NCBI RefSeq assembly: GCF_001047135.2
Contig: NZ_DF968078.1
Coordinates: 168,666 to 232,665 of the forward strand
Reading direction: 5' to 3'
Length of the DNA stretch: 64,000 bases
Source: Fructobacillus tropaeoli
Lineage (GTDB): Bacteria; Bacillota; Bacilli; Lactobacillales; Lactobacillaceae
Every line of letters begins with the position of its first letter. The first letter of the stretch is position 1. Of the stretch, positions 1-64,000 are shown in pieces. The translations under genes and the position numbers were made by a program. Below the pieces are notes generated by a model. The model was not told where the DNA came from and made no database searches. It worked only from the letters and a program-made list of their open reading frames with translations.

Positions 1-1294
1 GCGTCATCCGTGGGAATGGAATAGCTTCGCGAATATGTTCTTCGCCAGTAACGAAAGTCACCATTCGTTCCAAACCAAGGCCAAAGCCTGAGTGTGGCAC
101 GGAACCATACTTACGCAAGTCCAAGTACCAACCGTACTCGTCCATGTCCAAACCTTCTTTTTCAATCTGAGCCTTCAAATAGTCGTAATCCGTATCACGT
201 TCGGATCCACCAATAATTTCACCGTAGCCTTCTGGTGCCAACAAATCAGCGGAAATAACGACGTCATCACGGTCTGGATGGCGCTTCATGTAGAAGGCCT
301 TGATTGCCTTCGGGAAGTTAACAATAAAGACAGGCTTATGGAAATGGTTGGCCAAGAAAGTTTCTTCAGGTGAACCAAAGTCAACACCCCATTCCACGTC
401 AAAATCGTTTTCTTGCAACAACTTGATGGCATCATCATAAGAAATGCGTGGGAATGGTAACTGCGTATAAGAGCGCAACAAATCCTTGTCACGGTTTAAC
501 AAGTCCAATTCCTGGTCATTTCTTTCCAAAACCTTTTCAATCAAGAAAGCAACATAGCGTTCCTGCAATTCCAAGGATTCTTCCTGGTGCATAAAGGCCA
601 TTTCAGGTTCAATCATCCAGAATTCTGTTAAGTGACGACGTGTCTTTGACTTTTCAGCACGAAAGGCCGGTCCAAAAGTAAAGACCCTTGAGAAGGCCAT
701 GGCACCTGCTTCGGCGTACAACTGTCCCGTTTGTGACAAATAAGCTGATTGACCAAAGTAATCGGTCTCAAACAAGTCGGTTGTTCCTTCGGGGGCAGAA
801 CCAGTCAACAAGGGGGCATCCAACTTGATGAAACCTTCCTGGTTGAAGAATTCGTAAGTTGCTGCAATCAAGGTGTTGCGAATCTTCAATGTGGCAAATG
901 GCTTGATGTGACGCAAGTAGAGGTGGCGCTCATCAAACAAAAATTCCGTACCGTGTTCCTTGGGCGTGATTGGGTAATCGTGGCTTTCACCAATGACTTC
1001 TAATCCGGTAATGCTGATTTCGTAGCCAAATGATGACCGATCATCTGCATGAATTTCGCCGGTCACATACAATGATGTTTCCTGCTTCAAATCCTTGGCT
1101 AAATTAAACAATTCCTCTGAAACGTCAGCCTTGGCGACCACGCCCTGGAAAAAAGCAGTTCCGTCACGCAATTGCAAGAAGGCCATCTTTCCGGACCCAC
1201 GCTTTTGCCGTAACCAGGCACCAATTTTTACCGTTTGGCCGACGTACTTTGGTGCATCGACAATTTGGATTGTTGGAATCGTTGTTTCACTCAT
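1..1294 (-). CDS. asnS: Asparaginyl-tRNA synthetase, C-terminus cut by window edge
   Basis: Class II aminoacyl-tRNA synthetase that charges tRNA-Asn with asparagine in the cytoplasm. About 431 codons are visible, close to the family's usual 430-432, so only the last few residues lie outside the left edge. The N-terminal OB-fold anticodon-binding domain (about residues 10-100, with [13 protein letters not shown]-like residues read as [13 protein letters not shown]) is followed by the class II catalytic core: motif 2 around [19 protein letters not shown] and motif 3 around [13 protein letters not shown] at 1294 is chosen because it begins the canonical N-terminus; the nearest good SD is unusually far upstream (separate entry). 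It follows aspB by about 90 nt and is probably co-transcribed, as in the Bacillus ypmB-aspB-asnS block. Confidence 0.95.
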
Positions 1295-1303
1295 AAATTA
1301 TTC

Positions 1304-1323
1304 GGGCTAACGCCCTACTCCTC
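1304..1323 (-). promoter_or_regulatory. asnS SD separated from start codon by a small hairpin
   Basis: The only strong SD (GAGGAG, 1318-1323) is 23 nt from the ATG at 1294, too far for normal initiation. Between them, 1304-1315 can fold as GGGC-GTTA-GCCC. Looping this out leaves an effective spacing of about 11 nt, which would rescue initiation. The bases are read directly; the function is inferred. Confidence 0.4.
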
Positions 1324-1385
1324 ACATTTTACTTATTAACTTTATTATGATAAAAATTTTGGCAGCCGTCAACTAGGACAAAAAC

Positions 1386-2573
1386 TTACTGAACAAAAGC
1401 CAAAATACGGTCAAGGGCCTCATTAATGGTTGCTTGGTCCTTGGCGTAGGATAGACGCAAATAACCCGGCATTCCAAAACCTTCACCGGCTGGAATGGCA
1501 ACGTGGGCCTGCTCCAAGAGCGCAGTGGCAAAGTCAATCGTTGACTTTAGGCCCGGCTTGTCCAAAAGATCTTGGTCAACTTTAAAGAAGAGGTAAAAGG
1601 CCCCTTCTGGCTTTGGCGTAACAGACAGTCCCGGAATGGCCGTCAACTTATCGTAGGTTGCATTCAACCGACTTTCAAAGGTAGTCCGCATATCTTCAAC
1701 CATTTGTTGATCAACCGTTAAGGCGGCCAAAGCCGCATACTGGCTAACGGCAGCCGGATTCGAAGTCATGTGGCCCAAAAGCTTATTCATTTCGGCAATG
1801 ATTTTTTCATCGGCAATTGTCCAACCAAGACGCCAACCGGTCATCGAATAGGACTTTGAAACCCCATCGACAATAATCAAGCGTGAGTCCTTGATTTCCT
1901 TCAAAGACAAAGCTGACGTAAACGTTTGCCCGTTATAAACCAATTGACCATAAATTTCATCAGACAAAAGGAAACTATCGTGGGCGTCGGCCCAGTCCAA
2001 AAGCGCCTGCACTTCAGCCCGGCTGTAAACCTGGCCAGTTGGGTTGGAAGGATTATTAAGAATAATCAACTTCACGGGTCCGGCAACTTCATCAAGGTCT
2101 GCGGGCGTCAACTTCATCGCTGCTGTCTTAGGCTTAACGGTTGTGGCAACCCCACCCGCTAAACGAACCTGTTCAACGTATGAAACCCAATAGGGTTCGG
2201 GCATTACAGCTTGGTCACCAGGGTTTAAGAGTACTTGCATAATCGTATACAAAGATAACTTGGCACCAGAAGTGACTGTTACCTGGTTAGGGGACAAGAC
2301 CTGACCAGTTTTCTTGGTCGTTTGTTCAGCAATGGCCTCTCTTAATGGTAAAATCCCACCGACGGGCGTGTAGAAAGAAGTTTGACCGCCTTCGATGGCT
2401 TCAATAGCCGCTTCACTAATGGCCGTTGGCGTCGTGAAATCAGGTTCCCCAACGCCAAGGTTAATCACGTCAATCCCTTCGGCCGCCATCTGCTTGGCTT
2501 TTTTAGAAACTGCGAGTGTGGCTGAAGGTTGAACGGCTTGGGCCCGCTTTGAAAAATCACTTGCTTGCAACAT
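1386..2573 (-). CDS. aspB: Aspartate/aromatic aminotransferase, PLP-dependent class I
   Basis: Class I/II PLP aminotransferase of about 395 aa, most likely aspartate:2-oxoglutarate transaminase. The PLP lysine lies in DGVSKSYSMTGWRLGW; other fold signatures are NPSNPTGQVYS and the DEIYG aspartate. It matches the AspB family over its whole length. ATG 2573 is preferred because AGGGAG (2580-2585) then lies 6 nt away; ATG 2576 is also possible, and the longer frame overlaps the upstream gene with no SD. The gene lies between the ypmB-like gene and asnS, the arrangement known from Bacillus (ypmB-aspB-asnS). A second aminotransferase, patA, is nearby, so exact substrates are inferred from synteny. 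Confidence 0.9.
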   Translation of the reverse strand: MLQASDFSKRAQAVQPSATLAVSKKAKQMAAEGIDVINLGVGEPDFTTPTAISEAAIEAIEGGQTSFYTPVGGILPLREAIAEQTTKKTGQVLSPNQVTVTSGAKLSLYTIMQVLLNPGDQAVMPEPYWVSYVEQVRLAGGVATTVKPKTAAMKLTPADLDEVAGPVKLIILNNPSNPTGQVYSRAEVQALLDWADAHDSFLLSDEIYGQLVYNGQTFTSALSLKEIKDSRLIIVDGVSKSYSMTGWRLGWTIADEKIIAEMNKLLGHMTSNPAAVSQYAALAALTVDQQMVEDMRTTFESRLNATYDKLTAIPGLSVTPKPEGAFYLFFKVDQDLLDKPGLKSTIDFATALLEQAHVAIPAGEGFGMPGYLRLSYAKDQATINEALDRILAFVQ

Positions 2574-2583
2574 CATCTTCTCC

Positions 2584-3111
2584 CTAAATTCCATTAATTG
2601 CCCGGTAAACGGCACCGGTCTTATAATCCATTGTCAAATAGTTCATGTCGCCATTTTGGCTCTCATAGCTGATTTCCCAGACCAAAGTTTTTTGGTAGAG
2701 CGACAAATTGGCTGAGTAAACCTTCTTTGGATTGTACTTGGCTTTGATTTGCTTTAATAAATCAGCCCGTGACAAGCCATTGCCAAAATCAAAGGTCGTC
2801 ACAGCCCCGTGCTGTCCCTTGACCAAGGCTACCTTTTGCTGGCCATCGCTATCCTTACCAAGCACGGCGTAAATCGTGCCATTGCGGTCATCTGCCGTGA
2901 CATTATGCAGATTTGTCAATGACGTTTTTTGACTGACCGTTTTTTGCACGTTTGATTCAGCTCTGGCCATCGGCTGTAATGCCATATAGGCATAGGCATA
3001 AATAGCGCCGGCTACAATCAGGAAAATCGCCACCAAGATGATAAAAAATTTAACCCAAGAAAAGCGCTTGGGCCGGGCCATTCTGACTCGTAAGTTGTCG
3101 TGAACTTCCAT
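2584..3111 (-). CDS. ypmB: YpmB-like membrane-anchored protein (DUF5590)
   Basis: A 175-residue protein with a basic N-terminus (RMARPKRFSW), one transmembrane segment at about residues 22-44 (FFIILVAIFLIVAGAIYAYA), then a roughly 130-residue extracytoplasmic part of the YpmB/PepSY-like type with tandem alpha-beta folds. Assignment rests on topology, size and position directly upstream of aspB-asnS. Its molecular role is unknown. The SD GGAG lies about 12 nt from the ATG. It ends just before the aspB start and is probably co-transcribed. Confidence 0.7.
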   Translation of the reverse strand: MEVHDNLRVRMARPKRFSWVKFFIILVAIFLIVAGAIYAYAYMALQPMARAESNVQKTVSQKTSLTNLHNVTADDRNGTIYAVLGKDSDGQQKVALVKGQHGAVTTFDFGNGLSRADLLKQIKAKYNPKKVYSANLSLYQKTLVWEISYESQNGDMNYLTMDYKTGAVYRAINGI

Positions 3112-3207
3112 AAAAATTCTTTCTCCGATTTGTCATAACTATTGTTCATTATAGCAAAAAAATAACCAAGAAATTGGATAATCTCCAAGCTCATGGCTAT
3201 TTAATCG

Positions 3208-4416
3208 TTATTCTGCTGGTGAAAGTTCAGTCGCTTCCTTAGCAGCCTTGGCGTAGGCGATCACTCGCTTCATGGCCTCTTCTAATTTTTCAGTCGAAGT
3301 GGCGTAAGAAATGCGAATGTGGCCTTCTCCTCCAATCCCAAAGACAGAACCAGGAATTGTTCCCACCTTGGCCTTTTCACCTAATTCATAGACAAAGGCT
3401 TCATCATCTTGTGGCAAGAAATCAGGAATCTTAGCGAAGATGTAAAAGGCACCCTTCGGTGTTGGAGCCGTAAAGCCCGCTTCCTGCAAGCCAGCCAAAA
3501 CAATATCCCGGCGCTTTTGATAGATGTCACGCATTTCCTTGGGCGCATCTCTAGCAACCGTTAAGGCTGCCAAAGCTCCGGCCATCATTGGACCGGGCGC
3601 CGTTGTCACGACACCTGAGTGGGCCAAACCAACCATCTTCATCAAGGCCTTGGGACAGGCAATATAGCCAACCCGGTAACCAGTCATTGCATGCGACTTT
3701 GACAGTCCACCAATCAAAATGGTTTGTTCTGGAATGTAGTTCGTAATCGACTTATGCGTTTGACCGTAAGTCAATTCCGCATAAATTTCATCTGATATAA
3801 CCAAGACATCCGTCTTCTTAATGGCTGCAGCCAAATCTTTGAGCTCTTGTTCATCATAAGTAACACCAGTTGGATTACCAGGGAAGTTCAAAACCAAGCC
3901 CTTTGCTTCTGGGTGCTCTTGAATTACCTTTTCAAACATTTCCGCTGTAAACAGGTAAGATGGCGCCGTGTTAATTTCGACCACCTTCAAACCGAGACGC
4001 AAAGCTTCCGCCTGGTAAAAACAAAATGTTGGTGTTGGTACCAAAATTGTTTCACCACGGTTAAACAGTGCAGACAATGAATCGTAAATGGCTTCTGAAG
4101 CCCCGATTGTCACCGAAATTTCACTTTCCGGATCATAGACTGGACCAGACAAACGTTCATGAACATAGTCGGAAATAGCATGACGCAAAGCCAAAGTTCC
4201 CTGTGAAGGCGCATAATGCGAGTCATTATCATCAACCGCTTTTTTAACGGCCTCTTTGACTACATCTGGAACCGCAAAATCAGGTTCACCAAGGGTGAGC
4301 TTGATGATATCCGGAACTGCGGACAACTTGATGTCAACTGCTCGGATGGCCGCTGGCGGCACGATCTCGAACAATTGGTTATACTGCTTCGACAAACTTT
4401 CTTTGACTTGAACCAT
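3208..4416 (-). CDS. patA: N-acetyl-LL-diaminopimelate aminotransferase
   Basis: PLP aminotransferase of 402 aa. The PLP lysine is in GGLSKSHAMTGYRVGY, with NFPGNPTGVTY and DEIYAEL as fold motifs. In the acetylase variant of lysine biosynthesis, PatA transfers an amino group from glutamate to N-acetyl-2-amino-6-oxopimelate. Sequence alone would allow aspartate or aromatic transaminase; the placement at the end of the dapB-dapA-deacetylase-dapH-lysA-alr cluster makes the DAP role likely. ATG 4416 is chosen over an in-frame start three codons upstream because AGGAGT lies at normal spacing. Confidence 0.82.
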   Translation of the reverse strand: MVQVKESLSKQYNQLFEIVPPAAIRAVDIKLSAVPDIIKLTLGEPDFAVPDVVKEAVKKAVDDNDSHYAPSQGTLALRHAISDYVHERLSGPVYDPESEISVTIGASEAIYDSLSALFNRGETILVPTPTFCFYQAEALRLGLKVVEINTAPSYLFTAEMFEKVIQEHPEAKGLVLNFPGNPTGVTYDEQELKDLAAAIKKTDVLVISDEIYAELTYGQTHKSITNYIPEQTILIGGLSKSHAMTGYRVGYIACPKALMKMVGLAHSGVVTTAPGPMMAGALAALTVARDAPKEMRDIYQKRRDIVLAGLQEAGFTAPTPKGAFYIFAKIPDFLPQDDEAFVYELGEKAKVGTIPGSVFGIGGEGHIRISYATSTEKLEEAMKRVIAYAKAAKEATELSPAE

Positions 4417-4493
4417 GAAAACCACTCCTATTCTATTCTAAACAAATCCTTTTACATTGCTTTGCACCATTCTAGCATATTATTAAAAATAAA

Positions 4494-5258
4494 TTAGAGA
4501 ATTTTATCTAATCCAATCTCTAATCCATCAATTTCATCGACTTTTCGAATTGAACGAGCGACACCAGTCATGAAAGACGAACGATTATTTGTTGATTGCT
4601 TGATTGTTAATGTTTCTCCATCCGAACCAAAGACAACCGTTTCCTCGGCCAAGATACCTGGCAAACGCATGGCATGCACCGGTACTCCCTGACTTTGGTC
4701 ACCACGGGCCAAAGCGTTCGAATGTGGAATAGCAGGTTCTTCTTGACGAGCAGCAACAATCAAATCAGCGGTGGCCTTTGCCGTCCCAGATGGTGCATCG
4801 ACCTTGTCCTCATGGTGGGCCTCGATGATTTCGGCTGCAGGCAAGTACTTAGCTGCTTGACCGGCAAACTGCATTAACAAAACCGCCGTAATTGAAAAGT
4901 TAGGAACAACCAAGGCCGATTGGTCGTTTTCCAAGGCCAAGGCCCGCAATTTTTCAAAATCATCTGCTTGTAAGCCAGAGGTCCCCATTACCAAGTCGAA
5001 ACCATGAGTCAAGGCGTATTGGCCATTTTCAAAGGCAACAGCCGGATCGGTGACATCAACCCAAACATCAGCACTGACGTTAATGTCTGCTAAATTAGTA
5101 AAGATTGGGGCAGCGTCTTCTTGCCCATCTGGCTGTTGGTCCAGTGCTCTTTTAGTCGTTAAGCGGCCAGCTAATGAAAAATCAGCTTGGTCCTCAATCA
5201 ACTTTTCAATCGACCGGCCCATTTTTCCTTGGGCGCCTGCGAGAAAGACGGTTTTCAT
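4494..5258 (-). CDS. dapB: 4-hydroxy-tetrahydrodipicolinate reductase
   Basis: NAD(P)H-dependent reductase that converts the DapA product to tetrahydrodipicolinate. The 254 residues begin with the Rossmann motif GAQGKMGRSIE, followed by PNFSITAVLLMQFA and the catalytic/substrate motif EAHHEDKVDAPSGTA (His-His and Lys). Length is normal. The ATG overlaps the dapA stop (ATGA, 4 nt), indicating translational coupling. It is part of the L-box-controlled cluster. Confidence 0.96.
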   Translation of the reverse strand: MKTVFLAGAQGKMGRSIEKLIEDQADFSLAGRLTTKRALDQQPDGQEDAAPIFTNLADINVSADVWVDVTDPAVAFENGQYALTHGFDLVMGTSGLQADDFEKLRALALENDQSALVVPNFSITAVLLMQFAGQAAKYLPAAEIIEAHHEDKVDAPSGTAKATADLIVAARQEEPAIPHSNALARGDQSQGVPVHAMRLPGILAEETVVFGSDGETLTIKQSTNNRSSFMTGVARSIRKVDEIDGLEIGLDKIL

Positions 5259-6136
5259 GCAACAACTCCTTGCCGGCCTAATACGGCCTCTACTTCTGCT
5301 GTTTGCTGCTCAGTCAAAGGCAGCAATGGTAAACGTAACTGATTTTCAATCAAGCCCTGCTTAGCTAAGATGGCCTTTACGGGACTTGGTGATGGATGAG
5401 AGAACAAAACGTTCATCCGTGGTGTCAAGAAGCGTTGGTACTGACCCGCCAAGGCCACATCACCAGCTTCAAGAGCGGCAAAGAGCGCTTGCATCTCACG
5501 ACCATAGAGGTGTGACGCAACTGAAATCGCGCCCGCACAACCAATGGCCTTTGCTGCCAATGTTTGACTATCTTCACCGGTATAAACGGCAAACCCTTCT
5601 GGCGCTTGATCAACCAAAACGGCCAAGTCATCGATTGAAGTCACCTGCTTAATTGCATTAATATTTGGATGGTGCGCCAAGAACAAGACAGAATCATTCG
5701 TCAACGAAACGCTTGATCGACCAGGAATGTTATACAACATCAATGGTACTTGGCTGGCATTGGCGATGGCCGTGAAGTGGGCAATCATGCCGTCCTGATC
5801 GGGCTTATTGTAGTAAGGCGTGACAGCCAAAATGCCAGTCACACCCTCGATTTGGCTGGCAGCCTCAGCCAAGGCCACGGATTCTGCCGTGCTATTTGTC
5901 CCAACGTTAGCAATAACAGGTCCCCGGCCGTTCACATACTGGGCAAAGTGGCGGTACAAGGACAGGCGTTCCTCCTCCGTCAACGTAGGTGATTCACCGG
6001 TTGTACCACCGATGACAAAGCCCTGCGTTCCTTCACCCAATAACTTATCCGTTAAACGGTCCAAGGCATCATAGTCAATTTCGTCCTGACTGGTAAATGG
6101 GGTAATTAATGCGGTAATCAAATTTGCTGTCATCAT
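5255..6136 (-). CDS. dapA: 4-hydroxy-tetrahydrodipicolinate synthase
   Basis: Class I aldolase of the DHDPS family, about 293 aa, condensing pyruvate with aspartate semialdehyde in the first committed step to DAP and lysine. Visible motifs are GGTTGESPTLTEEE (threonine pair of the proton relay), LYNIPGRSS (active-site Tyr/Arg) and the Schiff-base lysine in AIKQVTS. ATG 6136 follows AGAGGA with about 9 nt spacing; ATG 6133 is an equal alternative. It is coupled to dapB by a 4-nt overlap. Confidence 0.96.
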   Translation of the reverse strand: MMTANLITALITPFTSQDEIDYDALDRLTDKLLGEGTQGFVIGGTTGESPTLTEEERLSLYRHFAQYVNGRGPVIANVGTNSTAESVALAEAASQIEGVTGILAVTPYYNKPDQDGMIAHFTAIANASQVPLMLYNIPGRSSVSLTNDSVLFLAHHPNINAIKQVTSIDDLAVLVDQAPEGFAVYTGEDSQTLAAKAIGCAGAISVASHLYGREMQALFAALEAGDVALAGQYQRFLTPRMNVLFSHPSPSPVKAILAKQGLIENQLRLPLLPLTEQQTAEVEAVLGRQGVVA

Positions 6137-6235
6137 CAAAAGCCATCCTCTCTCATCTTTAGCTATAGCGATTTCTTAGTTTTTTCAATACATCTTAACT
6201 GGCAAGCGGCAAAATCAGTTCCCCTGGATACCAGC

Positions 6236-7387
6236 TTATTGGGCCATTCGTTGTTTAAAATAGGCAACCATTGCCTGAACACCGGCGTTTAGGGCTCGCT
6301 CATCGGGGTTCAATCGGGCATCGTGGAGGCTGTGTTTGGGGTCACCAACCCCAAGCCAAAACATCGTGCCTGGGAACTTATTTAGTAGAAAGCCGAAGTC
6401 TTCGCCAGTCATTGCCGGCTGCGCCTCTGCAAAGTCAACTTCCGGATTTTCTTCCATAAAAGCCATAAAGGCTGCCGTTGTTTTTGGATCATTTTCAACC
6501 GGGTAGTAACCACCCTGAATGAGCTCCAAGTTCATTTGAACATCAAAGGCAACAGCAATCCCATCCGCAATTGCGCGGACCCGTTTTTGCATCATCTCCA
6601 AGTCCGTTTGGGTAAAGGCCCGAATCGTCCCGGCTAACTTGGCCTCACCGGCAATCACGTTACCGATTGTGCCGGCGTGAAAGGAGCCAATCGTCACGAC
6701 CCCACCATGAATGGGGTCAACATTGCGGGAAACCACGGTTTGTACCTGACTGACAAAGGCAGCAGCGGCAACCAAAGCGTCCTTAGCCTGGTGGGGATAA
6801 GCCGCGTGACCACCCTGGCCAACAACCTGAAGATGAATCTCCGTTGTCCCGGCAAAGAGTGTCCCCATTTTGGTTGCAATCTGACCGGCCGGCAAGGCTG
6901 GCTGGTCATGCAAGGCGTAGAGTTCATCCGGTTTAAAATCACCCGTAAGCGCACCGGCTTCATACAAACGTTTACCCCCGGCCTCGGATTCTTCTGCCGG
7001 TTGAAAGATAAAAATCAGATTATCTTTAGGCTGATTTTTCGCAAAGTAAGCCAAGATTCCCAATGCAACCGTCATATGAATATCATGACCACAGGCATGC
7101 ATCACACCAGGGTGTTTCGAAGCAAAGGGCAGGCCTGTTTCTTCCTCAATTGGTAAGGCGTCAATATCAACTCGGTAGCCAATTGTTTTCTTTGGGTTTG
7201 ACCCTGCCAAGCGGACCAGCAAGGCCGTTCCAACTTCTGGCACCTCTTTGATTGTTAAGAAATCGCTCGCAAAGGCGGCAATTGTTTTTTTCAAATATTG
7301 TTGCGTTTGCACTTCATGCAAAGCCAACTCTGGAATGGCGTGTAAGTCGCGCCGAACCTGCGCTAAATTAATGGTTGAATCGGACAT
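6236..7387 (-). CDS. dapL: N-acetyldiaminopimelate deacetylase (M20 family)
   Basis: Zinc amidohydrolase of the M20 family, 383 aa, expected to remove acetate from N-acetyl-LL-DAP. Metal-binding and catalytic motifs are HACGHDIHMTVALG and PAEESEAGG; the C-terminal MTGEDFGFLL is also typical. General M20 enzymes such as hippurate or amino-acid hydrolases look alike, so the substrate is assigned from the position directly after dapH, as in Bacillus ykuQ-ykuR. ATG 7387 has a strong SD (AAAGGGAGG, about 5 nt). The gene name dapL is used here for the deacetylase, not for the LL-DAP aminotransferase. Confidence 0.88.
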   Translation of the reverse strand: MSDSTINLAQVRRDLHAIPELALHEVQTQQYLKKTIAAFASDFLTIKEVPEVGTALLVRLAGSNPKKTIGYRVDIDALPIEEETGLPFASKHPGVMHACGHDIHMTVALGILAYFAKNQPKDNLIFIFQPAEESEAGGKRLYEAGALTGDFKPDELYALHDQPALPAGQIATKMGTLFAGTTEIHLQVVGQGGHAAYPHQAKDALVAAAAFVSQVQTVVSRNVDPIHGGVVTIGSFHAGTIGNVIAGEAKLAGTIRAFTQTDLEMMQKRVRAIADGIAVAFDVQMNLELIQGGYYPVENDPKTTAAFMAFMEENPEVDFAEAQPAMTGEDFGFLLNKFPGTMFWLGVGDPKHSLHDARLNPDERALNAGVQAMVAYFKQRMAQ

Positions 7388-7477
7388 CAAAGCCTCCCTT
7401 TCATGGACCATGAAAACTTCTCTCTAATCAGCTAGGTCGCGCGGCCATCTTCCAGACGTTTGCTAGCAAACTTGTGT

Positions 7478-8188
7478 TTACAAATCGCGTAAGGCGGCAA
7501 CCAAGGCCGTCTTTTGCTCTGTTTGAACATCGATTTGCTTAATGATCTTAGCCGGTACCCCAGCCACAACCGTTCTTTCAGGAACGTCTTCTATCACAAT
7601 GGCACCTGCGGCAACAACCGCTCCAGCACCAACTTGAACACCTTCGATGACAACAGCGTTGGCACCAACCAAAGCACCATCCCCAACACGGACAGGTTCT
7701 GCTGAGGCAGGTTCAATCACACCTGCCAAAACAGCACCGGCACCAATGTGGCAGTGCTTTCCAACTTCAGCTCGGCCACCCAGAACAGCGCCCATGTCAA
7801 TCATCGATCCAGCACCAATTTTGGCACCAATGTTAATCACAGCCCCCATCATAACCACAACCTGGTCGTCGATTTGAACTCGGTCACGAATCAAAGCCCC
7901 TGGTTCAATGCGGGCATTCAAGTGCTGGGTGTTCAACAATGGCACCCCGGAGTTACGAGCAATTAATTCAACGTGGTAGTCGGTAATGGCTGCCTGGTTA
8001 TCATCCAAAATTGGTTGGATAACCTGCATATCACCAAATACGGTCCCAGTTTTTTCTTCAATAAAGGCTTGCACATCATTTGGCCAAGTAATTTGAGCCA
8101 AATCACCAGCTAAGGTCACCTTTGCTGGTGTCTTCTTCTTCGAAGTTGCCAAGTAATTAATGATCGCTGCTGTATCCATTTCAGTCAT
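7478..8188 (-). CDS. dapH: Tetrahydrodipicolinate N-acetyltransferase
   Basis: Acetyl-CoA-dependent acyltransferase of 236 aa that acetylates tetrahydrodipicolinate. The N-terminal DapH-type domain (about 1-85) is followed by a left-handed beta-helix of hexapeptide repeats (for example [18 protein letters not shown] and [17 protein letters not shown]), ending in the VPAKIIK turn typical of hexapeptide transferases. Length agrees with Bacillus DapH. With the following deacetylase and patA it defines the acetylase rather than the succinylase route. Confidence 0.94.
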
Positions 8189-8303
8189 GTTTTTGTTTTC
8201 CTTTTCGAGTTGTTTTCTTCTTATTTAAATTTTAAATCCAATTGTTTCTTTCAGCTGGGCAAGGCACGTTAATGAAATCAAGCAAGTTTCGCCAAAGCTG
8301 ATT

Positions 8304-9605
8304 TTACCACTTACCAGGTAATTGGTAAGCCCGGTCATGGCTGGTCAAATCAGCTAGGCTTTCGCCCTCAACCACCAGTTGTGAGAGGCCGTTTTCAACG
8401 AAGACCACGGCTGGCACGGGGTTACGGTTGTAGCGGGAGGCCATTGAGTACCCGTAAGCGCCAGTATTCAAAACGGCGACCAAGTCGCCCGGCTCTGTTG
8501 CTGGCAATTCCTGGTCTTGAATCAAGACATCTCCTGATTCACAATACTTACCCACTAAGCGGACATGTTCTGCCGGCGCTCCATGAACATTGTTGGCCAA
8601 GACTGCCTGGTAATCGGCCTGGTAAAGGGCTGGACGAATGTTATCACCCATTCCACCGTCAACGGCCAAGTAAGTCCGCACACCCGGGATATCCTTACGA
8701 GAACCAACGGTGTACAAGCTGTAACCGGCTGGGCCAGCGATTGAGCGCCCTGGCTCAATCCAGATATCCGGTTGGGTCATCCCCTTCTTAGCCGTTTGTT
8801 CCTGGACGCTCTTCAGCAGGGCCAAAACGAGGTCTTCTGGTAAGCGTGGCTTATCGGCGTCCGTGTAGGCAATTCCAAAGCCACCGCCAAGGTCCAATAC
8901 TTCTGGTTGGTAATCCCATGAAGCACACAGGTCAACTAATTTCTGGCCGGCTAATTCAAAGCCATCTTCCTCAAAAATTTGAGAACCGATGTGGGCTGAC
9001 AAACCAAGCAGGTGCAAGCTTTCATCGCCTTCAGCGATTTCATAAGCTCGCTTAGCTTGACCGGATTCCAAATCAAAACCGAACTTGGAGTCGACTTGAC
9101 CAGTCTGAATGTAATCATGAGTGTGGGCTGACACGCCGGGAACCACTCGCAAAATCACATTTTGCTGTCCCTCTCGACCGGCCATAACCCGGTGCAAAAG
9201 GTCAAGTTCCAAGAAATTATCAACGATAATCGTGCCAACCCCGGATTCAACAGCAAAGGTCAAATCTGCCAGTGACTTGTTGTTTCCGTTATAAGAAACA
9301 TTGGCCATCGGGAAGTCGGCGGCCACCGCTGTATAGATTTCACCAGCGGAAACAAGGTCCAAGTGCAAACCTTCTTCAGCAACCACCTGGTACATTGCCT
9401 GGCAGGCAAATGCCTTTGAAGCATAAGCAACGGCCCCTTTTTGACCGGCTTGTTCAAAGGCCTTCTCGAAGGCACGCATCTGCTTACGCATGGTCAAAAC
9501 GTCATAAACGTATAATGGCGTTTGGTATTCCTTGGCCAAATCAGTGGCTAACACGCCACCAATCATGAGCTGGTCTCGGTCGTTTACTTGCAAGTGGTTT
9601 GACAT
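8304..9605 (-). CDS. lysA: Diaminopimelate decarboxylase
   Basis: Fold type III PLP decarboxylase of 433 aa, converting meso-DAP to lysine. Motifs: PLP lysine in AYASKAFACQAM, HIGSQIFEEDGF, the glycine-rich GGGFGIAY, EPGRSIAGPAGY and the active-site cysteine in CESGDV. ATG 9605 is chosen over an in-frame start ten codons upstream because AAGGAAAG lies 6-8 nt away. It is the second gene of the cluster after alr. Since the meso isomer is the substrate, a DapF epimerase must be encoded elsewhere. Confidence 0.95.
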   Translation of the reverse strand: MSNHLQVNDRDQLMIGGVLATDLAKEYQTPLYVYDVLTMRKQMRAFEKAFEQAGQKGAVAYASKAFACQAMYQVVAEEGLHLDLVSAGEIYTAVAADFPMANVSYNGNNKSLADLTFAVESGVGTIIVDNFLELDLLHRVMAGREGQQNVILRVVPGVSAHTHDYIQTGQVDSKFGFDLESGQAKRAYEIAEGDESLHLLGLSAHIGSQIFEEDGFELAGQKLVDLCASWDYQPEVLDLGGGFGIAYTDADKPRLPEDLVLALLKSVQEQTAKKGMTQPDIWIEPGRSIAGPAGYSLYTVGSRKDIPGVRTYLAVDGGMGDNIRPALYQADYQAVLANNVHGAPAEHVRLVGKYCESGDVLIQDQELPATEPGDLVAVLNTGAYGYSMASRYNRNPVPAVVFVENGLSQLVVEGESLADLTSHDRAYQLPGKW

Positions 9606-9657
9606 AAGAATCTTTCCTTCTTCTCTCTTTTTCAATCAAAATATTATTAGGTGGAGC

Positions 9658-10770
9658 TTAATCAACCAGGTATCGTGCTAAGCGGTCTTGGAAGCGAATG
9701 GTGATTTCCCATGGATCGATTTCGCAATAGTGGGAAAAATCAATCAGTGTGTTTTCCTGGTCCTGATTTTTACCGATGAAAGTCACCTTGGTTCCAACCG
9801 GAACGGGCTCTTCCAAAGCAATCATCAATTGATCCATGGCCAACTTACCAACAATTGGTGCTTTCTGGCCGTTGACCAAAACCGCATAGCCAACTGCTTC
9901 TCGTGGTAGGCCATCCCCGTAGCCGATTGGTAAAGTCGCAATCCATTGAGGCTTGGTGGTTTGGTAAGTGGCACCATAGGAAACGGAGGCACCTGTTGGC
10001 AATTGCTTGATCATGACCACCTCGGATTCGAGTGTCAAAACCGGTTCCAGGTAGTTGTCAGGCTTTAATACCCCTTCGGATGGCTCAATACCATAGACCG
10101 AAGTTCCTGCTCGAATGACATCCATTGGCATCTGATCAACCCGGTATAAAGCTGCGGCTGAGTTCGCCAAGTGAACCATCGGTGGCATTGGCAAGCCATC
10201 GGTGAGTTCATGCCAAGCTGCCAGCTGGCCTTCAAAGTATGTCGTGTCGACATCATCGGCCGTGGCGAAGTGGGTCATAATGCCTTGATAAAGTAAGAAA
10301 TCAGCATCTTGAACGTCGTTGATAGCAGCGCTTAACTCTTCTCGGTTACGAAAACCGATTCGGCCCATACCCGTGTCGACCGCCAAGTTAACCTGGAGCT
10401 TTGGACCGCCGAGACGCAAATTGGCTTCAGCCTGCTTCAAAGTTTCACGATCAGCAACCGTGGCAATGATTTGGTAATCGGCCATTAGCTGGGCAAACTC
10501 AGGAGACGTGAGGCCCAAAACCAAGATTGGCTGGCAAAAGCCGGCTTTCCGTAAGGCAATTGCCTCATCCATCACAGCAACGGCCAAGCCATCAGCACCA
10601 CCTTCAACAGCAGCCTGACTCATTTCCAACAAACCAAAGCCGTAGGCATTGGCCTTCACCGTCATGAAAATAAAGTTGGCGTGGCTACTCTCACGCATGA
10701 CTTTTAAATTTTTGGCCACCGCTGCCTTTGAAATCAATAAACGACTTGGACGGTGATTAGCGACAACCAT
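9658..10770 (-). CDS. alr: Alanine racemase
   Basis: Fold type III PLP racemase of about 370 aa that interconverts L- and D-alanine for peptidoglycan. The PLP lysine is in TVKANAYGFG and the opposing catalytic tyrosine in SVSYGATYQT; VDTGMGRIGF is also characteristic. ATG 10770 has AAGGAGG at ideal spacing; extending the frame upstream would run into the riboswitch terminator, so that longer version is rejected. Being the first gene after the L-box means D-alanine supply is tied to lysine level here, which is unusual. D-Lys or D-Ser racemase activity cannot be excluded from sequence. Confidence 0.92.
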   Translation of the reverse strand: MVVANHRPSRLLISKAAVAKNLKVMRESSHANFIFMTVKANAYGFGLLEMSQAAVEGGADGLAVAVMDEAIALRKAGFCQPILVLGLTSPEFAQLMADYQIIATVADRETLKQAEANLRLGGPKLQVNLAVDTGMGRIGFRNREELSAAINDVQDADFLLYQGIMTHFATADDVDTTYFEGQLAAWHELTDGLPMPPMVHLANSAAALYRVDQMPMDVIRAGTSVYGIEPSEGVLKPDNYLEPVLTLESEVVMIKQLPTGASVSYGATYQTTKPQWIATLPIGYGDGLPREAVGYAVLVNGQKAPIVGKLAMDQLMIALEEPVPVGTKVTFIGKNQDQENTLIDFSHYCEIDPWEITIRFQDRLARYLVD

Positions 10771-10787
10771 GTGAGCCTCCTTAGGCA

Positions 10788-10833
10788 ATAAAAAAAATCC
10801 GAACAACGGGGGTTTATCCCTGTCGTTTGGATT
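10788..10833 (-). terminator. Riboswitch expression-platform terminator before alr
   Basis: Minus-strand hairpin with arms 10818-10833 and 10796-10812 (AATCCAAACGACAGGG pairing with CCCCCGTTGTTCGGATT), followed by a run of eight U. It lies between the L-box aptamer and the alr SD, the expected place for a ligand-controlled transcription terminator. Confidence 0.9.
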
Positions 10834-10841
10834 ATTGTCTA

Positions 10842-11003
10842 AAAATAGTCACAAAAAAACAGTTGAATAGCTCCCCGCTGCATTTGCAGCGACAGTCCAA
10901 TAGCTCTTAACTATTGGCCCAGCAAAATGGCTCTGACCCCATCAGCTTCGGCAACCGCCCCTTTCGCGAACAATGTTCGGTACTCTTGTTGGTTGCGACC
11001 TCT
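10842..11003 (-). promoter_or_regulatory. Lysine riboswitch (L-box)
   Basis: Minus-strand leader carrying the conserved L-box blocks in order: AGAGGTCGC, AGTACCGAA, AAGGGGCGGTTGCCGAAGC, GGGTCAGAGCC, GCTGGGCC, GGACTGTCGCTGCAAATGC and GCGGGGAGCTATTC. In known L-boxes lysine binding at the five-helix junction promotes the downstream terminator, lowering expression when lysine is plentiful. It controls alr and probably the whole lysA-dapH-deacetylase-dapA-dapB-patA cluster. Fold edges are approximate. Confidence 0.9.
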
Positions 11004-11024
11004 ATTACTTATTAAGTTGCCATT

Positions 11025-11053
11025 AATATACATGAGATTTTTTCTCATGTCAA
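11025..11053 (-). promoter_or_regulatory. Promoter of the lysine/DAP operon with inverted repeat in the spacer
   Basis: TTGACA (11048-11053), 17-nt spacer, TATATT (11025-11030) on the minus strand, placing the transcript start near 11018 just before the L-box. The spacer is filled by the perfect inverted repeat ACATGAGA / TCTCATGT (arms 11043-11050 and 11030-11037), which could be an operator. Confidence 0.75.
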
Positions 11054-11083
11054 CACTCCTGACAAAATAAATTATCTTTTTAA

Positions 11084-11112
11084 CAAAAAAGGCAGCCGAT
11101 ATTGGCTGTCTT
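11084..11112 (-). terminator. Terminator after the dinG-like gene
   Basis: Minus-strand hairpin CAGCC-AATATC-GGCTG followed by six or more U. It sits right after the dinG-like stop codon and isolates it from the lysine operon promoter. Confidence 0.8.
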
Positions 11113-11121
11113 TTCTTAATT

Positions 11122-13530
11122 TTATGAAAACTTTTTTTGATAAAAGTTCGCTTTTACCCGTTTGTACCGACTATTAACGGTTGCCAATCGATCCGAAAGC
11201 GCTTTAACCTGTCCCTGGTTAAAGGAAGCAAGTAAAACGGACTTTTCTTGTTTTTGAAGGGCAATCAATAGCGGTGTGAGCGTCGTCACATCAACCCAGC
11301 GATGGGCCTGTGAGATGACGGCCACCTCCGGCACTTGTAGACTTTGCTGCCAAATCGCCGACAAATATTCTGGTAAGGCAATCAAAATTGACTGTTCTTC
11401 CTGGCTGCTTTGGCGGGCGGCCTTAATGAGGGGCGCTGAAATGTCCTGCGCATAGACAACGTAGTCATCACCATAGCGGTCCGATAACTTGTAGTACCAA
11501 TGCTTCAAGGCAGCGTGGTCCTCCACAATCAGAACAAAGTGCTGAACCTTGGCCAAAACCAGCTGTTCGATCTGCTGGTTCTCATTACGGCTCGTGGTCA
11601 GTACCGTTGTCAACTGATTATCCGTTGTCCCCTCGAATTCACTTTTCTCCGGCAACAGGGCGCCCGGCGTCTGGGCTAGAAATGTTGCTAAATCATCCGG
11701 TAAATAAGACGAAACGACTAGGACTTTATCCACCTGCTTCAAGAAGTACTTTTGGTACAGCAAATCAGCCTTGACCTCAAAAATTAGGTTTTGGACGGCC
11801 GGCTCCTTTTGGATGTGCCAGGAGATGTTGGCTAAGTATTCCTGGTGCGCTGATAGCCACGAAAGCTTAGCTAATTTAGCCGTCAAATCCGCTTGCGTCA
11901 ATTTGTGGTTAAAATCGGCCTTAGCAGCCAAATCAACTAAGTCCAACAAACGATTCAAAACCGCCTTGCCGGTCTTCACCAGGCCGATATCTTCAGCTTG
12001 ACCATCAATCTTATTGCTGGCCTCTTCCCAGTTGTGGAGTGCCACCTTCCACTGACCCTGTGTCTTCTTCGGCAAGCTAGCTGCCAAATCAGCTAAGCGG
12101 GCTACCTGGTCTTGGTAAAAGCTCAAAGGTAACGTCAGGCCGAAGCCCTCTTGAATGGCAGTCAAAAGCGCAATTGGCTTTTCCAAAATGGCCACGGGCC
12201 GATCATGATACTTGCTTGCCTTTTCCAAATCCTCCGAAATGGCAAAGAAGGCCGCGAAGGTCAAAAGAACCACATCCGCCTGAGCCGCCTTGTCAAAGGC
12301 TTTGATAAAGGCCGAACCCGTTTCATCAGAACGGACGGCTGCCAAGCCAGGCTGATTTTGCACACCTTTTGGCAAATCAATGAGGGCTAAATCAGGACTT
12401 TCGGCTAACCAAACCAGGACACGCGCTTGCCAAAAGGCGCCACCTTGGCTTCTAGCTACCGCCAGAACCTTTTGAAACTTCTTCTCATCCAGGTAATCGC
12501 GTGGCACATAGAGTTTTGCCACCGATAAGTTAGCCCCGGGCAGTCGCTCCTGCAACTCTGCTAGAATCGCCCCCTGATGGTTCAAGAGCGTAATATCATG
12601 GGCCAGCAGGTATGTCGCCTGTTGGCGGTTTTGATAAAAGAGTGGCAATAAATACGACAACGTCTTCTTAACTTCCGGCGGTGTCGTTAACTGCCAGACC
12701 GCTCTTTTCCGTTGTTGCAAAAAGCGCTGCACCTGGTCCATCACCTGACCCTGGTCCTCTTCGACCAAGAAACCAGGACCTAAAACGGCATCCTTATCAG
12801 CAAGCGTCTTCGGATAAGGCACGTCGCCGCCTTTTTTTTTCCGGTTTGAATCTTTGCTTCGGTTGGACTGACGTCTTAACGTCTCTTCACGTTCGGCCAA
12901 AAATGCCGGAGCCGGGGACCGGTCTTTCATCGCCATCGCCAAGAAATCTTGGCTTTGACGCAACAGACCCCAATCCACACTCAAGAGTTCCTTCTTCGTC
13001 TTTTCAGGTAAGCTCTGGGCCTCGTGCCAAAGCGACAACATCAAATAGGCTGTTGCCTCCGCATCAGCGTTGGCCCGGTGAGCTTGAACCAGGGGCAAGT
13101 CGAGATACTTTGTCAAATCAGACAAGCGGTAGCCTGGTGCCGTTGGGTAAAGAATCTGGGCCAGTTGAACGGTATCGATTGCCAATAGGTCCAGCTCAGG
13201 TAAACCAACCCGGGCAAATTCGGCATTTAAATACGGGTAATCAAAGTTCACGTTATGGGCAACAAAAACCTGGTCCTTTAACAATCCGCGCAACGAGGGG
13301 GCCAGTTCTTCAAAGAACGGCGCATCCCGCACATCTTTTTGGCTAATATGGGTTAATTGTTGAATTTTTTTATCTATTGTTTGCCCCGGATTCACGAATG
13401 AATCGAAGTGTTCCACAATCTTTTTATTTTTTACAAAGGTCATCCCGATTTGAATAATTCGCCCTCCCTTTTCAACGGAGGGGTTGGTGGTTTCCAAATC
13501 GACAATCACAAAGGCGGCTGATTTTTTCAT
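11122..13530 (-). CDS. dinG: DinG-family protein: exonuclease domain intact, helicase motifs lost
   Basis: An 802-residue protein. Residues about 1-180 form a DEDDh 3'-5' exonuclease like DnaQ/DinG: VIVDLETT (Exo I), VAHNVNFDYPYL (Exo II) and HRANADAEAT (Exo III). The remaining 600 residues align in position with the XPD-like helicase of DinG but lack its signatures: where Walker A is expected there is LTTPPEVKKTLSYLLPL, where DEAH is expected there is AILEKPIALL, and no GR-type motif VI is seen near the C-terminus. Family members are about 900 aa. ATG 13530 has SD AAGGAGT. It probably acts as an exonuclease without ATP-driven unwinding. The frame is open throughout, so it appears maintained rather than decaying. 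Confidence 0.8.
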   Translation of the reverse strand: MKKSAAFVIVDLETTNPSVEKGGRIIQIGMTFVKNKKIVEHFDSFVNPGQTIDKKIQQLTHISQKDVRDAPFFEELAPSLRGLLKDQVFVAHNVNFDYPYLNAEFARVGLPELDLLAIDTVQLAQILYPTAPGYRLSDLTKYLDLPLVQAHRANADAEATAYLMLSLWHEAQSLPEKTKKELLSVDWGLLRQSQDFLAMAMKDRSPAPAFLAEREETLRRQSNRSKDSNRKKKGGDVPYPKTLADKDAVLGPGFLVEEDQGQVMDQVQRFLQQRKRAVWQLTTPPEVKKTLSYLLPLFYQNRQQATYLLAHDITLLNHQGAILAELQERLPGANLSVAKLYVPRDYLDEKKFQKVLAVARSQGGAFWQARVLVWLAESPDLALIDLPKGVQNQPGLAAVRSDETGSAFIKAFDKAAQADVVLLTFAAFFAISEDLEKASKYHDRPVAILEKPIALLTAIQEGFGLTLPLSFYQDQVARLADLAASLPKKTQGQWKVALHNWEEASNKIDGQAEDIGLVKTGKAVLNRLLDLVDLAAKADFNHKLTQADLTAKLAKLSWLSAHQEYLANISWHIQKEPAVQNLIFEVKADLLYQKYFLKQVDKVLVVSSYLPDDLATFLAQTPGALLPEKSEFEGTTDNQLTTVLTTSRNENQQIEQLVLAKVQHFVLIVEDHAALKHWYYKLSDRYGDDYVVYAQDISAPLIKAARQSSQEEQSILIALPEYLSAIWQQSLQVPEVAVISQAHRWVDVTTLTPLLIALQKQEKSVLLASFNQGQVKALSDRLATVNSRYKRVKANFYQKKFS

Positions 13531-13621
13531 CAGGACTCCTTTCTCATCATCGAGACCAAGACATATTTGGGCCAAAAACTGTCATTTTTAGACCTAAATT
13601 TCATTTTGCTCTCGTAGTTAT

Positions 13622-13651
13622 TTTACACTACTTAGCCTAGTGCGGTACAAT
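13622..13651 (+). promoter_or_regulatory. Promoter of the mevalonate operon
   Basis: TTTACA (13622-13627), 18-nt spacer, TACAAT (13646-13651), about 25 nt before the mvk start codon. Confidence 0.6.
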
Positions 13652-13676
13652 ATTAGCAGTAATTGGAGTCTTTTAT

Positions 13677-14618
13677 ATGGAAAAAAATCATGCCGGCTTT
13701 GGCCATTCGCACGCCAAAGCCATTCTTATCGGCGACCATGCCGTTGTTTACCAACAACCGGCCGTCGCCATCCCCCTTTTGAACCTCAAAGTCACGGCAA
13801 GCGTTCAAGCGATTGCTAGTGGCCAAACGATTATTTTAGGTGAACAGGCCTTTGACCTGGCCAACCTCGGCGCTGATTTAGAAGGCTTACGCCAGTTAAT
13901 CATCGCCCTGCTAGAAAACTTAGTTGAACCTGACCAACCATTCTTATTAGAGGTACAATCGCTCATCCCCCAAGAACGAGGCTTTGGCGCTTCAGCGGCC
14001 CTCGCAACAGCTATCACACGGGCCTTCTTTGACTGGACCAGACAAGACTTAAGTCAGGACCAACTGAATTTTTATACGAATTTAGCTGAAAGTATTTCCC
14101 ACGGTTCACCTTCTGGCATCGATGCTGCCACGGTCTCGGCTGTTGAGCCCGTGTGGTTCCACCAGCAACAAATCGATACTTTCCAAACTAATTTGGAAGC
14201 GACCCTCGTCCTGGCGGATACCGGCGTTCGTGGTCAAACCGTTCGAGCCGTTAACATTGTCAAAGACCAGCTCAAGAAAAATTATGAACCAACTTGGGGG
14301 GCCATTAACCACCTCGGCCAGCTAGCCTTCTTAGTGAAGGAAGCCCTAGCCAATAACGATCCCAAAACGCTGGGCCAGCTCTTTACTGATGCCCACAAGG
14401 ATCTGCAAATCCTTCAAGTTTCGCACCCAAAGCTAGACACCCTTGTTAATGCCGCTTTAGCAGCAGACGCACTGGGCGCCAAGTTAACCGGGTCTGGCAT
14501 TGGCGGTGCGATGTTTTCCCTGGCAGAAAATAACGACCAGGCGCAAAAGATTGCTGTCGCCCTCAAACAGGCCGGTGCCAAGGAAGCTTGGATTCAGCCG
14601 CTTTCAGCAGCACATTAA
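13677..14618 (+). CDS. mvk: Mevalonate kinase
   Basis: GHMP kinase of 313 aa that phosphorylates mevalonate to 5-phosphomevalonate with ATP. It starts with the substrate motif HAKAILIGDHAVVYQQPA, carries the ATP loop ERGFGASAALATAI at about 100-113, and the C-terminal GHMP motif KLTGSGIGGAMFSLAE at about 270-285. SD GGAGT lies 8-9 nt before the ATG. First gene of mvk-mvaD-pmk-fni, the usual lactic-acid-bacterial order. Confidence 0.95.
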   Translation: MEKNHAGFGHSHAKAILIGDHAVVYQQPAVAIPLLNLKVTASVQAIASGQTIILGEQAFDLANLGADLEGLRQLIIALLENLVEPDQPFLLEVQSLIPQERGFGASAALATAITRAFFDWTRQDLSQDQLNFYTNLAESISHGSPSGIDAATVSAVEPVWFHQQQIDTFQTNLEATLVLADTGVRGQTVRAVNIVKDQLKKNYEPTWGAINHLGQLAFLVKEALANNDPKTLGQLFTDAHKDLQILQVSHPKLDTLVNAALAADALGAKLTGSGIGGAMFSLAENNDQAQKIAVALKQAGAKEAWIQPLSAAH

Positions 14619-14726
14619 AAATCAGCTTGGGGTTTCTGCCTGCTTCGAGACAACAAAATACCGTTGGTGGTCCTCAAACTGATTAACCATCCAAAAATTT
14701 AAAATACTCTCACCAAGGAAAGCACT

Positions 14727-15686
14727 GTGACTGATAAAACAACAACTGCCAAAGCGCACACAAATATTGCCCTTATCAAATACTGGGGCAAAAAAGATAA
14801 AACACTCAACCTCCCAACCACTTCGTCATTATCTCTGACGCTGAATGAATTTTATACCGAGACAATGGTAACGGCCGGTAAGGAAGATACCCTGTTGATT
14901 AACAACATGATGCAGGATCCAACGCGAATCCATAATTTCCTCGATTTTTTACGTGAAGAAATTGAAGACTTTGGTCCCCTAACAGTTGTTTCCAAAAATA
15001 CGGTTCCGACCGCTGCGGGTCTCGCTTCTTCGGCTTCATCCTTTGCTGCTCTGACAGCTGCCGTTGCTCGCCACCAAAACTGGGATTTGTCCTTAACCGA
15101 CCTTTCTCGCCTGGCGCGCCGTGGTTCTGGATCAGCAACCCGGTCATTTTTCCCTGGTTTTGCCGTCTGGCACGAAGGAACCGATAATCAATCTTCTTTT
15201 GCCGAGGCACTGCCGGCAACTGATTTGCCAATCGCCCTCGTGGTTTGCGAAATCGCTGGAACCGTTAAAAAAGTTTCGTCTTCTGATGGTATGATGCGGG
15301 CGATGACCTCACCCAAGTACTCAGAATGGGTTGAAAAATCACATGACCAATTTACGGCTATGAAGGAAGCCATCGCCAACCAAGACTTGCAAAAGATTGG
15401 CGAACTAGCCGAAGAAAACGCCTTGGCCATGCATGAATTAAACATCACGGCCACTGACCGGCGCTTCACCTACTTTAACCAAATGACTCTCGATGTTTTA
15501 GCCTTTGTTAAGGAACTTCGTGCTGAAGGCTTCCTAGCCTACGCCACGATTGACGCCGGTCCAAACGTTAAGATTATTACCAGCCAAGATCAGGCTGAAA
15601 CTATCAAAGATAAACTTCAAGAAAAGTTCCGCAAGTTGCGCCTCCAAATCGCAACACCCGGCCCCGGTATTAGCTTTAAAGACTAA
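14727..15686 (+). CDS. mvaD: Diphosphomevalonate decarboxylase
   Basis: GHMP-fold enzyme of 319 aa that converts mevalonate diphosphate to isopentenyl diphosphate with ATP hydrolysis and CO2 loss. Motifs: ALIKYWGKKDKTLNLPTTSS at the N-terminus, the ATP loop AAGLASSASSFAALTAA and RRGSGSATRSFFPGFAVW. It starts with GTG at 14727, preceded by AAGGAAAG. The 108-nt gap from mvk contains no clear terminator, so co-transcription is likely. Confidence 0.95.
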   Translation: MTDKTTTAKAHTNIALIKYWGKKDKTLNLPTTSSLSLTLNEFYTETMVTAGKEDTLLINNMMQDPTRIHNFLDFLREEIEDFGPLTVVSKNTVPTAAGLASSASSFAALTAAVARHQNWDLSLTDLSRLARRGSGSATRSFFPGFAVWHEGTDNQSSFAEALPATDLPIALVVCEIAGTVKKVSSSDGMMRAMTSPKYSEWVEKSHDQFTAMKEAIANQDLQKIGELAEENALAMHELNITATDRRFTYFNQMTLDVLAFVKELRAEGFLAYATIDAGPNVKIITSQDQAETIKDKLQEKFRKLRLQIATPGPGISFKD

Positions 15687-15698
15687 AGGACATCTGCA

Positions 15699-16769
15699 AT
15701 GAAAACAACCACCGTCAAAGTCCCCGGCAAACTCTTTTTAGCCGGCGAATATGCTGTCACAAAACCCGGGCAACCGGCTCTTTTGGCTGCCGTTGACCGT
15801 GGTTTAACCATTCGTGTTGCAGCAACCGACCGCCTCATGCCGGGCTCTCTAGTTATTAAATCAGACGCCATGCCAGAACCACTTGTTTTAACCTGGTCGA
15901 CCTTGGCCGAGTTAAACCAAGAAACAAGCGACTCCTTCTTAGGGCCCTGGTCCTTTGTCAAGGCGGCTTTAGTACTCTTCTACCAAGAACACTTAGACCT
16001 TCAGCTTACACAGCAACTCGCCCTATCGTTAACGATTTCTTCGCAAATGGCCGTTGACCACAACAAGCTCGGCTTAGGATCATCGGCTGCAGTTTCGGTT
16101 GCCATCATCAAGGGTTTGGTCACTTACTTTGATCAAAAAGACCGCCTGCAAGCTATTTTCCGCCAAGCATCCTTCGCCCACTACTTTATTCAGGGTTCTG
16201 GTTCCCTTGGTGATTTAGCTTCAGCCACTTTTACCGGTGTAATTTTCTATCAAGCACCTGACTGGCTGAACCAAGTGGATTCCAAGAAGCTCACCCTATC
16301 TGATTTTTCAAAGCTCGACTGGTCGAACCTCGCTATTAAACCGCTTCCTTGGCCAAAAAATTGGCAAATTGGTATCGTCGCCACCTTCCAACCTGCCTCA
16401 ACAAAAAAGGCGCTCGCCAAGGGTTTCTGGCAGACTGACTTTGCCCGCCAATCAAAAGAAGCCGTCACCAAGGCGGCCTTAGCGATTGAAAATCATGACT
16501 ACCATGGCTTGATGCAAGGACTTAAGAACAATCAGGACCTCTTGAAAAGGGTCTTACCAACTGGCTACCTGACCCCTGCCCTCAGTCAATTTTTGACACT
16601 CTTAGGACAAAAAGGCCTAGCTGGTAAGGTTTCTGGCGCCGGCTATGGTGACAACGGCTTTGTCGTCTTTGAAAACCAAACCCAAGGGCACGGTTTTCAT
16701 CAAGCTAGTCAAGGAACCGCCCTCCACCTCCTCTTACCAGCGCTCTGGCAAGATACCGTGTTACTGTGA
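15699..16769 (+). CDS. pmk: Phosphomevalonate kinase
   Basis: GHMP kinase of 356 aa that makes mevalonate diphosphate from phosphomevalonate. Motifs: GKLFLAGEYAVTKPGQPALL, ATP loop KLGLGSSAAVSVAIIKG and C-terminal KVSGAGYGDNGFVVFEN. The gene follows mvaD by 12 nt. The order within the operon does not follow the reaction order, as in other lactic acid bacteria. Confidence 0.93.
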   Translation: MKTTTVKVPGKLFLAGEYAVTKPGQPALLAAVDRGLTIRVAATDRLMPGSLVIKSDAMPEPLVLTWSTLAELNQETSDSFLGPWSFVKAALVLFYQEHLDLQLTQQLALSLTISSQMAVDHNKLGLGSSAAVSVAIIKGLVTYFDQKDRLQAIFRQASFAHYFIQGSGSLGDLASATFTGVIFYQAPDWLNQVDSKKLTLSDFSKLDWSNLAIKPLPWPKNWQIGIVATFQPASTKKALAKGFWQTDFARQSKEAVTKAALAIENHDYHGLMQGLKNNQDLLKRVLPTGYLTPALSQFLTLLGQKGLAGKVSGAGYGDNGFVVFENQTQGHGFHQASQGTALHLLLPALWQDTVLL

Positions 16770-16781
16770 AAGAATTTTAAG

Positions 16782-17822
16782 ATGGCCACTACTCATTCAA
16801 ACCGTAAAAACGAACACCTTTCGCTGGCGACCAAGTTTTGGCGTGACCAGGAAAATCCAGTAATTGGACCGGGCTTTGATGCTGTCCGTTGGGTCCCAGG
16901 ACCACTGAAAGACATGGCTGTTGCTGACGTTCAAACGACCACCCACATCCTTGGTGAAGACTTTGCCTGGCCCTTTTACATTGAGGCCATGACTGGCGGA
17001 TCCGTTGCTAGTACCAAGGTTAATGCTGATTTGGCCACCGTTGCTCAAAAGACGGGCTTAGCGATGGCGGTTGGTTCACAGTCCGTTGCCTTAAAGGATA
17101 GCAGTCAGGTCGAATCCTACCGTGTTGTTCGGCAAAATCACCCTGATGGCTTTTTAATTGCCAACCTCGGCGCTGACCATCCCATCAAAAATGTTCAAGC
17201 AGCGATCGATATGATTGACGCCAATGCCATCGAACTCCATGTCAATTTAGGCCAGGAACTAGCCATGGCGGAAGGCGATCGACGCTTTTACTGGCTTGAT
17301 AACCTAGCTACCGTCATTGCTAAATCACCCGTACCGGTCATAATCAAGGAAGTTGGTTTTGGCATGGGCCCCGATTTGCTGAAGCAGCTCTCTGCCCTCA
17401 AACCAGCGGCCATCAACGTTGGTGGTGGTAATGGAACCAGTTTTGCTCAAATTGAGCAACGCCGTGACCGTCAAAATGAGAACCCCCTGGACTTGAGCCC
17501 CTTCGGGCTCAGCACGGTTGAATCGCTTTTAGCAGGACAAAAGGCAGCTATTGATTCACCGTTAATTGCCACAGGCGGGATTCAATCCATCAACGATGTT
17601 GTGACTGCCCTGATTTTGAGAGCGAAAACGACCTCGTCCGCTGGTCACTTCCTGCAAGTCTTAATGACAAAGAGCCCCTCAGCCCTACAACAAGAAATCG
17701 AGAACTGGCAACAGGCCCTGCCTGAATTAATGACCCTTTTGGGCGCCAAGACCGTTTTCGACCTTAGCCAAGTTCCAAGACTGTACCGGGCAGACCTCCA
17801 AAATTTTTCTGACCAGCTTTAA
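16782..17822 (+). CDS. fni: Isopentenyl-diphosphate delta-isomerase type 2 (FMN)
   Basis: FMN- and NADPH-dependent TIM-barrel isomerase of 346 aa that interconverts IPP and DMAPP. Signatures: FYIEAMTGGS, VGSQSVAL, IANLGAD, the substrate-binding HVNLGQELAMAEGDR, VIIKEVGFGM and INVGGGNGTSFAQIE. Last gene of the operon, 12 nt after pmk, and followed by a shared terminator. Confidence 0.95.
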   Translation: MATTHSNRKNEHLSLATKFWRDQENPVIGPGFDAVRWVPGPLKDMAVADVQTTTHILGEDFAWPFYIEAMTGGSVASTKVNADLATVAQKTGLAMAVGSQSVALKDSSQVESYRVVRQNHPDGFLIANLGADHPIKNVQAAIDMIDANAIELHVNLGQELAMAEGDRRFYWLDNLATVIAKSPVPVIIKEVGFGMGPDLLKQLSALKPAAINVGGGNGTSFAQIEQRRDRQNENPLDLSPFGLSTVESLLAGQKAAIDSPLIATGGIQSINDVVTALILRAKTTSSAGHFLQVLMTKSPSALQQEIENWQQALPELMTLLGAKTVFDLSQVPRLYRADLQNFSDQL

Positions 17823-17856
17823 CAAAGCCAGTCTTTCTTATTTCCAATCAACAAAC

Positions 17857-17899
17857 AAAAGAAGTTAGCCGAAAACATTTTTTCGACTAACTTCTTTTT
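17857..17899. terminator. Bidirectional terminator between fni and aroB
   Basis: Arms 17857-17868 and 17887-17898 pair as AAAAGAAGTTAG / CTAACTTCTTTT, with A-rich and T-rich flanks on both sides. It can end the plus-strand mevalonate operon and the minus-strand aroF-aroB transcript. Confidence 0.85.
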
Positions 17900-17916
17900 A
17901 ATTTCGTCAACTGTTA

Positions 17917-18988
17917 TTAAATTGCTGCGCGGTTAATCTTATCCGCCAAATCAGCTAAGCTGATTTTTTCGATTTGGGGTTGACCAATAGCGGTTAGGCA
18001 AACGACGTTCAGATAGCCATGACGGTTTTTCTTGTCGTTTTTAATTTTATCCATTAAACCGTCATCAGCTAATAATGGTGATGTTACTGGTAAGCCGACA
18101 ACTTCTAAACGGTCTCGCAGTTTCTCTAAGACCTCGTTGCTTTCATCCTGATCAGCAAAAATTGTGCTAATCGCAATCAGCCCTAAGCTAACCGCCTCCC
18201 TATGGCGAAGGTCACCGTTTGCCAGTGACTCAACCCCATGACCGATTGTGTGACCAAAATTCAATAGTTGCCGTTGGCCGCCCTCACGTTCATCCTGGCT
18301 AGTCACTTGAACCTTAAAGTCGAGCGCAAAATGAATCAACTTGGCCGCTTCTTGCAAAATGGTTGCCGGCGAATTAATTTGTAAAATCAGGGACCAAAAG
18401 TCGCCCCCAACTAAGGCTCCAGCCTTGACTACCTCACCATAACCCTCGACCAAGTCTCGCTGTGATAACGTTTTTAGCGTTTGAGGATCAATCAGGACCA
18501 AGTCTGGCTGGTAAAAAGTTCCCAGTATATTTTTCACCTGAGCCACGTCGACTGCCGTCTTGCCCCCCCACCGAACTATCTACCTGGGCAAGCAAGGAAG
18601 TTGGCACCTGGACAAAATCAATGCCCCGCATATAAACCGAGGCCAACAGACCGGTCAAATCGCCAACTACGCCACCTCCGAGGGCTAACAGACTATTGGT
18701 CCGATTAAAGGACGCTGCTGCCAACTGTTGGGCCAATTCTTCTAACTGGGCCAATGACTTCGAGTCTTCCCCATGAGGAACCACGGCAGTAACCACCGTA
18801 AAGCCGGCTTCGGTCAACTCATTGGCAATTTGGTCGAGGTACAGGGGACCAACATTGTCGTCCGTGATAATGGCGACTTTGCGCGGTGACCAGACTTATC
18901 GGACACGGTCGCCAAGTGTCTTTAACAAGCCATCTTCAATCACGACATCGTAACGCTGATTTGGCATTTTAACCGGAATCGTACTCAT
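17917..18988 (-). pseudogene. aroB: 3-dehydroquinate synthase, broken by a stop and a frameshift
   Basis: The reading starts at ATG 18988 (STIPVKMPNQRYDVVIEDG), 4 nt after the aroF stop. Codon 31 is TAA (18896-18898, between GDRVR and VWSPRKVAIITDDN). The frame then resumes through LALGGGVVGDLTG and QVDSSVGG, where a run of seven C on the plus strand (18563-18569) shifts it by one base; removing one base restores SSVGGKTAV followed by NILGTFYQPDLVLIDP. The C-terminal part contains EGYGEVVKAG and LLNFGHTIGHG (metal-binding His) to a normal end. Two separate lesions make a single base-calling error an insufficient explanation. If genuine, DAHP cannot be cyclised by this gene product. Confidence 0.9.
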
Positions 18989-18992
18989 GACT

Positions 18993-19979
18993 TTACCCCC
19001 GAATAATACTGTGAATGGCACGGGCCTGATTTGCCAGCTCTTCTAATTGCTTTGGCAACAATGCCTGAGGGCCATCGGAAAAGGCCTGGTCTGGATGATC
19101 GTGAATTTCAATAATCAAGCCAGCTGCACCCGCTGCCACCCCGGCCAAGGCTTCAGGACCGACTAAGCTCTCGTAGCCAGCCGCATGACTTGGGTCAACC
19201 ATGACTCGGTATGGCGACAACGCCCGCAAGACGGGAACTGCGCCAACATCGAGCGTGTTGCGGGTGTATTTATTATCAAAAGTCCGGATGCCACACTCAA
19301 CCAAAATAATTTGCTGGTTGCCACCTGCTGCAATATATTCTGCAGCGTTTAAAATATCATCAATCGTGGCGGACATGCCGCGTTTCAACATCACGGGAAT
19401 CCGTGTCTGCCCCACCGCCTTTAGCAGTGAAAAGTTCTGCATATTACGTGCGCCAATTTGGAAAATATCGGTATACTGGACCACTAAGTCAACATGGCTT
19501 TCATCCATTACTTCGGTGACCACGTCCAAATCGAAAGCATCTGCTGCTTCGCGAAGGTATTTCAGCTCCTCTTCGCCAAGCCCTTGGAACGAGTATGGTG
19601 ACGTTCGTGGCTTAAAAGCGCCACCACGCAAAACGGTTGCCCCAGCCTTCTTAGCCGCCTCTGCCATTAAAAAGACGTGCTCTTTTGATTCAACTGAACA
19701 AGGTCCAGCCATTAACGTTAGGCTTTGATGGTCAATTTGACTATGAGCAGTCTTGACGACAATGTCTTCGGTATGGAGCGCTCGACTACTTTGGACGGCC
19801 TTTGGATGGTCGAGAATAATGTCTGTGGCTGCTGCCCGTTCAGCCTCTGTTAAATCAGCGGTCGTTAAGCCCGTCAAAGCAATTCGTCTCCCATGGATAA
19901 AGACATCCGTTTTTTCAGCAAAACGCTCCTTTAAAGCTTGAAGCTTTGGGTCGGTACTTGATGCAAATTCGATAATCAT
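18993..19979 (-). CDS. aroF: 3-deoxy-7-phosphoheptulonate (DAHP) synthase
   Basis: Type I-beta DAHP synthase of 328 aa that condenses PEP and erythrose 4-phosphate, the first step of the shikimate pathway. A short N-terminal domain (about 1-75) precedes the barrel with LMAGPCSVES, LRGGAFKPRTSPYSFQGLG, VVTEVMD, QIGARNMQNFSLL, PVMLKRGMSATIDD and VMVDPSHAAGY. SD AAAGGAGAA lies 5 nt from the ATG. It is preceded by a long structured leader with a terminator, implying attenuation control, and followed by the broken aroB. Confidence 0.93.
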   Translation of the reverse strand: MIIEFASSTDPKLQALKERFAEKTDVFIHGRRIALTGLTTADLTEAERAAATDIILDHPKAVQSSRALHTEDIVVKTAHSQIDHQSLTLMAGPCSVESKEHVFLMAEAAKKAGATVLRGGAFKPRTSPYSFQGLGEEELKYLREAADAFDLDVVTEVMDESHVDLVVQYTDIFQIGARNMQNFSLLKAVGQTRIPVMLKRGMSATIDDILNAAEYIAAGGNQQIILVECGIRTFDNKYTRNTLDVGAVPVLRALSPYRVMVDPSHAAGYESLVGPEALAGVAAGAAGLIIEIHDHPDQAFSDGPQALLPKQLEELANQARAIHSIIRG

Positions 19980-20011
19980 CCTATTCTCCTTTAACCATAC
20001 AAAAAGCCAAC

Positions 20012-20050
20012 AAAAAACTCTCGTGCTGGTCCCTTACCACCACGAGAGTT
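20012..20050 (-). terminator. Leader terminator upstream of aroF
   Basis: Minus-strand hairpin with perfect 10-bp arms (AACTCTCGTG / CACGAGAGTT; plus-strand 20041-20050 and 20016-20025) and a U run, 30 nt before the aroF start. Its 5' arm can instead pair with upstream leader sequence. Confidence 0.85.
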
Positions 20051-20224
20051 TGTACCGAATCCTGGTCTCGGTCCGCCATGGTAAGTAACCGTGTGCGTGA
20101 CCGAGGAACATGTTGAAGCTATTGGCCACACAAAATGGAGTAACTGCTCCATTCTGTGCGAATCAAGCAGAAGCTTTACCAATAGCTATAAAATCGAACC
20201 GTCGTCCCTGCTTTCAACATGTTT
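20051..20224 (-). ncRNA. Structured aroF leader, possible attenuator, family not recognised
   Basis: Minus-strand RNA with nested pairings: P1 AACATGTTGAA/TTCAACATGTT (20210-20223 with 20107-20120), P2 AGCTATTGG/CCAATAGCT (20179-20187 with 20118-20128), P3 CACAGAATGGAG/CTCCATTTTGTG (20147-20158 with 20129-20140), and P4 CTCGGTC/GACCGAG (20099-20105 with 20067-20073). The 3' part of P4 can alternatively pair with the terminator's 5' arm (CGAGA with TCTCG, ACCA with TGGT), leaving a bulge starting TGGC. This looks like a terminator/antiterminator switch. The bulge recalls a T-box, but the conserved T-box 14-mer is absent. Confidence 0.6.
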
Positions 20225-20241
20225 TTGTCCTCTGTAAATTA

Positions 20242-20271
20242 ATTTATGCCTTTATTAAAGCACGGTATCAA
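20242..20271 (-). promoter_or_regulatory. Candidate promoter of the aroF leader
   Basis: TTGATA (20266-20271), 18-nt spacer, ATAAAT (20242-20247) on the minus strand, roughly 20 nt before the first leader helix. Confidence 0.45.
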
Positions 20272-20440
20272 ATAAAAATCAAATTAATCCCTCATCTTTT
20301 TATCATTTTATACACATAAACCAGTAAATGTTCTTGTTCTAAGCATTAGCGCCTGGTTGCTCACCGTGAAGACGATATGATTGACGGCCACTTGATTCAT
20401 GAGTTGAACTCATATATCGAATCACTTATTCAATTCGAGC
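20272..20440. other. Intergenic stretch without a recognised gene
   Basis: AT-rich next to the aroF promoter. From about 20358 the plus strand has a coding-like frame (REDDMIDGHLIHELNSYIES and onward) that lacks a start and SD and overlaps the next terminator, so it may be a gene remnant. Nothing else is visible. Confidence 0.3.
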
Positions 20441-20470
20441 AAAAAAGCTCCACCATTCACAGCGGAGCTC
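20441..20470 (-). terminator. Terminator after the small hypothetical gene
   Basis: Minus-strand hairpin AGCTCC...GGAGCT followed by six U, just downstream of the stop at 20476. Confidence 0.75.
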
Positions 20471-20475
20471 CTCGA

Positions 20476-20733
20476 TTATTGTTTTTGTGTCACTAAATCC
20501 AGCAAGCGCAAGACATCCGCTTGGTTCACCAGGCGGTGTTCGGCCACGTTATAAAACATTGGTTGATAACGCTCGATTTGCTCTAAATCGTGTTGGTTCG
20601 TCGTGCTGTGCTGAACGTCACAGGCATCCTCAATTCCGGCTAACGCTGGAAAATCAGTCGCACTCATAATCGATCCCATCACGGTATCGGCTGATTCGTA
20701 TTGCAAGGCCTCCAGATACTTTAAAACTTCCAT
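20476..20733 (-). CDS. Hypothetical 85-residue protein
   Basis: Not recognised. It is acidic and hydrophilic, without signal peptide or membrane segment (MEVLKYLEALQYESADTVMG at the start). A well placed SD (GAAGGAGG, about 5 nt from the ATG), the 23-nt gap after the aldo-keto reductase and a terminator directly behind it support a real gene co-transcribed with the reductase. No function is proposed. Confidence 0.6.
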   Translation of the reverse strand: MEVLKYLEALQYESADTVMGSIMSATDFPALAGIEDACDVQHSTTNQHDLEQIERYQPMFYNVAEHRLVNQADVLRLLDLVTQKQ

Positions 20734-20756
20734 TGAACCTCCTTCAGCCGTTATGC

Positions 20757-21680
20757 TTATTGAACGGGCTTATTCAAATATTCTTCGACATCGTCCCAAT
20801 GAGAAACTTCATCCTTGACTCCAGTGGTCTCGCTACCCTTGTGCCAGGCAAAGCTTGGGTACCAGATACTGTGCTTTTCTTGGTTAAGTGCCTTAATTTC
20901 AGCCACTTCATCAGGTGACAAAACAAAGTCATCAATTTGACTATTAGCAATAATGCGCTCTTCGTGGGCTGACTTTGGAATCGTGATGGCTCCCATTTGG
21001 TAATCAAAACGCAAAATCACTTGAGCAACTGATTTATCATGGGCTTGCGCAATTTTTTCAACGGCTGGGTTCGAGAGCGCTTCGCCACCGCCCAATGGTC
21101 CCCAGGCCTCCATTGCCATCCCAATCCCGTTCATATAGGTGAAGAGTGATTCTTCTTGAACCAATGGGTTAAATTCCATTTGGTTCACTTGTGGCATCAC
21201 GGTACCGGCTTCCAGCAATTCTTGGATTTTTTCTTCGTTAAAGTTTGAAATTCCAATGGCACGGACTTTGCCTTCACGATAAAGTTTTTCAACAGCGTGC
21301 CAAGTGTCGACATACTTGCCATCAACTGGCCAGTGAATCAACAATAAGTCCAAGTAAGTCAAACGCAATTGCTTCAATTGCTCCTCAAAGGCTTTCAAAG
21401 TTGTTTCATAACCTTGGTCACCGTTAAAAACCTTAGTCGTAATAAACAAGTCCTTCCGGTTCAAGCGGTTATCCTTTAAGGCCTGTTGTATTCCATAGCC
21501 AACACCGGGCTGGTTACCATACTGCTTAGCTGTATCAATCAATCGATAACCATTTTTAATGGCTACCTGGACGGAATCGGCGGCCTCCTTATTGGAACAC
21601 TTCCAAACGCCGAGACCGAAAACCGGCATTTCAACGCCGTTAGCGAGCTTCGTTGTTTCTTGCAAAATTGACTTTTCCAT
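20757..21680 (-). CDS. Aldo-keto reductase (AKR5-like)
   Basis: NADPH-dependent aldo-keto reductase of 307 aa, resembling 2,5-diketo-D-gluconate / methylglyoxal reductases. TIM-barrel motifs: LGVWKC at the start, catalytic Asp and Tyr in LIDTAKQYGNQ, catalytic Lys in FITTKVF, catalytic His in LLIHWPV, GISNFNEEKI and the cofactor loop IPKSAHEERI. ATG 21680 is chosen because it begins the family's normal N-terminus; GAGGGGA lies 8 nt upstream, and the longer frame has no homologous sequence. The physiological substrate cannot be read from sequence. Confidence 0.85.
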   Translation of the reverse strand: MEKSILQETTKLANGVEMPVFGLGVWKCSNKEAADSVQVAIKNGYRLIDTAKQYGNQPGVGYGIQQALKDNRLNRKDLFITTKVFNGDQGYETTLKAFEEQLKQLRLTYLDLLLIHWPVDGKYVDTWHAVEKLYREGKVRAIGISNFNEEKIQELLEAGTVMPQVNQMEFNPLVQEESLFTYMNGIGMAMEAWGPLGGGEALSNPAVEKIAQAHDKSVAQVILRFDYQMGAITIPKSAHEERIIANSQIDDFVLSPDEVAEIKALNQEKHSIWYPSFAWHKGSETTGVKDEVSHWDDVEEYLNKPVQ

Positions 21681-21813
21681 TGAACAAATCCCCTCTTTTT
21701 TACTTTTGTGACTACCTCTAGTGTAAATCAAAAGCCCCTCCAGTTTCAAACCAAAGTTAGTAATCATTACTTCACTATGCTCATATAGAATATTTTCAAC
21801 CCAGTTTGGCTGT

Positions 21814-21883
21814 TATAATCAATGAAAAAGAAGCGGTTGCTTCAACAACCACCTCCCTGACAAACCTGTAAAACGGTCGCTAT
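21814..21883 (+). ncRNA. Upstream antitoxin-like RNA unit (tandem copy 1)
   Basis: TATAAT (21814-21819) followed by a unit (about 21827-21882) that closely matches the antitoxin unit 110 bp further on, including GAAGCGGTTGCT, CCTCCCT and TAAAACGGT. No toxin ORF accompanies it. It may be a remnant of a duplicated module or a second antitoxin source. Confidence 0.5.
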
Positions 21884-21992
21884 CAATATTTGATTCATTT
21901 TATTTTTAATTCTCCCATGCTATAATAAGCATATAAAAAGAAGCGGTTGCTCGAACAACCGCCTCCCTATCAAACCCGTAAAACGGTAGCTA
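21827..21992. repeat. Two direct repeats of about 56 bp, period 110 bp
   Basis: Copies at 21827-21882 and 21937-21992 differ at only a few positions, and compensating changes keep the hairpin stems. Each copy is preceded by its own TATAAT. Confidence 0.8.
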
Positions 21993-22053
21993 CCTAATTT
22001 ATTATTTGAAAAATAACTGTCAGGCTAGGCTAAGCGAAGACAGTTATTTTTTA
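21921..22053 (+). ncRNA. Type I antitoxin RNA, antisense to the toxin 3' end
   Basis: TATAAT at 21921-21926 should start a plus-strand RNA near 21933. It begins with the hairpin GCGGTTG-CTCGAA-CAACCGC, continues through CCGTAAAACGG and ends at the hairpin 22009-22052 with a U run. The last part overlaps the toxin coding end and its whole 3' UTR on the other strand, the geometry of type I antisense antitoxins. On the minus strand the 5' hairpin followed by CTTCTTTTT can end the toxin mRNA. Confidence 0.65.
22009..22053 (+). terminator. Terminator of the antitoxin RNA, overlapping the toxin stop
   Basis: AATAACTGTC (ending 22021) pairs with GACAGTTATT (from 22039), followed by a T run to 22052. 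It overlaps the toxin stop codon on the other strand. Confidence 0.8.
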
Positions 22054-22151
22054 TTGCTAATTTTTTCGATTAGCTCAATCACAATACTAATCAACTTTAG
22101 AATGAACATTCCAGAGGCCAATAGTATCATGATGATGTCCGTAACGGGCAT
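22044..22151 (-). CDS. Holin-like type I toxin peptide, 35 aa
   Basis: Small hydrophobic peptide with strong SD AAAGGAG at 7-nt spacing. Residues about 5-28 form one membrane helix (IIMILLASGMFILKLISIVI), followed by the charged tail ELIEKISNKK. Size, the GMFI-x-x-L pattern and the lysine-rich end match the putative holin-like toxins (Hol_Tox) of Gram-positive type I systems. Membrane insertion would be toxic and antisense RNA pairing at the mRNA 3' end would repress it. Family membership is by eye; no closer homologue is claimed. Confidence 0.7.
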   Translation of the reverse strand: MPVTDIIMILLASGMFILKLISIVIELIEKISNKK

Positions 22152-22282
22152 CTGGCCACTCCTTTCCAAGAATGTGCGTCTACAGTTATTCCACCATAAG
22201 CACCACCCCCTTTATCAGAGTAGCCACCATCTTCACTAGTTTGCTATACAAAAATTATATCATAAACGCTAATTTAAAGGCA
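22152..22282 (-). promoter_or_regulatory. Toxin mRNA promoter and 5' leader
   Basis: TATAAT on the minus strand at 22254-22259 with a weak -35. The leader of about 95 nt contains a purine-rich GGTGG-containing stretch and a possible 14-codon frame ending before the toxin SD. Leaders that fold and delay toxin translation are usual in type I systems; this one's folding is not worked out here. Confidence 0.5.
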
Positions 22283-22315
22283 TTTATAGATTTTTTATTA
22301 AAAAAGTTCATTATT

Positions 22316-23056
22316 TTAATGGCCGAGTGTCCAACCACCATCAAGAGTCACAACCGTTCCATTCACGTAACTCGCTTGTGGGCTAGTTAAGTATAAGGTC
22401 AAATCAGCGACTTCTTGCGGATCCGCCCAGCGCTGTGCTGGCGTCTGCTTGGCCACTTCTTGTGCCATCTTTCCCTCACCTGCAAAATCAGCTGCATTCA
22501 TCGACGTTTTAATTGCACCCGGGGCAATCGCGTTCGCCCTGATGCCATCTTTGGCATAATCAAAGGCCACCTGCTTCGTTAGACCAATCAGAGCGTGCTT
22601 GGCCATAGTATAAGCCGCACCGCCACCACCAGCCTGCAGACCGGCAATGGATGCCATGTAAACCAGAGTACCCTGTCCTTGACTAATCATCTTTGGTAAG
22701 ACGGCCCGTGTCAGGGCAATAGCCGGCTGTAGGTTGATTGACAGGACGCGATCAATGGTTGCTTGGTCCTGATTTAGTAGCGGTTGAAAACCATCCAAGA
22801 CCCCAGCAGTGTTCAAGAAGATATCAAAGGGTTCCGGCTCTAATTTGAGTTGCTCCACCAATGCGTCGAGTTCCTCTTTTCGGCCCAAATCAGCCTGAAT
22901 TTTGGTTAACCGAGCGTCCTCATAGTCAATTTCTTGCACATCGACCGCCACAACCTCGGCACCGGCAGCTAAATAAGTCTTCATTTGGCAAAAACCGATG
23001 CCAGAAGCGGCACCGGTTAAGAATACTTTTTGATTGTGATAATTTTGTTCAATCAT
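22316..23056 (-). CDS. Short-chain dehydrogenase/reductase (SDR)
   Basis: Classical SDR of 246 aa. The NAD(P) motif is TGAASGIG at about 15-22, followed by LNTAGVL (NAG-like), catalytic Ser in YMASIAG, catalytic Tyr-Lys in YTMAKHAL, and C-terminal VVTLDGGWTLGH. It resembles the 3-oxoacyl-ACP reductase / alcohol dehydrogenase group, but substrate is not determinable. Its ATG directly follows the queT stop (23056), so it may be the second gene of a preQ1-controlled transcript. Confidence 0.88.
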   Translation of the reverse strand: MIEQNYHNQKVFLTGAASGIGFCQMKTYLAAGAEVVAVDVQEIDYEDARLTKIQADLGRKEELDALVEQLKLEPEPFDIFLNTAGVLDGFQPLLNQDQATIDRVLSINLQPAIALTRAVLPKMISQGQGTLVYMASIAGLQAGGGGAAYTMAKHALIGLTKQVAFDYAKDGIRANAIAPGAIKTSMNAADFAGEGKMAQEVAKQTPAQRWADPQEVADLTLYLTSPQASYVNGTVVTLDGGWTLGH

Positions 23057-23613
23057 TATTTCTTTAAATTAACGACCTTTGACAAGGCATAGATAACGAT
23101 TCCACCAACGACCAAGGAAACCAACTCACCTGGCACTAATGAAACATAGTAAGAAAGCCAGTTAGCCAGCAATGAGGAAGATGAGTGGTCGGGAGCAAAG
23201 GCCCCGTGCGCGTGAATAGCAAAGGCAAAAGTAAATTCTGCTGCCAAAATTGCCATTCCAATTGTCAAAACAATCACCGTTGAGATGATAATCTTGATCA
23301 GTGGCTTTTCCACCTTACGAGTTAGCAGGTAAGTCAAACCAGTCATAATCACTGTGCCCAGTGTTCCAAAAACCCAGTCAATCCAACCCAGGGGTGAAAC
23401 CACATTGGCAATCAAGACCCCTAAGCCAAGGGCGACAACATAGCGCTTATTCCAAGCAGCTAGATGGTTCAGCCCTTCGGATAGACGCAATTGGACAGGA
23501 CCAAAGCCAATGGGGGCCACTAACATCGTAATTGCCGCATAAAGGGCAGCCACGACAGCCGTTAACGTAAGACCCAATGCCTTGGAAGTTGTTTTTTGGT
23601 TAAAATCGTTCAT
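23056..23613 (-). CDS. queT: QueT-family queuosine-precursor transporter
   Basis: Membrane protein of 185 aa of the QueT family, regarded as the substrate-binding S component of an ECF transporter importing preQ1/preQ0-type precursors. It has about five or six hydrophobic segments and the conserved FGPVQLRLSEGLNHLAAWN near residue 40. ATG 23613 has SD AGGAG that is itself part of the preQ1 riboswitch tail, so translation is probably ligand controlled. No ECF ATPase genes are nearby, which is usual for group II ECF systems. Confidence 0.9.
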   Translation of the reverse strand: MNDFNQKTTSKALGLTLTAVVAALYAAITMLVAPIGFGPVQLRLSEGLNHLAAWNKRYVVALGLGVLIANVVSPLGWIDWVFGTLGTVIMTGLTYLLTRKVEKPLIKIIISTVIVLTIGMAILAAEFTFAFAIHAHGAFAPDHSSSSLLANWLSYYVSLVPGELVSLVVGGIVIYALSKVVNLKK

Positions 23614-23619
23614 ACTTGT

Positions 23620-23660
23620 ACTCCTAGTTTTGTTTAAGCGGGATGGTTGATGAACCGCTA
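23620..23660 (-). promoter_or_regulatory. PreQ1-I riboswitch
   Basis: Minus-strand AGCGGTTC, a loop, CCCGCT, then the A-rich tail TAAACAAAACTAGGAG. This matches the preQ1-I layout: short P1 stem (GCGG/CCGC), C-containing loop, and an A-rich tail ending in ACTAGG that folds back into the loop. The tail contains the queT SD. The gene identity supports the ligand. Confidence 0.8.
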
Positions 23661-23710
23661 ATTGTTTAATTAGTGCCAACTTGCCAGACGGTTAGCTGGT
23701 GCTTGACGTG

Positions 23711-23742
23711 AAAAAGATTCGGTAAAATACCGAATCTAATAA
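23711..23742 (-). terminator. Terminator after rpoD
   Basis: Hairpin AGATTCGG-TATTTTA-CCGAATCT with a U run on the minus strand, after the rpoD stop. It separates the dnaG-rpoD unit from queT. Confidence 0.85.
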
Positions 23743-23776
23743 AAAGTATTCTAACTGATTTATGGTAACTAAAAGC

Positions 23777-25066
23777 TTAGTTTTCGTCCATGAAATCCTT
23801 TAAGTGCTTTGACCGTGATGGGTGGCGCAACTTACGCAACGCCTTGGCCTCAATTTGACGAATCCGTTCACGGGTAACCCCGAAGACACGGCCAACTTCT
23901 TCCAAAGTCCGTGTCCGACCGTCCTCCAAACCGAAACGCAAACGCAAAACGTTTTCCTCACGGTCAGTTAACGTATCCAAGACTGATTCCAATTGATCAC
24001 GAAGCATTTCATAAGCAGCAGAATCCGCTGGTGAAACGGCTTCGTTATCTTCGATGAAGTCACCCAAGTGCGAGTCGTCCTCTTCACCAATTGGTGTTTC
24101 CAATGAAACCGGTTCTTGAGCAATCTTCAAGATTTCGCGAATCTTGTCAGCAGTCAAGTCCATTTCGGCCCCAATTTCTTCAGGAAGTGGTTCACGACCC
24201 AAATCTTGCAGCAATTGGCGCTGAATTCGGATTAACTTGTTAATGGTTTCAACCATGTGAACAGGCACACGGATTGTCCGGGCCTGATCGGCAATGGCAC
24301 GTGTAATGGCCTGACGAATCCACCAGGTTGCATAAGTTGAAAACTTAAATCCCTTAGTGTAATCAAACTTGTCAACGGCCTTCATCAAGCCCATGTTACC
24401 TTCTTGGATCAAGTCCAAGAATTGCATACCACGACCGACATAACGCTTAGCGATTGAGACAACCAAACGCAAGTTCGCTTCTGCTAATTCTTGCTTTGCT
24501 TCTTCATCCCCAGCTTCGATTCGCTTAGACAATTCAATTTCTTCATCACCTTGCAAAAGGTTAACACGACCGATTTCCTTCAAATACATCCGGACAGGGT
24601 CGTTAATCTTAATGCCGGAAGTATCCTCAGCGTTATCCAATTCATCCTTCGATGGCTTGTTTTGCTTTGCCTGGAGAACTTCTGGTGCGGGCTCACCCTT
24701 TTCGTCAACAATGGCGATACCGGCATCTTCAACCTTTTCCATCAAACGTTCGATGTTTTCAGTATCCAAGTGGAAAGGTTCCGCAATCTTTTCAGACAAT
24801 TCACGATATTGAATTTGCTTAGCAGGCTTGTATTCCTTCAACAATTCACGAACAGCCTTATCATAGGCAGCCGACTTAATTGGGCCAGACTTCTTAGCCG
24901 GCTTTTTAACAGGTTGCTTGGCAATTTCAGCCGCCTCTTCAGGCGTCTTACCTTCAGCTAAGGCCAACAGTTCCGCTTTACGAGCCCGACCGTGATAAGC
25001 AATGTGTTGCTCATCAAGGTAAGCTTTAATTTCGGAAATTTTACTTGAACTTGAAATTTTTGCCAT
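23777..25066 (-). CDS. rpoD: Primary sigma factor RpoD (sigma A)
   Basis: Vegetative sigma factor of 429 aa that directs RNA polymerase to -35/-10 promoters. Region 1.2 is at [17 protein letters not shown], region 2 at [20 protein letters not shown] and [16 protein letters not shown], region 3 at [13 protein letters not shown], and region 4.2 helix-turn-helix at [20 protein letters not shown]. The lysine-rich N-terminus replaces a full region 1.1, as in Gram-positives. SD AGGAG overlaps the end of dnaG (stop at 25075), so the pair is coupled. Confidence 0.98.
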
Positions 25067-25074
25067 TATATCTC

Positions 25075-27009
25075 CTATTGCTGGGAATACCTTCTTCTTA
25101 GGTTAATTAACTCGGTCCCGAGTTGAATCAGGGCCATTTTATCATGCTGATTTTTAGCCAAGGCAATCTTCTTATTTAGAGCCTCAACTTGGCTTTCATA
25201 AGGAGCCTCTTTCATAATCACACGAATGTAGTCATTAACCGCATCCCGTTGAACTTCTAGTGTACCAAATTCTCGGTCGATTGCCATCATTTTTTGGTTT
25301 AAATCAGGCTTTTGAACAAAGTCCAAAAAACCGGCTAAATCAAAACTTTGCTGTCCCTGTTTGGTATATGCTTCATAAAGCATCATTAACAGTTGGTATT
25401 CTGGATGAACAAAGGCAAAGTCGGGCAATCCCTTAACCGTATTCATGGCTGCAGGTGACTTAATCATTGCCATTAAGAGCCCCTGCTCAGCTCGCTCAGT
25501 CCGTGTTAAACCGGCATTTAAATGTCCGGCTAAATCATCGGCAGAAGCCGTTGGACTAGTAGGCTCACCAAGAGCAGCTAATGATTCAAAACCATCCGAA
25601 TAATCCGGTTGCCATGAGTCATCCGACCAGCCATTCTGGTCGGTCTGGACCTTTCGCCACTGCTTCTTTGCTGGCGCCTTTTGAACCGTCTGTGCCGGTC
25701 GATGAGCAAGAAACTCCTGAAACTCTCGCTGGAGAGCCGTAAAATCAGACCCATATTCTTCACTAAACTGCCGCAAAAAATAATCCTGCTCAACCGGACT
25801 TGCCACGGCCAAAATCGGCCATGCTTCCTTTAAAAAGTCAAGGTACTGGGCCTGATTTTCCAGATTTTTACCGTTTTTAGCCGCTTGAATCAAAAATTCA
25901 GTCGGTGTCAAAACGCCGTGGTCAAGGTCTTGCTTTAAGACCTCTAACCCCTGTTCACGCCGGACCTCATCAGGATCACGACCATCTGGTAAGGAAACAA
26001 CCCCAATTTCAACTTGGGGGGCAACCTGACGAATTAATGGTATCGAGCGCTTAGCTGCTTTTTGCCCTGCCGCATCGCCATCATAGACCAAGAGGATTTT
26101 ATCTGTGATTTTACTTAAATCAGTCACATGATGTTCAGTCAAGGCCGTCCCCATTGTGGCAACGGCACCGGTCGCTCCTGCCAGAGCGGCCGAAATCACA
26201 TCCATAAAACCTTCAAAAATCATGGCCGGTTGACCAGCCCGAATAGCCGGTTTTGCCTGATCAAAGTTATACAGCAAGTTTCCCTTATTAAAGAAGGGCG
26301 ACTCTGGTGAGTTCATATACTTAGCTGGATTGTTTGGATCAAGCGAGCGACCAGAAAAGCCCCGAACCTGACCCCTGACATCTTTAATTGGCCAGACAAT
26401 TCGGTTGTTAAAGCGGTCACGGCTGATTTCACCATCCTGGTCAATAAATAATTGACTTTCTAGAAGGAGCTTGTCAGCCAAATTGTGCTCCTTGGCATAA
26501 GCCAATAACACATTGTTCGATGGCACAAAACCCAAACCATAACGTTTAATGGTTTCGTCATCGAGCTTACGGTCATCATGCAGGTAGGCCAAAGCCTGTT
26601 CACCCGCTGTTGTATTCAACAAAATATGCGTATACAACCGCTCGGCGTTTTGATATAAATCAAAAATCGCGGCGAATTGTTCCTGTCGCGCCGAAGGCTG
26701 CCCCTGGTACCTATCTAAACCAGATAATTTGAGATTCTTAGCTAGGGATAGGACGGCTTCCGGATAGGTATAACCTTCTTTTTCCATTAAAAACGAAAAA
26801 ACGGTTCCTGAGCGCCCACAGGAGAAACAATGAAAAACCTGCTTTTTATCATCAACAAAGAGTGAAGGACGCCGATCCTCATGAAATGGGCAAGACCCGT
26901 TCCATTCGCGACCGCGCTTCACTAACTGGGTATAATTTTGAATCACATCGACGATGTTGGTTTGCGACCGAACTTCATCGATTACACTTTGTGGAATCCG
27001 TTCTGCCAT
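25075..27009 (-). CDS. dnaG: DNA primase
   Basis: Primase of 644 aa that makes RNA primers at the replication fork with DnaB. The N-terminal CHC2 zinc finger is [15 protein letters not shown]...HCFSCGRSG (about 40-64); the TOPRIM core includes [11 protein letters not shown] (about 265) and [13 protein letters not shown] (about 310). A C-terminal helicase-binding domain follows. Start and SD (AAGGAGGC) are normal. The dnaG-rpoD arrangement is the conserved macromolecular-synthesis operon. Confidence 0.97.
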
Positions 27010-27114
27010 AAGCCTCCTTCAAACTGGTAACTACGCCAGTCCGCACTTCTACCCAATACAATGTTGTCTACTATTATAGGAAGATTTTGAGTATTTGTCA
27101 AAGTTTTTTGTTCA

Positions 27115-27143
27115 CAAAAAGACCGGTTTAGCCACCGGTCTTC
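27115..27143 (-). terminator. Terminator after the surface-protein gene
   Basis: Hairpin GACCGGT-GGCTAA-ACCGGTC with a U run on the minus strand, 55 nt after the stop codon at 27198. Confidence 0.85.
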
Positions 27144-27197
27144 CTAACTATGACACATCATTAACTTTATTAAATCAGCATCTTTTTCTTCATACAA

Positions 27198-30100
27198 TTA
27201 GTGTTTACGTCCAAAAATTTTCATAGCTGCAAAACTGCTGCCAATCAAGGCTAATAAGTCTAAGAAAGCTAATCGGAAAGTTCGATGCTTGCCGGTTGCT
27301 GGCAAAACTGACTGAGACCTTGCTGTTGTACTTTCAGCGGTAGTTGTAACCCTTTTTGCTGGTGCTGATTCGTTTGATTTTGCTGTCAATTCAGAAGTTG
27401 ACAGTGCACTGGGCGTTGGTGTTGCATTCACATTTACTACCCCTGGAACAAGCATTGGCGACGTTACTGAACTAGAAGTTGGCGCAGTATTTGACTGTGT
27501 TGCTGAACTAGAAGTTGATGCCCTTAACAATCCAGAAGTCGAGGCCGTACTTGATTTCGTCGCTGAACTAGAAGTTGAGGCTGCATTCGACTTCGTTGCT
27601 GAACTAGAAGTTGATGACGCGTTTGACGTCGTTGTTGAACTCGATATTGGTGACGTAGTTGACTTCTTTGATGAATGACTTGGCTTCGTCGTTGAGTTAG
27701 AACTGGACGTCGCATTCGATTTCGTTGCCGAATTAGAGGTTAAGGCTGAATTCGACTTTATTGCTGAACCAGATGTCGAGGCTGCACTTGACTTAGTTGC
27801 TGAACTAGAGGTCGACGCAGCATTTGACTTTGGTGCGGAACTAGAAGTTGAGGCTGTATTTGACTTCGTTGCCGAACTAGAAGTTGATGTTGTACCTGAC
27901 TCTGTCGCTGAACTAGAAGTTGATGTTGTTCTTGACTTCGTTGCCGAACTAGAAGTTGATGTTGTACCTGACTCTGTCGCTGAACTAGAAGTTGATGTTG
28001 TTCTTGACTTCGTTGCCGAACTAGAAGTCGAGGCTGAATTCGACCTTGTTGCCGAACTAGAGGCTGATGTCGTATTCGACTTTGGCGCTGAGCTAGAAGT
28101 TGATGCTGCACTTGATTTTTGTGCCGAACTGGAGGTCGAGGTTGAATTCGACTTCGTTGCTGAACTAGAAGTCGAGGCTGAATTTGACTTCGTTGACGAG
28201 CTAGAGGTCGATGCAGTGTTTGACTGTGTTGATGAACTGGAAGTCGACGCTGTGTTTGACTTTGTTGCTGAACTAGAAGTTGGTGTTGTACTTGTCGGTG
28301 CAATTTCTGCACCCGTGAGGACAGGAATATTCACAACCAAGTCTTGGTCTCCAACTTGGAAAGCCAAATCAGTTTTATCGGCAGCTTGATAACCCTTGGG
28401 CAACTGTGAGGAAACATCCATATCCGTTTCCTCATCCACAGTCTTCTGATAAGTAGCAATTGTTTGGTTATGATCAACGAAGTTGACAGTAACCGGCACT
28501 TCCTTAATCAAATATAGAATAACTGGCTTGTTGATATCTAAGTTCTTCGCCAAAGTAAATTGAGCAATCTTTGTGTGTTGGACCGGCTGATCTGTATAGT
28601 ACAAATTTGTATTCACTAACCGATAATTATCTGGAATAGTGACAGTAACTTGAGAACCTGGTAGCCCCTGAACAATATGGTTAGGACCAATTTGTTGATC
28701 AGTTATTTGGTCGACCAAACGATATGCCTGACCGGCCTGCCAGTTACCAGGGTTAGCCATTCCCGTATTAATAGCGTTACGAACAAAAATTGTTAAATTG
28801 CCGTTGCTATCATAACGATTCCAAACCGTATCAGGAACAGTTGTATTCAAATCATTTTCGCGGTTCATGATTAACTGAGGGGCAGTGGTTAAATCTGTTA
28901 AATGTGCAGTAAACTGTTTAGCACTTAATGGCGAAGTAACACTATCAGCCAAACTGGCATTCATCGTGAACATATTTTCTTGGGCACTATCGGCAGTATT
29001 ATCTAAATTAAGAATATTAAGGCTCTTCAAGCTAACTGTATTGGCAAACATGCCACCGGTGCCATCATTCACACCTTTTGTAGAGCCAGGAACCAACTGC
29101 ATCTTAGCGTTCCACAAGCTGAAATCGAGGCTTTTCAGCGACATATCATTATAAAACATGTTGTGCATGTTCGTCACTTTGCTCACGTTGAGATTGTTAA
29201 TCCCTGTAATCGACTGTAACCGATACAAATTGGCAAACGTCGCCCACATATTCGTGACATTGCTGGTATCAAAATGGGAAACGTCGAGTGTAGTCAACGA
29301 CTTATCAGCGTTGAACATATCGTACATATTCGTAGCACTATGAGTATCCAAATTGCTCAAATCAAGACTTGTCAATGCAGGATTTCCTGCAAAGAAATCG
29401 CTAAAATAAGTTACCTGCGAGGTATCAACCAAGTTCAACCCTTGAATTGCCGTCAAGCCTGGGAATCCCGCAAAAGCCGCCGTCCCTAGGGTGGCAACTT
29501 TTACCGGTTTTGTAAAAACAATCTTAGCAATTTGTTCCTGATTTAACTGACCAATACTGGTCAAACTTGAAGAAGAAATCACACCTTCAGAGCCGTCATC
29601 GGCAGATTCGACCGTCAAAGTTAAAGTTTGGCAATCATAATGGGCCTTTGCCGTCCCCCAATGTACATCAGCATTCCGCGCCAAACCTAGCACTGGATGA
29701 TTTCCTGTTAACCATTGCCAACTATTCCAGCTCAGCGTCCCCTGGTTAGCCAGTGGAGTCGACAAAAAGACATCGCCCGCATTCGTTACGGCACTCAAAT
29801 CACGCGTTTCTAGTCCAATGACGTTCGTCAAAACTTTATCATTCGAGAACATTCCCTCTATATTCTGAGTATGGCTCATGTCCCAGGTACTCAAATCAAT
29901 TGAAGGTAATGCAAAATCCAAGGCAAACATATTCGACATGTTGGTTGTCTGGCTGGTATCCAAGTGTCCACCAGGCATAATAGTAAAACTGGTCAGAGCT
30001 GTCAACATATTAAACAGTCCTGTTGCATCACCGACAATTCGGACATCCCCTGTCACTTGAATTTGCTTAACAGATTGCAGGGCATTCGGTACTACCTTTT

Positions 30101-30653
30101 CCAAAATTTGGTTTTGGGCACTCACAGTTCCAGAACCCAAGGTGACAACACCGCTCGTTTGATTAAAGGTCCAAGGAACTGTTCCCCAGGTACCACTGGT
30201 AGTAGGTGCCGTATCTCCAAGAGCGCTGCCTTGCTGACTATTCTGTGCCGATGTCGTTGACGTACTTGATTGTTGACTTTGCTGTGCAGCTTGTGACGTC
30301 GCAGTGGACGAGCCATTAACCTGATTTTTTTGAGCTGTCAAAGCAGAAACCACTACACTACCGCCAGTAGCAACTGATTCAGACGAAACCATCGCAGTTG
30401 TTGTTCCAGAATAGGATTGATTATTATCCAATTGAGTTGCAGTCGTTGACGCCACTGTGCCCGTTACTGCATTATTTAACGACGTTGCATTGCCAGCTTT
30501 CGTTTGGCTGACCGATCCAGTAGTTTTCCCTTGCTGAGCATCATCAGCGCTTGCACGGTTGACTAACATAACTGGTGCCATAAACGTTATCGTGCCAAAG
30601 ACTGCTGTTTCGATTAGTAACGACCGCCAACTATTTTTACTAATTCCCTTCAT
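27198..30653 (-). CDS. LPXTG-anchored surface protein with BspA-like repeats and serine-rich stalk
   Basis: Cell-wall protein of 1151 aa. A signal peptide spans about 1-37 (WRSLLIETAVFGTITFMAPV, cleavage probably after ASA). A Ser/Thr/Gln-rich linker precedes BspA-like DUF285 repeats at about 215-570, with the recurring LDLSxLDTSxVTNMxxMF-type pattern. A MucBP-like module (VTVNFVDHNQTIATYQ) lies at about 710-775. Then comes a stalk of about 270 residues built from 12-residue units like ATKSNTASTSSS (about 788-1058). The sorting signal LPATG is at about 1117, followed by a hydrophobic helix and GRKH. A role in adhesion is inferred from the architecture. In the stalk the unit is interrupted once by GLLRAS (near 27,530). 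Confidence 0.9.
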   Translation of the reverse strand: MKGISKNSWRSLLIETAVFGTITFMAPVMLVNRASADDAQQGKTTGSVSQTKAGNATSLNNAVTGTVASTTATQLDNNQSYSGTTTAMVSSESVATGGSVVVSALTAQKNQVNGSSTATSQAAQQSQQSSTSTTSAQNSQQGSALGDTAPTTSGTWGTVPWTFNQTSGVVTLGSGTVSAQNQILEKVVPNALQSVKQIQVTGDVRIVGDATGLFNMLTALTSFTIMPGGHLDTSQTTNMSNMFALDFALPSIDLSTWDMSHTQNIEGMFSNDKVLTNVIGLETRDLSAVTNAGDVFLSTPLANQGTLSWNSWQWLTGNHPVLGLARNADVHWGTAKAHYDCQTLTLTVESADDGSEGVISSSSLTSIGQLNQEQIAKIVFTKPVKVATLGTAAFAGFPGLTAIQGLNLVDTSQVTYFSDFFAGNPALTSLDLSNLDTHSATNMYDMFNADKSLTTLDVSHFDTSNVTNMWATFANLYRLQSITGINNLNVSKVTNMHNMFYNDMSLKSLDFSLWNAKMQLVPGSTKGVNDGTGGMFANTVSLKSLNILNLDNTADSAQENMFTMNASLADSVTSPLSAKQFTAHLTDLTTAPQLIMNRENDLNTTVPDTVWNRYDSNGNLTIFVRNAINTGMANPGNWQAGQAYRLVDQITDQQIGPNHIVQGLPGSQVTVTIPDNYRLVNTNLYYTDQPVQHTKIAQFTLAKNLDINKPVILYLIKEVPVTVNFVDHNQTIATYQKTVDEETDMDVSSQLPKGYQAADKTDLAFQVGDQDLVVNIPVLTGAEIAPTSTTPTSSSATKSNTASTSSSSTQSNTASTSSSSTKSNSASTSSSATKSNSTSTSSSAQKSSAASTSSSAPKSNTTSASSSATRSNSASTSSSATKSRTTSTSSSATESGTTSTSSSATKSRTTSTSSSATESGTTSTSSSATKSNTASTSSSAPKSNAASTSSSATKSSAASTSGSAIKSNSALTSNSATKSNATSSSNSTTKPSHSSKKSTTSPISSSTTTSNASSTSSSATKSNAASTSSSATKSSTASTSGLLRASTSSSATQSNTAPTSSSVTSPMLVPGVVNVNATPTPSALSTSELTAKSNESAPAKRVTTTAESTTARSQSVLPATGKHRTFRLAFLDLLALIGSSFAAMKIFGRKH
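27480..28300 (-). repeat. 36-bp repeat array encoding the serine-rich stalk
   Basis: About twenty degenerate 36-bp (12-codon) units. Two consecutive 72-bp blocks (about 27,871-27,942 and 27,943-28,014) are identical and continue identically for another dozen bases, indicating recent duplication. Length variation between strains is likely. Confidence 0.85.
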
Positions 30654-31001
30654 TCATTTCCCTCTCAAAATCAGCTAAAAGCTGGTTCAATCTTTCACTT
30701 CTTATTCCATGACTTTCATGTGACAACTTCAATCATTTTGTAACATAAATGACAAAAAGGGATCCCTATCGTTGTTTTACTAAAACATCTTTTTACTAAA
30801 AAAGCCTTCTAGTATCTAAACCCGAAGACATTTTCAACGATATAAATTGATCAAACAACAACATAATAGAAAGAAATATGGTCGTTTCAATCAGGCTAAT
30901 TTCTGAACTCATTACCTTTTCGCTATTTTATGGCAATCGAGACTGATTTATCTTAGCTAAGTATTTCTCTTTTTGCTATACAGTCCCAATTTGATCATAA
31001 C
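30654..31001. other. Intergenic leader of the surface-protein gene
   Basis: About 350 nt without a gene. It holds the surface-protein SD (AGGGAA), a candidate promoter at 30863-30890 and a 5' UTR of about 200 nt with short T-rich hairpins. Nothing else is recognised. Confidence 0.5.
30863..30890 (-). promoter_or_regulatory. Candidate promoter of the surface-protein gene
   Basis: TTGAAA (30885-30890), 16-nt spacer, TATTAT (30863-30868) on the minus strand, leaving an unusually long leader of about 200 nt. Confidence 0.45.
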
Positions 31002-31035
31002 AAAAAACCGTCCTCACACAACGTGAAGACGGTTA
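31002..31035 (-). terminator. Terminator after the 2HCT transporter
   Basis: Hairpin CCGTCTTCAC-GTTGT-GTGAGGACGG followed by six U, just after the stop at 31054. Confidence 0.88.
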
Positions 31036-31053
31036 ACAAAGCGTTTTTGCAAA

Positions 31054-32376
31054 TTAATGCAAAACCGTAATCAAGAGGCCACCTAAGATCAAGATGATAG
31101 CACCACCGATTCGGTTACCCATTTGAGCGAAGGCAATCAAACCCATCCGGTCAGAAGCTGACAATACAGCAACGTTTCCAGTTCCACCCATTGAGTTATT
31201 AATCATACCGGCTGAAATTGCTGATTCAACTGGGTACAAACCAAAGAGCTTACCCAAAAGACCACCTGCAATTCCAATCGTTACGACTGAAACTAAAGCA
31301 CAAACAACCAGCTGCCATGACAAAGTGGCAAGCAACTTGTTCATATCGACCAAAGCTAATCCGATACCAGCCAACAAAGCTTGTGTTGTTGTAGAAACGA
31401 TCAGATTTCCAAACATCACGGCTGAATCTTCGTAGAACTTAGGAACTAAGTTCAAAGCCTTGGCTACAATAACTGCTAAGATCAAAAATGCGAAAGCGTT
31501 GATACTTGGTACCAAAGTTTGCAACAAAGTACCAACCATGTAGAATGACAAAGCCACCATCATTCCAACTAACATTTGTGAGTAGTTGAGGGCTGGGGCA
31601 TCATCTTTCTTGTCGGCGGCCATGTCATCTGCTGATTTCAACAATTGACCTTGACCATTCATCTTTGACTTGGCAGTAAACTTAACCAACAATGATGAAC
31701 CAATAATGGCCATCAAGTTTGCCAAAACAACAGCTGGGAACAATTGGTTCAAGATCGTACCGGCTGAAACATGAAGGGCTGACCCGTAAATGTTTGACAA
31801 TGGCACAATACCGGCTCCGATTCCACCGGCCATCATTGGGAAGGCAACGTACAATGCAGTGTGATTGAAGCCAAGGCCGAGCAACTGCCCAACAAAGCTA
31901 ACCACAAAGAATGAAATAATCATTGCCCCAAAGGCTACTGGTAAGAAACGCACAGCTGATTTCAACAATAACTTGCGGTCCATCTTCAAAATGGCTGAGG
32001 TAATCAAAGCCACGATATAGAACTCCAAGAAGTTGACATCAGAAACAAAGGTATGAATACTTGTTACGGCTTCCTTAGGCACAATCCCTGTACCGGCTAA
32101 GATCGAACCGGCAACAACGGCGAAGGCTGACCCTCCACCAAGGTATGAGCGCATGATTGGCAGGTTATTTCCAACATAGAAGAAAACGCCACCAAGCATA
32201 ACTAGGGCAAACATCGCACCAGCGATGTTATTTGGCAACAAACGTAGGCTCAAGACAGCCACCAACAAAATGGCCATCAGGATAAAGGCAACACCGCCAA
32301 TACCCGCTACTTGAAACTCGCTTTCGATTTTCGAAAAGATTCCGGTGCCTTGCGACGCCTGTGATTCTTCAGACAT
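31054..32376 (-). CDS. citP: 2-hydroxycarboxylate transporter (CitP/MleP family)
   Basis: Secondary transporter of 440 aa of the 2HCT family (citrate or malate, often exchanged for lactate). About eleven membrane helices are visible. Both GGxG re-entrant loop motifs are present: MAGGIGAGIVPLS and NNSMGGTGNVAVLS, and the substrate-binding arginine lies in MGNRIGGAI near the C-terminus. ATG 32376 follows AAAGGAG. It has its own promoter and is the intact member of a tandem pair in the citrate region. Citrate versus malate preference cannot be set from sequence; the location favours citrate. Confidence 0.85.
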   Translation of the reverse strand: MSEESQASQGTGIFSKIESEFQVAGIGGVAFILMAILLVAVLSLRLLPNNIAGAMFALVMLGGVFFYVGNNLPIMRSYLGGGSAFAVVAGSILAGTGIVPKEAVTSIHTFVSDVNFLEFYIVALITSAILKMDRKLLLKSAVRFLPVAFGAMIISFFVVSFVGQLLGLGFNHTALYVAFPMMAGGIGAGIVPLSNIYGSALHVSAGTILNQLFPAVVLANLMAIIGSSLLVKFTAKSKMNGQGQLLKSADDMAADKKDDAPALNYSQMLVGMMVALSFYMVGTLLQTLVPSINAFAFLILAVIVAKALNLVPKFYEDSAVMFGNLIVSTTTQALLAGIGLALVDMNKLLATLSWQLVVCALVSVVTIGIAGGLLGKLFGLYPVESAISAGMINNSMGGTGNVAVLSASDRMGLIAFAQMGNRIGGAIILILGGLLITVLH

Positions 32377-32406
32377 TATAATCTCCTTTAGCAAAGCAAC
32401 TTTTTA

Positions 32407-32435
32407 ATAATACCACTCTTTAATTCAGATTTAAA
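32407..32435 (-). promoter_or_regulatory. Candidate promoter of the intact 2HCT transporter
   Basis: TTTAAA (32430-32435), 17-nt spacer, TATTAT (32407-32412), downstream of the terminator of the broken copy. Confidence 0.45.
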
Positions 32436-32458
32436 TAAAAAATGCAAGTTTTTTTCAC

Positions 32459-32485
32459 AAAAAAAGCAAACACAGGATTTGCTTA
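32459..32485 (-). terminator. Terminator between the two 2HCT copies
   Basis: Hairpin AAGCAAA-TCCTGTG-TTTGCTT with a U run on the minus strand. Confidence 0.75.
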
Positions 32486-32501
32486 GATTTATTTTAAATT
32501 G

Positions 32502-33821
32502 TTAGGCGAAAACTGTAACAAAGAAGCCAGCAATCACCAAAACGATGGCACCACCAATTCGGTTTCCCATCTGCGCAAAGGCAATTAAGTTCATCCGGTT
32601 AGCGGCCGAGAGGACTGCGACGTTTCCGGTTCCACCCATCGAATTATTAACCAAGCCAGCAGTGACAGCTGACTCGACTGGGTAGAGACCAAAAACTTTG
32701 CCCAGATAGCCTGCCACCAAGGCAATCGTGACGACCGAGACAATCACGCAAATAGCCAATTGCCAAGTCAACGTCTCCAATAATGCAGACAAATCAAGTA
32801 AGGCCAATCCACCCCCGGCTAGTAAAGCCTTGGTCATCGTTTGCACAATCAATTGACCAAAAAGGACTGCGGACTGTTCATAGTAAGTTGGTACCAAGTT
32901 ACTGGCCTTAGCAACAATTGCCACCAAAATCAGAAAGGCAAAAGCATTACTGCTTGGCAACAAGTGATGAAGCATCAGGCCAATCAAGTAGAAGGCCATG
33001 GCGACCATCATCCCTACCAATAACCGCTCAAATTCAATTTTAACGGGCTGTGCCTTAGTTGCCTTCATCTCACCAGTTGTCTTCAATAAATCCCCATGGC
33101 CGTTCCAGGCGGATTGCTCAGTATTTTTAACCAAGAGTCCCGCACCGATAATCGCGAGTAGATTGGATAACACAAGGGCTGGAAACAGCTGCGATAAGAT
33201 TGGCCCTGCCGGCACCCCAAGAGCCGAACCATAGATGGTTGATAGTGGCACAATGCCGGCTCCCACGCCACCGGCCATCACTGGAAAGGAGATGTAGAGC
33301 GACGTATGCACGAAGCCCAATCCTTACAACTGCCCCACCAAGCCAACGATGAAGAAATTAGCAACCATGGCCAAGAAAGCAACTGGTAAAAACCGTACCG
33401 CTGATTTTAATAATAATTGTCGGTCCATCTTTAAGATGGCCGAAATAATCAGCGACACAATATAAAATTCCAAAAAATTAGAGGTTGAAATAAAGTTGCG
33501 CACCGTGCCAATCGCACCACTTGGTACCAGTCCTAGTCCAGCAATAATGGCTGCGCCCACAGTGACAAAAACCGATCTACCGCCCAAGTAGGACTTAAAA
33601 ATTGGCAAATGACTACCAAGATAATACAGTGCTCCACCGAAAATAACGAGTGTGAACAACGCCCCACCCATGTTATCGGGTAAGACATCCATCCAGAGGA
33701 CCACAAATAATAAAAGGGTCATCAAAAGGAAGGCCGTTCCCCCTAAACCAACAATTTTCAGCTTGACTTCGAAATTCGAAAAGAAGCTGATAGCACCTGA
33801 CGGTTGTCTATCTTTCTTCAT
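32502..33821 (-). pseudogene. Second 2HCT transporter, interrupted by one nonsense codon
   Basis: A full-length (about 440-codon) paralogue of the neighbouring transporter, with MAGGVGAGIVPLS and MGGTGNVAVLS motifs intact. After FIVGLVGQL the codon at 33324-33326 is TAA where the intact copy has leucine (VGQLLGLGF); the frame continues unchanged after it, so a single T-to-A change explains the break. Start ATG 33821 has SD GGAG. It lies downstream of citXG and the hydrolase and was probably the original citrate-operon transporter. No other lesion is seen, so the loss is recent, or the codon is a sequencing error. Confidence 0.85.
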
Positions 33822-33889
33822 CTACATTCTCCTGCATCAATTACATCTGTTATCGTATCTAGGGTTATCTTATCAAAAATTTTATAAAA

Positions 33890-34678
33890 TTAATAAATAA
33901 ATTCAAAAAATACTTGATTAAATTCTTCTGGAATTTCTAAGTGAGGCAAATGACCAGCTTTTTGTATAACTTTTAAAGAAGAATTTTGGTTCAATAAGTT
34001 CTCAAACTCATGGTAATAGCCGATTTTGCATAAAGGCGAAGCCCCGCCGGCAACAAACAGCGTTTTCAACGTACAATCTGCCAAGTCCTGACGCCAATCT
34101 TCTAGTAAGTGATTTTTCATCAACGGATAGGCCAAATCAAAATCGAATGGATTTTTGACCTTATCTTCTTTCAACAAGGCCTTAAACTCTGGCGCGACTG
34201 GTACAGCGGTCAAGTGTTGCTTAATAAAGGTTTTAGACACAGTTCCAAAAGTCGACCAAGTGAGATTGCGGATGCCGGCCGTCCAGTTTCCTTCGTTTAA
34301 GAGCTTGGGGCTTTCGTCAACAATGACCAACTGTTTCAACTTTTCTTGGCCAAATAACGACAGATAGGCCCAAATAACCGATCCGCCCATGGAGTGCCCA
34401 ACTAACGTAATTTCGTCAATTTTCAATAATTCAAAGAGTTCATGTAAATCAGCCGCCAGGCGGGAAACCCGCAAGTTTTTAGTTGTCCGTTCCGACTGCC
34501 CGTGTGACCGCCAGTCCATCGTCACGACCCGATAACCACGCGCTTCTAATCCTGGAATTTGATAAGACCATTCGGCTTGGATGCCAGAAAATCCCGACAG
34601 TAAAACCGCCACGGGACCATCCCCCGCTCGATCTGTATAGTTAATTCGTACACCATCACTCGTTGTAAAAAAAGCCAT
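33890..34678 (-). CDS. Alpha/beta hydrolase
   Basis: Alpha/beta-fold hydrolase of 262 aa. The nucleophile elbow is GHSMGG (Ser near residue 95), the oxyanion region VLLSGFSG, and the catalytic His is in KAGHLPHLE near the C-terminus. ATG 34678 is chosen because AGAGGG then has 8-nt spacing; an ATG two codons upstream is too close. The substrate is unknown. It lies between citXG and the broken transporter in the same orientation, so it may be transcribed with the citrate genes without a known role there. Confidence 0.8.
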   Translation of the reverse strand: MAFFTTSDGVRINYTDRAGDGPVAVLLSGFSGIQAEWSYQIPGLEARGYRVVTMDWRSHGQSERTTKNLRVSRLAADLHELFELLKIDEITLVGHSMGGSVIWAYLSLFGQEKLKQLVIVDESPKLLNEGNWTAGIRNLTWSTFGTVSKTFIKQHLTAVPVAPEFKALLKEDKVKNPFDFDLAYPLMKNHLLEDWRQDLADCTLKTLFVAGGASPLCKIGYYHEFENLLNQNSSLKVIQKAGHLPHLEIPEEFNQVFFEFIY

Positions 34679-34708
34679 CCCCATGTCCCTCTTCTTTTTT
34701 GATTATGA

Positions 34709-36124
34709 TTATGATAACAAACCTGACAAACGACTAATAAAAATAGTCAAAATCAGGTAATCCGCCGCCCCGCCAATACTCAAGTTTTGCTCAATCATGG
34801 TTTGGTTCAACGCCGTTAAATATTTTTGACCAGCTGTCGTCTCAGCGCCGCCAAAATCGAAAAATTCATCCACCCAGCCTTGCATCTGCTGAACAATTGC
34901 CGGCGTATTCGCGCGCTTAATCAGCGTCGAATCCTGAATCGCCCCCGCTAGTGCCATCAGGGTATCCAAAAGGCGGTTTGTCACGGTTCCCGGCCGGTCA
35001 CGGAATGTTGGCAGGCCAACCTGCGCTAACGCTGGCAAACCGGCGGCAACCACACCTCGAACACCTGTCAACTGATAGGTCCGGTACTGGTAATGGCCAG
35101 CAGTTTCTTCTTGCTGGTCATGATTCGAGTTCACTAAGTCATCATCTAAGACATTTTTACTGATTTTTCGAACGAAATTTAAGACCTCTTGGAGAGTTGT
35201 CGACCGTTTATCTTGGGTTGCCAAGCCATAGGCGGCAATTAAAATGCCCAACGTAAAAATCGCACCCTTGTGCGTATTCACCCCATCTGTCGCCAGATAC
35301 ATGGCTTGCTCTGCCTTGACCCCTTCTGGTCGCAAGGCCGCTAGCAAGTCCGTTTCCTCCGCCTGACTAAAGCCTTGTCCCAGTTCAAAGGCTTTCTCAA
35401 AGTATGGTCTTAGTGCTACGGCTGAATCAACAAAGGTCATCACCGTCATATCGTGGTGGGCACCTGCCGAAATTGGGTCAACCAAGCCCGGCTTTGGCGC
35501 TAAAGCCACTTCCTGCAAGCAAGCGGCAACGGCCGCATCCACCACAAAATCTCGCGACCAAGCTGGCAGGGTTAAATCAGTCACGAAATAATCCCGGTAC
35601 AACTGATTACTTGATGCCTGGACCGCAGTAAGTGGATGACGACCTTTTTTAGCACAGACCTTCGCATCCCCATCACAGACCAGACAACGACGAGGAGGCA
35701 AACCCAGGTCTCGACGTGACAGCTGGTAGCCCTCCGCCGAATCGGCCATCACATCACAGTCAAACAAACGGCCGAGAGCAAAGTCTTCCTCGAAGCGCAA
35801 CAGTTCCTGCTTCCATTTTTTTAGCTGGCCATCCAAAACCAGGAAGGCCTCGGGGCCGGTGATCCGTTGTTCATCCACATGAACCTTTTTGATAACAGCA
35901 TTGTCACTAACAACAGCCTGCTTAATCACTTGCCAGCCAGCCATAAAAATCTGCCGGATTCTTGGGCTATTTTTAATTGGGCCCGCAATATTCAACTTCA
36001 CCGCCACCACGACCTGGTCTGGAAAATCAGCTTCCAATTGTTGCTGGACAGCTGACCGCCACTCGCGATTAGTTAAAACTTGGTCTAAGGTCACCGCCTG
36101 ACCACCGGCAAACAATTCAAGCAT
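34709..36124 (-). CDS. citXG: Fused CitX-CitG: prosthetic-group transferase and synthase
   Basis: A 471-residue bifunctional protein. Residues about 1-185 are CitX (apo-citrate-lyase phosphoribosyl-dephospho-CoA transferase) with ALGRLFDCDVMA and LPPRRCLVC; residues about 195-471 are CitG (triphosphoribosyl-dephospho-CoA synthase) with EVALAPKPGLVDP and SAGAHHDMTVMTF. It makes the prosthetic group and attaches it to CitD. The fusion is known in Leuconostoc and Haemophilus. ATG 36124 with GGAAGG is preferred over a TTG five codons upstream. It follows citF after a partial terminator. Confidence 0.92.
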   Translation of the reverse strand: MLELFAGGQAVTLDQVLTNREWRSAVQQQLEADFPDQVVVAVKLNIAGPIKNSPRIRQIFMAGWQVIKQAVVSDNAVIKKVHVDEQRITGPEAFLVLDGQLKKWKQELLRFEEDFALGRLFDCDVMADSAEGYQLSRRDLGLPPRRCLVCDGDAKVCAKKGRHPLTAVQASSNQLYRDYFVTDLTLPAWSRDFVVDAAVAACLQEVALAPKPGLVDPISAGAHHDMTVMTFVDSAVALRPYFEKAFELGQGFSQAEETDLLAALRPEGVKAEQAMYLATDGVNTHKGAIFTLGILIAAYGLATQDKRSTTLQEVLNFVRKISKNVLDDDLVNSNHDQQEETAGHYQYRTYQLTGVRGVVAAGLPALAQVGLPTFRDRPGTVTNRLLDTLMALAGAIQDSTLIKRANTPAIVQQMQGWVDEFFDFGGAETTAGQKYLTALNQTMIEQNLSIGGAADYLILTIFISRLSGLLS

Positions 36125-36189
36125 CTTCTTTCCTTCCAAACTGATTTCTATTGTCTATTCTAACAAAATCCACAATTAACTACCGCGAT

Positions 36190-36218
36190 AGAAAAGAGGG
36201 CCGGTTTCCCTGCCCTCC
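36190..36218 (-). terminator. Weak terminator between citF and citXG
   Basis: Hairpin GAGGGC-AGGGAAACCG-GCCCTC followed by TTTTC on the minus strand. The short U run suggests partial termination, reducing citXG relative to the lyase subunits. A candidate extended -10 (TGTTAGAAT) follows in the gap before citXG. Confidence 0.55.
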
Positions 36219-36228
36219 AATCTTACTG

Positions 36229-37767
36229 TTAATCTTGTACTTCCTTGATGACGTCAATTAAAGTGCCGTCACGATATTCAGCCAAGGCTACTACCCGGTC
36301 TTTAAAGGCTAACAGCTTAGGTCGACCGACCAAGTTCTCCGCGCGTTTTTGCAAGTCTTCAATCGAATAGATTGGCAGACCCGGCACCTTTGCCAGGGCG
36401 TCCTTTAGATCCTGCCGCTTTGGATTAATGGCAATACCGATTTCGGTTACCAAAACATCAATCGAATCACCCGGTGTAATCACCGTGGTGACTGCTGGAA
36501 CAACCGTGGCAATTCGACCGCGAACCAAAGGAGCGGAAATAATCGTCAACTTAGCCGTTGCCGCATCCTGGTGACCACCGATTGCACCACGAATCACGCC
36601 ATCGGAACCAGACATCACATTCACGTTAAAATCAGTATCGATTTCCAAGGCCGAAAGGATAGCAACATCCAACTTATCAACCATGGCGCCCTTGTTAGCC
36701 GGATCAGCATACCATGAGGCGTCGATTTCTTGCTGATTTGGGCTCTCTCGCATCGAGAAGGCAGCTCCCTTGTCGAAGTCCTGGACGTCCATAATTTTGG
36801 CAACCAGGCCCTCTTTCAAGAGGTCAACCGTTGGCTTTGTAATACCACCCAGGGCAAAGGATGCCTTAATCTGCTTTTCAATCATTGACTGGCGCAAGAA
36901 ACGGGTCACGGCCAGTGCCGCCCCACCAGAACCAGTCTGGAAAGAAAAGCCATCTTGAAAGTATGGTGAGTGTGTAATCACTTCGTTGACCATCTTAGCA
37001 ATTTGCAGTTCCTTTGGATCCTTGGTAAAGCGGGTCGCCCCAGAACCAATCTTATCCGGGTCACCGACCTTGTCCACCTTAACCACATAGTCAACCTCAG
37101 TTTGCTGAATGGAAGCGGGGGTATTTGGATAAGGCTTTAAATCGTCCGTAATCAGGACTAATTTGTCAGCATAGCGGGCATCCATCAGGGCATAGCCCAA
37201 AGACCCAAAGGCCGTTTCACCATCCATCCCATTGGCGTTACCCATCTCATCGGCATTTGGTACACCTAAAAAGGCAACGTCGATTTGAATTTCACCGGAC
37301 TCAATTGCCCGCGCCCGATTTCCGTGTGATCGGAAGATTACCGGATTCTTGAGAGCGCCGTGAGAAATCGCATCACCGAGCGTCCCTCGCATCCCAGAAG
37401 AGGTAATATTGGTGACGACCCCCTTCTCAATCGCATCAACCACGATATCATTCATCACGTTTGTCAATGATGAAGGAGCTAACGAAAGGTTTTGATAGCC
37501 GGCATCAATGATTTCTCGCATCACCATGTTGAAGACAAAATCACCTTCCCGAAAATGGTGATGGAAAGAAATCGTCATGCCATCACAGACAGTATCACGG
37601 ACAACCTGTTGAATGGAGTCAACAACCTTACTAGGACCGGTTTGTGCCAGCACCTTTGGTGCCACCCTTTGAATTGTTGGATGACCAAAGTTGACTGATT
37701 GAAAACCGCCATCATGATATTGGTTTAAAATTTCATCCGGAATTTCTCGCTGCACTTTATTCTTCAA
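36229..37767 (-). CDS. citF: Citrate lyase alpha subunit
   Basis: Citrate:acetyl-ACP transferase subunit of 512 aa, which swaps acetyl for citryl on CitD. It contains [30 protein letters not shown] and [12 protein letters not shown] typical of CitF. The start is read as TTG 37767 (KNKVQREIP), because AGGAGGG lies 8 nt upstream and the length then equals the family's; it overlaps the end of citE by 11 nt. A TTG start would be one of the few in the cluster. Confidence 0.93.
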
Positions 37768-38668
37768 TGTTCTTTCCCTCCTGATCAACAAGGTGGTTCG
37801 CCTTCGCCAAAGCCATCACTCGTTCTGATCGTAGCACAACCGGTCGGTCAACCATCTGACCGTTAATGGCAATCACACCTGATCCCTTTTGTTGGGCAGC
37901 CTTAATGGCCATAATCATGTTTTGCGCGTTGATAATTTCCTTTTGGCTTGGTTGATAAACTTGGTTAACCAAAGGAATTTGCCGCGGATTAATCACTGAT
38001 TTTCCATCGAAACCAAGCTGATGAATCAGTTTCGTTTCCCGGATAAAGCCTTCCTCGTCATCCAAGTTCGTAAAGACGGTATCAAATGCTGCAATTCCTG
38101 CTGCTCGAGCGGCATGCAAAATGACATTGCGCGCATACAACAATTCTTGACCATCCGGATAACGGTGGGTCTTCATATCGGTTGTGTAATCTTCGGCAGA
38201 CAAGGCAATACCAATCATTCGATCAGAAGCAGCCGCAATTTCATTGGCATTAGCAACACCCTTGGCCGATTCAATGGCGGCCATCAGATGGGTGGAACCC
38301 ACTTCCAGACCAAATTCCTGTTCTGCTGAGGCAACAAAGTTTTCGAGTTCTTGAACCATCTCAGCCGATTCCGTTTTTGGCAATCGGATTACATCAATGC
38401 CAGCCTTCACCATCGCTTTAATATCATTTTGGTAAAAGGGGGTATCCAAGCCATTAATTCGAACGACTAATTCCGCATCCCCATAATCAAAGCGGGACAA
38501 TGCCTCATAAACGAGGTATCGGGCGGCATCTTTTTCGGCCAGTGAAACTGCATCCTCTAAATCAAACATAATCGAGTCGGCCCCGAAAATGCCGGCATCC
38601 TTGATTAACCCCGGATTATTACCAGGAACAAACATCATGGTTCGTCGTAACCGTTCGCTTTCAACCAT
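37757..38668 (-). CDS. citE: Citrate lyase beta subunit (citryl-ACP lyase)
   Basis: HpcH/HpaI-type TIM barrel of 303 aa that cleaves citryl-CitD to oxaloacetate and acetyl-CitD. Motifs: [35 protein letters not shown] (acidic Mg site), [21 protein letters not shown] and [12 protein letters not shown] 38668 shares one base with the citD stop (TAATG), with SD GGGAGG inside citD; the subunits are translationally coupled. Confidence 0.97.
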
Positions 38669-38961
38669 TAGAGCACCTCCCATTGTGGCTGGTCAACTTG
38701 ATCCAAAGCTCGTTGGCAAACCGTGATGGCCCGCGCCTTAATCACGGGGTCCAAGGCTCCCTGGTCAACTACCTTAATGACGGCGTTCTGAATATCGTAG
38801 TCAGCGAAGACGCCCTCAATCGTTGCTTGAATCTGGTCTCCAAACTGCTTGGCTACATCCGAAACCAAGTCAAATTCGAGGCCATTCGTGCCTTGACTGA
38901 CCATAATTTGAACATCCGAAGATTCGAGGGTCCCCGCCAAAGCGGTTTTCTTAATTTCCAT
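38668..38961 (-). CDS. citD: Citrate lyase acyl carrier protein (gamma subunit)
   Basis: Carrier protein of 97 aa that bears the phosphoribosyl-dephospho-CoA arm on a serine near the N-terminus (AGTLESSDVQI, Ser about 14). Length and sequence are typical for CitD. It overlaps citC by 11 nt upstream and citE by 1 nt downstream. Confidence 0.95.
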   Translation of the reverse strand: MEIKKTALAGTLESSDVQIMVSQGTNGLEFDLVSDVAKQFGDQIQATIEGVFADYDIQNAVIKVVDQGALDPVIKARAITVCQRALDQVDQPQWEVL

Positions 38962-40012
38962 CGATTTTTTGTCCTTTCTTGATTCTTGCTTGTAAGTCGG
39001 TGAGGTGTTTTTCGATAAAGGAAAGACTCGACACTGGTAGCATGTCAGTTACATCCTGAATTTTCCCTGTCTGAATGGCCTTGCGAACCGTACGGGCACT
39101 AATAACCTGCTGACTGTCCGTCGGTTCCTTCATTCTTGGTACCAGCTCAACTTGAACTTCTGGTGGGAGCACTTCTTGCAGCGCCTGATTATACTGATCA
39201 GTTGTCTGTGACAGCGGTTCCGTCCCAACATAACGGCTTGTGATGCCCAATGGTTTGGCAATTTGTTCCTTAAACAAAGTGGCATCGAGCTGCGTTTGGT
39301 AAGAAACCAGCTGACTGTCATCCTTCAGAAAATAGGCCGGGAAAGACAGACTGGAGACCATGTAAGGTCCACCAGTTGCCACCACGACATTTGCCAAGTC
39401 GCTCGTTCCTTCTTGAGCCAAGCGCAAGCGCTCTTCAGTCGTGAACAACGATTGGTCCTCCTCAACCACAAATACATAAACAAAGTCATTCTTTTGCGCT
39501 GCCGTCTCCACCAAGTACCGGTGCCCTTTGGTAAACGGATTGGCATTTAAAACAACTGCTGCTACCCGTTTTGCTGAGGCTGGCTTTTTAGGCAATGCTG
39601 CCCGAAAGCTAGCCACATTTGGCAAGCCTTTTTCTAAAATCAGACCCTCACTAGTCTTCGCCAAAGTTGCAAAACCAACATGGCTAAAGCTCTGTTCATA
39701 TTGCAACTTGGTAAAAACAAATAAATGAAAGATGCCATCTTGCGCCAGCGTCGTTTCGAGCGTTGACACCAGGCGATTAAACCTGGCCCCCTTAGAAGCA
39801 CCAGCCGCCGAAACGGCCAAATATTTCAACGTTTGACCAGCAATCGAGCCGGTTCCAACCATTTGGCCTTGGTCGTCATAGATTGCAAAGGTTTTATCAA
39901 TGGCAGCCAGCTCTTGGCTTGAAAAGTTATCTAAGCCCTGACTGGTTAAAAACCGTCGCCAATCCTTTTTCGTAGCTGAGTTAGTCAAATAAATTTCTTG
40001 AATGGTTTCCAC
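38951..40012 (-). CDS. citC: [Citrate (pro-3S)-lyase] ligase
   Basis: Acetate:SH-citrate-lyase ligase of 353 aa that activates the lyase by acetylating the CitD prosthetic group with ATP. An N-terminal GNAT-like domain (about 1-120, MVGTGSIAGQTLKYLAV) precedes a nucleotidyltransferase domain with the HxGH-like NANPFTKGHRYLVE and C-terminal VISARTVRKAIQTG. It lies between mae and citD, the order of Leuconostoc and Weissella citrate loci. Confidence 0.95.
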   Translation of the reverse strand: METIQEIYLTNSATKKDWRRFLTSQGLDNFSSQELAAIDKTFAIYDDQGQMVGTGSIAGQTLKYLAVSAAGASKGARFNRLVSTLETTLAQDGIFHLFVFTKLQYEQSFSHVGFATLAKTSEGLILEKGLPNVASFRAALPKKPASAKRVAAVVLNANPFTKGHRYLVETAAQKNDFVYVFVVEEDQSLFTTEERLRLAQEGTSDLANVVVATGGPYMVSSLSFPAYFLKDDSQLVSYQTQLDATLFKEQIAKPLGITSRYVGTEPLSQTTDQYNQALQEVLPPEVQVELVPRMKEPTDSQQVISARTVRKAIQTGKIQDVTDMLPVSSLSFIEKHLTDLQARIKKGQKIDGN

Positions 40013-40048
40013 TATCGACGCCCCACCTTCTTACCTTAACTTGCTACT

Positions 40049-41200
40049 TTAGTGTTCTTGTTTGGCAAAAGCCAACACCGCATTTTCCACTGCCGCCACC
40101 ACGCCAGTATCAAAGACAGCTGGCACAACTTTTTCTGCACTTGGCTGTTCAACTAAGTTCGCCAGGGCTGTTGCGACATGGAGCTGCAGTTCAATCGAAA
40201 CTGATTTTAAATCAGTAGCCAAAAGTCCCTTAAACAGACCCGGGAAGGCCAAAATATTGTTCACCTGGTTAGCCCACTGAGATGAGCCAGTCGCAACGAC
40301 AGCAGCACCACCAGCTTTAGCTTCGTCTGGCAAAATTTCAGGTACCGGGTTAGCTAGCGCCAAAACAATCGCCTTGTCAGCCATCCGTCGCACTTGGTCC
40401 GCCGACAAAAGATGTCCATCCGAAAGGCCAATAAAGACGTCTTGCTGGTCGATAACTTCATCCAGACTTTCCCCCTGACTTTGTTCAACCTGCTTTGCTA
40501 AATCACGTTGAAAACGATTATAGTCCTGATCATCTGCTCGAATAACGCCATGAATATCGACGAGCGTTTGCTTTTTAATGCCCGCCGCTAATAAAAGCTT
40601 TGCAGTGGCTACTCCGGCAGCACCGACACCATTGATAACGATGTTCAAATCCGTCAAAGGCTTACCAACAACCTTCGCGGCATTAATCAAAGCCGCTAAC
40701 ACAACGATGGCCGTGCCAGTTTGATCATCATGGTAAACCGGAATATCAAGGGCTTCCTGCAGTTGTTGCTCAATTTCAAAAACGCGTGGCGCAGCAATAT
40801 CTTCCAAATGAATACCTGCAAAGGATGGCGCCATTGTCTTAATTGTTGCCACAAATTCTTCGACTGGCACCTGGTTCAAAGCCATCGGTAACGCATCGAC
40901 ACCGGCAAACTCCTTATAAATCAGCGCTTTACCTTCCACAATTGGTAAGCCAGCCCCAGGGCCGATATTCCCCAGGCCTAAGACGGCCGAACTGTCGGTA
41001 ATGACCGGCACTAATTTACCCGAAATGGTGTACTTCTTTTGATCTTCTGGGTGGCGCTCGATTTGTTTGGCTAAGGCTGCCACGCCCGGCGTGTACGCCT
41101 TGGCTAAATCAGCTGCGTCCTTGATTGCAAAGATCCCCTGAATCGTCAGGGCTCCTTGGTGGTGCTCATGAAGTGCAAAGACCTCATTCATATCTACCAT
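40049..41200 (-). CDS. citM: Malic-enzyme-type oxaloacetate decarboxylase (CitM/Mae)
   Basis: NAD-malic enzyme family protein of 383 aa. It contains AYTPGVAALA, the catalytic-lysine region GLPIVEGKALIYKEFAGVDA, the divalent-metal site HLEDIAAPRVFEIE and HDDQTGTAIVVLAALINA, and the NAD motif GVGAAGVATAKLLL. In citrate clusters of lactic acid bacteria this family member decarboxylates the oxaloacetate released by citrate lyase to pyruvate; malic enzyme activity is the alternative. SD AGGAGG lies 5 nt from the ATG. First gene of the citrate operon, divergent from citI. Confidence 0.9.
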   Translation of the reverse strand: MVDMNEVFALHEHHQGALTIQGIFAIKDAADLAKAYTPGVAALAKQIERHPEDQKKYTISGKLVPVITDSSAVLGLGNIGPGAGLPIVEGKALIYKEFAGVDALPMALNQVPVEEFVATIKTMAPSFAGIHLEDIAAPRVFEIEQQLQEALDIPVYHDDQTGTAIVVLAALINAAKVVGKPLTDLNIVINGVGAAGVATAKLLLAAGIKKQTLVDIHGVIRADDQDYNRFQRDLAKQVEQSQGESLDEVIDQQDVFIGLSDGHLLSADQVRRMADKAIVLALANPVPEILPDEAKAGGAAVVATGSSQWANQVNNILAFPGLFKGLLATDLKSVSIELQLHVATALANLVEQPSAEKVVPAVFDTGVVAAVENAVLAFAKQEH

Positions 41201-41387
41201 ATTGGCCTCCTAATGTTTTTGAAGACTTGAATTAAATCCTAAATTAATTTTAAATTGTACATTAGCGAATGTAAAGAAAAATATTTAATATTTTTACAAA
41301 TAAAATGTATAATTAACCATTTTTCAATATTTAAAGTTTTTTACCATCTTTAAATTTGTCTTACTTTTAAAATATTTTACACTTTGA
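41201..41387 (-). promoter_or_regulatory. Citrate operon control region with AT-rich palindromes
   Basis: TACAAT on the minus strand (41254-41259) is the likely -10 for citM-citCDEF. It overlaps the perfect inverted repeat TACATT-AGCG-AATGTA (41258-41273). Next to it is a second perfect palindrome, AAAAATATT-T-AATATTTTT (41277-41295), flanked by TGTAAA and TTTACA. In Weissella the activator CitI binds AT-rich sites between the divergent genes, so these are candidate CitI operators. Confidence 0.55.
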
Positions 41388-41417
41388 TTGTAAATATCTT
41401 GAATTTTGTAGTAGAAT
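41388..41417 (+). promoter_or_regulatory. Candidate citI promoter
   Basis: TTGTAA (41388-41393), 18-nt spacer, TAGAAT (41412-41417), leaving a leader of about 75 nt before citI. Confidence 0.5.
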
Positions 41418-41498
41418 CAATTTAATGATTTCTTGTTTAGGCCAAAAATCGTGGCTTAAATTAAAGAAAATCAATAATAGAAGGAAAAGGATGACAAT

Positions 41499-42446
41499 AT
41501 GTCCACAACGGATCCAAATTTACTGGCGCAGATTTCTGAAGACTACTACCTAAACAAGTTGTCCTTTGGTGAAATTTCGACCAAGTACGACGTTTCCCGG
41601 TACCTCATTAATAAGTACCTGACAGAAGCCTTGAAAACCGGCGTTGTGAAAATTGAAATTGCCGCCTCTGCTAACCGTAATTCACAGTTAGAGCAAGTTT
41701 TTAAGGAAAAATTTCCAAACACAAATTGCTACATCATCCAAGATGACACCACGACAAGTGCCACTGAAGATTTGATTTCAAACTACGCGGCCAATCTGGT
41801 GGTTAAGCACTTAGAAAATGGTCCTCATATCGTTGGGATGACCTGGGGTGACACGATGTACTCACTGATTGATGCCATCACGTCCAATCCCTTAAACCAG
41901 ATTAAGTTCACCCAATTCGTTGGGGAAAACATGAAGTACAACTCTACGGCCGGTTCCGTTCGCATCGTTGAACGTGCTGCCAAGAAGGTTGCCGGTGAGT
42001 TCTTAACGCTCCCCGCTCCCCTCTACTTAGCCGATGATGCCGTCCGTAACGGTCTGTATGAGGCGGTTTCAATCAAGCAAACCATCGACTTAGCCAAGCA
42101 AATGGATACTGTTTTGACTGGTATGGGCACGATTGCTTCGCTTGAATCAATCGCCATTTGGAACCAAAACATCAACCGCCTCTTCCCCAACGTTAAATTG
42201 GGCGAAGTTGCAGGTATGATTTACGGTCGACCATATGACATTAACGGAAACATCTTAAACGTTGGCTCCGACAAAGTCGTTGGTTTGGATATGAATTCAA
42301 TCCTCGCCACACCAAAACGAATTGGTGTCGTCCGCTCTAAGGCGAAGTCAAAAGCGGCCCTCGGCGCTCTTCGTGGTGGCTTTGTCACCGACTTGGTAAT
42401 GTCAGAATCATTGGCATACCGAATTATCAACGAAGAAGCTGAATAA
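41499..42446 (+). CDS. citI: CitI-type transcriptional activator (SorC/DeoR family)
   Basis: DNA-binding regulator of 315 aa. The N-terminal helix-turn-helix is at about 20-50 (SFGEISTKYDVSRYLINKYL); the sugar-binding-like effector domain of SorC proteins follows, with GMTWGDTMYSLIDA and VLTGMGTIASLES. In Weissella and Leuconostoc the homologue CitI responds to citrate and activates the divergent cit operon. SD AAGGAAAAGGA precedes the ATG. Confidence 0.88.
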   Translation: MSTTDPNLLAQISEDYYLNKLSFGEISTKYDVSRYLINKYLTEALKTGVVKIEIAASANRNSQLEQVFKEKFPNTNCYIIQDDTTTSATEDLISNYAANLVVKHLENGPHIVGMTWGDTMYSLIDAITSNPLNQIKFTQFVGENMKYNSTAGSVRIVERAAKKVAGEFLTLPAPLYLADDAVRNGLYEAVSIKQTIDLAKQMDTVLTGMGTIASLESIAIWNQNINRLFPNVKLGEVAGMIYGRPYDINGNILNVGSDKVVGLDMNSILATPKRIGVVRSKAKSKAALGALRGGFVTDLVMSESLAYRIINEEAE

Positions 42447-42452
42447 ATTTTT

Positions 42453-42535
42453 AAAAAGTCTACCCCTTGATTTGGGTCCCGAAATTTAGACAAACAAATT
42501 TCAGGATTCATATCACTTCTGGTAGGCTTTTTTGC
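42453..42535 (+). terminator. Long branched terminator after citI
   Basis: AAAAAGTCTACC pairs with GGTAGGCTTTTTT about 60 nt later; inside, CCGAAATTT faces AAATTTCAGG as a second stem. The long closing distance is unusual for an intrinsic terminator. Confidence 0.6.
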
Positions 42536-42555
42536 TGCACAATTATTCCGATGCA

Positions 42556-42589
42556 CAAAAAAGAGTGAAAACGAAATCGTTTTCACTCC
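42556..42589 (-). terminator. Terminator after brnQ
   Basis: Hairpin GAGTGAAAACG-ATTT-CGTTTTCACTC followed by six U on the minus strand; it abuts the citI terminator. Confidence 0.88.
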
Positions 42590-42595
42590 TGATTT

Positions 42596-43966
42596 TTATG
42601 ACTTTGTTTTTGTTCCAAACAGCTTTTGGCAAATCAGGCCAATCACAATGCCAAAGAAGGCAAAGCCAATCCAGCCAAAGCCGGCACTGGCACCAAAAAT
42701 ATGGGTCTGGTACCAACCGACATGAGTGGTTGTTCCAACAGTATAAGAGACCAATCCACCAAGGTCCTTGGCAAAAGGTGCGTTTGACAAGCCATCAAAG
42801 ACAGCTGCAATCAACGTCAAGCCCAACGCCCAGCCATAGAGAAAACGACCCTGACTTAGCCATGGTGACAACAAACTCAGTAGAATCAAAACAATCGCAA
42901 TGGGGTACAAGAACATCAAGATGGGTGCAGCCCAAACAATAATCTTGTCGAGTCCTAATGTTGCCACAATAAAGGCCAAAAGTGAGGCAAAGGCCAACCA
43001 ACCTTTATAGGAAACCCTGGGCCAAACGCGGTTTAAATCGCGGGCAAAGGATGCCGTCAGCCCCATAGCCGTGGTAAAGACGGCCAAAGTGCCCATGACG
43101 GCGATAAAGATTTGACCAAAACGGCCGAAATAATACAACATCACATTGGTCAAAGCAACGGCACCGTTACTTGAGATTGGCATATGAGCCAAAGAAGTCG
43201 TTCCAAGCAAAATCAAGCCAACATAGACCACGGCCAAAACGACCATCGACAAGGTTCCAGTCTTCACGATGACCGTCGCGATTTCGCCAGGCTTTTTGTA
43301 ACCTAATTTTTGAATAGAATGCACAATCGTCACCCCAAAAATTAGTCCTGCCATCGCATCAACCGTATTATAACCTTCAATAAAGGCCGGGGCAATCGCA
43401 TTTCCCTGGTAGGCCGTCGTCACCGCTTGGTGAGTGGTGGACCCCATTGGTGAAATGATGGCTAAAATAAAGATGAAAGCCAACATGGCCAAGAAAATTG
43501 GGTTTAGGTAGCGGCCAATAATATCCAATAACTTCGTTGATTGGGTCGATGACCAATAGACGAGGATAAAGTAAATCAAGGCAAATACAATCAAACCAAT
43601 TTGTTGCTGTCCCTTTGGTAGCCAATTGGCAAAGGAAAACGAATAAGCAACCGTTGCCGTTCGAGGAGCCACGATAATCGGTCCCAAGCACAACTGTAAG
43701 GCCACTAAGAAAATCGTGGCTGGTTTGTGTCCTAATGGCCGAATCAAATCAAAAACAGATTCAGACCGAGTAACTGCTAAAGCAACCAAAGACAAGAGTG
43801 GCAAAATAACCGCACTCAGCAGAAAGCCAACCGTAGCGGGACCCCATTGCGCACCGGCAATTTGACCCAAGTGAACCGGAAAAATCAGGTTTCCGGATCC
43901 AAAAAACATTCCAAAAATCAATGAAAACAGGAGCAAGGCCTGCTTCCAACTAAGTTTCTTTTCCAT
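42596..43966 (-). CDS. brnQ: Branched-chain amino acid:cation symporter BrnQ
   Basis: LIVCS-family transporter of 456 aa with about twelve membrane helices, importing Leu, Ile and Val with Na+ or H+. The N-terminal GMFFGSGNLIFPVHLGQIAG and the FAVTRSE-like loop (LAVTRSESVFDLIRPLG) are characteristic. ATG 43966 starts the family's normal N-terminus (EKKLSWKQALLLFSLIFGMF); GGAG lies about 11 nt upstream, a little far. The gap before it contains a structured leader. Confidence 0.93.
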   Translation of the reverse strand: MEKKLSWKQALLLFSLIFGMFFGSGNLIFPVHLGQIAGAQWGPATVGFLLSAVILPLLSLVALAVTRSESVFDLIRPLGHKPATIFLVALQLCLGPIIVAPRTATVAYSFSFANWLPKGQQQIGLIVFALIYFILVYWSSTQSTKLLDIIGRYLNPIFLAMLAFIFILAIISPMGSTTHQAVTTAYQGNAIAPAFIEGYNTVDAMAGLIFGVTIVHSIQKLGYKKPGEIATVIVKTGTLSMVVLAVVYVGLILLGTTSLAHMPISSNGAVALTNVMLYYFGRFGQIFIAVMGTLAVFTTAMGLTASFARDLNRVWPRVSYKGWLAFASLLAFIVATLGLDKIIVWAAPILMFLYPIAIVLILLSLLSPWLSQGRFLYGWALGLTLIAAVFDGLSNAPFAKDLGGLVSYTVGTTTHVGWYQTHIFGASAGFGWIGFAFFGIVIGLICQKLFGTKTKS

Positions 43967-44220
43967 TAACGTAAAACTCCATTCATGGTTATCCAATAAA
44001 CAAGCATTTTTTAGATAGCAAAATACCTATCAATTTTACAGGAAAAAGTCCCCTCTGGCTAGTTAAAATGCCGTTTCAAGCAACTTAATGGAACTAAAAA
44101 AGCCCGCCGGAGTCGGTTAAACCTAATGAATTTCATCACGATTATTAGGTTCACTCAGAAAGCTAACAGCCCATTTTTTGCTGATACCCTTTTGATTCCT
44201 TTGGCGCTTTTTCAATATTT
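43967..44220 (-). other. Leader region between the glutaredoxin-like gene and brnQ
   Basis: About 250 nt without a gene. On the minus strand AACCTAAT pairs with ATTAGGTT (loop of 16 nt), enclosed by GAGT/ACTC, and CGGCGGGCTTTTTT follows. This can be the terminator of the glutaredoxin-like gene or an attenuator for brnQ. A T-box was looked for and not found. Confidence 0.4.
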
Positions 44221-44451
44221 TTATGCTTCACTTCGTATATAATCATTCAGTTTTTTGGGCGAGAATCCTAGCCAATCACCCACCGAAGACTCCACAATTG
44301 GTGTACGCTTCTTTCCCTCATTTTTAAAATGAGTATAGAGTTCTGGATTTTGATCGAGCGACACCTCTTCAAAGGCAACCCCCTTCGTCTTTAAATAGAG
44401 CTTGGTTGCGGCGCATTCAGCACAGGTTTTTCGAGTATAAATTTTTAGCAT
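44221..44451 (-). CDS. Glutaredoxin-like NrdH-type redox protein
   Basis: Small thiol-disulfide protein of 76 aa with a thioredoxin-like fold and the active-site CAEC at about residues 10-13, then KTKGVAFEEVSLD and RTPIVE (the cis-proline TPIV). NrdH supplies electrons to class Ib ribonucleotide reductase, but no nrd genes are near, so the partner is unknown. SD GGAGGA is strong. Confidence 0.8.
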   Translation of the reverse strand: MLKIYTRKTCAECAATKLYLKTKGVAFEEVSLDQNPELYTHFKNEGKKRTPIVESSVGDWLGFSPKKLNDYIRSEA

Positions 44452-44582
44452 GGCTCCTCCAGTTCATCGTAATTTAAAATTGGTATTATTTATATTTTAA
44501 CAGTCATAAATTAATTAAATCATAAAAATCAAGGAAGATTTCAGATAAATCAACAATCGAGTCCGCTACCATACAACGGCAT

Positions 44583-44611
44583 TAAAAAAAGACCGGAAAT
44601 TGGTCTTTTAA
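44583..44611 (-). terminator. Terminator after the second aldo-keto reductase
   Basis: AAAAGACC-AATTTCC-GGTCTTTT followed by U residues; symmetrical enough to work on both strands. Confidence 0.8.
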
Positions 44612-44625
44612 TTTTATATACATAG

Positions 44626-45618
44626 TTATTGATTAATAATTTGGTCAATTTGTGCCAATTCATCGGCAGAAAAGTCCAAGTTTTTCGTAAATTCAAGGTT
44701 ATCCATCAAATGGTCAACCGATGATGTCCCAATCACAACGGAAGCAACCCGCTTGTCTTGAAGCAACCAAGCCAATGACATTTGGCTCAGTGTCTGTTGA
44801 CGACCTTGGGCCAACTCGTTAAGGGCACGCAACTTAGCGGCCAAAGCATCGCGACCGTTTTCAAACAAGAAACCATTAGTCTTGTGGATTGGGAAGTCTT
44901 CCGGTACCCCGTTTAAGTAGCGGTCCGTCAACAAGCCTTCAGCCAATGGTCCATAAGCAAAGAGTCCGGCATGGTGTTGGTCCAAGATATCCAACAAACC
45001 AGAATTCTTCTGCTCCTGATTTAACATGTTATAAGAAACCTGGTTACCAATAAATGGCGTTTTCAGTTCCTTGAAGATTTCAGCAATGGCTTGCGTCTGT
45101 TCAGCCGTATAGTTTGAAACCCCAACATAAAGTGCCTTTCCCTGGCGAACCAAAGTGTCTAAGGCAAGAGCAGTTTCTTCCAAGTTCGTATTTGGATCAA
45201 AACGGTGAGCATAGAAGATGTCCACGTAGTCCAAGTTCATCTTTTGCAGTGAAGTATTCAAGGCGTTAATCAATGTCTTTCGACCAGAAAATTCACCCAT
45301 TGGCCCAGGCCACATGTGGTAACCGGCCTTCGTTGTAATCACCAATTCGTTTCGGTAAGGCTTCAAATCAGACTTGTATACCTGACCAAAAGTCTCTTCA
45401 GCGGTTCCATTGTTTGGACCGTAATTAAAGGCATTATCAAAAGAGAAAATTCCTTCATCAAAGGCCTTCAAAATGACTTTACGAGAGTTTTCCAGTGGCT
45501 TGGTATCGCCAAGGTTGCGCCAAAGGCCAAAGGAAACCGCGGGTACAATCAAGCCCGAATCAGCGACTCGACGATAAGGCAACTTTTCATAACGATCTTC
45601 TGCTGCTTGGTAAACCAT
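44626..45618 (-). CDS. Aldo-keto reductase (YghZ/KCNAB-like)
   Basis: Aldo-keto reductase of 330 aa resembling the L-glyceraldehyde 3-phosphate reductase group. Catalytic residues lie in SFDNAFNYG (Asp, Tyr), VITTKAGY (Lys) and IFYAHRFDPN (His); VGVSNYTAEQ and VVIGTSSVDHL are the later barrel motifs. ATG 45618 follows GGAGGA; the longer frame overlaps the upstream gene. It starts directly after the SGNH hydrolase stop, so the two are co-transcribed. Substrate unknown. Confidence 0.87.
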   Translation of the reverse strand: MVYQAAEDRYEKLPYRRVADSGLIVPAVSFGLWRNLGDTKPLENSRKVILKAFDEGIFSFDNAFNYGPNNGTAEETFGQVYKSDLKPYRNELVITTKAGYHMWPGPMGEFSGRKTLINALNTSLQKMNLDYVDIFYAHRFDPNTNLEETALALDTLVRQGKALYVGVSNYTAEQTQAIAEIFKELKTPFIGNQVSYNMLNQEQKNSGLLDILDQHHAGLFAYGPLAEGLLTDRYLNGVPEDFPIHKTNGFLFENGRDALAAKLRALNELAQGRQQTLSQMSLAWLLQDKRVASVVIGTSSVDHLMDNLEFTKNLDFSADELAQIDQIINQ

Positions 45619-45620
45619 GT

Positions 45621-46547
45621 CTATTCCTCCAATACTGCTACTAACTGTTCTGCAATTTTCTGATGGGCCAACACGTCCGGGTGATTGGGACGTGTCTGAA
45701 TTCCCCATTGATCCGCCCGAACAACGGTAAAGTTGCTAAAGCGAGCAACTTCAGCCAAAACGATATCCACAAAGGCACCATTCCAAGGGGTTAACAAATA
45801 AAAATGAGCACCATGGAACCGTTTTACCAATTCTAACAAATAGACGCGCAAACCAAAAGCGAATTCTTGGTCACTGGCCCCATAGTTGGCATCGTTTAGT
45901 CCGTAGGCCACAATTACTCGATCCGTTACCACTCGTCGGCGGCTAATGCCCTCGCCAACTTGCCAGAGGGCATCAATAGCCTTTGGCTCCTGGAATGGCG
46001 CCCGAGCGGTCAAGCCCGTTCCGCCATAGGCAATCCGATTCAACGGGCGGTCAAAGTGCTCGGCCACTAAGGCTGGAAAGGATAAAGCTGGCTGGTGGCG
46101 GTCATGATTTGGACCAGCCATTACCTCACCGGCAACAATCGAATCGCCAACAAAGGTCAAATAAGGCTTTGTTGCCTCACCATCCTTTGGCAAGACAGGC
46201 AAAAGTTCTTCGTCCCCCGACCAGGTGAGGTCTGTCAACAGGATCCCTGTCCGCCAGAAGTCAACCTGTCCCGTCTCCCACTGATCCAAAGTGAGCTGGT
46301 AGTAGTGGCCAGCCTGCAAGTGAACGCTGACATGGTCAGCCACAACCAACAATTCTTCTGATTTCTCACCGTCAATCTTCACGGTCCAAACCAAATTTGG
46401 ATAATGCTTGGCAAAAGTCAGTGTCAGCGTTCCTTCGTCCTGCGTTTTTAGGGACAAATAGGCACCATACTGTGAGGTCAATACCCCACCCTCTTCAAGC
46501 GCCGACCATTCTGGTGAAGCAAATCGTAATAAATCAGCCACCATCAT
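45621..46547 (-). CDS. SGNH/GDSL-type esterase with N-terminal beta domain
   Basis: A 308-residue protein. The N-terminal 120 residues look like a beta-sandwich module as in family-2 carbohydrate esterases; the C-terminal SGNH domain has block I FVGDSIVAGE (nucleophile Ser), block III AYGLNDANYG and block V HPDVLAH (catalytic Asp/His). No signal peptide is present, so it acts in the cytoplasm. An acyl or acetyl esterase role on small carbohydrates is likely but not provable. The ATG overlaps the prs stop by 4 nt. Confidence 0.8.
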   Translation of the reverse strand: MMVADLLRFASPEWSALEEGGVLTSQYGAYLSLKTQDEGTLTLTFAKHYPNLVWTVKIDGEKSEELLVVADHVSVHLQAGHYYQLTLDQWETGQVDFWRTGILLTDLTWSGDEELLPVLPKDGEATKPYLTFVGDSIVAGEVMAGPNHDRHQPALSFPALVAEHFDRPLNRIAYGGTGLTARAPFQEPKAIDALWQVGEGISRRRVVTDRVIVAYGLNDANYGASDQEFAFGLRVYLLELVKRFHGAHFYLLTPWNGAFVDIVLAEVARFSNFTVVRADQWGIQTRPNHPDVLAHQKIAEQLVAVLEE

Positions 46548-47512
46548 TCGAGTTCCTCACGTTGGTCTGGACTCAACATGACCTTAGCCATCGACTTGTG
46601 GGCAATCACTTGACCAATCGCTTCGGCGAAGAGGTTGGCTGCTGTAATCACTGTCAATTTGTCAAAGTGCTTTTCAGCTGGAATTGGCACCGTATCGGTA
46701 ACAATCACACGGTCAAGGACCGAGTCTTGGAGCTTCTTTGACGCATCCCCCGACAAGACCGCGTGAGTTGCCAAGGCATCAATTGTCTTGGCACCTGCTT
46801 TTTGAACGGCAACAGCTGCCTTGACCGTTGCTTCACCGGTATCAATCATATCCGACAAAATAATGGCGTGCTTACCGGCAACGTTTCCAGTCACCGCCGT
46901 CTTCACTCGAGGATCCCGGTCTTGGTCAACAATGGCCCATTGAGCGTGCAAAACTTCAGCCAATCGTTGTACTAATTTCAAAGTTGATGAACCAGAGGCA
47001 ACCACGACAACATCCGGTCCGACCAAGCCCTGATCCTCGTAGAATTTCGCTTGAACAGGCATGGCAATCAGGTGGTCAACAGGAATATCAAAGAATCCCT
47101 GCACCTGACTCGTATGCAAGTCCATCGTCATGACGCGCTTAACGCCCTGGCTTTCCAACATATTGGCAATCAAGCGGGCAACAATCGGTTCCCGCGACCG
47201 CGTCTTGCGGTCCGACCGAGCATAGCCAAGGTAGGGGATAATCACATTGATGGATTTAGCTGACGTCCGTTTTGCGGCATCGATAAAAATCATCAACTTA
47301 ATAAAGTTGTCATTAACCGGTTCGCTAATAGGTTGGACAACGTAAACGTCAATCCCCCGGACAGAATCAACGATTCGTTCATAAATTTCGTTGTCGGCAA
47401 AAGTTTGAATCTCTACCGGGGCAACGGGTGTGTGTAATTGTTTCGCAATCGCCTCAGTTAAATCTGGGTTTGTACCCAAATCAAAAAGACGGTATTTCGG
47501 ATTGGCGGTCAT
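46544..47512 (-). CDS. prs: Ribose-phosphate pyrophosphokinase
   Basis: PRPP synthetase of 322 aa making PRPP from ribose 5-phosphate and ATP for nucleotides, histidine and NAD. Motifs: FADNEIYERI, the divalent-cation/ATP region PYLGYARSDRKTRSREPI, VKRVMTMDLHTSQVQGFF and the PRPP loop ILSDMIDTGEATVKAA. SD GGAG at normal spacing. Followed by the SGNH hydrolase with a 4-nt overlap. Confidence 0.96.
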   Translation of the reverse strand: MTANPKYRLFDLGTNPDLTEAIAKQLHTPVAPVEIQTFADNEIYERIVDSVRGIDVYVVQPISEPVNDNFIKLMIFIDAAKRTSAKSINVIIPYLGYARSDRKTRSREPIVARLIANMLESQGVKRVMTMDLHTSQVQGFFDIPVDHLIAMPVQAKFYEDQGLVGPDVVVVASGSSTLKLVQRLAEVLHAQWAIVDQDRDPRVKTAVTGNVAGKHAIILSDMIDTGEATVKAAVAVQKAGAKTIDALATHAVLSGDASKKLQDSVLDRVIVTDTVPIPAEKHFDKLTVITAANLFAEAIGQVIAHKSMAKVMLSPDQREELE

Positions 47513-47610
47513 AAATACTCCAAAAAATTCAAATTTGTTATTTTATTGACTGGGACCACTGCAAAAAGCAATCTGGTCTAAGACTTAATCTGCTACTATT
47601 ATACAAAAAT

Positions 47611-50289
47611 TTACCGCGATTCGGGCATAAAATCAGCCGGCTTTAAATCAGCCATGCCAATCATTGGATTGGCCATGGCCTGTGCCAAAGTTGCGGTTGT
47701 TAATCCACTTTCACCAGCTATTTGGTCGGCAGCCAGTGGCGTCTGCACTGCTGGTTTTTGCTGCGACGAAGACGTTAGTGACCGCTGGTCGAATTCAGCA
47801 GAACGTGAATCAGCCGATTGGGGCTGCCGGGGGGCTTCCTGCTTGACTGCAGTTGGTTGGGATTGCTGAATGGTTTCCTGCTTGACTGCATTTTTTTGAG
47901 ATTGCTGGCTAGCTGGCTGGTCAGCACGGCTAGCCGATTGGCTATCAAGATTAGTTGTTTGTCCATCACGGTCAACCTTCTGTCCTTGATGCTCGGCTAA
48001 CTGTCCGACACGGCTGTCTGCTTGCTTAGCGCGAGTAGCTCGTCGTCCATTCTGTTGGTCGACTAATAGTTCTTGTAAAAAGGTCTGTCGAACCGGTACC
48101 GGATGTGTCGCTGCATACTCATACGCACTATAATCACCCACCATGACTAAGGATTCCTTGGCACGAGTGATGGCCGTGTAAACCAAATTTTGGTTCAGCA
48201 TAATTTTAAATTGGCCTGTTAGGACCAAAATGACCAACTTGAACTCATTTCCTTGCGCCTTATGAATCGTTGTGGCATAAGCGAGGGTCAGCTGATTTAA
48301 AGTCTTACTGGTATACCAAACCTCTTGGCCATCAAAGTCAACGACCAACGAATCCGCAGCCACACCTGGCTCCTTCTTATAGTGGATGGCAATGACCTGC
48401 CCCATGTCCCCGTTGTAAATATCTCGTTCGGAGTCATTTTCCAGTTGAAGAACCTTATCACCCAAGCGAAAAATGGTCTCCCCCTGTTGTAAGGTCTTTT
48501 GCCCAGGTTTGACCGGGTTAAAAAGGTCCTGGGCAATTTGATTCAAAGCCAAGACACCAGCCGGCGTCTTATACATCGGTGCCAAAACCTGGACTTGATC
48601 GGCCGTAAAGCCCTTCTTGACCGCCGCCTGCAGCACCTGGCTAACGGCTCTTGGGACTTGGTCAGCTGTGGTTAAGAAGGTTGAGCGATCCGACTGATTT
48701 TCCTCGAAGTCCTTTGGCAAGATGCCCGCATTAATCGACTGAGCCAAAGCTGAAATGCTTGACCCTTTCCCCTGGCGGTAAATCCGTTCCAAGGCGACGT
48801 GGGGCACGACCTGACTTTGAATCAAATCATACAAGACGTTGCCGGGGCCAACGGATGGCAATTGGTCGGCATCCCCGACTAAGACGATATGCATGTCCTT
48901 CGGCAAGGCCGCAAAGAGGCTTTCCGCCAAGGAAATATCGAGCATTGAGGCCTCATCAATAATTAACAAGCCACCGGAAATTGGGTTATCGGCATCAAAT
49001 TCGGCGTCATCACCATCCGTAATACCGAGCAAACGGTGAATGGTGGTCGCTTCGTAACCAGTAATTTCAGTCATCCGCTTGGCTGCCCGACCAGTCGGTG
49101 AGGCCAGCCGAACACGATTTTGCTTGACCCACTCTTTGTCGCGCCCCTGACTTTGGGCCTGGTGGCGAACCAACGCTTCCCAGGTGGCAACCAGCGTTTT
49201 CGTGACCGTTGTTTTCCCAGTTCCTGGGCCTCCAGTTAAAACAAAGACCTGGTTCGTCAAGGCTGCTTCAACCGCCGCCCGCTGGACCTCATCTAAGTCC
49301 AAATTTTCTGGGACCACAAAGGTTGTATCCACCAAATCTGGAGTCGTTTGGACGGCTGATTTTGCCTTTAATAAGCTTTTGACCTTTGAACTGACAAGGA
49401 CTTCCGCCCCTTTTAAATCAGTTGGGCTATAGTTGCCATCCTCATAGATCAACCGTTCTTGGCTCACCAAAGCACCCAGGGCCTGGTCAATGGCCGTTTG
49501 CATGCTTGAACTATTGCTCTGCAAGGTCGACTGGGCGGCTGCTAGTGCCTGGTCAACCGTAAGATAGGTATGGCCGGCCGAATAACAGGCATTTAAAATT
49601 CCAGCGTAGACGCCAGCCTGAATTCGGTCAGGATGGTCGTCAGGAAAACCGGCCTGCTTGGCGATGGCGTCCACCTTTTTAAAGGGCAAACCATCAAATT
49701 CATATACCAAGCGATAGGGAGTCTTCTGCAGAACCTCCTGTGCCTCCTCCCCATAGTGGTCAAAGAGTCGTCCCGCAACATCTGCGGAAAGGCCAATTTG
49801 GTGGCCAAGCAAAAAAAGCTTTTCCAAGCCCAAATTTTCCTGGAGTTTTTCGGCCAAATCAGCAGCAACCTTTGGCTTGACTAGACCAGTCAAAACGCTC
49901 GAATCGGCCAAGATTAAGTCGATGGCATCCTGACCCAAGTGGTCCACAATCTTTTCCGCCGTCTTCTTCCCCACGCCCGGGAAATCACCGGACGCAAAAA
50001 AGGCCACAAGCCCCTTTTCATCCGCTGGCATCTGATTTTCGTAGCGAGCGGCTTGGAACTGTTGGCCATATTTGGGATGCGTGACCAGTTGCCCAAAAAA
50101 GGCGTAGGTCGAACCTGGCTTGACCGAGGCAAAGGTCCCGGTAACAATGATTTCCTCCTCATCCCAATCTTCCAGGTCGGTCTCATTCACCGTAACAGAC
50201 AGAATCTTAAAGTACGAATCATTTGCCGAAAAAATCACGTTTTGCAGCGTGCCCGTTATTTGATTGTCCTCTCGAATTGTCCTTGCCAT
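47611..50289 (-). CDS. recD2: RecD2-type SF1 helicase
   Basis: ATP-dependent 5'-3' DNA helicase of 892 aa of the RecD2 (YrrC) type that works without RecBC. An N-terminal OB-fold and helix-hairpin-helix region (about 1-200, GVGKKTAEKIVDHLG) precede the helicase: Walker A LTGGPGTGKTTVTK, motif Ia/Ib SPTGRAAKRM, Walker B LIIDEASMLD, motif III VGDADQLPSVGPG, and motifs V/VI TIHKAQGNEF and YTAITRAKE. From about residue 745 there is a Gln/Ser/Lys-rich tail of some 120 residues ending in a conserved-looking MANPMIGMADLKPADFM. Confidence 0.94.
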   Translation of the reverse strand: MARTIREDNQITGTLQNVIFSANDSYFKILSVTVNETDLEDWDEEEIIVTGTFASVKPGSTYAFFGQLVTHPKYGQQFQAARYENQMPADEKGLVAFFASGDFPGVGKKTAEKIVDHLGQDAIDLILADSSVLTGLVKPKVAADLAEKLQENLGLEKLFLLGHQIGLSADVAGRLFDHYGEEAQEVLQKTPYRLVYEFDGLPFKKVDAIAKQAGFPDDHPDRIQAGVYAGILNACYSAGHTYLTVDQALAAAQSTLQSNSSSMQTAIDQALGALVSQERLIYEDGNYSPTDLKGAEVLVSSKVKSLLKAKSAVQTTPDLVDTTFVVPENLDLDEVQRAAVEAALTNQVFVLTGGPGTGKTTVTKTLVATWEALVRHQAQSQGRDKEWVKQNRVRLASPTGRAAKRMTEITGYEATTIHRLLGITDGDDAEFDADNPISGGLLIIDEASMLDISLAESLFAALPKDMHIVLVGDADQLPSVGPGNVLYDLIQSQVVPHVALERIYRQGKGSSISALAQSINAGILPKDFEENQSDRSTFLTTADQVPRAVSQVLQAAVKKGFTADQVQVLAPMYKTPAGVLALNQIAQDLFNPVKPGQKTLQQGETIFRLGDKVLQLENDSERDIYNGDMGQVIAIHYKKEPGVAADSLVVDFDGQEVWYTSKTLNQLTLAYATTIHKAQGNEFKLVILVLTGQFKIMLNQNLVYTAITRAKESLVMVGDYSAYEYAATHPVPVRQTFLQELLVDQQNGRRATRAKQADSRVGQLAEHQGQKVDRDGQTTNLDSQSASRADQPASQQSQKNAVKQETIQQSQPTAVKQEAPRQPQSADSRSAEFDQRSLTSSSQQKPAVQTPLAADQIAGESGLTTATLAQAMANPMIGMADLKPADFMPESR

Positions 50290-50371
50290 CGTACCTTCAC
50301 CATCTTATGTATCCGCTCCTATCAGAGCGGTGCCAGTTTTAATTGGTCAAAATTCAGAGCGGTTCACCAAC

Positions 50372-51025
50372 TTAAATCGTTGTGCCGGCATCCTGATCTT
50401 TGTTCAAGTAACTGGTTTCATTCCATTTTACCAAGTCAAAATCTTGGCCATTCTTTGTTTCAATAATTGTCGTTGATGTATTTGACAAGCCGCCCAATGA
50501 CCTGATTTGGTCACGAGGAATACCCAGCAAACTTGTCATCCCAAAGGTTAAAATCAACCCATGGGCAACCACCAAAACGGCGTCATCCGGATGATTAGCG
50601 ACAATTTCTTGAATCATTTTTTGAAAACGGGCGACCGCCTTCGTATAGCCTTCACCATTAAAGCCCTGGCCCTCAAAACGCTCCAAATGATTCTTATAAA
50701 CGTCATAAGCTTCCGGATATTTTTTCTGCACGTCGGCCATCGCCTGGCCTTCCCATTCACCCAAACCAACCTCAACGATGTTGGAATGCAACGAAAGCCG
50801 AGGCTCATTTGGCAAATCAGCCTGGATGCGTTCGGCAGTCACCTTTGCTCTGGGCAGCGGTGAGGCGTAAACCCGGTCAATATGCTTGTCTTTTAAGAAA
50901 CCGGCAACCTTCTTCATATCCTCATAAGAACCAGGCAAAAGTGGAGAATCCCCCTGTGCCCCTTGAAAGCGCCGTTCCAAATTCCATTCAGTTTGTCCGT
51001 GACGGACGAAATAAAAAGTTGTCAT
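50372..51025 (-). CDS. Histidine phosphatase family protein
   Basis: Phosphoglycerate-mutase-like phosphatase of 217 aa. The phosphohistidine motif FVRHGQTEWNLERRFQG is at the N-terminus, SPLPRAKVTAE and VEVGLGEWEGQAM follow, and the second catalytic His lies in VLVVAHGLIL. Members dephosphorylate sugar phosphates, cobalamin precursors or nucleotides; this one's substrate is unknown. Start overlaps the stop of the DUF1831 gene by 4 nt (ATGA). Confidence 0.87.
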   Translation of the reverse strand: MTTFYFVRHGQTEWNLERRFQGAQGDSPLLPGSYEDMKKVAGFLKDKHIDRVYASPLPRAKVTAERIQADLPNEPRLSLHSNIVEVGLGEWEGQAMADVQKKYPEAYDVYKNHLERFEGQGFNGEGYTKAVARFQKMIQEIVANHPDDAVLVVAHGLILTFGMTSLLGIPRDQIRSLGGLSNTSTTIIETKNGQDFDLVKWNETSYLNKDQDAGTTI

Positions 51026-51363
51026 GATTGCTTTTTTAATACCTGCCGGTCTTCTAATTCTTGTAAGTAATAGCGATAAATCTTCACCAATTCATCCTTA
51101 TCAGCGCGGGCAAAGATGTCGACTGGGGCAACCTCACCTGCTGAAACCACAACCATCTTAAAGCCGGTCAAATCCTTGCTGACCGTGACCTTCAACTTAA
51201 TTGATTGGTCGACTGGTAGGGCCGGTTGCAATGGCCGTTTTAGAACAAATGCACCGGCATTGTTCGTCAAAAAACCAAGGTCAAGTAGGGCAAATTTTTT
51301 AATTTGCGGATCGATTTCATACGTGCCATCGTTTGGGATGGTCACAGACTTTGCAAAAGCCAT
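51022..51363 (-). CDS. DUF1831 family protein
   Basis: A 113-residue cytoplasmic protein of the DUF1831 type found in lactic acid bacteria (MAFAKSVTIPNDGTYEIDP at the start, KFALLDLGFLTNNAGAFVL). No catalytic motifs are visible; function unknown. ATG 51363 has SD AAAGGAG. It is coupled to the histidine phosphatase by a 4-nt overlap. Confidence 0.75.
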   Translation of the reverse strand: MAFAKSVTIPNDGTYEIDPQIKKFALLDLGFLTNNAGAFVLKRPLQPALPVDQSIKLKVTVSKDLTGFKMVVVSAGEVAPVDIFARADKDELVKIYRYYLQELEDRQVLKKQS

Positions 51364-51407
51364 CGTTTTCTCCTTTACAAGCTTCAATTTAGCTAATTTC
51401 TAAGACG

Positions 51408-51431
51408 AGTTCGGGTCTGGGTAGGCGCATC
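51408..51431 (+). pseudogene. tRNA-Arg 3' fragment
   Basis: 24 nt (AGTTCGGGTCTGGGTAGGCG and four further bases) match 23 of 24 positions of the T-loop, T-stem and acceptor 3' end of tRNA-Arg at 56485-56508. The 5' part of a tRNA is not found upstream, and the preceding T-stem arm no longer pairs. It is either a decayed tRNA or an att-like recombination scar. Confidence 0.6.
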
Positions 51432-51484
51432 AAACTGCCAACAAATATTGACATTCTTGCAACCTCTACCCTGCCACCTCAAAA

Positions 51485-52858
51485 TCAGTAGCGCAATCCC
51501 TTTGGGAAAAAGTTCTTCAACTGACCATTGACGAACTTAGCCCAGCCAAGTCCGTTACCATTAGCGGTCATCAACACAAAGCCCTTTTGCAGGTCATCTT
51601 TTGTATTGATCACATCACCGTGGATATAGGTGGCCAAGTCATCATGGGCATCCAGGTCATACACCTGCTTGCCTGCCTGACTTGGATTGACAGCCAAAGC
51701 CAGAGCATGGTCTGGCTCAAACCGGTTCTTCTTGAGGGTACCGAGGCACAAACCAGCTCGCAAAACCTTTGTCTTGCTCAAATCAGGGCAGTCCACCGGC
51801 AACAAGAATACCCGATCACCGAACGTTCTTAACCGACTTTCATCAAGGTCAAAGCCAGGCAACGATTCCTGAAAGAAGTGTTCCATCAGCGTCACATCGG
51901 CTTGAGACATCTTACTTGGCTTTTGTGCCTTTGGTGCCTTAACAGGCCTTTCATCCTCCGCCAACTCCGCCTTCTTCAACCGAGCGACAAAGTGCCCCTC
52001 TCCAGGTAAATCCTGCGGCCATAAACGAGCAGTCCTTGCTAAATCAGGGTTACCATCAGCCCATTCGGGTCGTCCGGCCTGAATGCCAGACCCTGCTGGC
52101 CGGTCAATGGCTTCGATGGTAAATTCTGGATAATGCTTGACCAACCAAGCGATGGTCTGCTCGTCCTCTTCTGGTGCAAAGGTACAAGTTGAATAAATCA
52201 GCTCACCACCAGGTCGAACCAACTTCACCGCTGATTCCAAAATCTCATGCGAACGCATGGCACATTCCGTTGGATAATAGGCTGACCAGTACTGGATAGC
52301 ATCGTGATCCTTCCGAAACATCCCCTCACCCGAGCAAGGAGCATCAAGCAAAACCTTATCGAAGTATGCCGGTAATGCCTTAGCGAGGTCGCTAGCATCC
52401 ATCGAGGAAACGATGGCATTTTTGACGCCAAAACGTTCAATGTTTTCAGACAAAATTTTGGCTCGAGCGAAGAAAATTTCATTCGTCCATAACAGTCCTT
52501 GACCGTTCAGCTGACTAGCAATATGAGTTGATTTACCACCTGGGGCGGCTGCCAAATCTAAAATCTTTTCACCTGGCTTGGCGTTTACCACCTCACCAAC
52601 AAATTGAGCCGATGGCTCCTGTGAATAAACTAAACCAGTTAAATGATCAATTCCCTTGCCGGCCACTTGGCCAAAGTATCCCCACTGACCATAGGGAACT
52701 TTTTTGGTCAGCGACAAGTCTCTTGGTGTCTGCTGGGCCTTCAATGGGTTAATCCGAAAACCCTTTTGCCCGGGTTCTTGGAGTGCCTGCAAAAAAGGCC
52801 CACTGGCACTCCCGAGCAGGTCTTGGTATTTATCAATAAAGGCTTGCGGTAAGTCCAT
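51485..52858 (-). CDS. RsmF-like rRNA cytosine-C5 methyltransferase
   Basis: SAM-dependent RNA m5C methyltransferase of the NOL1/NOP2/Sun type, 457 aa, similar to RsmF/YebU. N-terminal RNA-binding part (about 1-100), SAM motif I LAAPGGKSTHIA, motif IV VLLDAPCSGEGMFRK and motif VI YSTCTFAPEED with the two cysteines for catalysis and release, then a PUA-like C-terminus after about 290. 16S rRNA is the usual substrate. SD is weak (AGAGAG). Ends about 100 nt from the DUF1831 gene. Confidence 0.88.
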   Translation of the reverse strand: MDLPQAFIDKYQDLLGSASGPFLQALQEPGQKGFRINPLKAQQTPRDLSLTKKVPYGQWGYFGQVAGKGIDHLTGLVYSQEPSAQFVGEVVNAKPGEKILDLAAAPGGKSTHIASQLNGQGLLWTNEIFFARAKILSENIERFGVKNAIVSSMDASDLAKALPAYFDKVLLDAPCSGEGMFRKDHDAIQYWSAYYPTECAMRSHEILESAVKLVRPGGELIYSTCTFAPEEDEQTIAWLVKHYPEFTIEAIDRPAGSGIQAGRPEWADGNPDLARTARLWPQDLPGEGHFVARLKKAELAEDERPVKAPKAQKPSKMSQADVTLMEHFFQESLPGFDLDESRLRTFGDRVFLLPVDCPDLSKTKVLRAGLCLGTLKKNRFEPDHALALAVNPSQAGKQVYDLDAHDDLATYIHGDVINTKDDLQKGFVLMTANGNGLGWAKFVNGQLKNFFPKGLRY

Positions 52859-52907
52859 TGGGCTCTCTTTCTTTTTACATGTGATTTGCACGGATTAACC
52901 AAAGTAA

Positions 52908-53696
52908 TTACAAATACTTGGCATCCTCTACTTCATCTTGGCTAGTCAAAATCTTTGGGCCATCCTTGGTAATTGCCAAAGTATGCTCATATTGAGCTGA
53001 CCATGAGCCGTCCAAAGTGCGAACTGTCCAACCATCTTCAGGCGTATCATCGGTTTCGACTTCCCAGCCACCCAAGTTAATCATTGGCTCAATGGTAATG
53101 ACCATTCCTTCCTTGAGACGCAAACCATGGCCTGGCTTACCGTAATGAGGAACCTGTGGATCTTCATGCATCGTTGGACCAACACCGTGGCCAATGTATT
53201 GGCGAACATCGCCATAGCCATTCTGATTTTCAGTGTAGTCCTGAATTGCCCAACCGATATCACCAATCCGGTTACCAATCACTGCCTGATCAATGCCCAA
53301 ATACAGTGACTTCTTTGCAACTTCCATCAATTTTTTCACTTCGGGTGAAACGTTGCCAACGGCGTATGTCCATGCTGAGTCCGAAACGGCCCCATCTAAG
53401 CCAACAACCGTATCAACCTTCACCAAATCACCGTCTTTTAATTTCAAGCCCTTGCGAGGGAGGCCATGGGCGACTTCGCTATTGACCGAAATCGTCGTTG
53501 CATACTTAAAGCCTTCAAAACCAATTTGCAATGGCACCCCACCATGGTCTTCAATGTAAGCCTTACACTTTAACTCAATATCCCAAGTATCTACACCCGG
53601 CTTAATAAAGTCGCGCAACATCAAGTGCATTCCGGCAATAATTGCACCGGATTTTTTCATGGCCGCAATTTCTCGCGGTGACTTCAAACTAATCAT
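52908..53696 (-). CDS. map: Methionine aminopeptidase type I
   Basis: Dimetal aminopeptidase of 262 aa that removes initiator methionine. Metal ligands lie in VDTVVGLDGAVSDSAW (Asp pair), YIGHGVGPTMHEDP (His), GMVITIEPMI (Glu) and SAQYEHTLAI (Glu). Full length, SD AAAGGGG. Both directions around it are separate transcription units; a -10-like TATAAT is at 53731-53736. Confidence 0.95.
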   Translation of the reverse strand: MISLKSPREIAAMKKSGAIIAGMHLMLRDFIKPGVDTWDIELKCKAYIEDHGGVPLQIGFEGFKYATTISVNSEVAHGLPRKGLKLKDGDLVKVDTVVGLDGAVSDSAWTYAVGNVSPEVKKLMEVAKKSLYLGIDQAVIGNRIGDIGWAIQDYTENQNGYGDVRQYIGHGVGPTMHEDPQVPHYGKPGHGLRLKEGMVITIEPMINLGGWEVETDDTPEDGWTVRTLDGSWSAQYEHTLAITKDGPKILTSQDEVEDAKYL

Positions 53697-53793
53697 CAGT
53701 TACCCCTTTTTCCAATGTTAAACTATTATCATTATATCATTTTCCGGGCCCTTTTGAGTCCTTGTCGCTTTTGACATTTTTTTGTAATATTGG

Positions 53794-53822
53794 TTGACAA
53801 TCCTTAGTCACTTGTCGATAAT
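53794..53822 (+). promoter_or_regulatory. Promoter of the YtxH-like gene
   Basis: TTGACA (53794-53799), 17-nt spacer, GATAAT (53817-53822), 35 nt before the start codon. Confidence 0.75.
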
Positions 53823-53856
53823 GGAGCTAAGAATGACAAATAAAGGAGATACCGTT

Positions 53857-54177
53857 ATGAAGAACTTTTTATTGGGCGCTTCCCTCTTTGGTAATGCCGC
53901 CCTCGCTTACCTTTTGTTGAAGGATGACGATCGAATGGCTGATTTGAAAAAGAAGGCCAACGAGTTCACCGAAGCCGGCAAACAAAAGGGTGAAGAACTC
54001 GTTGCCCTTGGTAAGCAAAAGGCCAATGAACTTTCGGAAACTGGCAAGCAAAAGGCCAATGAGCTTTCAGAAGCCGGCAAAGAAAAGGCAGAACAGGCAA
54101 AGTCAGCCGCCGATGATTCTTTGGATGAACAATTGGCCAAGTTAAAGGAACGTGCCGGTATTGACCAAGCAAATTAA
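53857..54177 (+). CDS. YtxH-like membrane-anchored coiled-coil protein
   Basis: A 106-residue protein. Residues 1-20 form a short membrane anchor (MKNFLLGASLFGNAALAYLL), followed by 11-residue repeats (GKQKANELSET and variants) rich in Lys, Glu and Ala that should form a long amphipathic helix, as in YtxH/LEA-like stress proteins. ATG 53857 has SD AAAGGAG; the longer frame lacks one and overlaps the promoter. A general stress role is inferred from similar proteins. Confidence 0.8.
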   Translation: MKNFLLGASLFGNAALAYLLLKDDDRMADLKKKANEFTEAGKQKGEELVALGKQKANELSETGKQKANELSEAGKEKAEQAKSAADDSLDEQLAKLKERAGIDQAN

Positions 54178-54185
54178 GCAGTAAA

Positions 54186-54214
54186 AAAGGAGCCCGAAAC
54201 GGCTCCCTTTTTTT
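54186..54214. terminator. Bidirectional terminator between the YtxH-like gene and dacA
   Basis: GGAGCC-CGAAAC-GGCTCC with A-run and T-run flanks on both sides (54189-54206 hairpin). Confidence 0.88.
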
Positions 54215-54218
54215 ATGC

Positions 54219-55631
54219 TTACCAGAACTTCAACCAGTGATAAATCTTTTGCCACCAGTGCCCAAGACGATAAGTTTGTTGATTAACCAGCTGAAGCGTT
54301 TGCTCCTTTGCACTCACCTCCGGCAAGAATTTGGCCTTCAAGGTTGGCTGAACCGTCAGGACTGTCGCACCCTTTTTGGTAACAGTCGACTGCAGACGAC
54401 TTGGCCTTTGGTAACCAACTGCAGTTTGCCCCTTCGTTAACCAAAAAGTCCTGCTTTGCCCAATGACTAGGTTCTGGTGACCACCAGCCAAATTTTTATT
54501 CTTGAACTGATTTTTTGTCACCGCCTGCCCCTTTTGATAAGTAACAGGTGTGTAGTGGTCAAGCACTTGGTTGACCACATCAATCGTATTTTGGTAGCGT
54601 TGCACCTGGTCTGTGTAGCGACCAGCGCCAGAAACCACCGTAATAAATTCATGACCGCTTTGATCTCTAATTAAGCCAGTTAGGGCACCACCTGATGCCG
54701 GCGTTGATCCAGTCTTCAACCCTTCAAAGATCAAGTTTTTGGAATTCGAAAGCTTTGCCTTGATTTCCTGGTCAAACTTGGCCCCTTCCGTTAGCTTAAT
54801 CTTAGTTTCGTTTGCCGACGGATGATAAACCAACCCCCGCTTCTCATAGTAAGAGCGGATATTCGGATCTTCTCGAATTATTTGATAGGCTAAAATGGCC
54901 AACTGTTTCACAGAAGCAGTGTTTTCTGCATCTGGATCAGCATTTTTAACCTGATAGTCAAAGGCATCCTTGTTAACCTGACCCGCGGCGTTATACCATT
55001 TTGATCCAGTTAACTTCAAATCCTTCGCCCAGCCTTCAAGAGCCTGTTGTTGCGTCTGATTTTGTTCTTTGGCAAAATCAGCCAACGCCAGAGCCGCATC
55101 ATTAGCACTTGAGGTAAACATCGCCACAAAAAGTTCCTTTACGGCTATCTTCTGGCCTGCAGAAATTTCTAGGTGGGAGAAAGTTGCGGTGTCCTTTTGA
55201 GACCAGTCAGACTGCTGAGTAATCGTCACCAGACTGTCCCAGGTAAAACGTTTCTTTTTTATTCCTTGCAAAATGCCATAAGCGGTTAACATCTTACTTT
55301 GGGAGGCAATACCTATTTGCTTGTCAGCTCCCTTTTCACCAAGAACTTGTCCCGTTTTTGCATCAATCACAATCGCATTTCTGGCAGCAACCTGTAGCGT
55401 CATCGGTAAGGCTGTCTGTGTTGGGCCAACCGATTGCGTTTGCACATCATTTTTGAGCGCAGCAATCGTCAGAAAAAGCGATAGTATCAGTAACAACATG
55501 GCACCCATTATCGCCAACTTTTTTTGCGCTGTAAAATCAGCTCCAGCTTTCTTTTGAAAAAGAGCTAATCGGGAAGACGGTCGGACACGAGCGTCGCCTT
55601 CATCATGTTTATGCTTTCGTTTCCACATCAT
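54219..55631 (-). CDS. dacA: D-alanyl-D-alanine carboxypeptidase (PBP5-like)
   Basis: Low-molecular-weight penicillin-binding protein of 470 aa that trims the terminal D-Ala of peptidoglycan stem peptides. Active-site motifs: SxxK in IASQSKML (about 129-133), SxN in TSSANDAAL, and KTG in GLKTGSTPASGG. The first 40 residues are very basic and cytoplasmic, followed by one membrane helix (about 40-62, LAIMGAMLLLILSLFL). This suggests an N-terminal anchor rather than a cleaved signal, while most PBP5 proteins use a C-terminal amphipathic anchor. No clear SD; it follows upp by 12 nt. Confidence 0.88.
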   Translation of the reverse strand: MMWKRKHKHDEGDARVRPSSRLALFQKKAGADFTAQKKLAIMGAMLLLILSLFLTIAALKNDVQTQSVGPTQTALPMTLQVAARNAIVIDAKTGQVLGEKGADKQIGIASQSKMLTAYGILQGIKKKRFTWDSLVTITQQSDWSQKDTATFSHLEISAGQKIAVKELFVAMFTSSANDAALALADFAKEQNQTQQQALEGWAKDLKLTGSKWYNAAGQVNKDAFDYQVKNADPDAENTASVKQLAILAYQIIREDPNIRSYYEKRGLVYHPSANETKIKLTEGAKFDQEIKAKLSNSKNLIFEGLKTGSTPASGGALTGLIRDQSGHEFITVVSGAGRYTDQVQRYQNTIDVVNQVLDHYTPVTYQKGQAVTKNQFKNKNLAGGHQNLVIGQSRTFWLTKGQTAVGYQRPSRLQSTVTKKGATVLTVQPTLKAKFLPEVSAKEQTLQLVNQQTYRLGHWWQKIYHWLKFW

Positions 55632-55643
55632 TTAATTAACTTT

Positions 55644-56273
55644 TTAGTGCGTACCGAAGAGACGGTCCCCTGCGTCCCCAAGGCCGGGAACAATATAGCC
55701 ATCGTCATTCAAGCCTTCATCAATCGAAGCCGTGTAGATATCGACATCAGGATGAGCAGCAGTAACTGCTTGAATGCCTTCTGGTGATGAAACAAGGGTA
55801 ATCAACTTAATCTGTTCAGCGCCCCGTTTCTTCAAGGCAGAAATTGCATCCTTAGCTGATCCACCAGTTGCTAACATTGGATCAACCAGCAAAACTTCAC
55901 GTTGATCAATATCCTCTGGTAGCTTAATGAAGTATTCCACTGGTTCCAGTGTCTTTTCATCGCGGTACATCCCAATATGACCAACCTTAGCAGCTGGAAT
56001 TAATTGCAAGATACCATCAACCATTCCCAAACCAGCACGCAAAATTGGCACAACAGCTAATTTTTTACCAGCTAATTGTTTCTTAGTTGTTTCTTGAATT
56101 GGCGTTTTCACCTGAACTTCTTCCAGTGGCAAATCGCGACTGGCCTCATAGGTCAACAGCATTGCCAATTCATCAACTAATGCCCGGAAGTCCTTTGTTC
56201 CCACCTTCTCATCACGAATGATTGTCAACTTGTGTTGGATCAATGGATGGTTTACTTCAACGACTTGTCCCAT
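55644..56273 (-). CDS. upp: Uracil phosphoribosyltransferase
   Basis: Salvage enzyme of 209 aa making UMP from uracil and PRPP. PRPP-binding loop [17 protein letters not shown] (about 125-141), [13 protein letters not shown] and the C-terminal [16 protein letters not shown] are typical. Full length; TATAAT is present on the minus strand at 56319-56324 (-35 TTAAGT, 17 nt). Confidence 0.97.
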
Positions 56274-56318
56274 GATTGTAACTCGCTTTCCAAATAACTG
56301 TGAATTTAACTCATAACC

Positions 56319-56347
56319 ATTATAGCAAAAACCAGGTGCTCACTTAA
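56319..56347 (-). promoter_or_regulatory. upp promoter
   Basis: TTAAGT (56342-56347), 17-nt spacer, TATAAT (56319-56324) on the minus strand. Confidence 0.55.
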
Positions 56348-56394
56348 ATCTTTTTAAAAATGAGTCCTTGGCCCACGTCCTGTTCTGATTTAAA

Positions 56395-56423
56395 TTGAAA
56401 GCCCTCTTCTTTTTTTGTATAAT
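56395..56423 (+). promoter_or_regulatory. tRNA-Arg promoter
   Basis: TTGAAA (56395-56400), 17-nt spacer, TATAAT (56418-56423), about 10 nt before the tRNA. Confidence 0.75.
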
Positions 56424-56433
56424 GATAGAGTTC

Positions 56434-56506
<73 letters not shown>

Positions 56507-56524
56507 TCCATTCAAAAAACAAAC

Positions 56525-56562
56525 AAAAGAACTTAATCCTCCCCTGGTTTAAGTTCTTTTTT
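56525..56562 (+). terminator. Terminator after tRNA-Arg
   Basis: AAAAGAACTTAA pairs with TTAAGTTCTTTT, followed by T residues. Confidence 0.85.
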
Positions 56563-56587
56563 GCTTAGCAACAGCCATTTTTGCATT

Positions 56588-56614
56588 AAAAAAAACAGCC
56601 ATATAAATGGCTGC
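56588..56614 (-). terminator. Terminator after the ECF S-component gene
   Basis: CAGCCAT-TTAT-ATGGCTG followed by eight U on the minus strand. Confidence 0.85.
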
Positions 56615-56627
56615 ACAAAAATCAGAA

Positions 56628-57233
56628 TTATTCGGGGCGCAAGTTTGGTAACTTGGCCAAGAGCACCCGACCAATCAAAAGCACTAACAAACCGTTTGCA
56701 ATCATTTCAAAGCCGGAATTAAAGCCAAGAATGCCAACTAACCAGGTAAACAGATGGGCATGTGGAATTCCCATTCCGCTAACCGGGAAGAGTTTAAAGG
56801 CCACTGTCGTACTCAAAATGACTAAGGCGGTATTCAATAAAGCACCAAAGGCGCCAAGGAGGAAGAACCCCCACCAAGGCAACCGCGCTTTTTTCAGCAC
56901 TAGGCCCGCTAAGTAACCGGCCAAAAGACCAACCATTAGTCGTGGCACCAAAGCAGTCACTGGGTTCGAAAAAATCAGTGAACCAATGGTTCCAGGGTGC
57001 ATCAAATTCCGAACCCAAGAAGTCAGCCCCCAAAAGAGGCCGACCACTAACCCTGAGCGTGGGCCAAGTAAAATTCCTGCCAAAACGGCGGTCATCGGTA
57101 CAATCGTGACGAAGGCACCAATAACGAATGCTCCTAGTGGTAAGGATCCTAAGAATGGCACGAAACTTTGTAATAGTACGATGGCAACAAAGACTGTTGT
57201 CGCCACAAAACGCTTCGTTTTCATTGTTGACAT
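56628..57233 (-). CDS. ECF transporter S component, possibly PanT-like
   Basis: Membrane protein of 201 aa with about six hydrophobic segments of the ECF S-component type; the N-terminal charged MSTMKTKRF precedes the first helix, and PMTAVLAGILLGPRSGLVVG and NPVTALVPRLMVGLLAG are conserved-looking. Such proteins bind a vitamin and dock on the shared EcfT/A module, which is not encoded here. Pantothenate is a guess from resemblance. ATG 57233 follows GAGGAG; ATG 57224 is an alternative. No vitamin riboswitch was seen in the short upstream gap. Confidence 0.75.
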   Translation of the reverse strand: MSTMKTKRFVATTVFVAIVLLQSFVPFLGSLPLGAFVIGAFVTIVPMTAVLAGILLGPRSGLVVGLFWGLTSWVRNLMHPGTIGSLIFSNPVTALVPRLMVGLLAGYLAGLVLKKARLPWWGFFLLGAFGALLNTALVILSTTVAFKLFPVSGMGIPHAHLFTWLVGILGFNSGFEMIANGLLVLLIGRVLLAKLPNLRPE

Positions 57234-57323
57234 AGCTGATTTTCTCCTCGTTTTGGACGTCCAAGAAATTATACAGACTGCCTGAAAAGATGTCAACAAA
57301 TTGGTCTAGTCATGATGTGCAAC

Positions 57324-58181
57324 TTAGAAACTGATCAATAAGCGATTTAATCGTGGTGCATAGATGTCACCAAAGCGAACAAAGTGAAGCAAAACATAAT
57401 AAAACTCGTACCACTTGAACCGGTCTTGATAGCCATCCTCTAGCGGATAAGCAGCTTCATAAGAACTATAAAAATCCTCATTGAAACCAGGAAAGACTTT
57501 CGACACGGCTAAATCGTATTCACGGTTACCGTAGAAAGAATTTGGATCGATGAATACTGGTTGGTCATTGGTATCAAACATAAAGTTCCCGGCCCACAAG
57601 TCACCATGTAACAGCGATGGCTCTACCTGGCGAACATGGTCATCTGCCAAAATCGTTTTCTTGAGATTTTCAAAGTGATCACCACGCTGATTTAGCCAGA
57701 GGGCCTGCTTTTTTGCCAAAGCCATTAGAGGCTCTAATCGTTGGTGCACAAAGAACTCTCCCCACGAGCTTGACCAGGTGTTATTCTTTGGAAAATAATC
57801 ATTATCCGCATTGACCTCAAAACCAAAGGCTTTTCCTTTCGCGTGGTGAAGTTTAGCCAACGCTTCTCCCAAGGCCGATTGATTGTTCGAACCGGTTTCA
57901 ATCCAATTCATTAACAAGTAGGCGCTTCCTTGGTTTTCCCCTTGTTTCATGACTTTGGGAACCTTGACCCATTCACTTAAAGCTTTCAAGGAAGCCACTT
58001 CGTGGTCAAAATAATGGCGGTCTTGATTAGGTTGCACCTTCAAAAAGTACCGCTTGTCCCCCGAATAAAGTGAGTAGGTCGCGTTTGTATCCCCGCCATT
58101 GACTGGTTTTACGTCATGGGGATTTTGCAAATTTAATCGGGTGATGAAATCCATGCTGATTTTACTAACTGCTGCTGCCAT
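57324..58181 (-). CDS. Fructosamine/ketosamine-3-kinase family protein
   Basis: APH-like kinase of 285 aa. VNGGDTNATYSLYSGDKRYFLKV forms the N-lobe with its lysine, LLMNWIETG the hinge, LLHGDLWAGNFMF the catalytic loop with Asp, and VFIDPNSFYGNREYDLA the metal-binding Asp. The family phosphorylates ketosamines on glycated proteins so that they break down; a small-molecule kinase is possible. SD AGGAGG is strong. The transcript must pass a terminator lying inside a short upstream ORF. Confidence 0.88.
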   Translation of the reverse strand: MAAAVSKISMDFITRLNLQNPHDVKPVNGGDTNATYSLYSGDKRYFLKVQPNQDRHYFDHEVASLKALSEWVKVPKVMKQGENQGSAYLLMNWIETGSNNQSALGEALAKLHHAKGKAFGFEVNADNDYFPKNNTWSSSWGEFFVHQRLEPLMALAKKQALWLNQRGDHFENLKKTILADDHVRQVEPSLLHGDLWAGNFMFDTNDQPVFIDPNSFYGNREYDLAVSKVFPGFNEDFYSSYEAAYPLEDGYQDRFKWYEFYYVLLHFVRFGDIYAPRLNRLLISF

Positions 58182-58195
58182 CGTATCCTCCTAAA

Positions 58196-58306
58196 TCAAA
58201 TAAAAAAACAGTTTTCCATTAACGGAAAACTGTTTTTTGAGAAAAAAGGGGCCTGTAAAGTCTGATAAGTAACTGGTAAAAATGTCTGCCACACAAATTC
58301 GACCAT
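58196..58306 (-). CDS. Short ORF (36 aa) overlapping a terminator, possible leader peptide
   Basis: ATG 58306 has a perfect SD (AAAGGAGG, 6 nt) and its own promoter upstream. The peptide begins MVEFVWQTFLPVTYQTLQ and is rich in aromatic residues. Its last 14 codons coincide with an intrinsic terminator, and its stop is 14 nt from the kinase gene's start. No known family is recognised. It may be a regulatory leader peptide rather than a functional product. Confidence 0.55.
   Translation of the reverse strand: MVEFVWQTFLPVTYQTLQAPFFSKNSFPLMENCFFI
58202..58238 (-). terminator. Terminator/attenuator inside the short ORF
   Basis: Perfect 15-bp hairpin AAAAAACAGTTTTCC / GGAAAACTGTTTTTT with a 6-nt loop. 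Present just before the kinase SD; the symmetrical arms make it usable on both strands. Confidence 0.85.
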
Positions 58307-58335
58307 CAGGTTCCTCCTTTGTTGTTCGTGACTTA

Positions 58336-58365
58336 ACTGTACCACATTTATTACAGTAGCAACAA
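58336..58365 (-). promoter_or_regulatory. Candidate promoter of the short ORF and kinase
   Basis: TTGTTG (58360-58365), 18-nt spacer, TACAGT (58336-58341) on the minus strand, 30 nt before the short ORF. Confidence 0.45.
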
Positions 58366-58414
58366 TTAATTTCACAAATTTGGCCTCAATGGTCTGGTTG
58401 GAAATCAACCAAAT

Positions 58415-59806
58415 TTACAGTAAATCGGCTCCAGCAGCACGGTCAACAATCGTTTGACCATCCTCAATTGTTAATTGGCCATCCTCATAAACCGTTTGCA
58501 GCAAATCTTGGCCTGGTTCGTCGACACTAACCGTGTGGATTCGACCTTTTTCATCGGCCACCACCTTTTGCAAGCCAGCCTTGGAAGCTTTTGATGGATC
58601 AGTCTTTGGCTGCTTCTTAATCACTAAGTTTTGGCCGTCAGTGGTATGGGCATAGGCTGCCTTGATGGCAAAACGCTCGGTATCACGAGTGAAACCTTCT
58701 TGAAGCAAACCACCACCGGAACCAACCACCAAGTTGTCCGTTGACCAACCATGCTTAATCAAGGCCTCATACAATGCAATAATCGTTTCGGCCTTCATGC
58801 CATCGCCCTGAATCAAACCGACATTGTGTTTCAAGACCTTATAACCCTTATCGTTGGCTTCTGTGCCAAAGATTTCGGCCAAAAGGTCCAAAACGGCCAA
58901 GTCGATTGTTTCGGGGTCACCCGAATCGGGACGCAGAACCACCCGACCAGCTCGGTTCTTAATCCGCTCCACCATTTGCTCAGAGCCAATGACGTTTCGG
59001 ACAAAATTAAAGGTATCGTAGGAATCAATCACAATAGAAACCAATGCATCATCCGGAGTTCGATCCAATTGGGCATTGACGTAATTCAACTCCCCTTCGC
59101 CAGGACCGTAAGCAGTTGCCACCGAGTGCTCCGTTGCCCAAATTGATAACGCCCGACCGGCCACACCGTATACATGCTCAAAGTAATTTGAGGCCAAGAG
59201 GTTATCTGAACCACGGAAGTGCAGTAAGTGAGCAGCACCGCCTTGAGCACCGGCCTCTACGCCCGTTGCGCCGCGGAAACCAAAGTCATTGACCATCAAA
59301 GGCAATGAACTCGCTGTTCCCGTTTTTTCAACCAGCGGTAACAAACGCTTTTTGATATACATCGAATTGGTCGCAATCGTCGTTGGATACCAAACATGCA
59401 TCAATAGTGATTCCAAAGCATTTAGCGAAGTGGCAAACCAATCACGAGTTGACTCCAACGTGAACAAGGCATTGCCTGCAGGAACTTCCATTCCCTCTGG
59501 CAGAGCCTTAATTTTAACCGGGAAATAACCCAAGTCGCGAACCTTTTCCCAAACTTCACGGTTAAAGTATTCCTTGGTCCCAAAAGTTTCTTCTGAAACC
59601 CGCTCCGCTTCGTCAATCATCTCATCTGTCACTGGCGTTTGAAAATAGTCATGAAGAATCATCGAAAGCCCAAACCAGGATACAGTTGGGTACTTGCCAC
59701 CAATCCGAGCTTCCCCATAGGAATACAACTTATCGATGTTTTGTGGGTACTGCAAATGGTGAGTCAGCTTGTAGGCGTCAGTTGCTAAAATCAAATTAAT
59801 GGTCAT
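58415..59806 (-). CDS. nadV: Nicotinamide phosphoribosyltransferase
   Basis: NAMPT/NadV enzyme of 463 aa joining nicotinamide and PRPP to NMN, a one-step NAD salvage. It resembles human NAMPT: LATDAYKLTHHLQYP at the N-terminus, ATEHSVATAYG, VIDSYDTFNFV, LRPDSGDP, IQGDGM and GSGGGLLQEGFTRDT, including the catalytic His-Asp and PRPP contacts. Nicotinate phosphoribosyltransferase (PncB) differs clearly at these positions. It overlaps the preceding gene by 4 nt (ATGA). Confidence 0.92.
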   Translation of the reverse strand: MTINLILATDAYKLTHHLQYPQNIDKLYSYGEARIGGKYPTVSWFGLSMILHDYFQTPVTDEMIDEAERVSEETFGTKEYFNREVWEKVRDLGYFPVKIKALPEGMEVPAGNALFTLESTRDWFATSLNALESLLMHVWYPTTIATNSMYIKKRLLPLVEKTGTASSLPLMVNDFGFRGATGVEAGAQGGAAHLLHFRGSDNLLASNYFEHVYGVAGRALSIWATEHSVATAYGPGEGELNYVNAQLDRTPDDALVSIVIDSYDTFNFVRNVIGSEQMVERIKNRAGRVVLRPDSGDPETIDLAVLDLLAEIFGTEANDKGYKVLKHNVGLIQGDGMKAETIIALYEALIKHGWSTDNLVVGSGGGLLQEGFTRDTERFAIKAAYAHTTDGQNLVIKKQPKTDPSKASKAGLQKVVADEKGRIHTVSVDEPGQDLLQTVYEDGQLTIEDGQTIVDRAAGADLL

Positions 59807-60363
59807 GCTTCAATCTCCTTTAGTGGCGTGTTGGCGAGTTCATTCGTAATATCTTGAAAATCAGCCTGGGACCGATATCGTAAAATCCGCCAATCATAAT
59901 GAACATTATCATGGATTTCATCAATATAGGGGGTAAATTCACCCTCAAGGGCCAAAATGAGGTAACCGGCAAAGGCCTTGGTAAAATCAGCTGAATTTTC
60001 AACGACTTTAACCAGGGTCTGGTCTGCCGTGAAGAAGCCCACAGCTAGCTGGTCACCAGCCCAATTGCCCTCCAAGGCCCATTGCAGTGAAATCCAGTCT
60101 GAAAGGCTAATGCCCAGATTTAACAGGTAATCCGTTGTCAACCGAATATGAATCGGATGTTTTGACAGATTGGCCTGATTGGCGTTGCCCAATTGATCCA
60201 AGCAATGTGAAAAGTAAAGGCAGAGCCGTTCCAAATCAGCTATCGCTAACTCCTTTTGCCCATCAGCAAAGGCCTGTAAATCACTGATTTGCAGCCCAGT
60301 TGCTGCTCCAACTTGCTCGATACTTTGCTGACTTAATTGTTGTAAAATTCGAAAATTATTCAT
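59803..60363 (-). CDS. Helix-turn-helix-like protein upstream of nadV
   Basis: A 186-residue protein, not assigned to a named family. Residues about 5-50 (QLSQQSIEQVGAATGLQISD, then LQAFADGQKELAIADLERLC) read like a lambda-repressor-type DNA-binding domain; the rest is acidic and aromatic without known motifs. It is coupled to nadV by a 4-nt overlap, which suggests control of NAD salvage or a shared role. ATG 60363 lies only 6 nt after a TATAAT, so the mRNA should be leaderless; no SD exists. Confidence 0.6.
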   Translation of the reverse strand: MNNFRILQQLSQQSIEQVGAATGLQISDLQAFADGQKELAIADLERLCLYFSHCLDQLGNANQANLSKHPIHIRLTTDYLLNLGISLSDWISLQWALEGNWAGDQLAVGFFTADQTLVKVVENSADFTKAFAGYLILALEGEFTPYIDEIHDNVHYDWRILRYRSQADFQDITNELANTPLKEIEA

Positions 60364-60369
60364 GCTCTT

Positions 60370-60378
60370 ATTATAACA
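60370..60378 (-). promoter_or_regulatory. Extended -10 promoter producing a leaderless mRNA
   Basis: TGT-TATAAT on the minus strand (TATAAT at 60370-60375). The usual start point 7 nt downstream falls on the A of ATG 60363. The -35 is poor, compatible with an extended -10. Confidence 0.6.
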
Positions 60379-60393
60379 AGTTTTGACCAAAGA

Positions 60394-60425
60394 AAAAGCA
60401 GGCCGACGAGTGTCACACCTGCTTG
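60394..60425 (-). terminator. Terminator after dedA
   Basis: GCAGG...CCTGC hairpin with five U on the minus strand. It shows the following HTH-nadV pair needs its own promoter. Confidence 0.7.
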
Positions 60426-60438
60426 AGAACTAATTTTT

Positions 60439-61098
60439 TTACTGTTGCTTTTTCTTTTTCATTAATGACCGAGCTACACCGATAACTGAAGGTAACAACG
60501 TAACCAAAACAATCCCCATAATAATTAATGTGAAGTGTTCGCGCACAAATGGAATATTTCCAAACAAAGCACCGGCACCGGTGGCAATGAAGGTCCATGA
60601 AAGCGCAGCAATCATGGTATATTCAAGGAACTTACGGAAATTGTACTTGGACAAACCAGCCACAGAAGGAACGAAAGTCCGCACAATTGGGATATAACGG
60701 CCTAAGATAATGGCCATTGCACCGCGCTTGGCAAAGAACTGTTCCGCCTCTTCAATGTACTTGGGCTTAATCATAATTGAAAACGGCCGATGATTTAACA
60801 ACTCGCGCCCGCCAGTCCGAAGAATCCAATAGTTCATGGAATCCCCAACAACGGAGGCAATAAAGAAGACAACCATAAAGACCCAATGATTCAAACCGGC
60901 TTCCTGACCAGCTGGTGTCATCGAAATGGCACCGGCGGCAAACAGCAATGAATCACCTGGTAGAAACGGCAAAACCACTGCCCCAGTTTCAATCAAAACA
61001 ATCACAAATAAAATCAAATAGGTCCAGATACCAAAGTGGGAAACCAAGTTTGCCAGGTGGGCATCAATGTGCAAAGTAAAATCAATTATGGTACTCAT
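60439..61098 (-). CDS. DedA family membrane protein
   Basis: Integral membrane protein of 219 aa of the DedA/VTT family, some of which flip undecaprenyl phosphate or phosphatidylethanolamine. VVLPFLPGDSLLFAAGA, SVVGDSMNYWILRTGG and the amphipathic FFAKRGAMAIILGRYIPIVRTFVPSVAG with the conserved arginines are present. ATG 61098 has SD GGAG. The specific lipid is unknown. Confidence 0.9.
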   Translation of the reverse strand: MSTIIDFTLHIDAHLANLVSHFGIWTYLILFVIVLIETGAVVLPFLPGDSLLFAAGAISMTPAGQEAGLNHWVFMVVFFIASVVGDSMNYWILRTGGRELLNHRPFSIMIKPKYIEEAEQFFAKRGAMAIILGRYIPIVRTFVPSVAGLSKYNFRKFLEYTMIAALSWTFIATGAGALFGNIPFVREHFTLIIMGIVLVTLLPSVIGVARSLMKKKKQQ

Positions 61099-61299
61099 TC
61101 TTTTCTCCGTTTTGTAAGGCCCAGCATCACGCTGTACTAGCCAGTGACATTCAACAAGCATAAGCCTGTTGGGTGGTGGTTGTTGACAGGTTCTACTTTC
61201 TTACTAGGATACGCTTTTAATCTAATCACGATACCAATCAAATCTAAGTTGCTTCTGATTTATTTTCAGAATTCAAAGGTAAAATTAGTCTCGTTTCGA

Positions 61300-61330
61300 A
61301 TCAAAAAGCGTTAGGCCTTTTTAAAGGCCT
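61300..61330 (-). terminator. Terminator overlapping the permease stop
   Basis: Palindrome AGGCCTTT-AA-AAAGGCCT spans the stop codon at 61311 and is followed by AACGCTTTTT on the minus strand. Confidence 0.55.
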
Positions 61331-62669
61331 GGACAGTCGTAAAGACAATTAACCAAATGGTTGCACCGATAGCCGGTACCATTGCGCTTTGGTTAAAGAA
61401 CAACGTCAAGTAAATCAGGACAAAGCCGATAATGGCAATTGGCACAAAGAACTTTGGCGCAATCATCAAGAAACCGTCCTTCAAGTAGTCGTTTGACTTA
61501 CGATAATGCCAGTATGTTACCAACGTCAACACATAGATCATGATAAACAAATCGGTTGAGGCGGAAGTAACGAAAGTAAAGGCATCCGAAATTTGTGGCA
61601 ACACAGCAATGATGGCTGAACAAGCCACCAAAGCTGCGGTAATCAAAACAGCGTTAGCAGGCAACTTGTGCTTTGACATCTTAGTAAAGGGCTCCAAAAC
61701 CTTGATCTTTGATTCCACAGCCAATGAATAGAAGTTTCGTGAGGCTGAGAAAATGACAGAGTTCAAAGCAGAAGCAGCTGATGTCAAAACCACGAAGTTA
61801 ACCAAGGCTGCGGCCCAGTTAACCCCAGCTAACTTAAAGACCGCCACAAAGGGACTTTGGTTAGCAGGAATCTGTTGCCATGGGTAGATGACCATGATGG
61901 TTGCCAAGGCACCCAAGTAGAAAAACAAAATTCGGAAAGGAATTTGGTTAATTGCCTTCGGCAAAACCTTACGAGCATCCTTTGTTTCGGCTGCTGTCAT
62001 TCCAATAAATTCCATTCCAACGAAGGCAAACATGACCATCTGGAAACTGTTAATAAAGTTACCGACACCATTTGGCATCAGTGAGAAGTGACTAACCAAG
62101 TTGTTAACCGAAACCGTTCCTTGGCTTGTCTTAAAGCCGGTCAACAGCATGATAATTCCAGTAGCAATCAGTGACAAAATCGCCACAATCTTAATCATCG
62201 CAAACCAGAATTCAGCTTCACCATACAATGCTACCGCAATCAAATTAACTGAAGTTAAAATCACGAGAATCACAATTTGAATCAACCAGGCTGGCCATGA
62301 TGGGAACCAGAACTGGACATACTTTCCAATCGCTGTTAATTCGGCCATTCCCATGAAGGCAACGGTCAACCAATAAGACCAGGAAGCAAAAGTTCCAGTT
62401 TTCTGGCCCAAGTACTTTGACATGAAGGCAATAAACGTATGCTGGGTTGGGTCAGCATAGAGCATTTCCCCAATCGCACGCATCACAACAAACATTAATA
62501 AGCCAATAACGGCATACGTCAGCAAAATTGCTGGTCCAGCAAAGTGAATCGAATCCCCGGCACCCATGAAAAGTCCGGTTCCAATTGTTCCACCAATAGC
62601 AATCAGCTGAACGTGACGGTTACTGAGCCCTTTATCTCCCTCAAGAGCTCCGTTATTTTCTGAAGACAT
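61311..62669 (-). CDS. Amino acid permease (APC superfamily, AAT family)
   Basis: Proton-coupled amino acid importer of 452 aa with twelve predicted helices. The N-terminal GLSNRHVQLIAIGGTIGTGLFMGAG (helix 1 unwound substrate site GTIGTG) and FAFVGMEFIGMTAAET (helix 6) identify the AAT family, near D-alanine/D-serine/glycine and aromatic transporters. Substrate is not determinable. SD is weak (AGAGAT). It follows thrS by about 100 nt with a hairpin between. Confidence 0.87.
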   Translation of the reverse strand: MSSENNGALEGDKGLSNRHVQLIAIGGTIGTGLFMGAGDSIHFAGPAILLTYAVIGLLMFVVMRAIGEMLYADPTQHTFIAFMSKYLGQKTGTFASWSYWLTVAFMGMAELTAIGKYVQFWFPSWPAWLIQIVILVILTSVNLIAVALYGEAEFWFAMIKIVAILSLIATGIIMLLTGFKTSQGTVSVNNLVSHFSLMPNGVGNFINSFQMVMFAFVGMEFIGMTAAETKDARKVLPKAINQIPFRILFFYLGALATIMVIYPWQQIPANQSPFVAVFKLAGVNWAAALVNFVVLTSAASALNSVIFSASRNFYSLAVESKIKVLEPFTKMSKHKLPANAVLITAALVACSAIIAVLPQISDAFTFVTSASTDLFIMIYVLTLVTYWHYRKSNDYLKDGFLMIAPKFFVPIAIIGFVLIYLTLFFNQSAMVPAIGATIWLIVFTTVQAFKKA

Positions 62670-62719
62670 GATATATCTCTTTTAATCCTTTAATTTCGCG
62701 TTTAAAAACGCTCTTACAA

Positions 62720-62758
62720 ACAACAAATCGATTCACCAAGAAGTGGATCGATTGTTGG
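62720..62758 (-). terminator. Hairpin between thrS and the permease gene
   Basis: AACAATCGAT ... ATCGATTTGTT with a short T run on the minus strand; an imperfect terminator. Confidence 0.5.
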
Positions 62759-62766
62759 TTACTACA

Positions 62767-64000
62767 TTATTCTGCTACTCGAGAGTAGTTGGCAACATCT
62801 TTTAAGACTAAGTCTTTAAAGGCATCAGCTGACATCTTCTCGGTTTCTTGTTGGCCATAACGACGAACCGTAACCGTTTGGTTATCCTGCTCATCATCAC
62901 CCAAGACCAACGTATATGGTACCTTCTTGGTTTGTGCTTCACGAATCAAGTAACCCATCTTGGCTTCCTTAGTTTCGACGTTAGCACGCAAACCAGCTTC
63001 CTGCAATTCTTGCTTAATCTTGTTAGCATAAGCACCGTGAGCACCGTTGTTAACAGGAATAATTTGAACTTGCAAAGGTGCCAACCATGTTGGGAAAGCG
63101 CCCTTATACATTTCGATCAAGTAGGCCGTGAAGCGTTCCATCGTTCCCACAATACCACGGTGGAGCATCACTGGACGGTGGTTATCTTGACCATCTTCAC
63201 CGACATAAGTCAAATCAAAGCGTTCTGGCAACAAGAAGTCCAATTGGATGGTTGACAATGTTTCTTCACCACCCAAGGCCGTCTTTGTTTGGATATCCAA
63301 CTTAGGACCGTAGAAGGCTGCTTCACCAGGTGCCTCGAAGTAATCCAAGCCCATGTCGTCCATAGCCCGCTTCAACTGTGCCTGTGACTTTTCCCACATT
63401 TCATCGTCGTCAAAGTACTTAGCAGTGTTTTCAGGGTCACGGTATGACAAACGGAAACGGTAATCCGTGATGTTGAAGTCTTCGTAGACAGCCATGGTCA
63501 TCTTCAAGATTGACTTGAATTCTTCTTCCAACTGGTCTGGTGCTACGAAAGTGTGTCCATCGTTCAAAGTCATTTCACGAACACGTGACAAACCGGTCAA
63601 GGCTCCTGATTTTTCATAACGGTGCATCATGCCCAATTCAGCAATACGTAATGGCAAGTCGCGGTATGAACGTGGCTTGTGTTGGTAAACTGAAATATGT
63701 GAAGGACAGTTCATTGGACGCAATTCCAAGAATTCGCCATCTCCCATGTCCATTGGTGGGAACATGTCTTCACGGTAGTGATCCCAGTGACCTGAAGTCT
63801 TATACAAGTTCAAGTTTGACAAAACTGGTGTGTAAACATGCAAGTAATCGTTGGCCAATTCCTTATCAACGATGTAACGTTCAACCTGGCGACGAATCGT
63901 TGCCCCATTTGGCAACCAAACTGGCAAGCCTGAACCAACCTTTTGGCTCGTGAAGAACAAGTCTAAGTCACGACCGATGTTACGGTGGTCACGTTCCTTG
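62767..64000 (-). CDS. thrS: Threonyl-tRNA synthetase, N-terminus beyond window edge
   Basis: C-terminal about 411 codons of ThrRS, charging tRNA-Thr. The reading frame is open to base 64,000 ([18 protein letters not shown]), so the gene starts outside. Class II motifs: the zinc-binding Cys in [10 protein letters not shown], motif 2 in [11 protein letters not shown]-like sequence and the His in [17 protein letters not shown]; the anticodon-binding domain follows ([20 protein letters not shown]). A T-box, usual for thrS, would lie outside the window. Confidence 0.95.

Follow-up and report, generated by a model that had tools for sequence, protein, structure and literature searches.

We propose that the structured leader RNA of aroF in the window (the whole analysed stretch of DNA, 64,000 nucleotides in length) acts by ribosome-mediated transcription attenuation, with a short leader peptide ending in F-Y-S-Y-W-stop as the sensor of phenylalanine, tyrosine and tryptophan, a reading to which we assign, from the sequence evidence, a probability of roughly 0.86. 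What we observe is an open reading frame (ORF), its control codons, their conservation among relatives, two sets of helices that both carry compensatory changes, a terminator, and the link to genes of the aromatic pathway (Table 1).

The leader-peptide gene and its conservation

The region from 20280 to 20005 has a folding energy of -109.3 kcal/mol, compared to a mean of -66.9 kcal/mol for shuffled sequences (sd 4.75, z -8.9), and none of 200 shuffles was as good. Its terminator is placed between the leader ORF and the structural gene. A pattern scan of 19900-20800 picked up neither a terminator nor a sigma-70-like promoter; the terminator may have remained unlisted owing to a stem mismatch and a long loop. 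What decides the interpretation of the leader is a short ORF preceded by a ribosome-binding site, which the preliminary description had overlooked. Its control codons agree with the regulated pathway, F-Y-S-Y-W preceding aroF in the window, and the presence of Phe, Tyr and Trp codons in the peptide supports the earlier suggestion of an RNA that senses aromatic amino acids, to which the leader probably responds.

Table 1. Coordinates of the leader features and of the first genes of the operon in the window. Helices are named by their two segments; P1 joins segments 1 and 4b.
Feature	Position	Strand	Basis and pairing
Structured leader RNA	20271-20012	-	5' of aroF
Ribosome-binding site AGAGGA of the leader peptide	20228..20233	-	7 nt 5' of the start codon; from sequence
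Start-codon region	20214..20223	-	Pairs with 20107-20116 and extends P1 in the window fold
Leader-peptide gene, encodes MLKAGTTVRFYSYW-stop	20176..20220	-	ORF behind the Shine-Dalgarno (SD) sequence
Control codons Phe-Tyr-Ser-Tyr-Trp, directly before the stop	20179..20193	-	Sequence; aromatic run also in relatives
Segment 1, 5' arm of P1, control-codon sequence AGCUAUUGGU	20178..20187	-	P1 duplex -15.3 kcal/mol
Segment 2, CUGCUUGAUUC	20160..20170	-	Pairs with segment 3 in the read-through form; duplex -14.1 kcal/mol, covariation, independent set
Segment 3	20144..20159	-	20144-20154 with segment 2 (read-through); 20147-20159 with 20128-20140 (hairpin 2, terminator form)
Segment 4	20124..20140	-	20128-20140 closes hairpin 2; 20124-20132 (UGUGUGGCC) with 20094-20102 (read-through)
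Segment 4b, 3' arm of P1, GCCAAUAGCU	20117..20126	-	P1 duplex and covariation
Segment 5	20089..20105	-	Whole segment with segment 6 (terminator form); 20094-20102 with segment 4 (read-through)
Segment 6	20066..20084	-	Pairs with the terminator 5' arm 20033-20049 in the read-through form; duplex, covariation, independent set
Intrinsic terminator (segments 7 and 8) with U run	20012..20050	-	Duplex -24.6 kcal/mol
aroF, DAHP synthase, putatively under attenuator control	18993..19979	-	NF006421 (399.5 bits) and TIGR01361 (350.3 bits), each over its cut-off
aroB, second operon gene, reading frame disrupted	17917..18990 (ends approximate)	-	Early in-frame stop and later frameshift

To count leader-peptide genes we applied a fixed criterion (ATG with an SD sequence, 9-30 codons, a terminal aromatic run) to 98 aroF upstream regions, which comprise the best 90 of the aroF places listed and 8 of 80 further loci. 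Such ORFs were found in 30 of the 98 regions, whereas 9800 dinucleotide shuffles gave 18 and the 98 antisense sequences none; the 98 regions do not equal 98 distinct genomes, at least four of the eight added loci duplicating genomes or leaders already in the set (L107, L108 and L109 match loci already included, the leader of L106 is that of L030, and genome G281 occurs twice). One extra leader ORF, L025 on a truncated contig, was recognized by eye. A looser ORF scan gave matches in 35 of the 98 regions, several of them spurious, and all counts reported here rest on the fixed criterion. Most relatives have GGAGG or AGGAG at the equivalent SD position, and the peptides contain runs such as …RFYYYW…, …SYYYYWF… and …FSYYW…. 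The two Nicoliella (g32) leaders before aroF encode MLKDRMTVLFYSYW and MLKNRMTVLYYSFW, and forms such as MIKINSKINRFYYYWYA precede aroF in Lentilactobacillus (g13). A Trp codon is absent from 3 of 28 leaders (L055, L057 and L064).

A further 45 loci were found with the covariance model R1, which was built on 28 leaders and has the terminator-form helices as its only structure. In 44 of them an SD sequence, an ORF and an aromatic run are present, and the remaining locus, L211, has an ORF with a weak SD sequence. Because R1 contains the aromatic codons, their occurrence in these loci is not independent evidence; the start codon, which R1 lacks, the SD sequence and the frame are. A start codon (ATG, GTG or TTG) with an SD sequence lies in frame with the aromatic codons in 45 of 45 loci, and in each of the other frames in 0 of 45, the SD pattern having been broadened by AGAAG to admit L211. 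The locus L244 is an extra one outside the 45. A terminator is present in all 45 of these independent loci.

Conservation of the peptide itself bears on how the signal would be read. TnaC is an arrest peptide that senses tryptophan, and a nascent chain that arrests the ribosome in response to a free aromatic amino acid could, in place of slow decoding, operate this RNA switch, perhaps in the reverse sense. We consider this improbable. Many leaders do resemble each other beyond the aromatic codons (N-R-F-(S/Y)-Y-Y-W), and in the window genus and Nicoliella the Trp codon is the last before the stop; however, the residues around the aromatic run vary in what precedes it (SNTYYYYWFF, QSYYFWPR, VQYYYWSR), and tandem Tyr codons are, as is generally known, the usual mark of codon-starvation sensing.

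The codons of the window leader can be set beside the genes of its host. Matches to tyrA, trpB, aroC and aroF were obtained in the genome, and prephenate dehydratase gave no match there, so the host may have routes to Tyr and Trp and none to Phe; perhaps it is a phenylalanine auxotroph that retains a Phe codon in the leader. The aroB frame is open in the near relative G100, whose leader is 98% identical, and the disrupted aroB of the window is either a pseudogene or an assembly error.

Alternative helix sets and competing RNA families

The segments of the leader can be arranged in two ways. The terminator form consists of P1 (control codons with segment 4b), hairpin 2 (3:4), hairpin 5:6 and the terminator 7:8, and the read-through form consists of 2:3, 4:5 and 6:7, in which segment 6 takes the 5' arm of the terminator. 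A bulged register that had first been assumed for 4:5 was replaced after comparison with Lentilactobacillus. Segment 2 starts 8 nt past the first base of the leader stop codon in the window, and its pairing starts inside the stop codon in Lentilactobacillus.

Both sets are conserved among the relatives, as judged from alignments A3 and A5, which omit L106 and L107 (identical) as well as L025 (truncated contig). Over 27 distinct leaders, P1, 3:4 and 5:6 together have 91.2% of cells paired and changes on both sides in 18 of 26 pairs, with a covariation score above that of 500 of 500 shuffles, which, like all covariation shuffles used here, ignore kinship among the leaders. For 2:3 and 4:5 in the same 27 leaders, 86.6% of cells are paired, 10 of 21 pairs are changed on both sides (33 cells), and 0 of 500 shuffles were as good. 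Helix 6:7, assessed in 28 leaders, has 90.8% of cells paired, 12 cells changed on both sides and a covariation score exceeding 500 of 500 shuffles; the number of its pairs changed on both sides (3 of 9) is within the shuffle range (103 of 500). When the partner is displaced by 1 to 3 columns, 26-56% of cells remain paired. The pairs that fail in most rows are those of columns 126-144 in the terminator-form set and of columns 80-119 and 41-50 in the set of 2:3 and 4:5. In P1, 7 of 8 counted pairs show compensatory changes, the plainest case being L055, in which the arm UAUCAACC faces GGUUGAUA; Trp has been lost in 3 of the 4 leaders of g5.

The fit between partners was also judged by comparing the own partner of each segment to the median of partners from other groups. 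The own partner was better in 28 of 28 leaders for each of 2:3, 3:4, 6:7 and 7:8, and in 23, 22 and 13 of the 28 for P1, 5:6 and 4:5, respectively. Helix 4:5 is mostly invariant and is the weakest-supported of the antiterminator helices. An independent test was provided by the 45 further loci, the helices 2:3, 4:5 and 6:7 being absent from the R1 structure. For 2:3 (43 loci) the mean duplex energy was -18.4 kcal/mol with the own partner, -12.6 kcal/mol with partners from other genera and -9.1 kcal/mol with shuffled ones, and the own partner beat the swapped median in 36 loci and all 30 shuffles in 34. The corresponding energies of 4:5 were -12.5, -10.3 and -6.4 kcal/mol (swapped median beaten in 33 of 45 loci, all shuffles in 24 of 45), and those of 6:7 were -13.8, -11.7 and -7.1 kcal/mol (35 of 45 and 26 of 45). 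Segments 2 and 3 are missing from two loci of this set, L242 and L243 of the genus g12, where a short leader variant, perhaps a simplified attenuator, stands before an aminotransferase gene and the peptide ends in YYYFWFFHKHL.

The compensatory changes in relatives bear out the architecture given in the preliminary description, namely nested helices, a separate hairpin, a terminator and a pairing that competes with it; they occur in both helix sets and support an attenuator with mutually exclusive structures. That description had named in advance two outcomes that would count against its structure, a strong Rfam match on the one hand and a lack of covariation and conservation on the other; both were checked, and the structure was not refuted.

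The Rfam searches agree with the earlier remark that the leader matches no known RNA family. At gathering score no family was found over the leader in the window or in 20 loci (12 of them with an aligned leader), and none of the window's three Rfam matches is inside the leader. With E-values up to 10 the leader gave only SNORA63 and mir-4841 (opposite strand) and Mahella-1, all far below their cut-offs. Elsewhere in the window there is a lysine riboswitch (RF00168; 10860-11012, minus strand, 97.5 bits), and the Listeria sRNA family rli28 (RF01492; 22079-22269, minus strand, 68.1 bits with a cut-off of 45) is found between an aldo-keto reductase and a short-chain dehydrogenase gene.

In its helices, terminator and antiterminator the leader broadly resembles a T-box, and a degenerate T-box had been named as one possible example of an aromatic-sensing RNA; such a T-box would read uncharged tRNA-Trp, tRNA-Tyr or tRNA-Phe directly. 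T-boxes are indeed common in the same genome, and in two relatives they adjoin the leader (Lentilactobacillus (g13) loci L106, 3380-3621 minus, and L037, 858-1105 minus; about 135 nt away on the opposite strand). However, the T-box model RF00230 had no match in 19950-20480 with E-values up to 10, and at gathering score none over the leader in 12 leader-bearing loci. The covariance model thus argues against T-box identity: as positive control it picked out 22 T-box places elsewhere in this genome with E ≤ 0.001, 7 scoring above the cut-off, so an ordinary T-box at the leader would have been detected. What is conserved instead is a short ORF in one frame, and the read-through form lacks a T-box bulge. 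We therefore regard a T-box, however degenerate, as extremely improbable; of the original suggestion the aromatic attenuator is supported, and the T-box or riboswitch part is not.

No known riboswitch family matches the leader either. A metabolite-binding riboswitch, responding to an aromatic amino acid or an intermediate of the shikimate pathway and carrying the short ORF as a by-product, would account for a strong conserved structure at which Rfam finds nothing, and a shikimate-related ligand is mentioned as unpublished for opuB, another motif, in the available text of PMC11109978. Nevertheless, the alignments have few invariant columns, with no compact pocket seen among them, the SD sequence is kept together with the aromatic codons and their frame, and P1 consists of the control codons and covaries. 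A riboswitch is accordingly an unlikely explanation, and we return to attenuation by a translating ribosome.

Proposed mechanism and ribosome-position folding

From this arrangement we infer translation of the leader, stalling, the ribosome footprint, the order of folding, read-through and switching in the following way. When charged tRNAs for all three amino acids are plentiful, the ribosome would reach the stop codon and cover segment 2 wholly or partly; 3:4 would then form, next 5:6 and next the terminator 7:8, and transcription would end before aroF. When Phe, Tyr or Trp is short, the ribosome would stall on the aromatic codons, blocking P1 and leaving segment 2 free, so that 2:3, 4:5 and 6:7 could form in succession, segment 6 would capture the 5' arm of the terminator, and aroF would be read through. 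A ribosome at the stop codon would reach segment 2 with its footprint, and one stalled on Phe or Tyr would not. As codons for Phe, Tyr and Trp are all present in the window leader, a lack of any single one of these amino acids should be enough to stall the ribosome. If the leader is not translated, P1 would form and termination would follow; the model fold suggests that in such an RNA the pairing of the start-codon region would hide the start codon.

We calculated equilibrium folds of the unfinished transcript with the ribosome placed at one of two sites, the first aromatic codon and the stop codon, and used the expected number of 6:7 pairs as the measure. In the window genus this number is 0.6 in both positions, and 5:6 wins throughout. 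The Lentilactobacillus mean hardly shifts (10.3 on the aromatic codon and 10.0 at the stop), the sole clear shift among leaders given singly being that of L022 from this genus (11.3 vs 5.3). Slight shifts in the direction opposite to the model were obtained for g5 (1.9 on the aromatic codon, 4.8 at the stop) and Nicoliella (0.3 and 1.3). Equilibrium folds of the full-length leader with a ribosome block likewise gave no switching in the window genus, and for the window sequence the order of folding would therefore have to matter.

The response of 6:7 to segment 4 was clear-cut in g5 and incomplete in the window genus and Nicoliella. When segment 4 is left free, 6:7 outweighs 5:6 in all 19 leaders of Lentilactobacillus and all 4 of g5, in 1 of the 2 from Nicoliella and in 1 of the 3 from the window genus; when segment 4 is taken, 6:7 still does so in 16 of 19, 0 of 4, 0 of 2 and 0 of 3, respectively. 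In these models the later strand exchanges appear to go as predicted in g5 and in part elsewhere, and they support the coupling unevenly. The first step, in which 2:3 would form before segment 4 exists, would be a question of transcription order only. We weigh the equilibrium results as evidence against the proposed mechanism, as we do the mostly invariant 4:5, the double-change count of 6:7, the g12 loci that lack segments 2 and 3, the leaders devoid of Trp codons, the negative promoter scan, the disrupted aroB and the missing prephenate dehydratase match.

Distribution, known attenuators and significance

R1 matched 74 of 397 sampled Lactobacillaceae genomes, representing 12 of 40 genera, among them Lentilactobacillus (g13), Secundilactobacillus (g20) and Nicoliella (g32). 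Within the window genus (g1) the element is present in 3 of the 13 genomes listed, the same three that have an aroF match. With stricter Infernal filters, R1 matched 4 of 295 genomes sampled at the level of the order, all four within Lactobacillaceae, and 1 of 398 sampled at the level of the class, which was the window's own, with none outside Lactobacillaceae. The genes 3' of the 74 leaders are aroF (29), transketolase (23), aroE (19), aminotransferase (2) and aroC (1); calls for the 45 non-aroF loci were made by tblastn, six representatives also by HMM, and the two aminotransferases are assigned without substrate specificity. At one locus, on a 344-kb plasmid of Nicoliella spurrieriana that is typed as non-mobilizable (NZ_CP093360.1), the attenuator is found together with aroF and aroB.

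The proposed mechanism has its closest parallels in the his, pheA and trp attenuators of Escherichia coli, with which it shares a short leader containing codons for the end product, alternative helices, an intrinsic terminator and a stalled ribosome that decides between them. It differs in that the peptide of the window has codons for all three aromatic amino acids, in the longer chain of helices (2:3, 4:5 and 6:7 against P1, 3:4, 5:6 and 7:8), and in having no Rfam match. The E. coli trp attenuator has four segments and the his attenuator six. In Firmicutes the T-box, which reads a single tRNA, is the best-known form of RNA control over amino-acid genes. The T-boxes (RF00230) that are also present in the window's genome make the same use of transcription attenuation for amino-acid genes; a T-box, as is generally known, reads its tRNA directly, whereas in the present leader three amino acids would be read by a ribosome.

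The his mechanism of E. coli is treated in PMC9413887 (available text). For Firmicutes, the available texts describe experimentally supported leader-peptide attenuators of ilv-leu genes in Listeria (Rli60; PMC5864092) and in Staphylococcus aureus (PMC5794164, where predictions for Lactococcus and Streptococcus are cited), and predicted his attenuators in Bacillus, Peptostreptococcaceae and Erysipelotrichales (PMC2965389, PMC9413887). These share with the present leader the ribosome-mediated control of amino-acid genes, but they serve other amino acids and other genes, and the available portions of these papers hold no aromatic case. A search of the open-access literature (titles and abstract openings, with subscription papers mostly outside its scope) found no description of an aromatic leader peptide in Lactobacillaceae, and the available main text of two genome-wide surveys of structured RNAs in which upstream-ORF motifs are listed (PMC8632094 and PMC11109978) contains no word beginning with Lactobacill-. 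Leader-peptide attenuation is thus known in Firmicutes for his and ilv, and the aromatic form of Lactobacillaceae appears to be new.

A more far-reaching version of this reading can be put forward tentatively, and we think it somewhat less probable than its opposite. It would make the leaders an attenuator class of Lactobacillaceae: a single peptide would serve as an OR gate for three aromatic amino acids by means of a seven-helix strand exchange, the stall site (Phe first, Trp last and nearest to segment 2) would grade read-through for each amino acid, and the supply of precursor would be included via transketolase. Erythrose 4-phosphate is made by transketolase and is a substrate of DAHP synthase; if this version is true, a leader before transketolase would raise erythrose 4-phosphate when aromatic amino acids are short.

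Since the chain of helices is longer than in the textbook cases, the leader is a fitting case in which to test co-transcriptional folding. One peptide suffices to read all three aromatic amino acids and one T-box does not, and lactic acid bacteria appear to use the ribosome as sensor where the shared first steps of a pathway serve three amino acids. The gene contexts suggest that in some lactic acid bacteria aromatic starvation is tied to transketolase, and the leader represents a concrete and testable regulator for aromatic amino-acid synthesis in this group.
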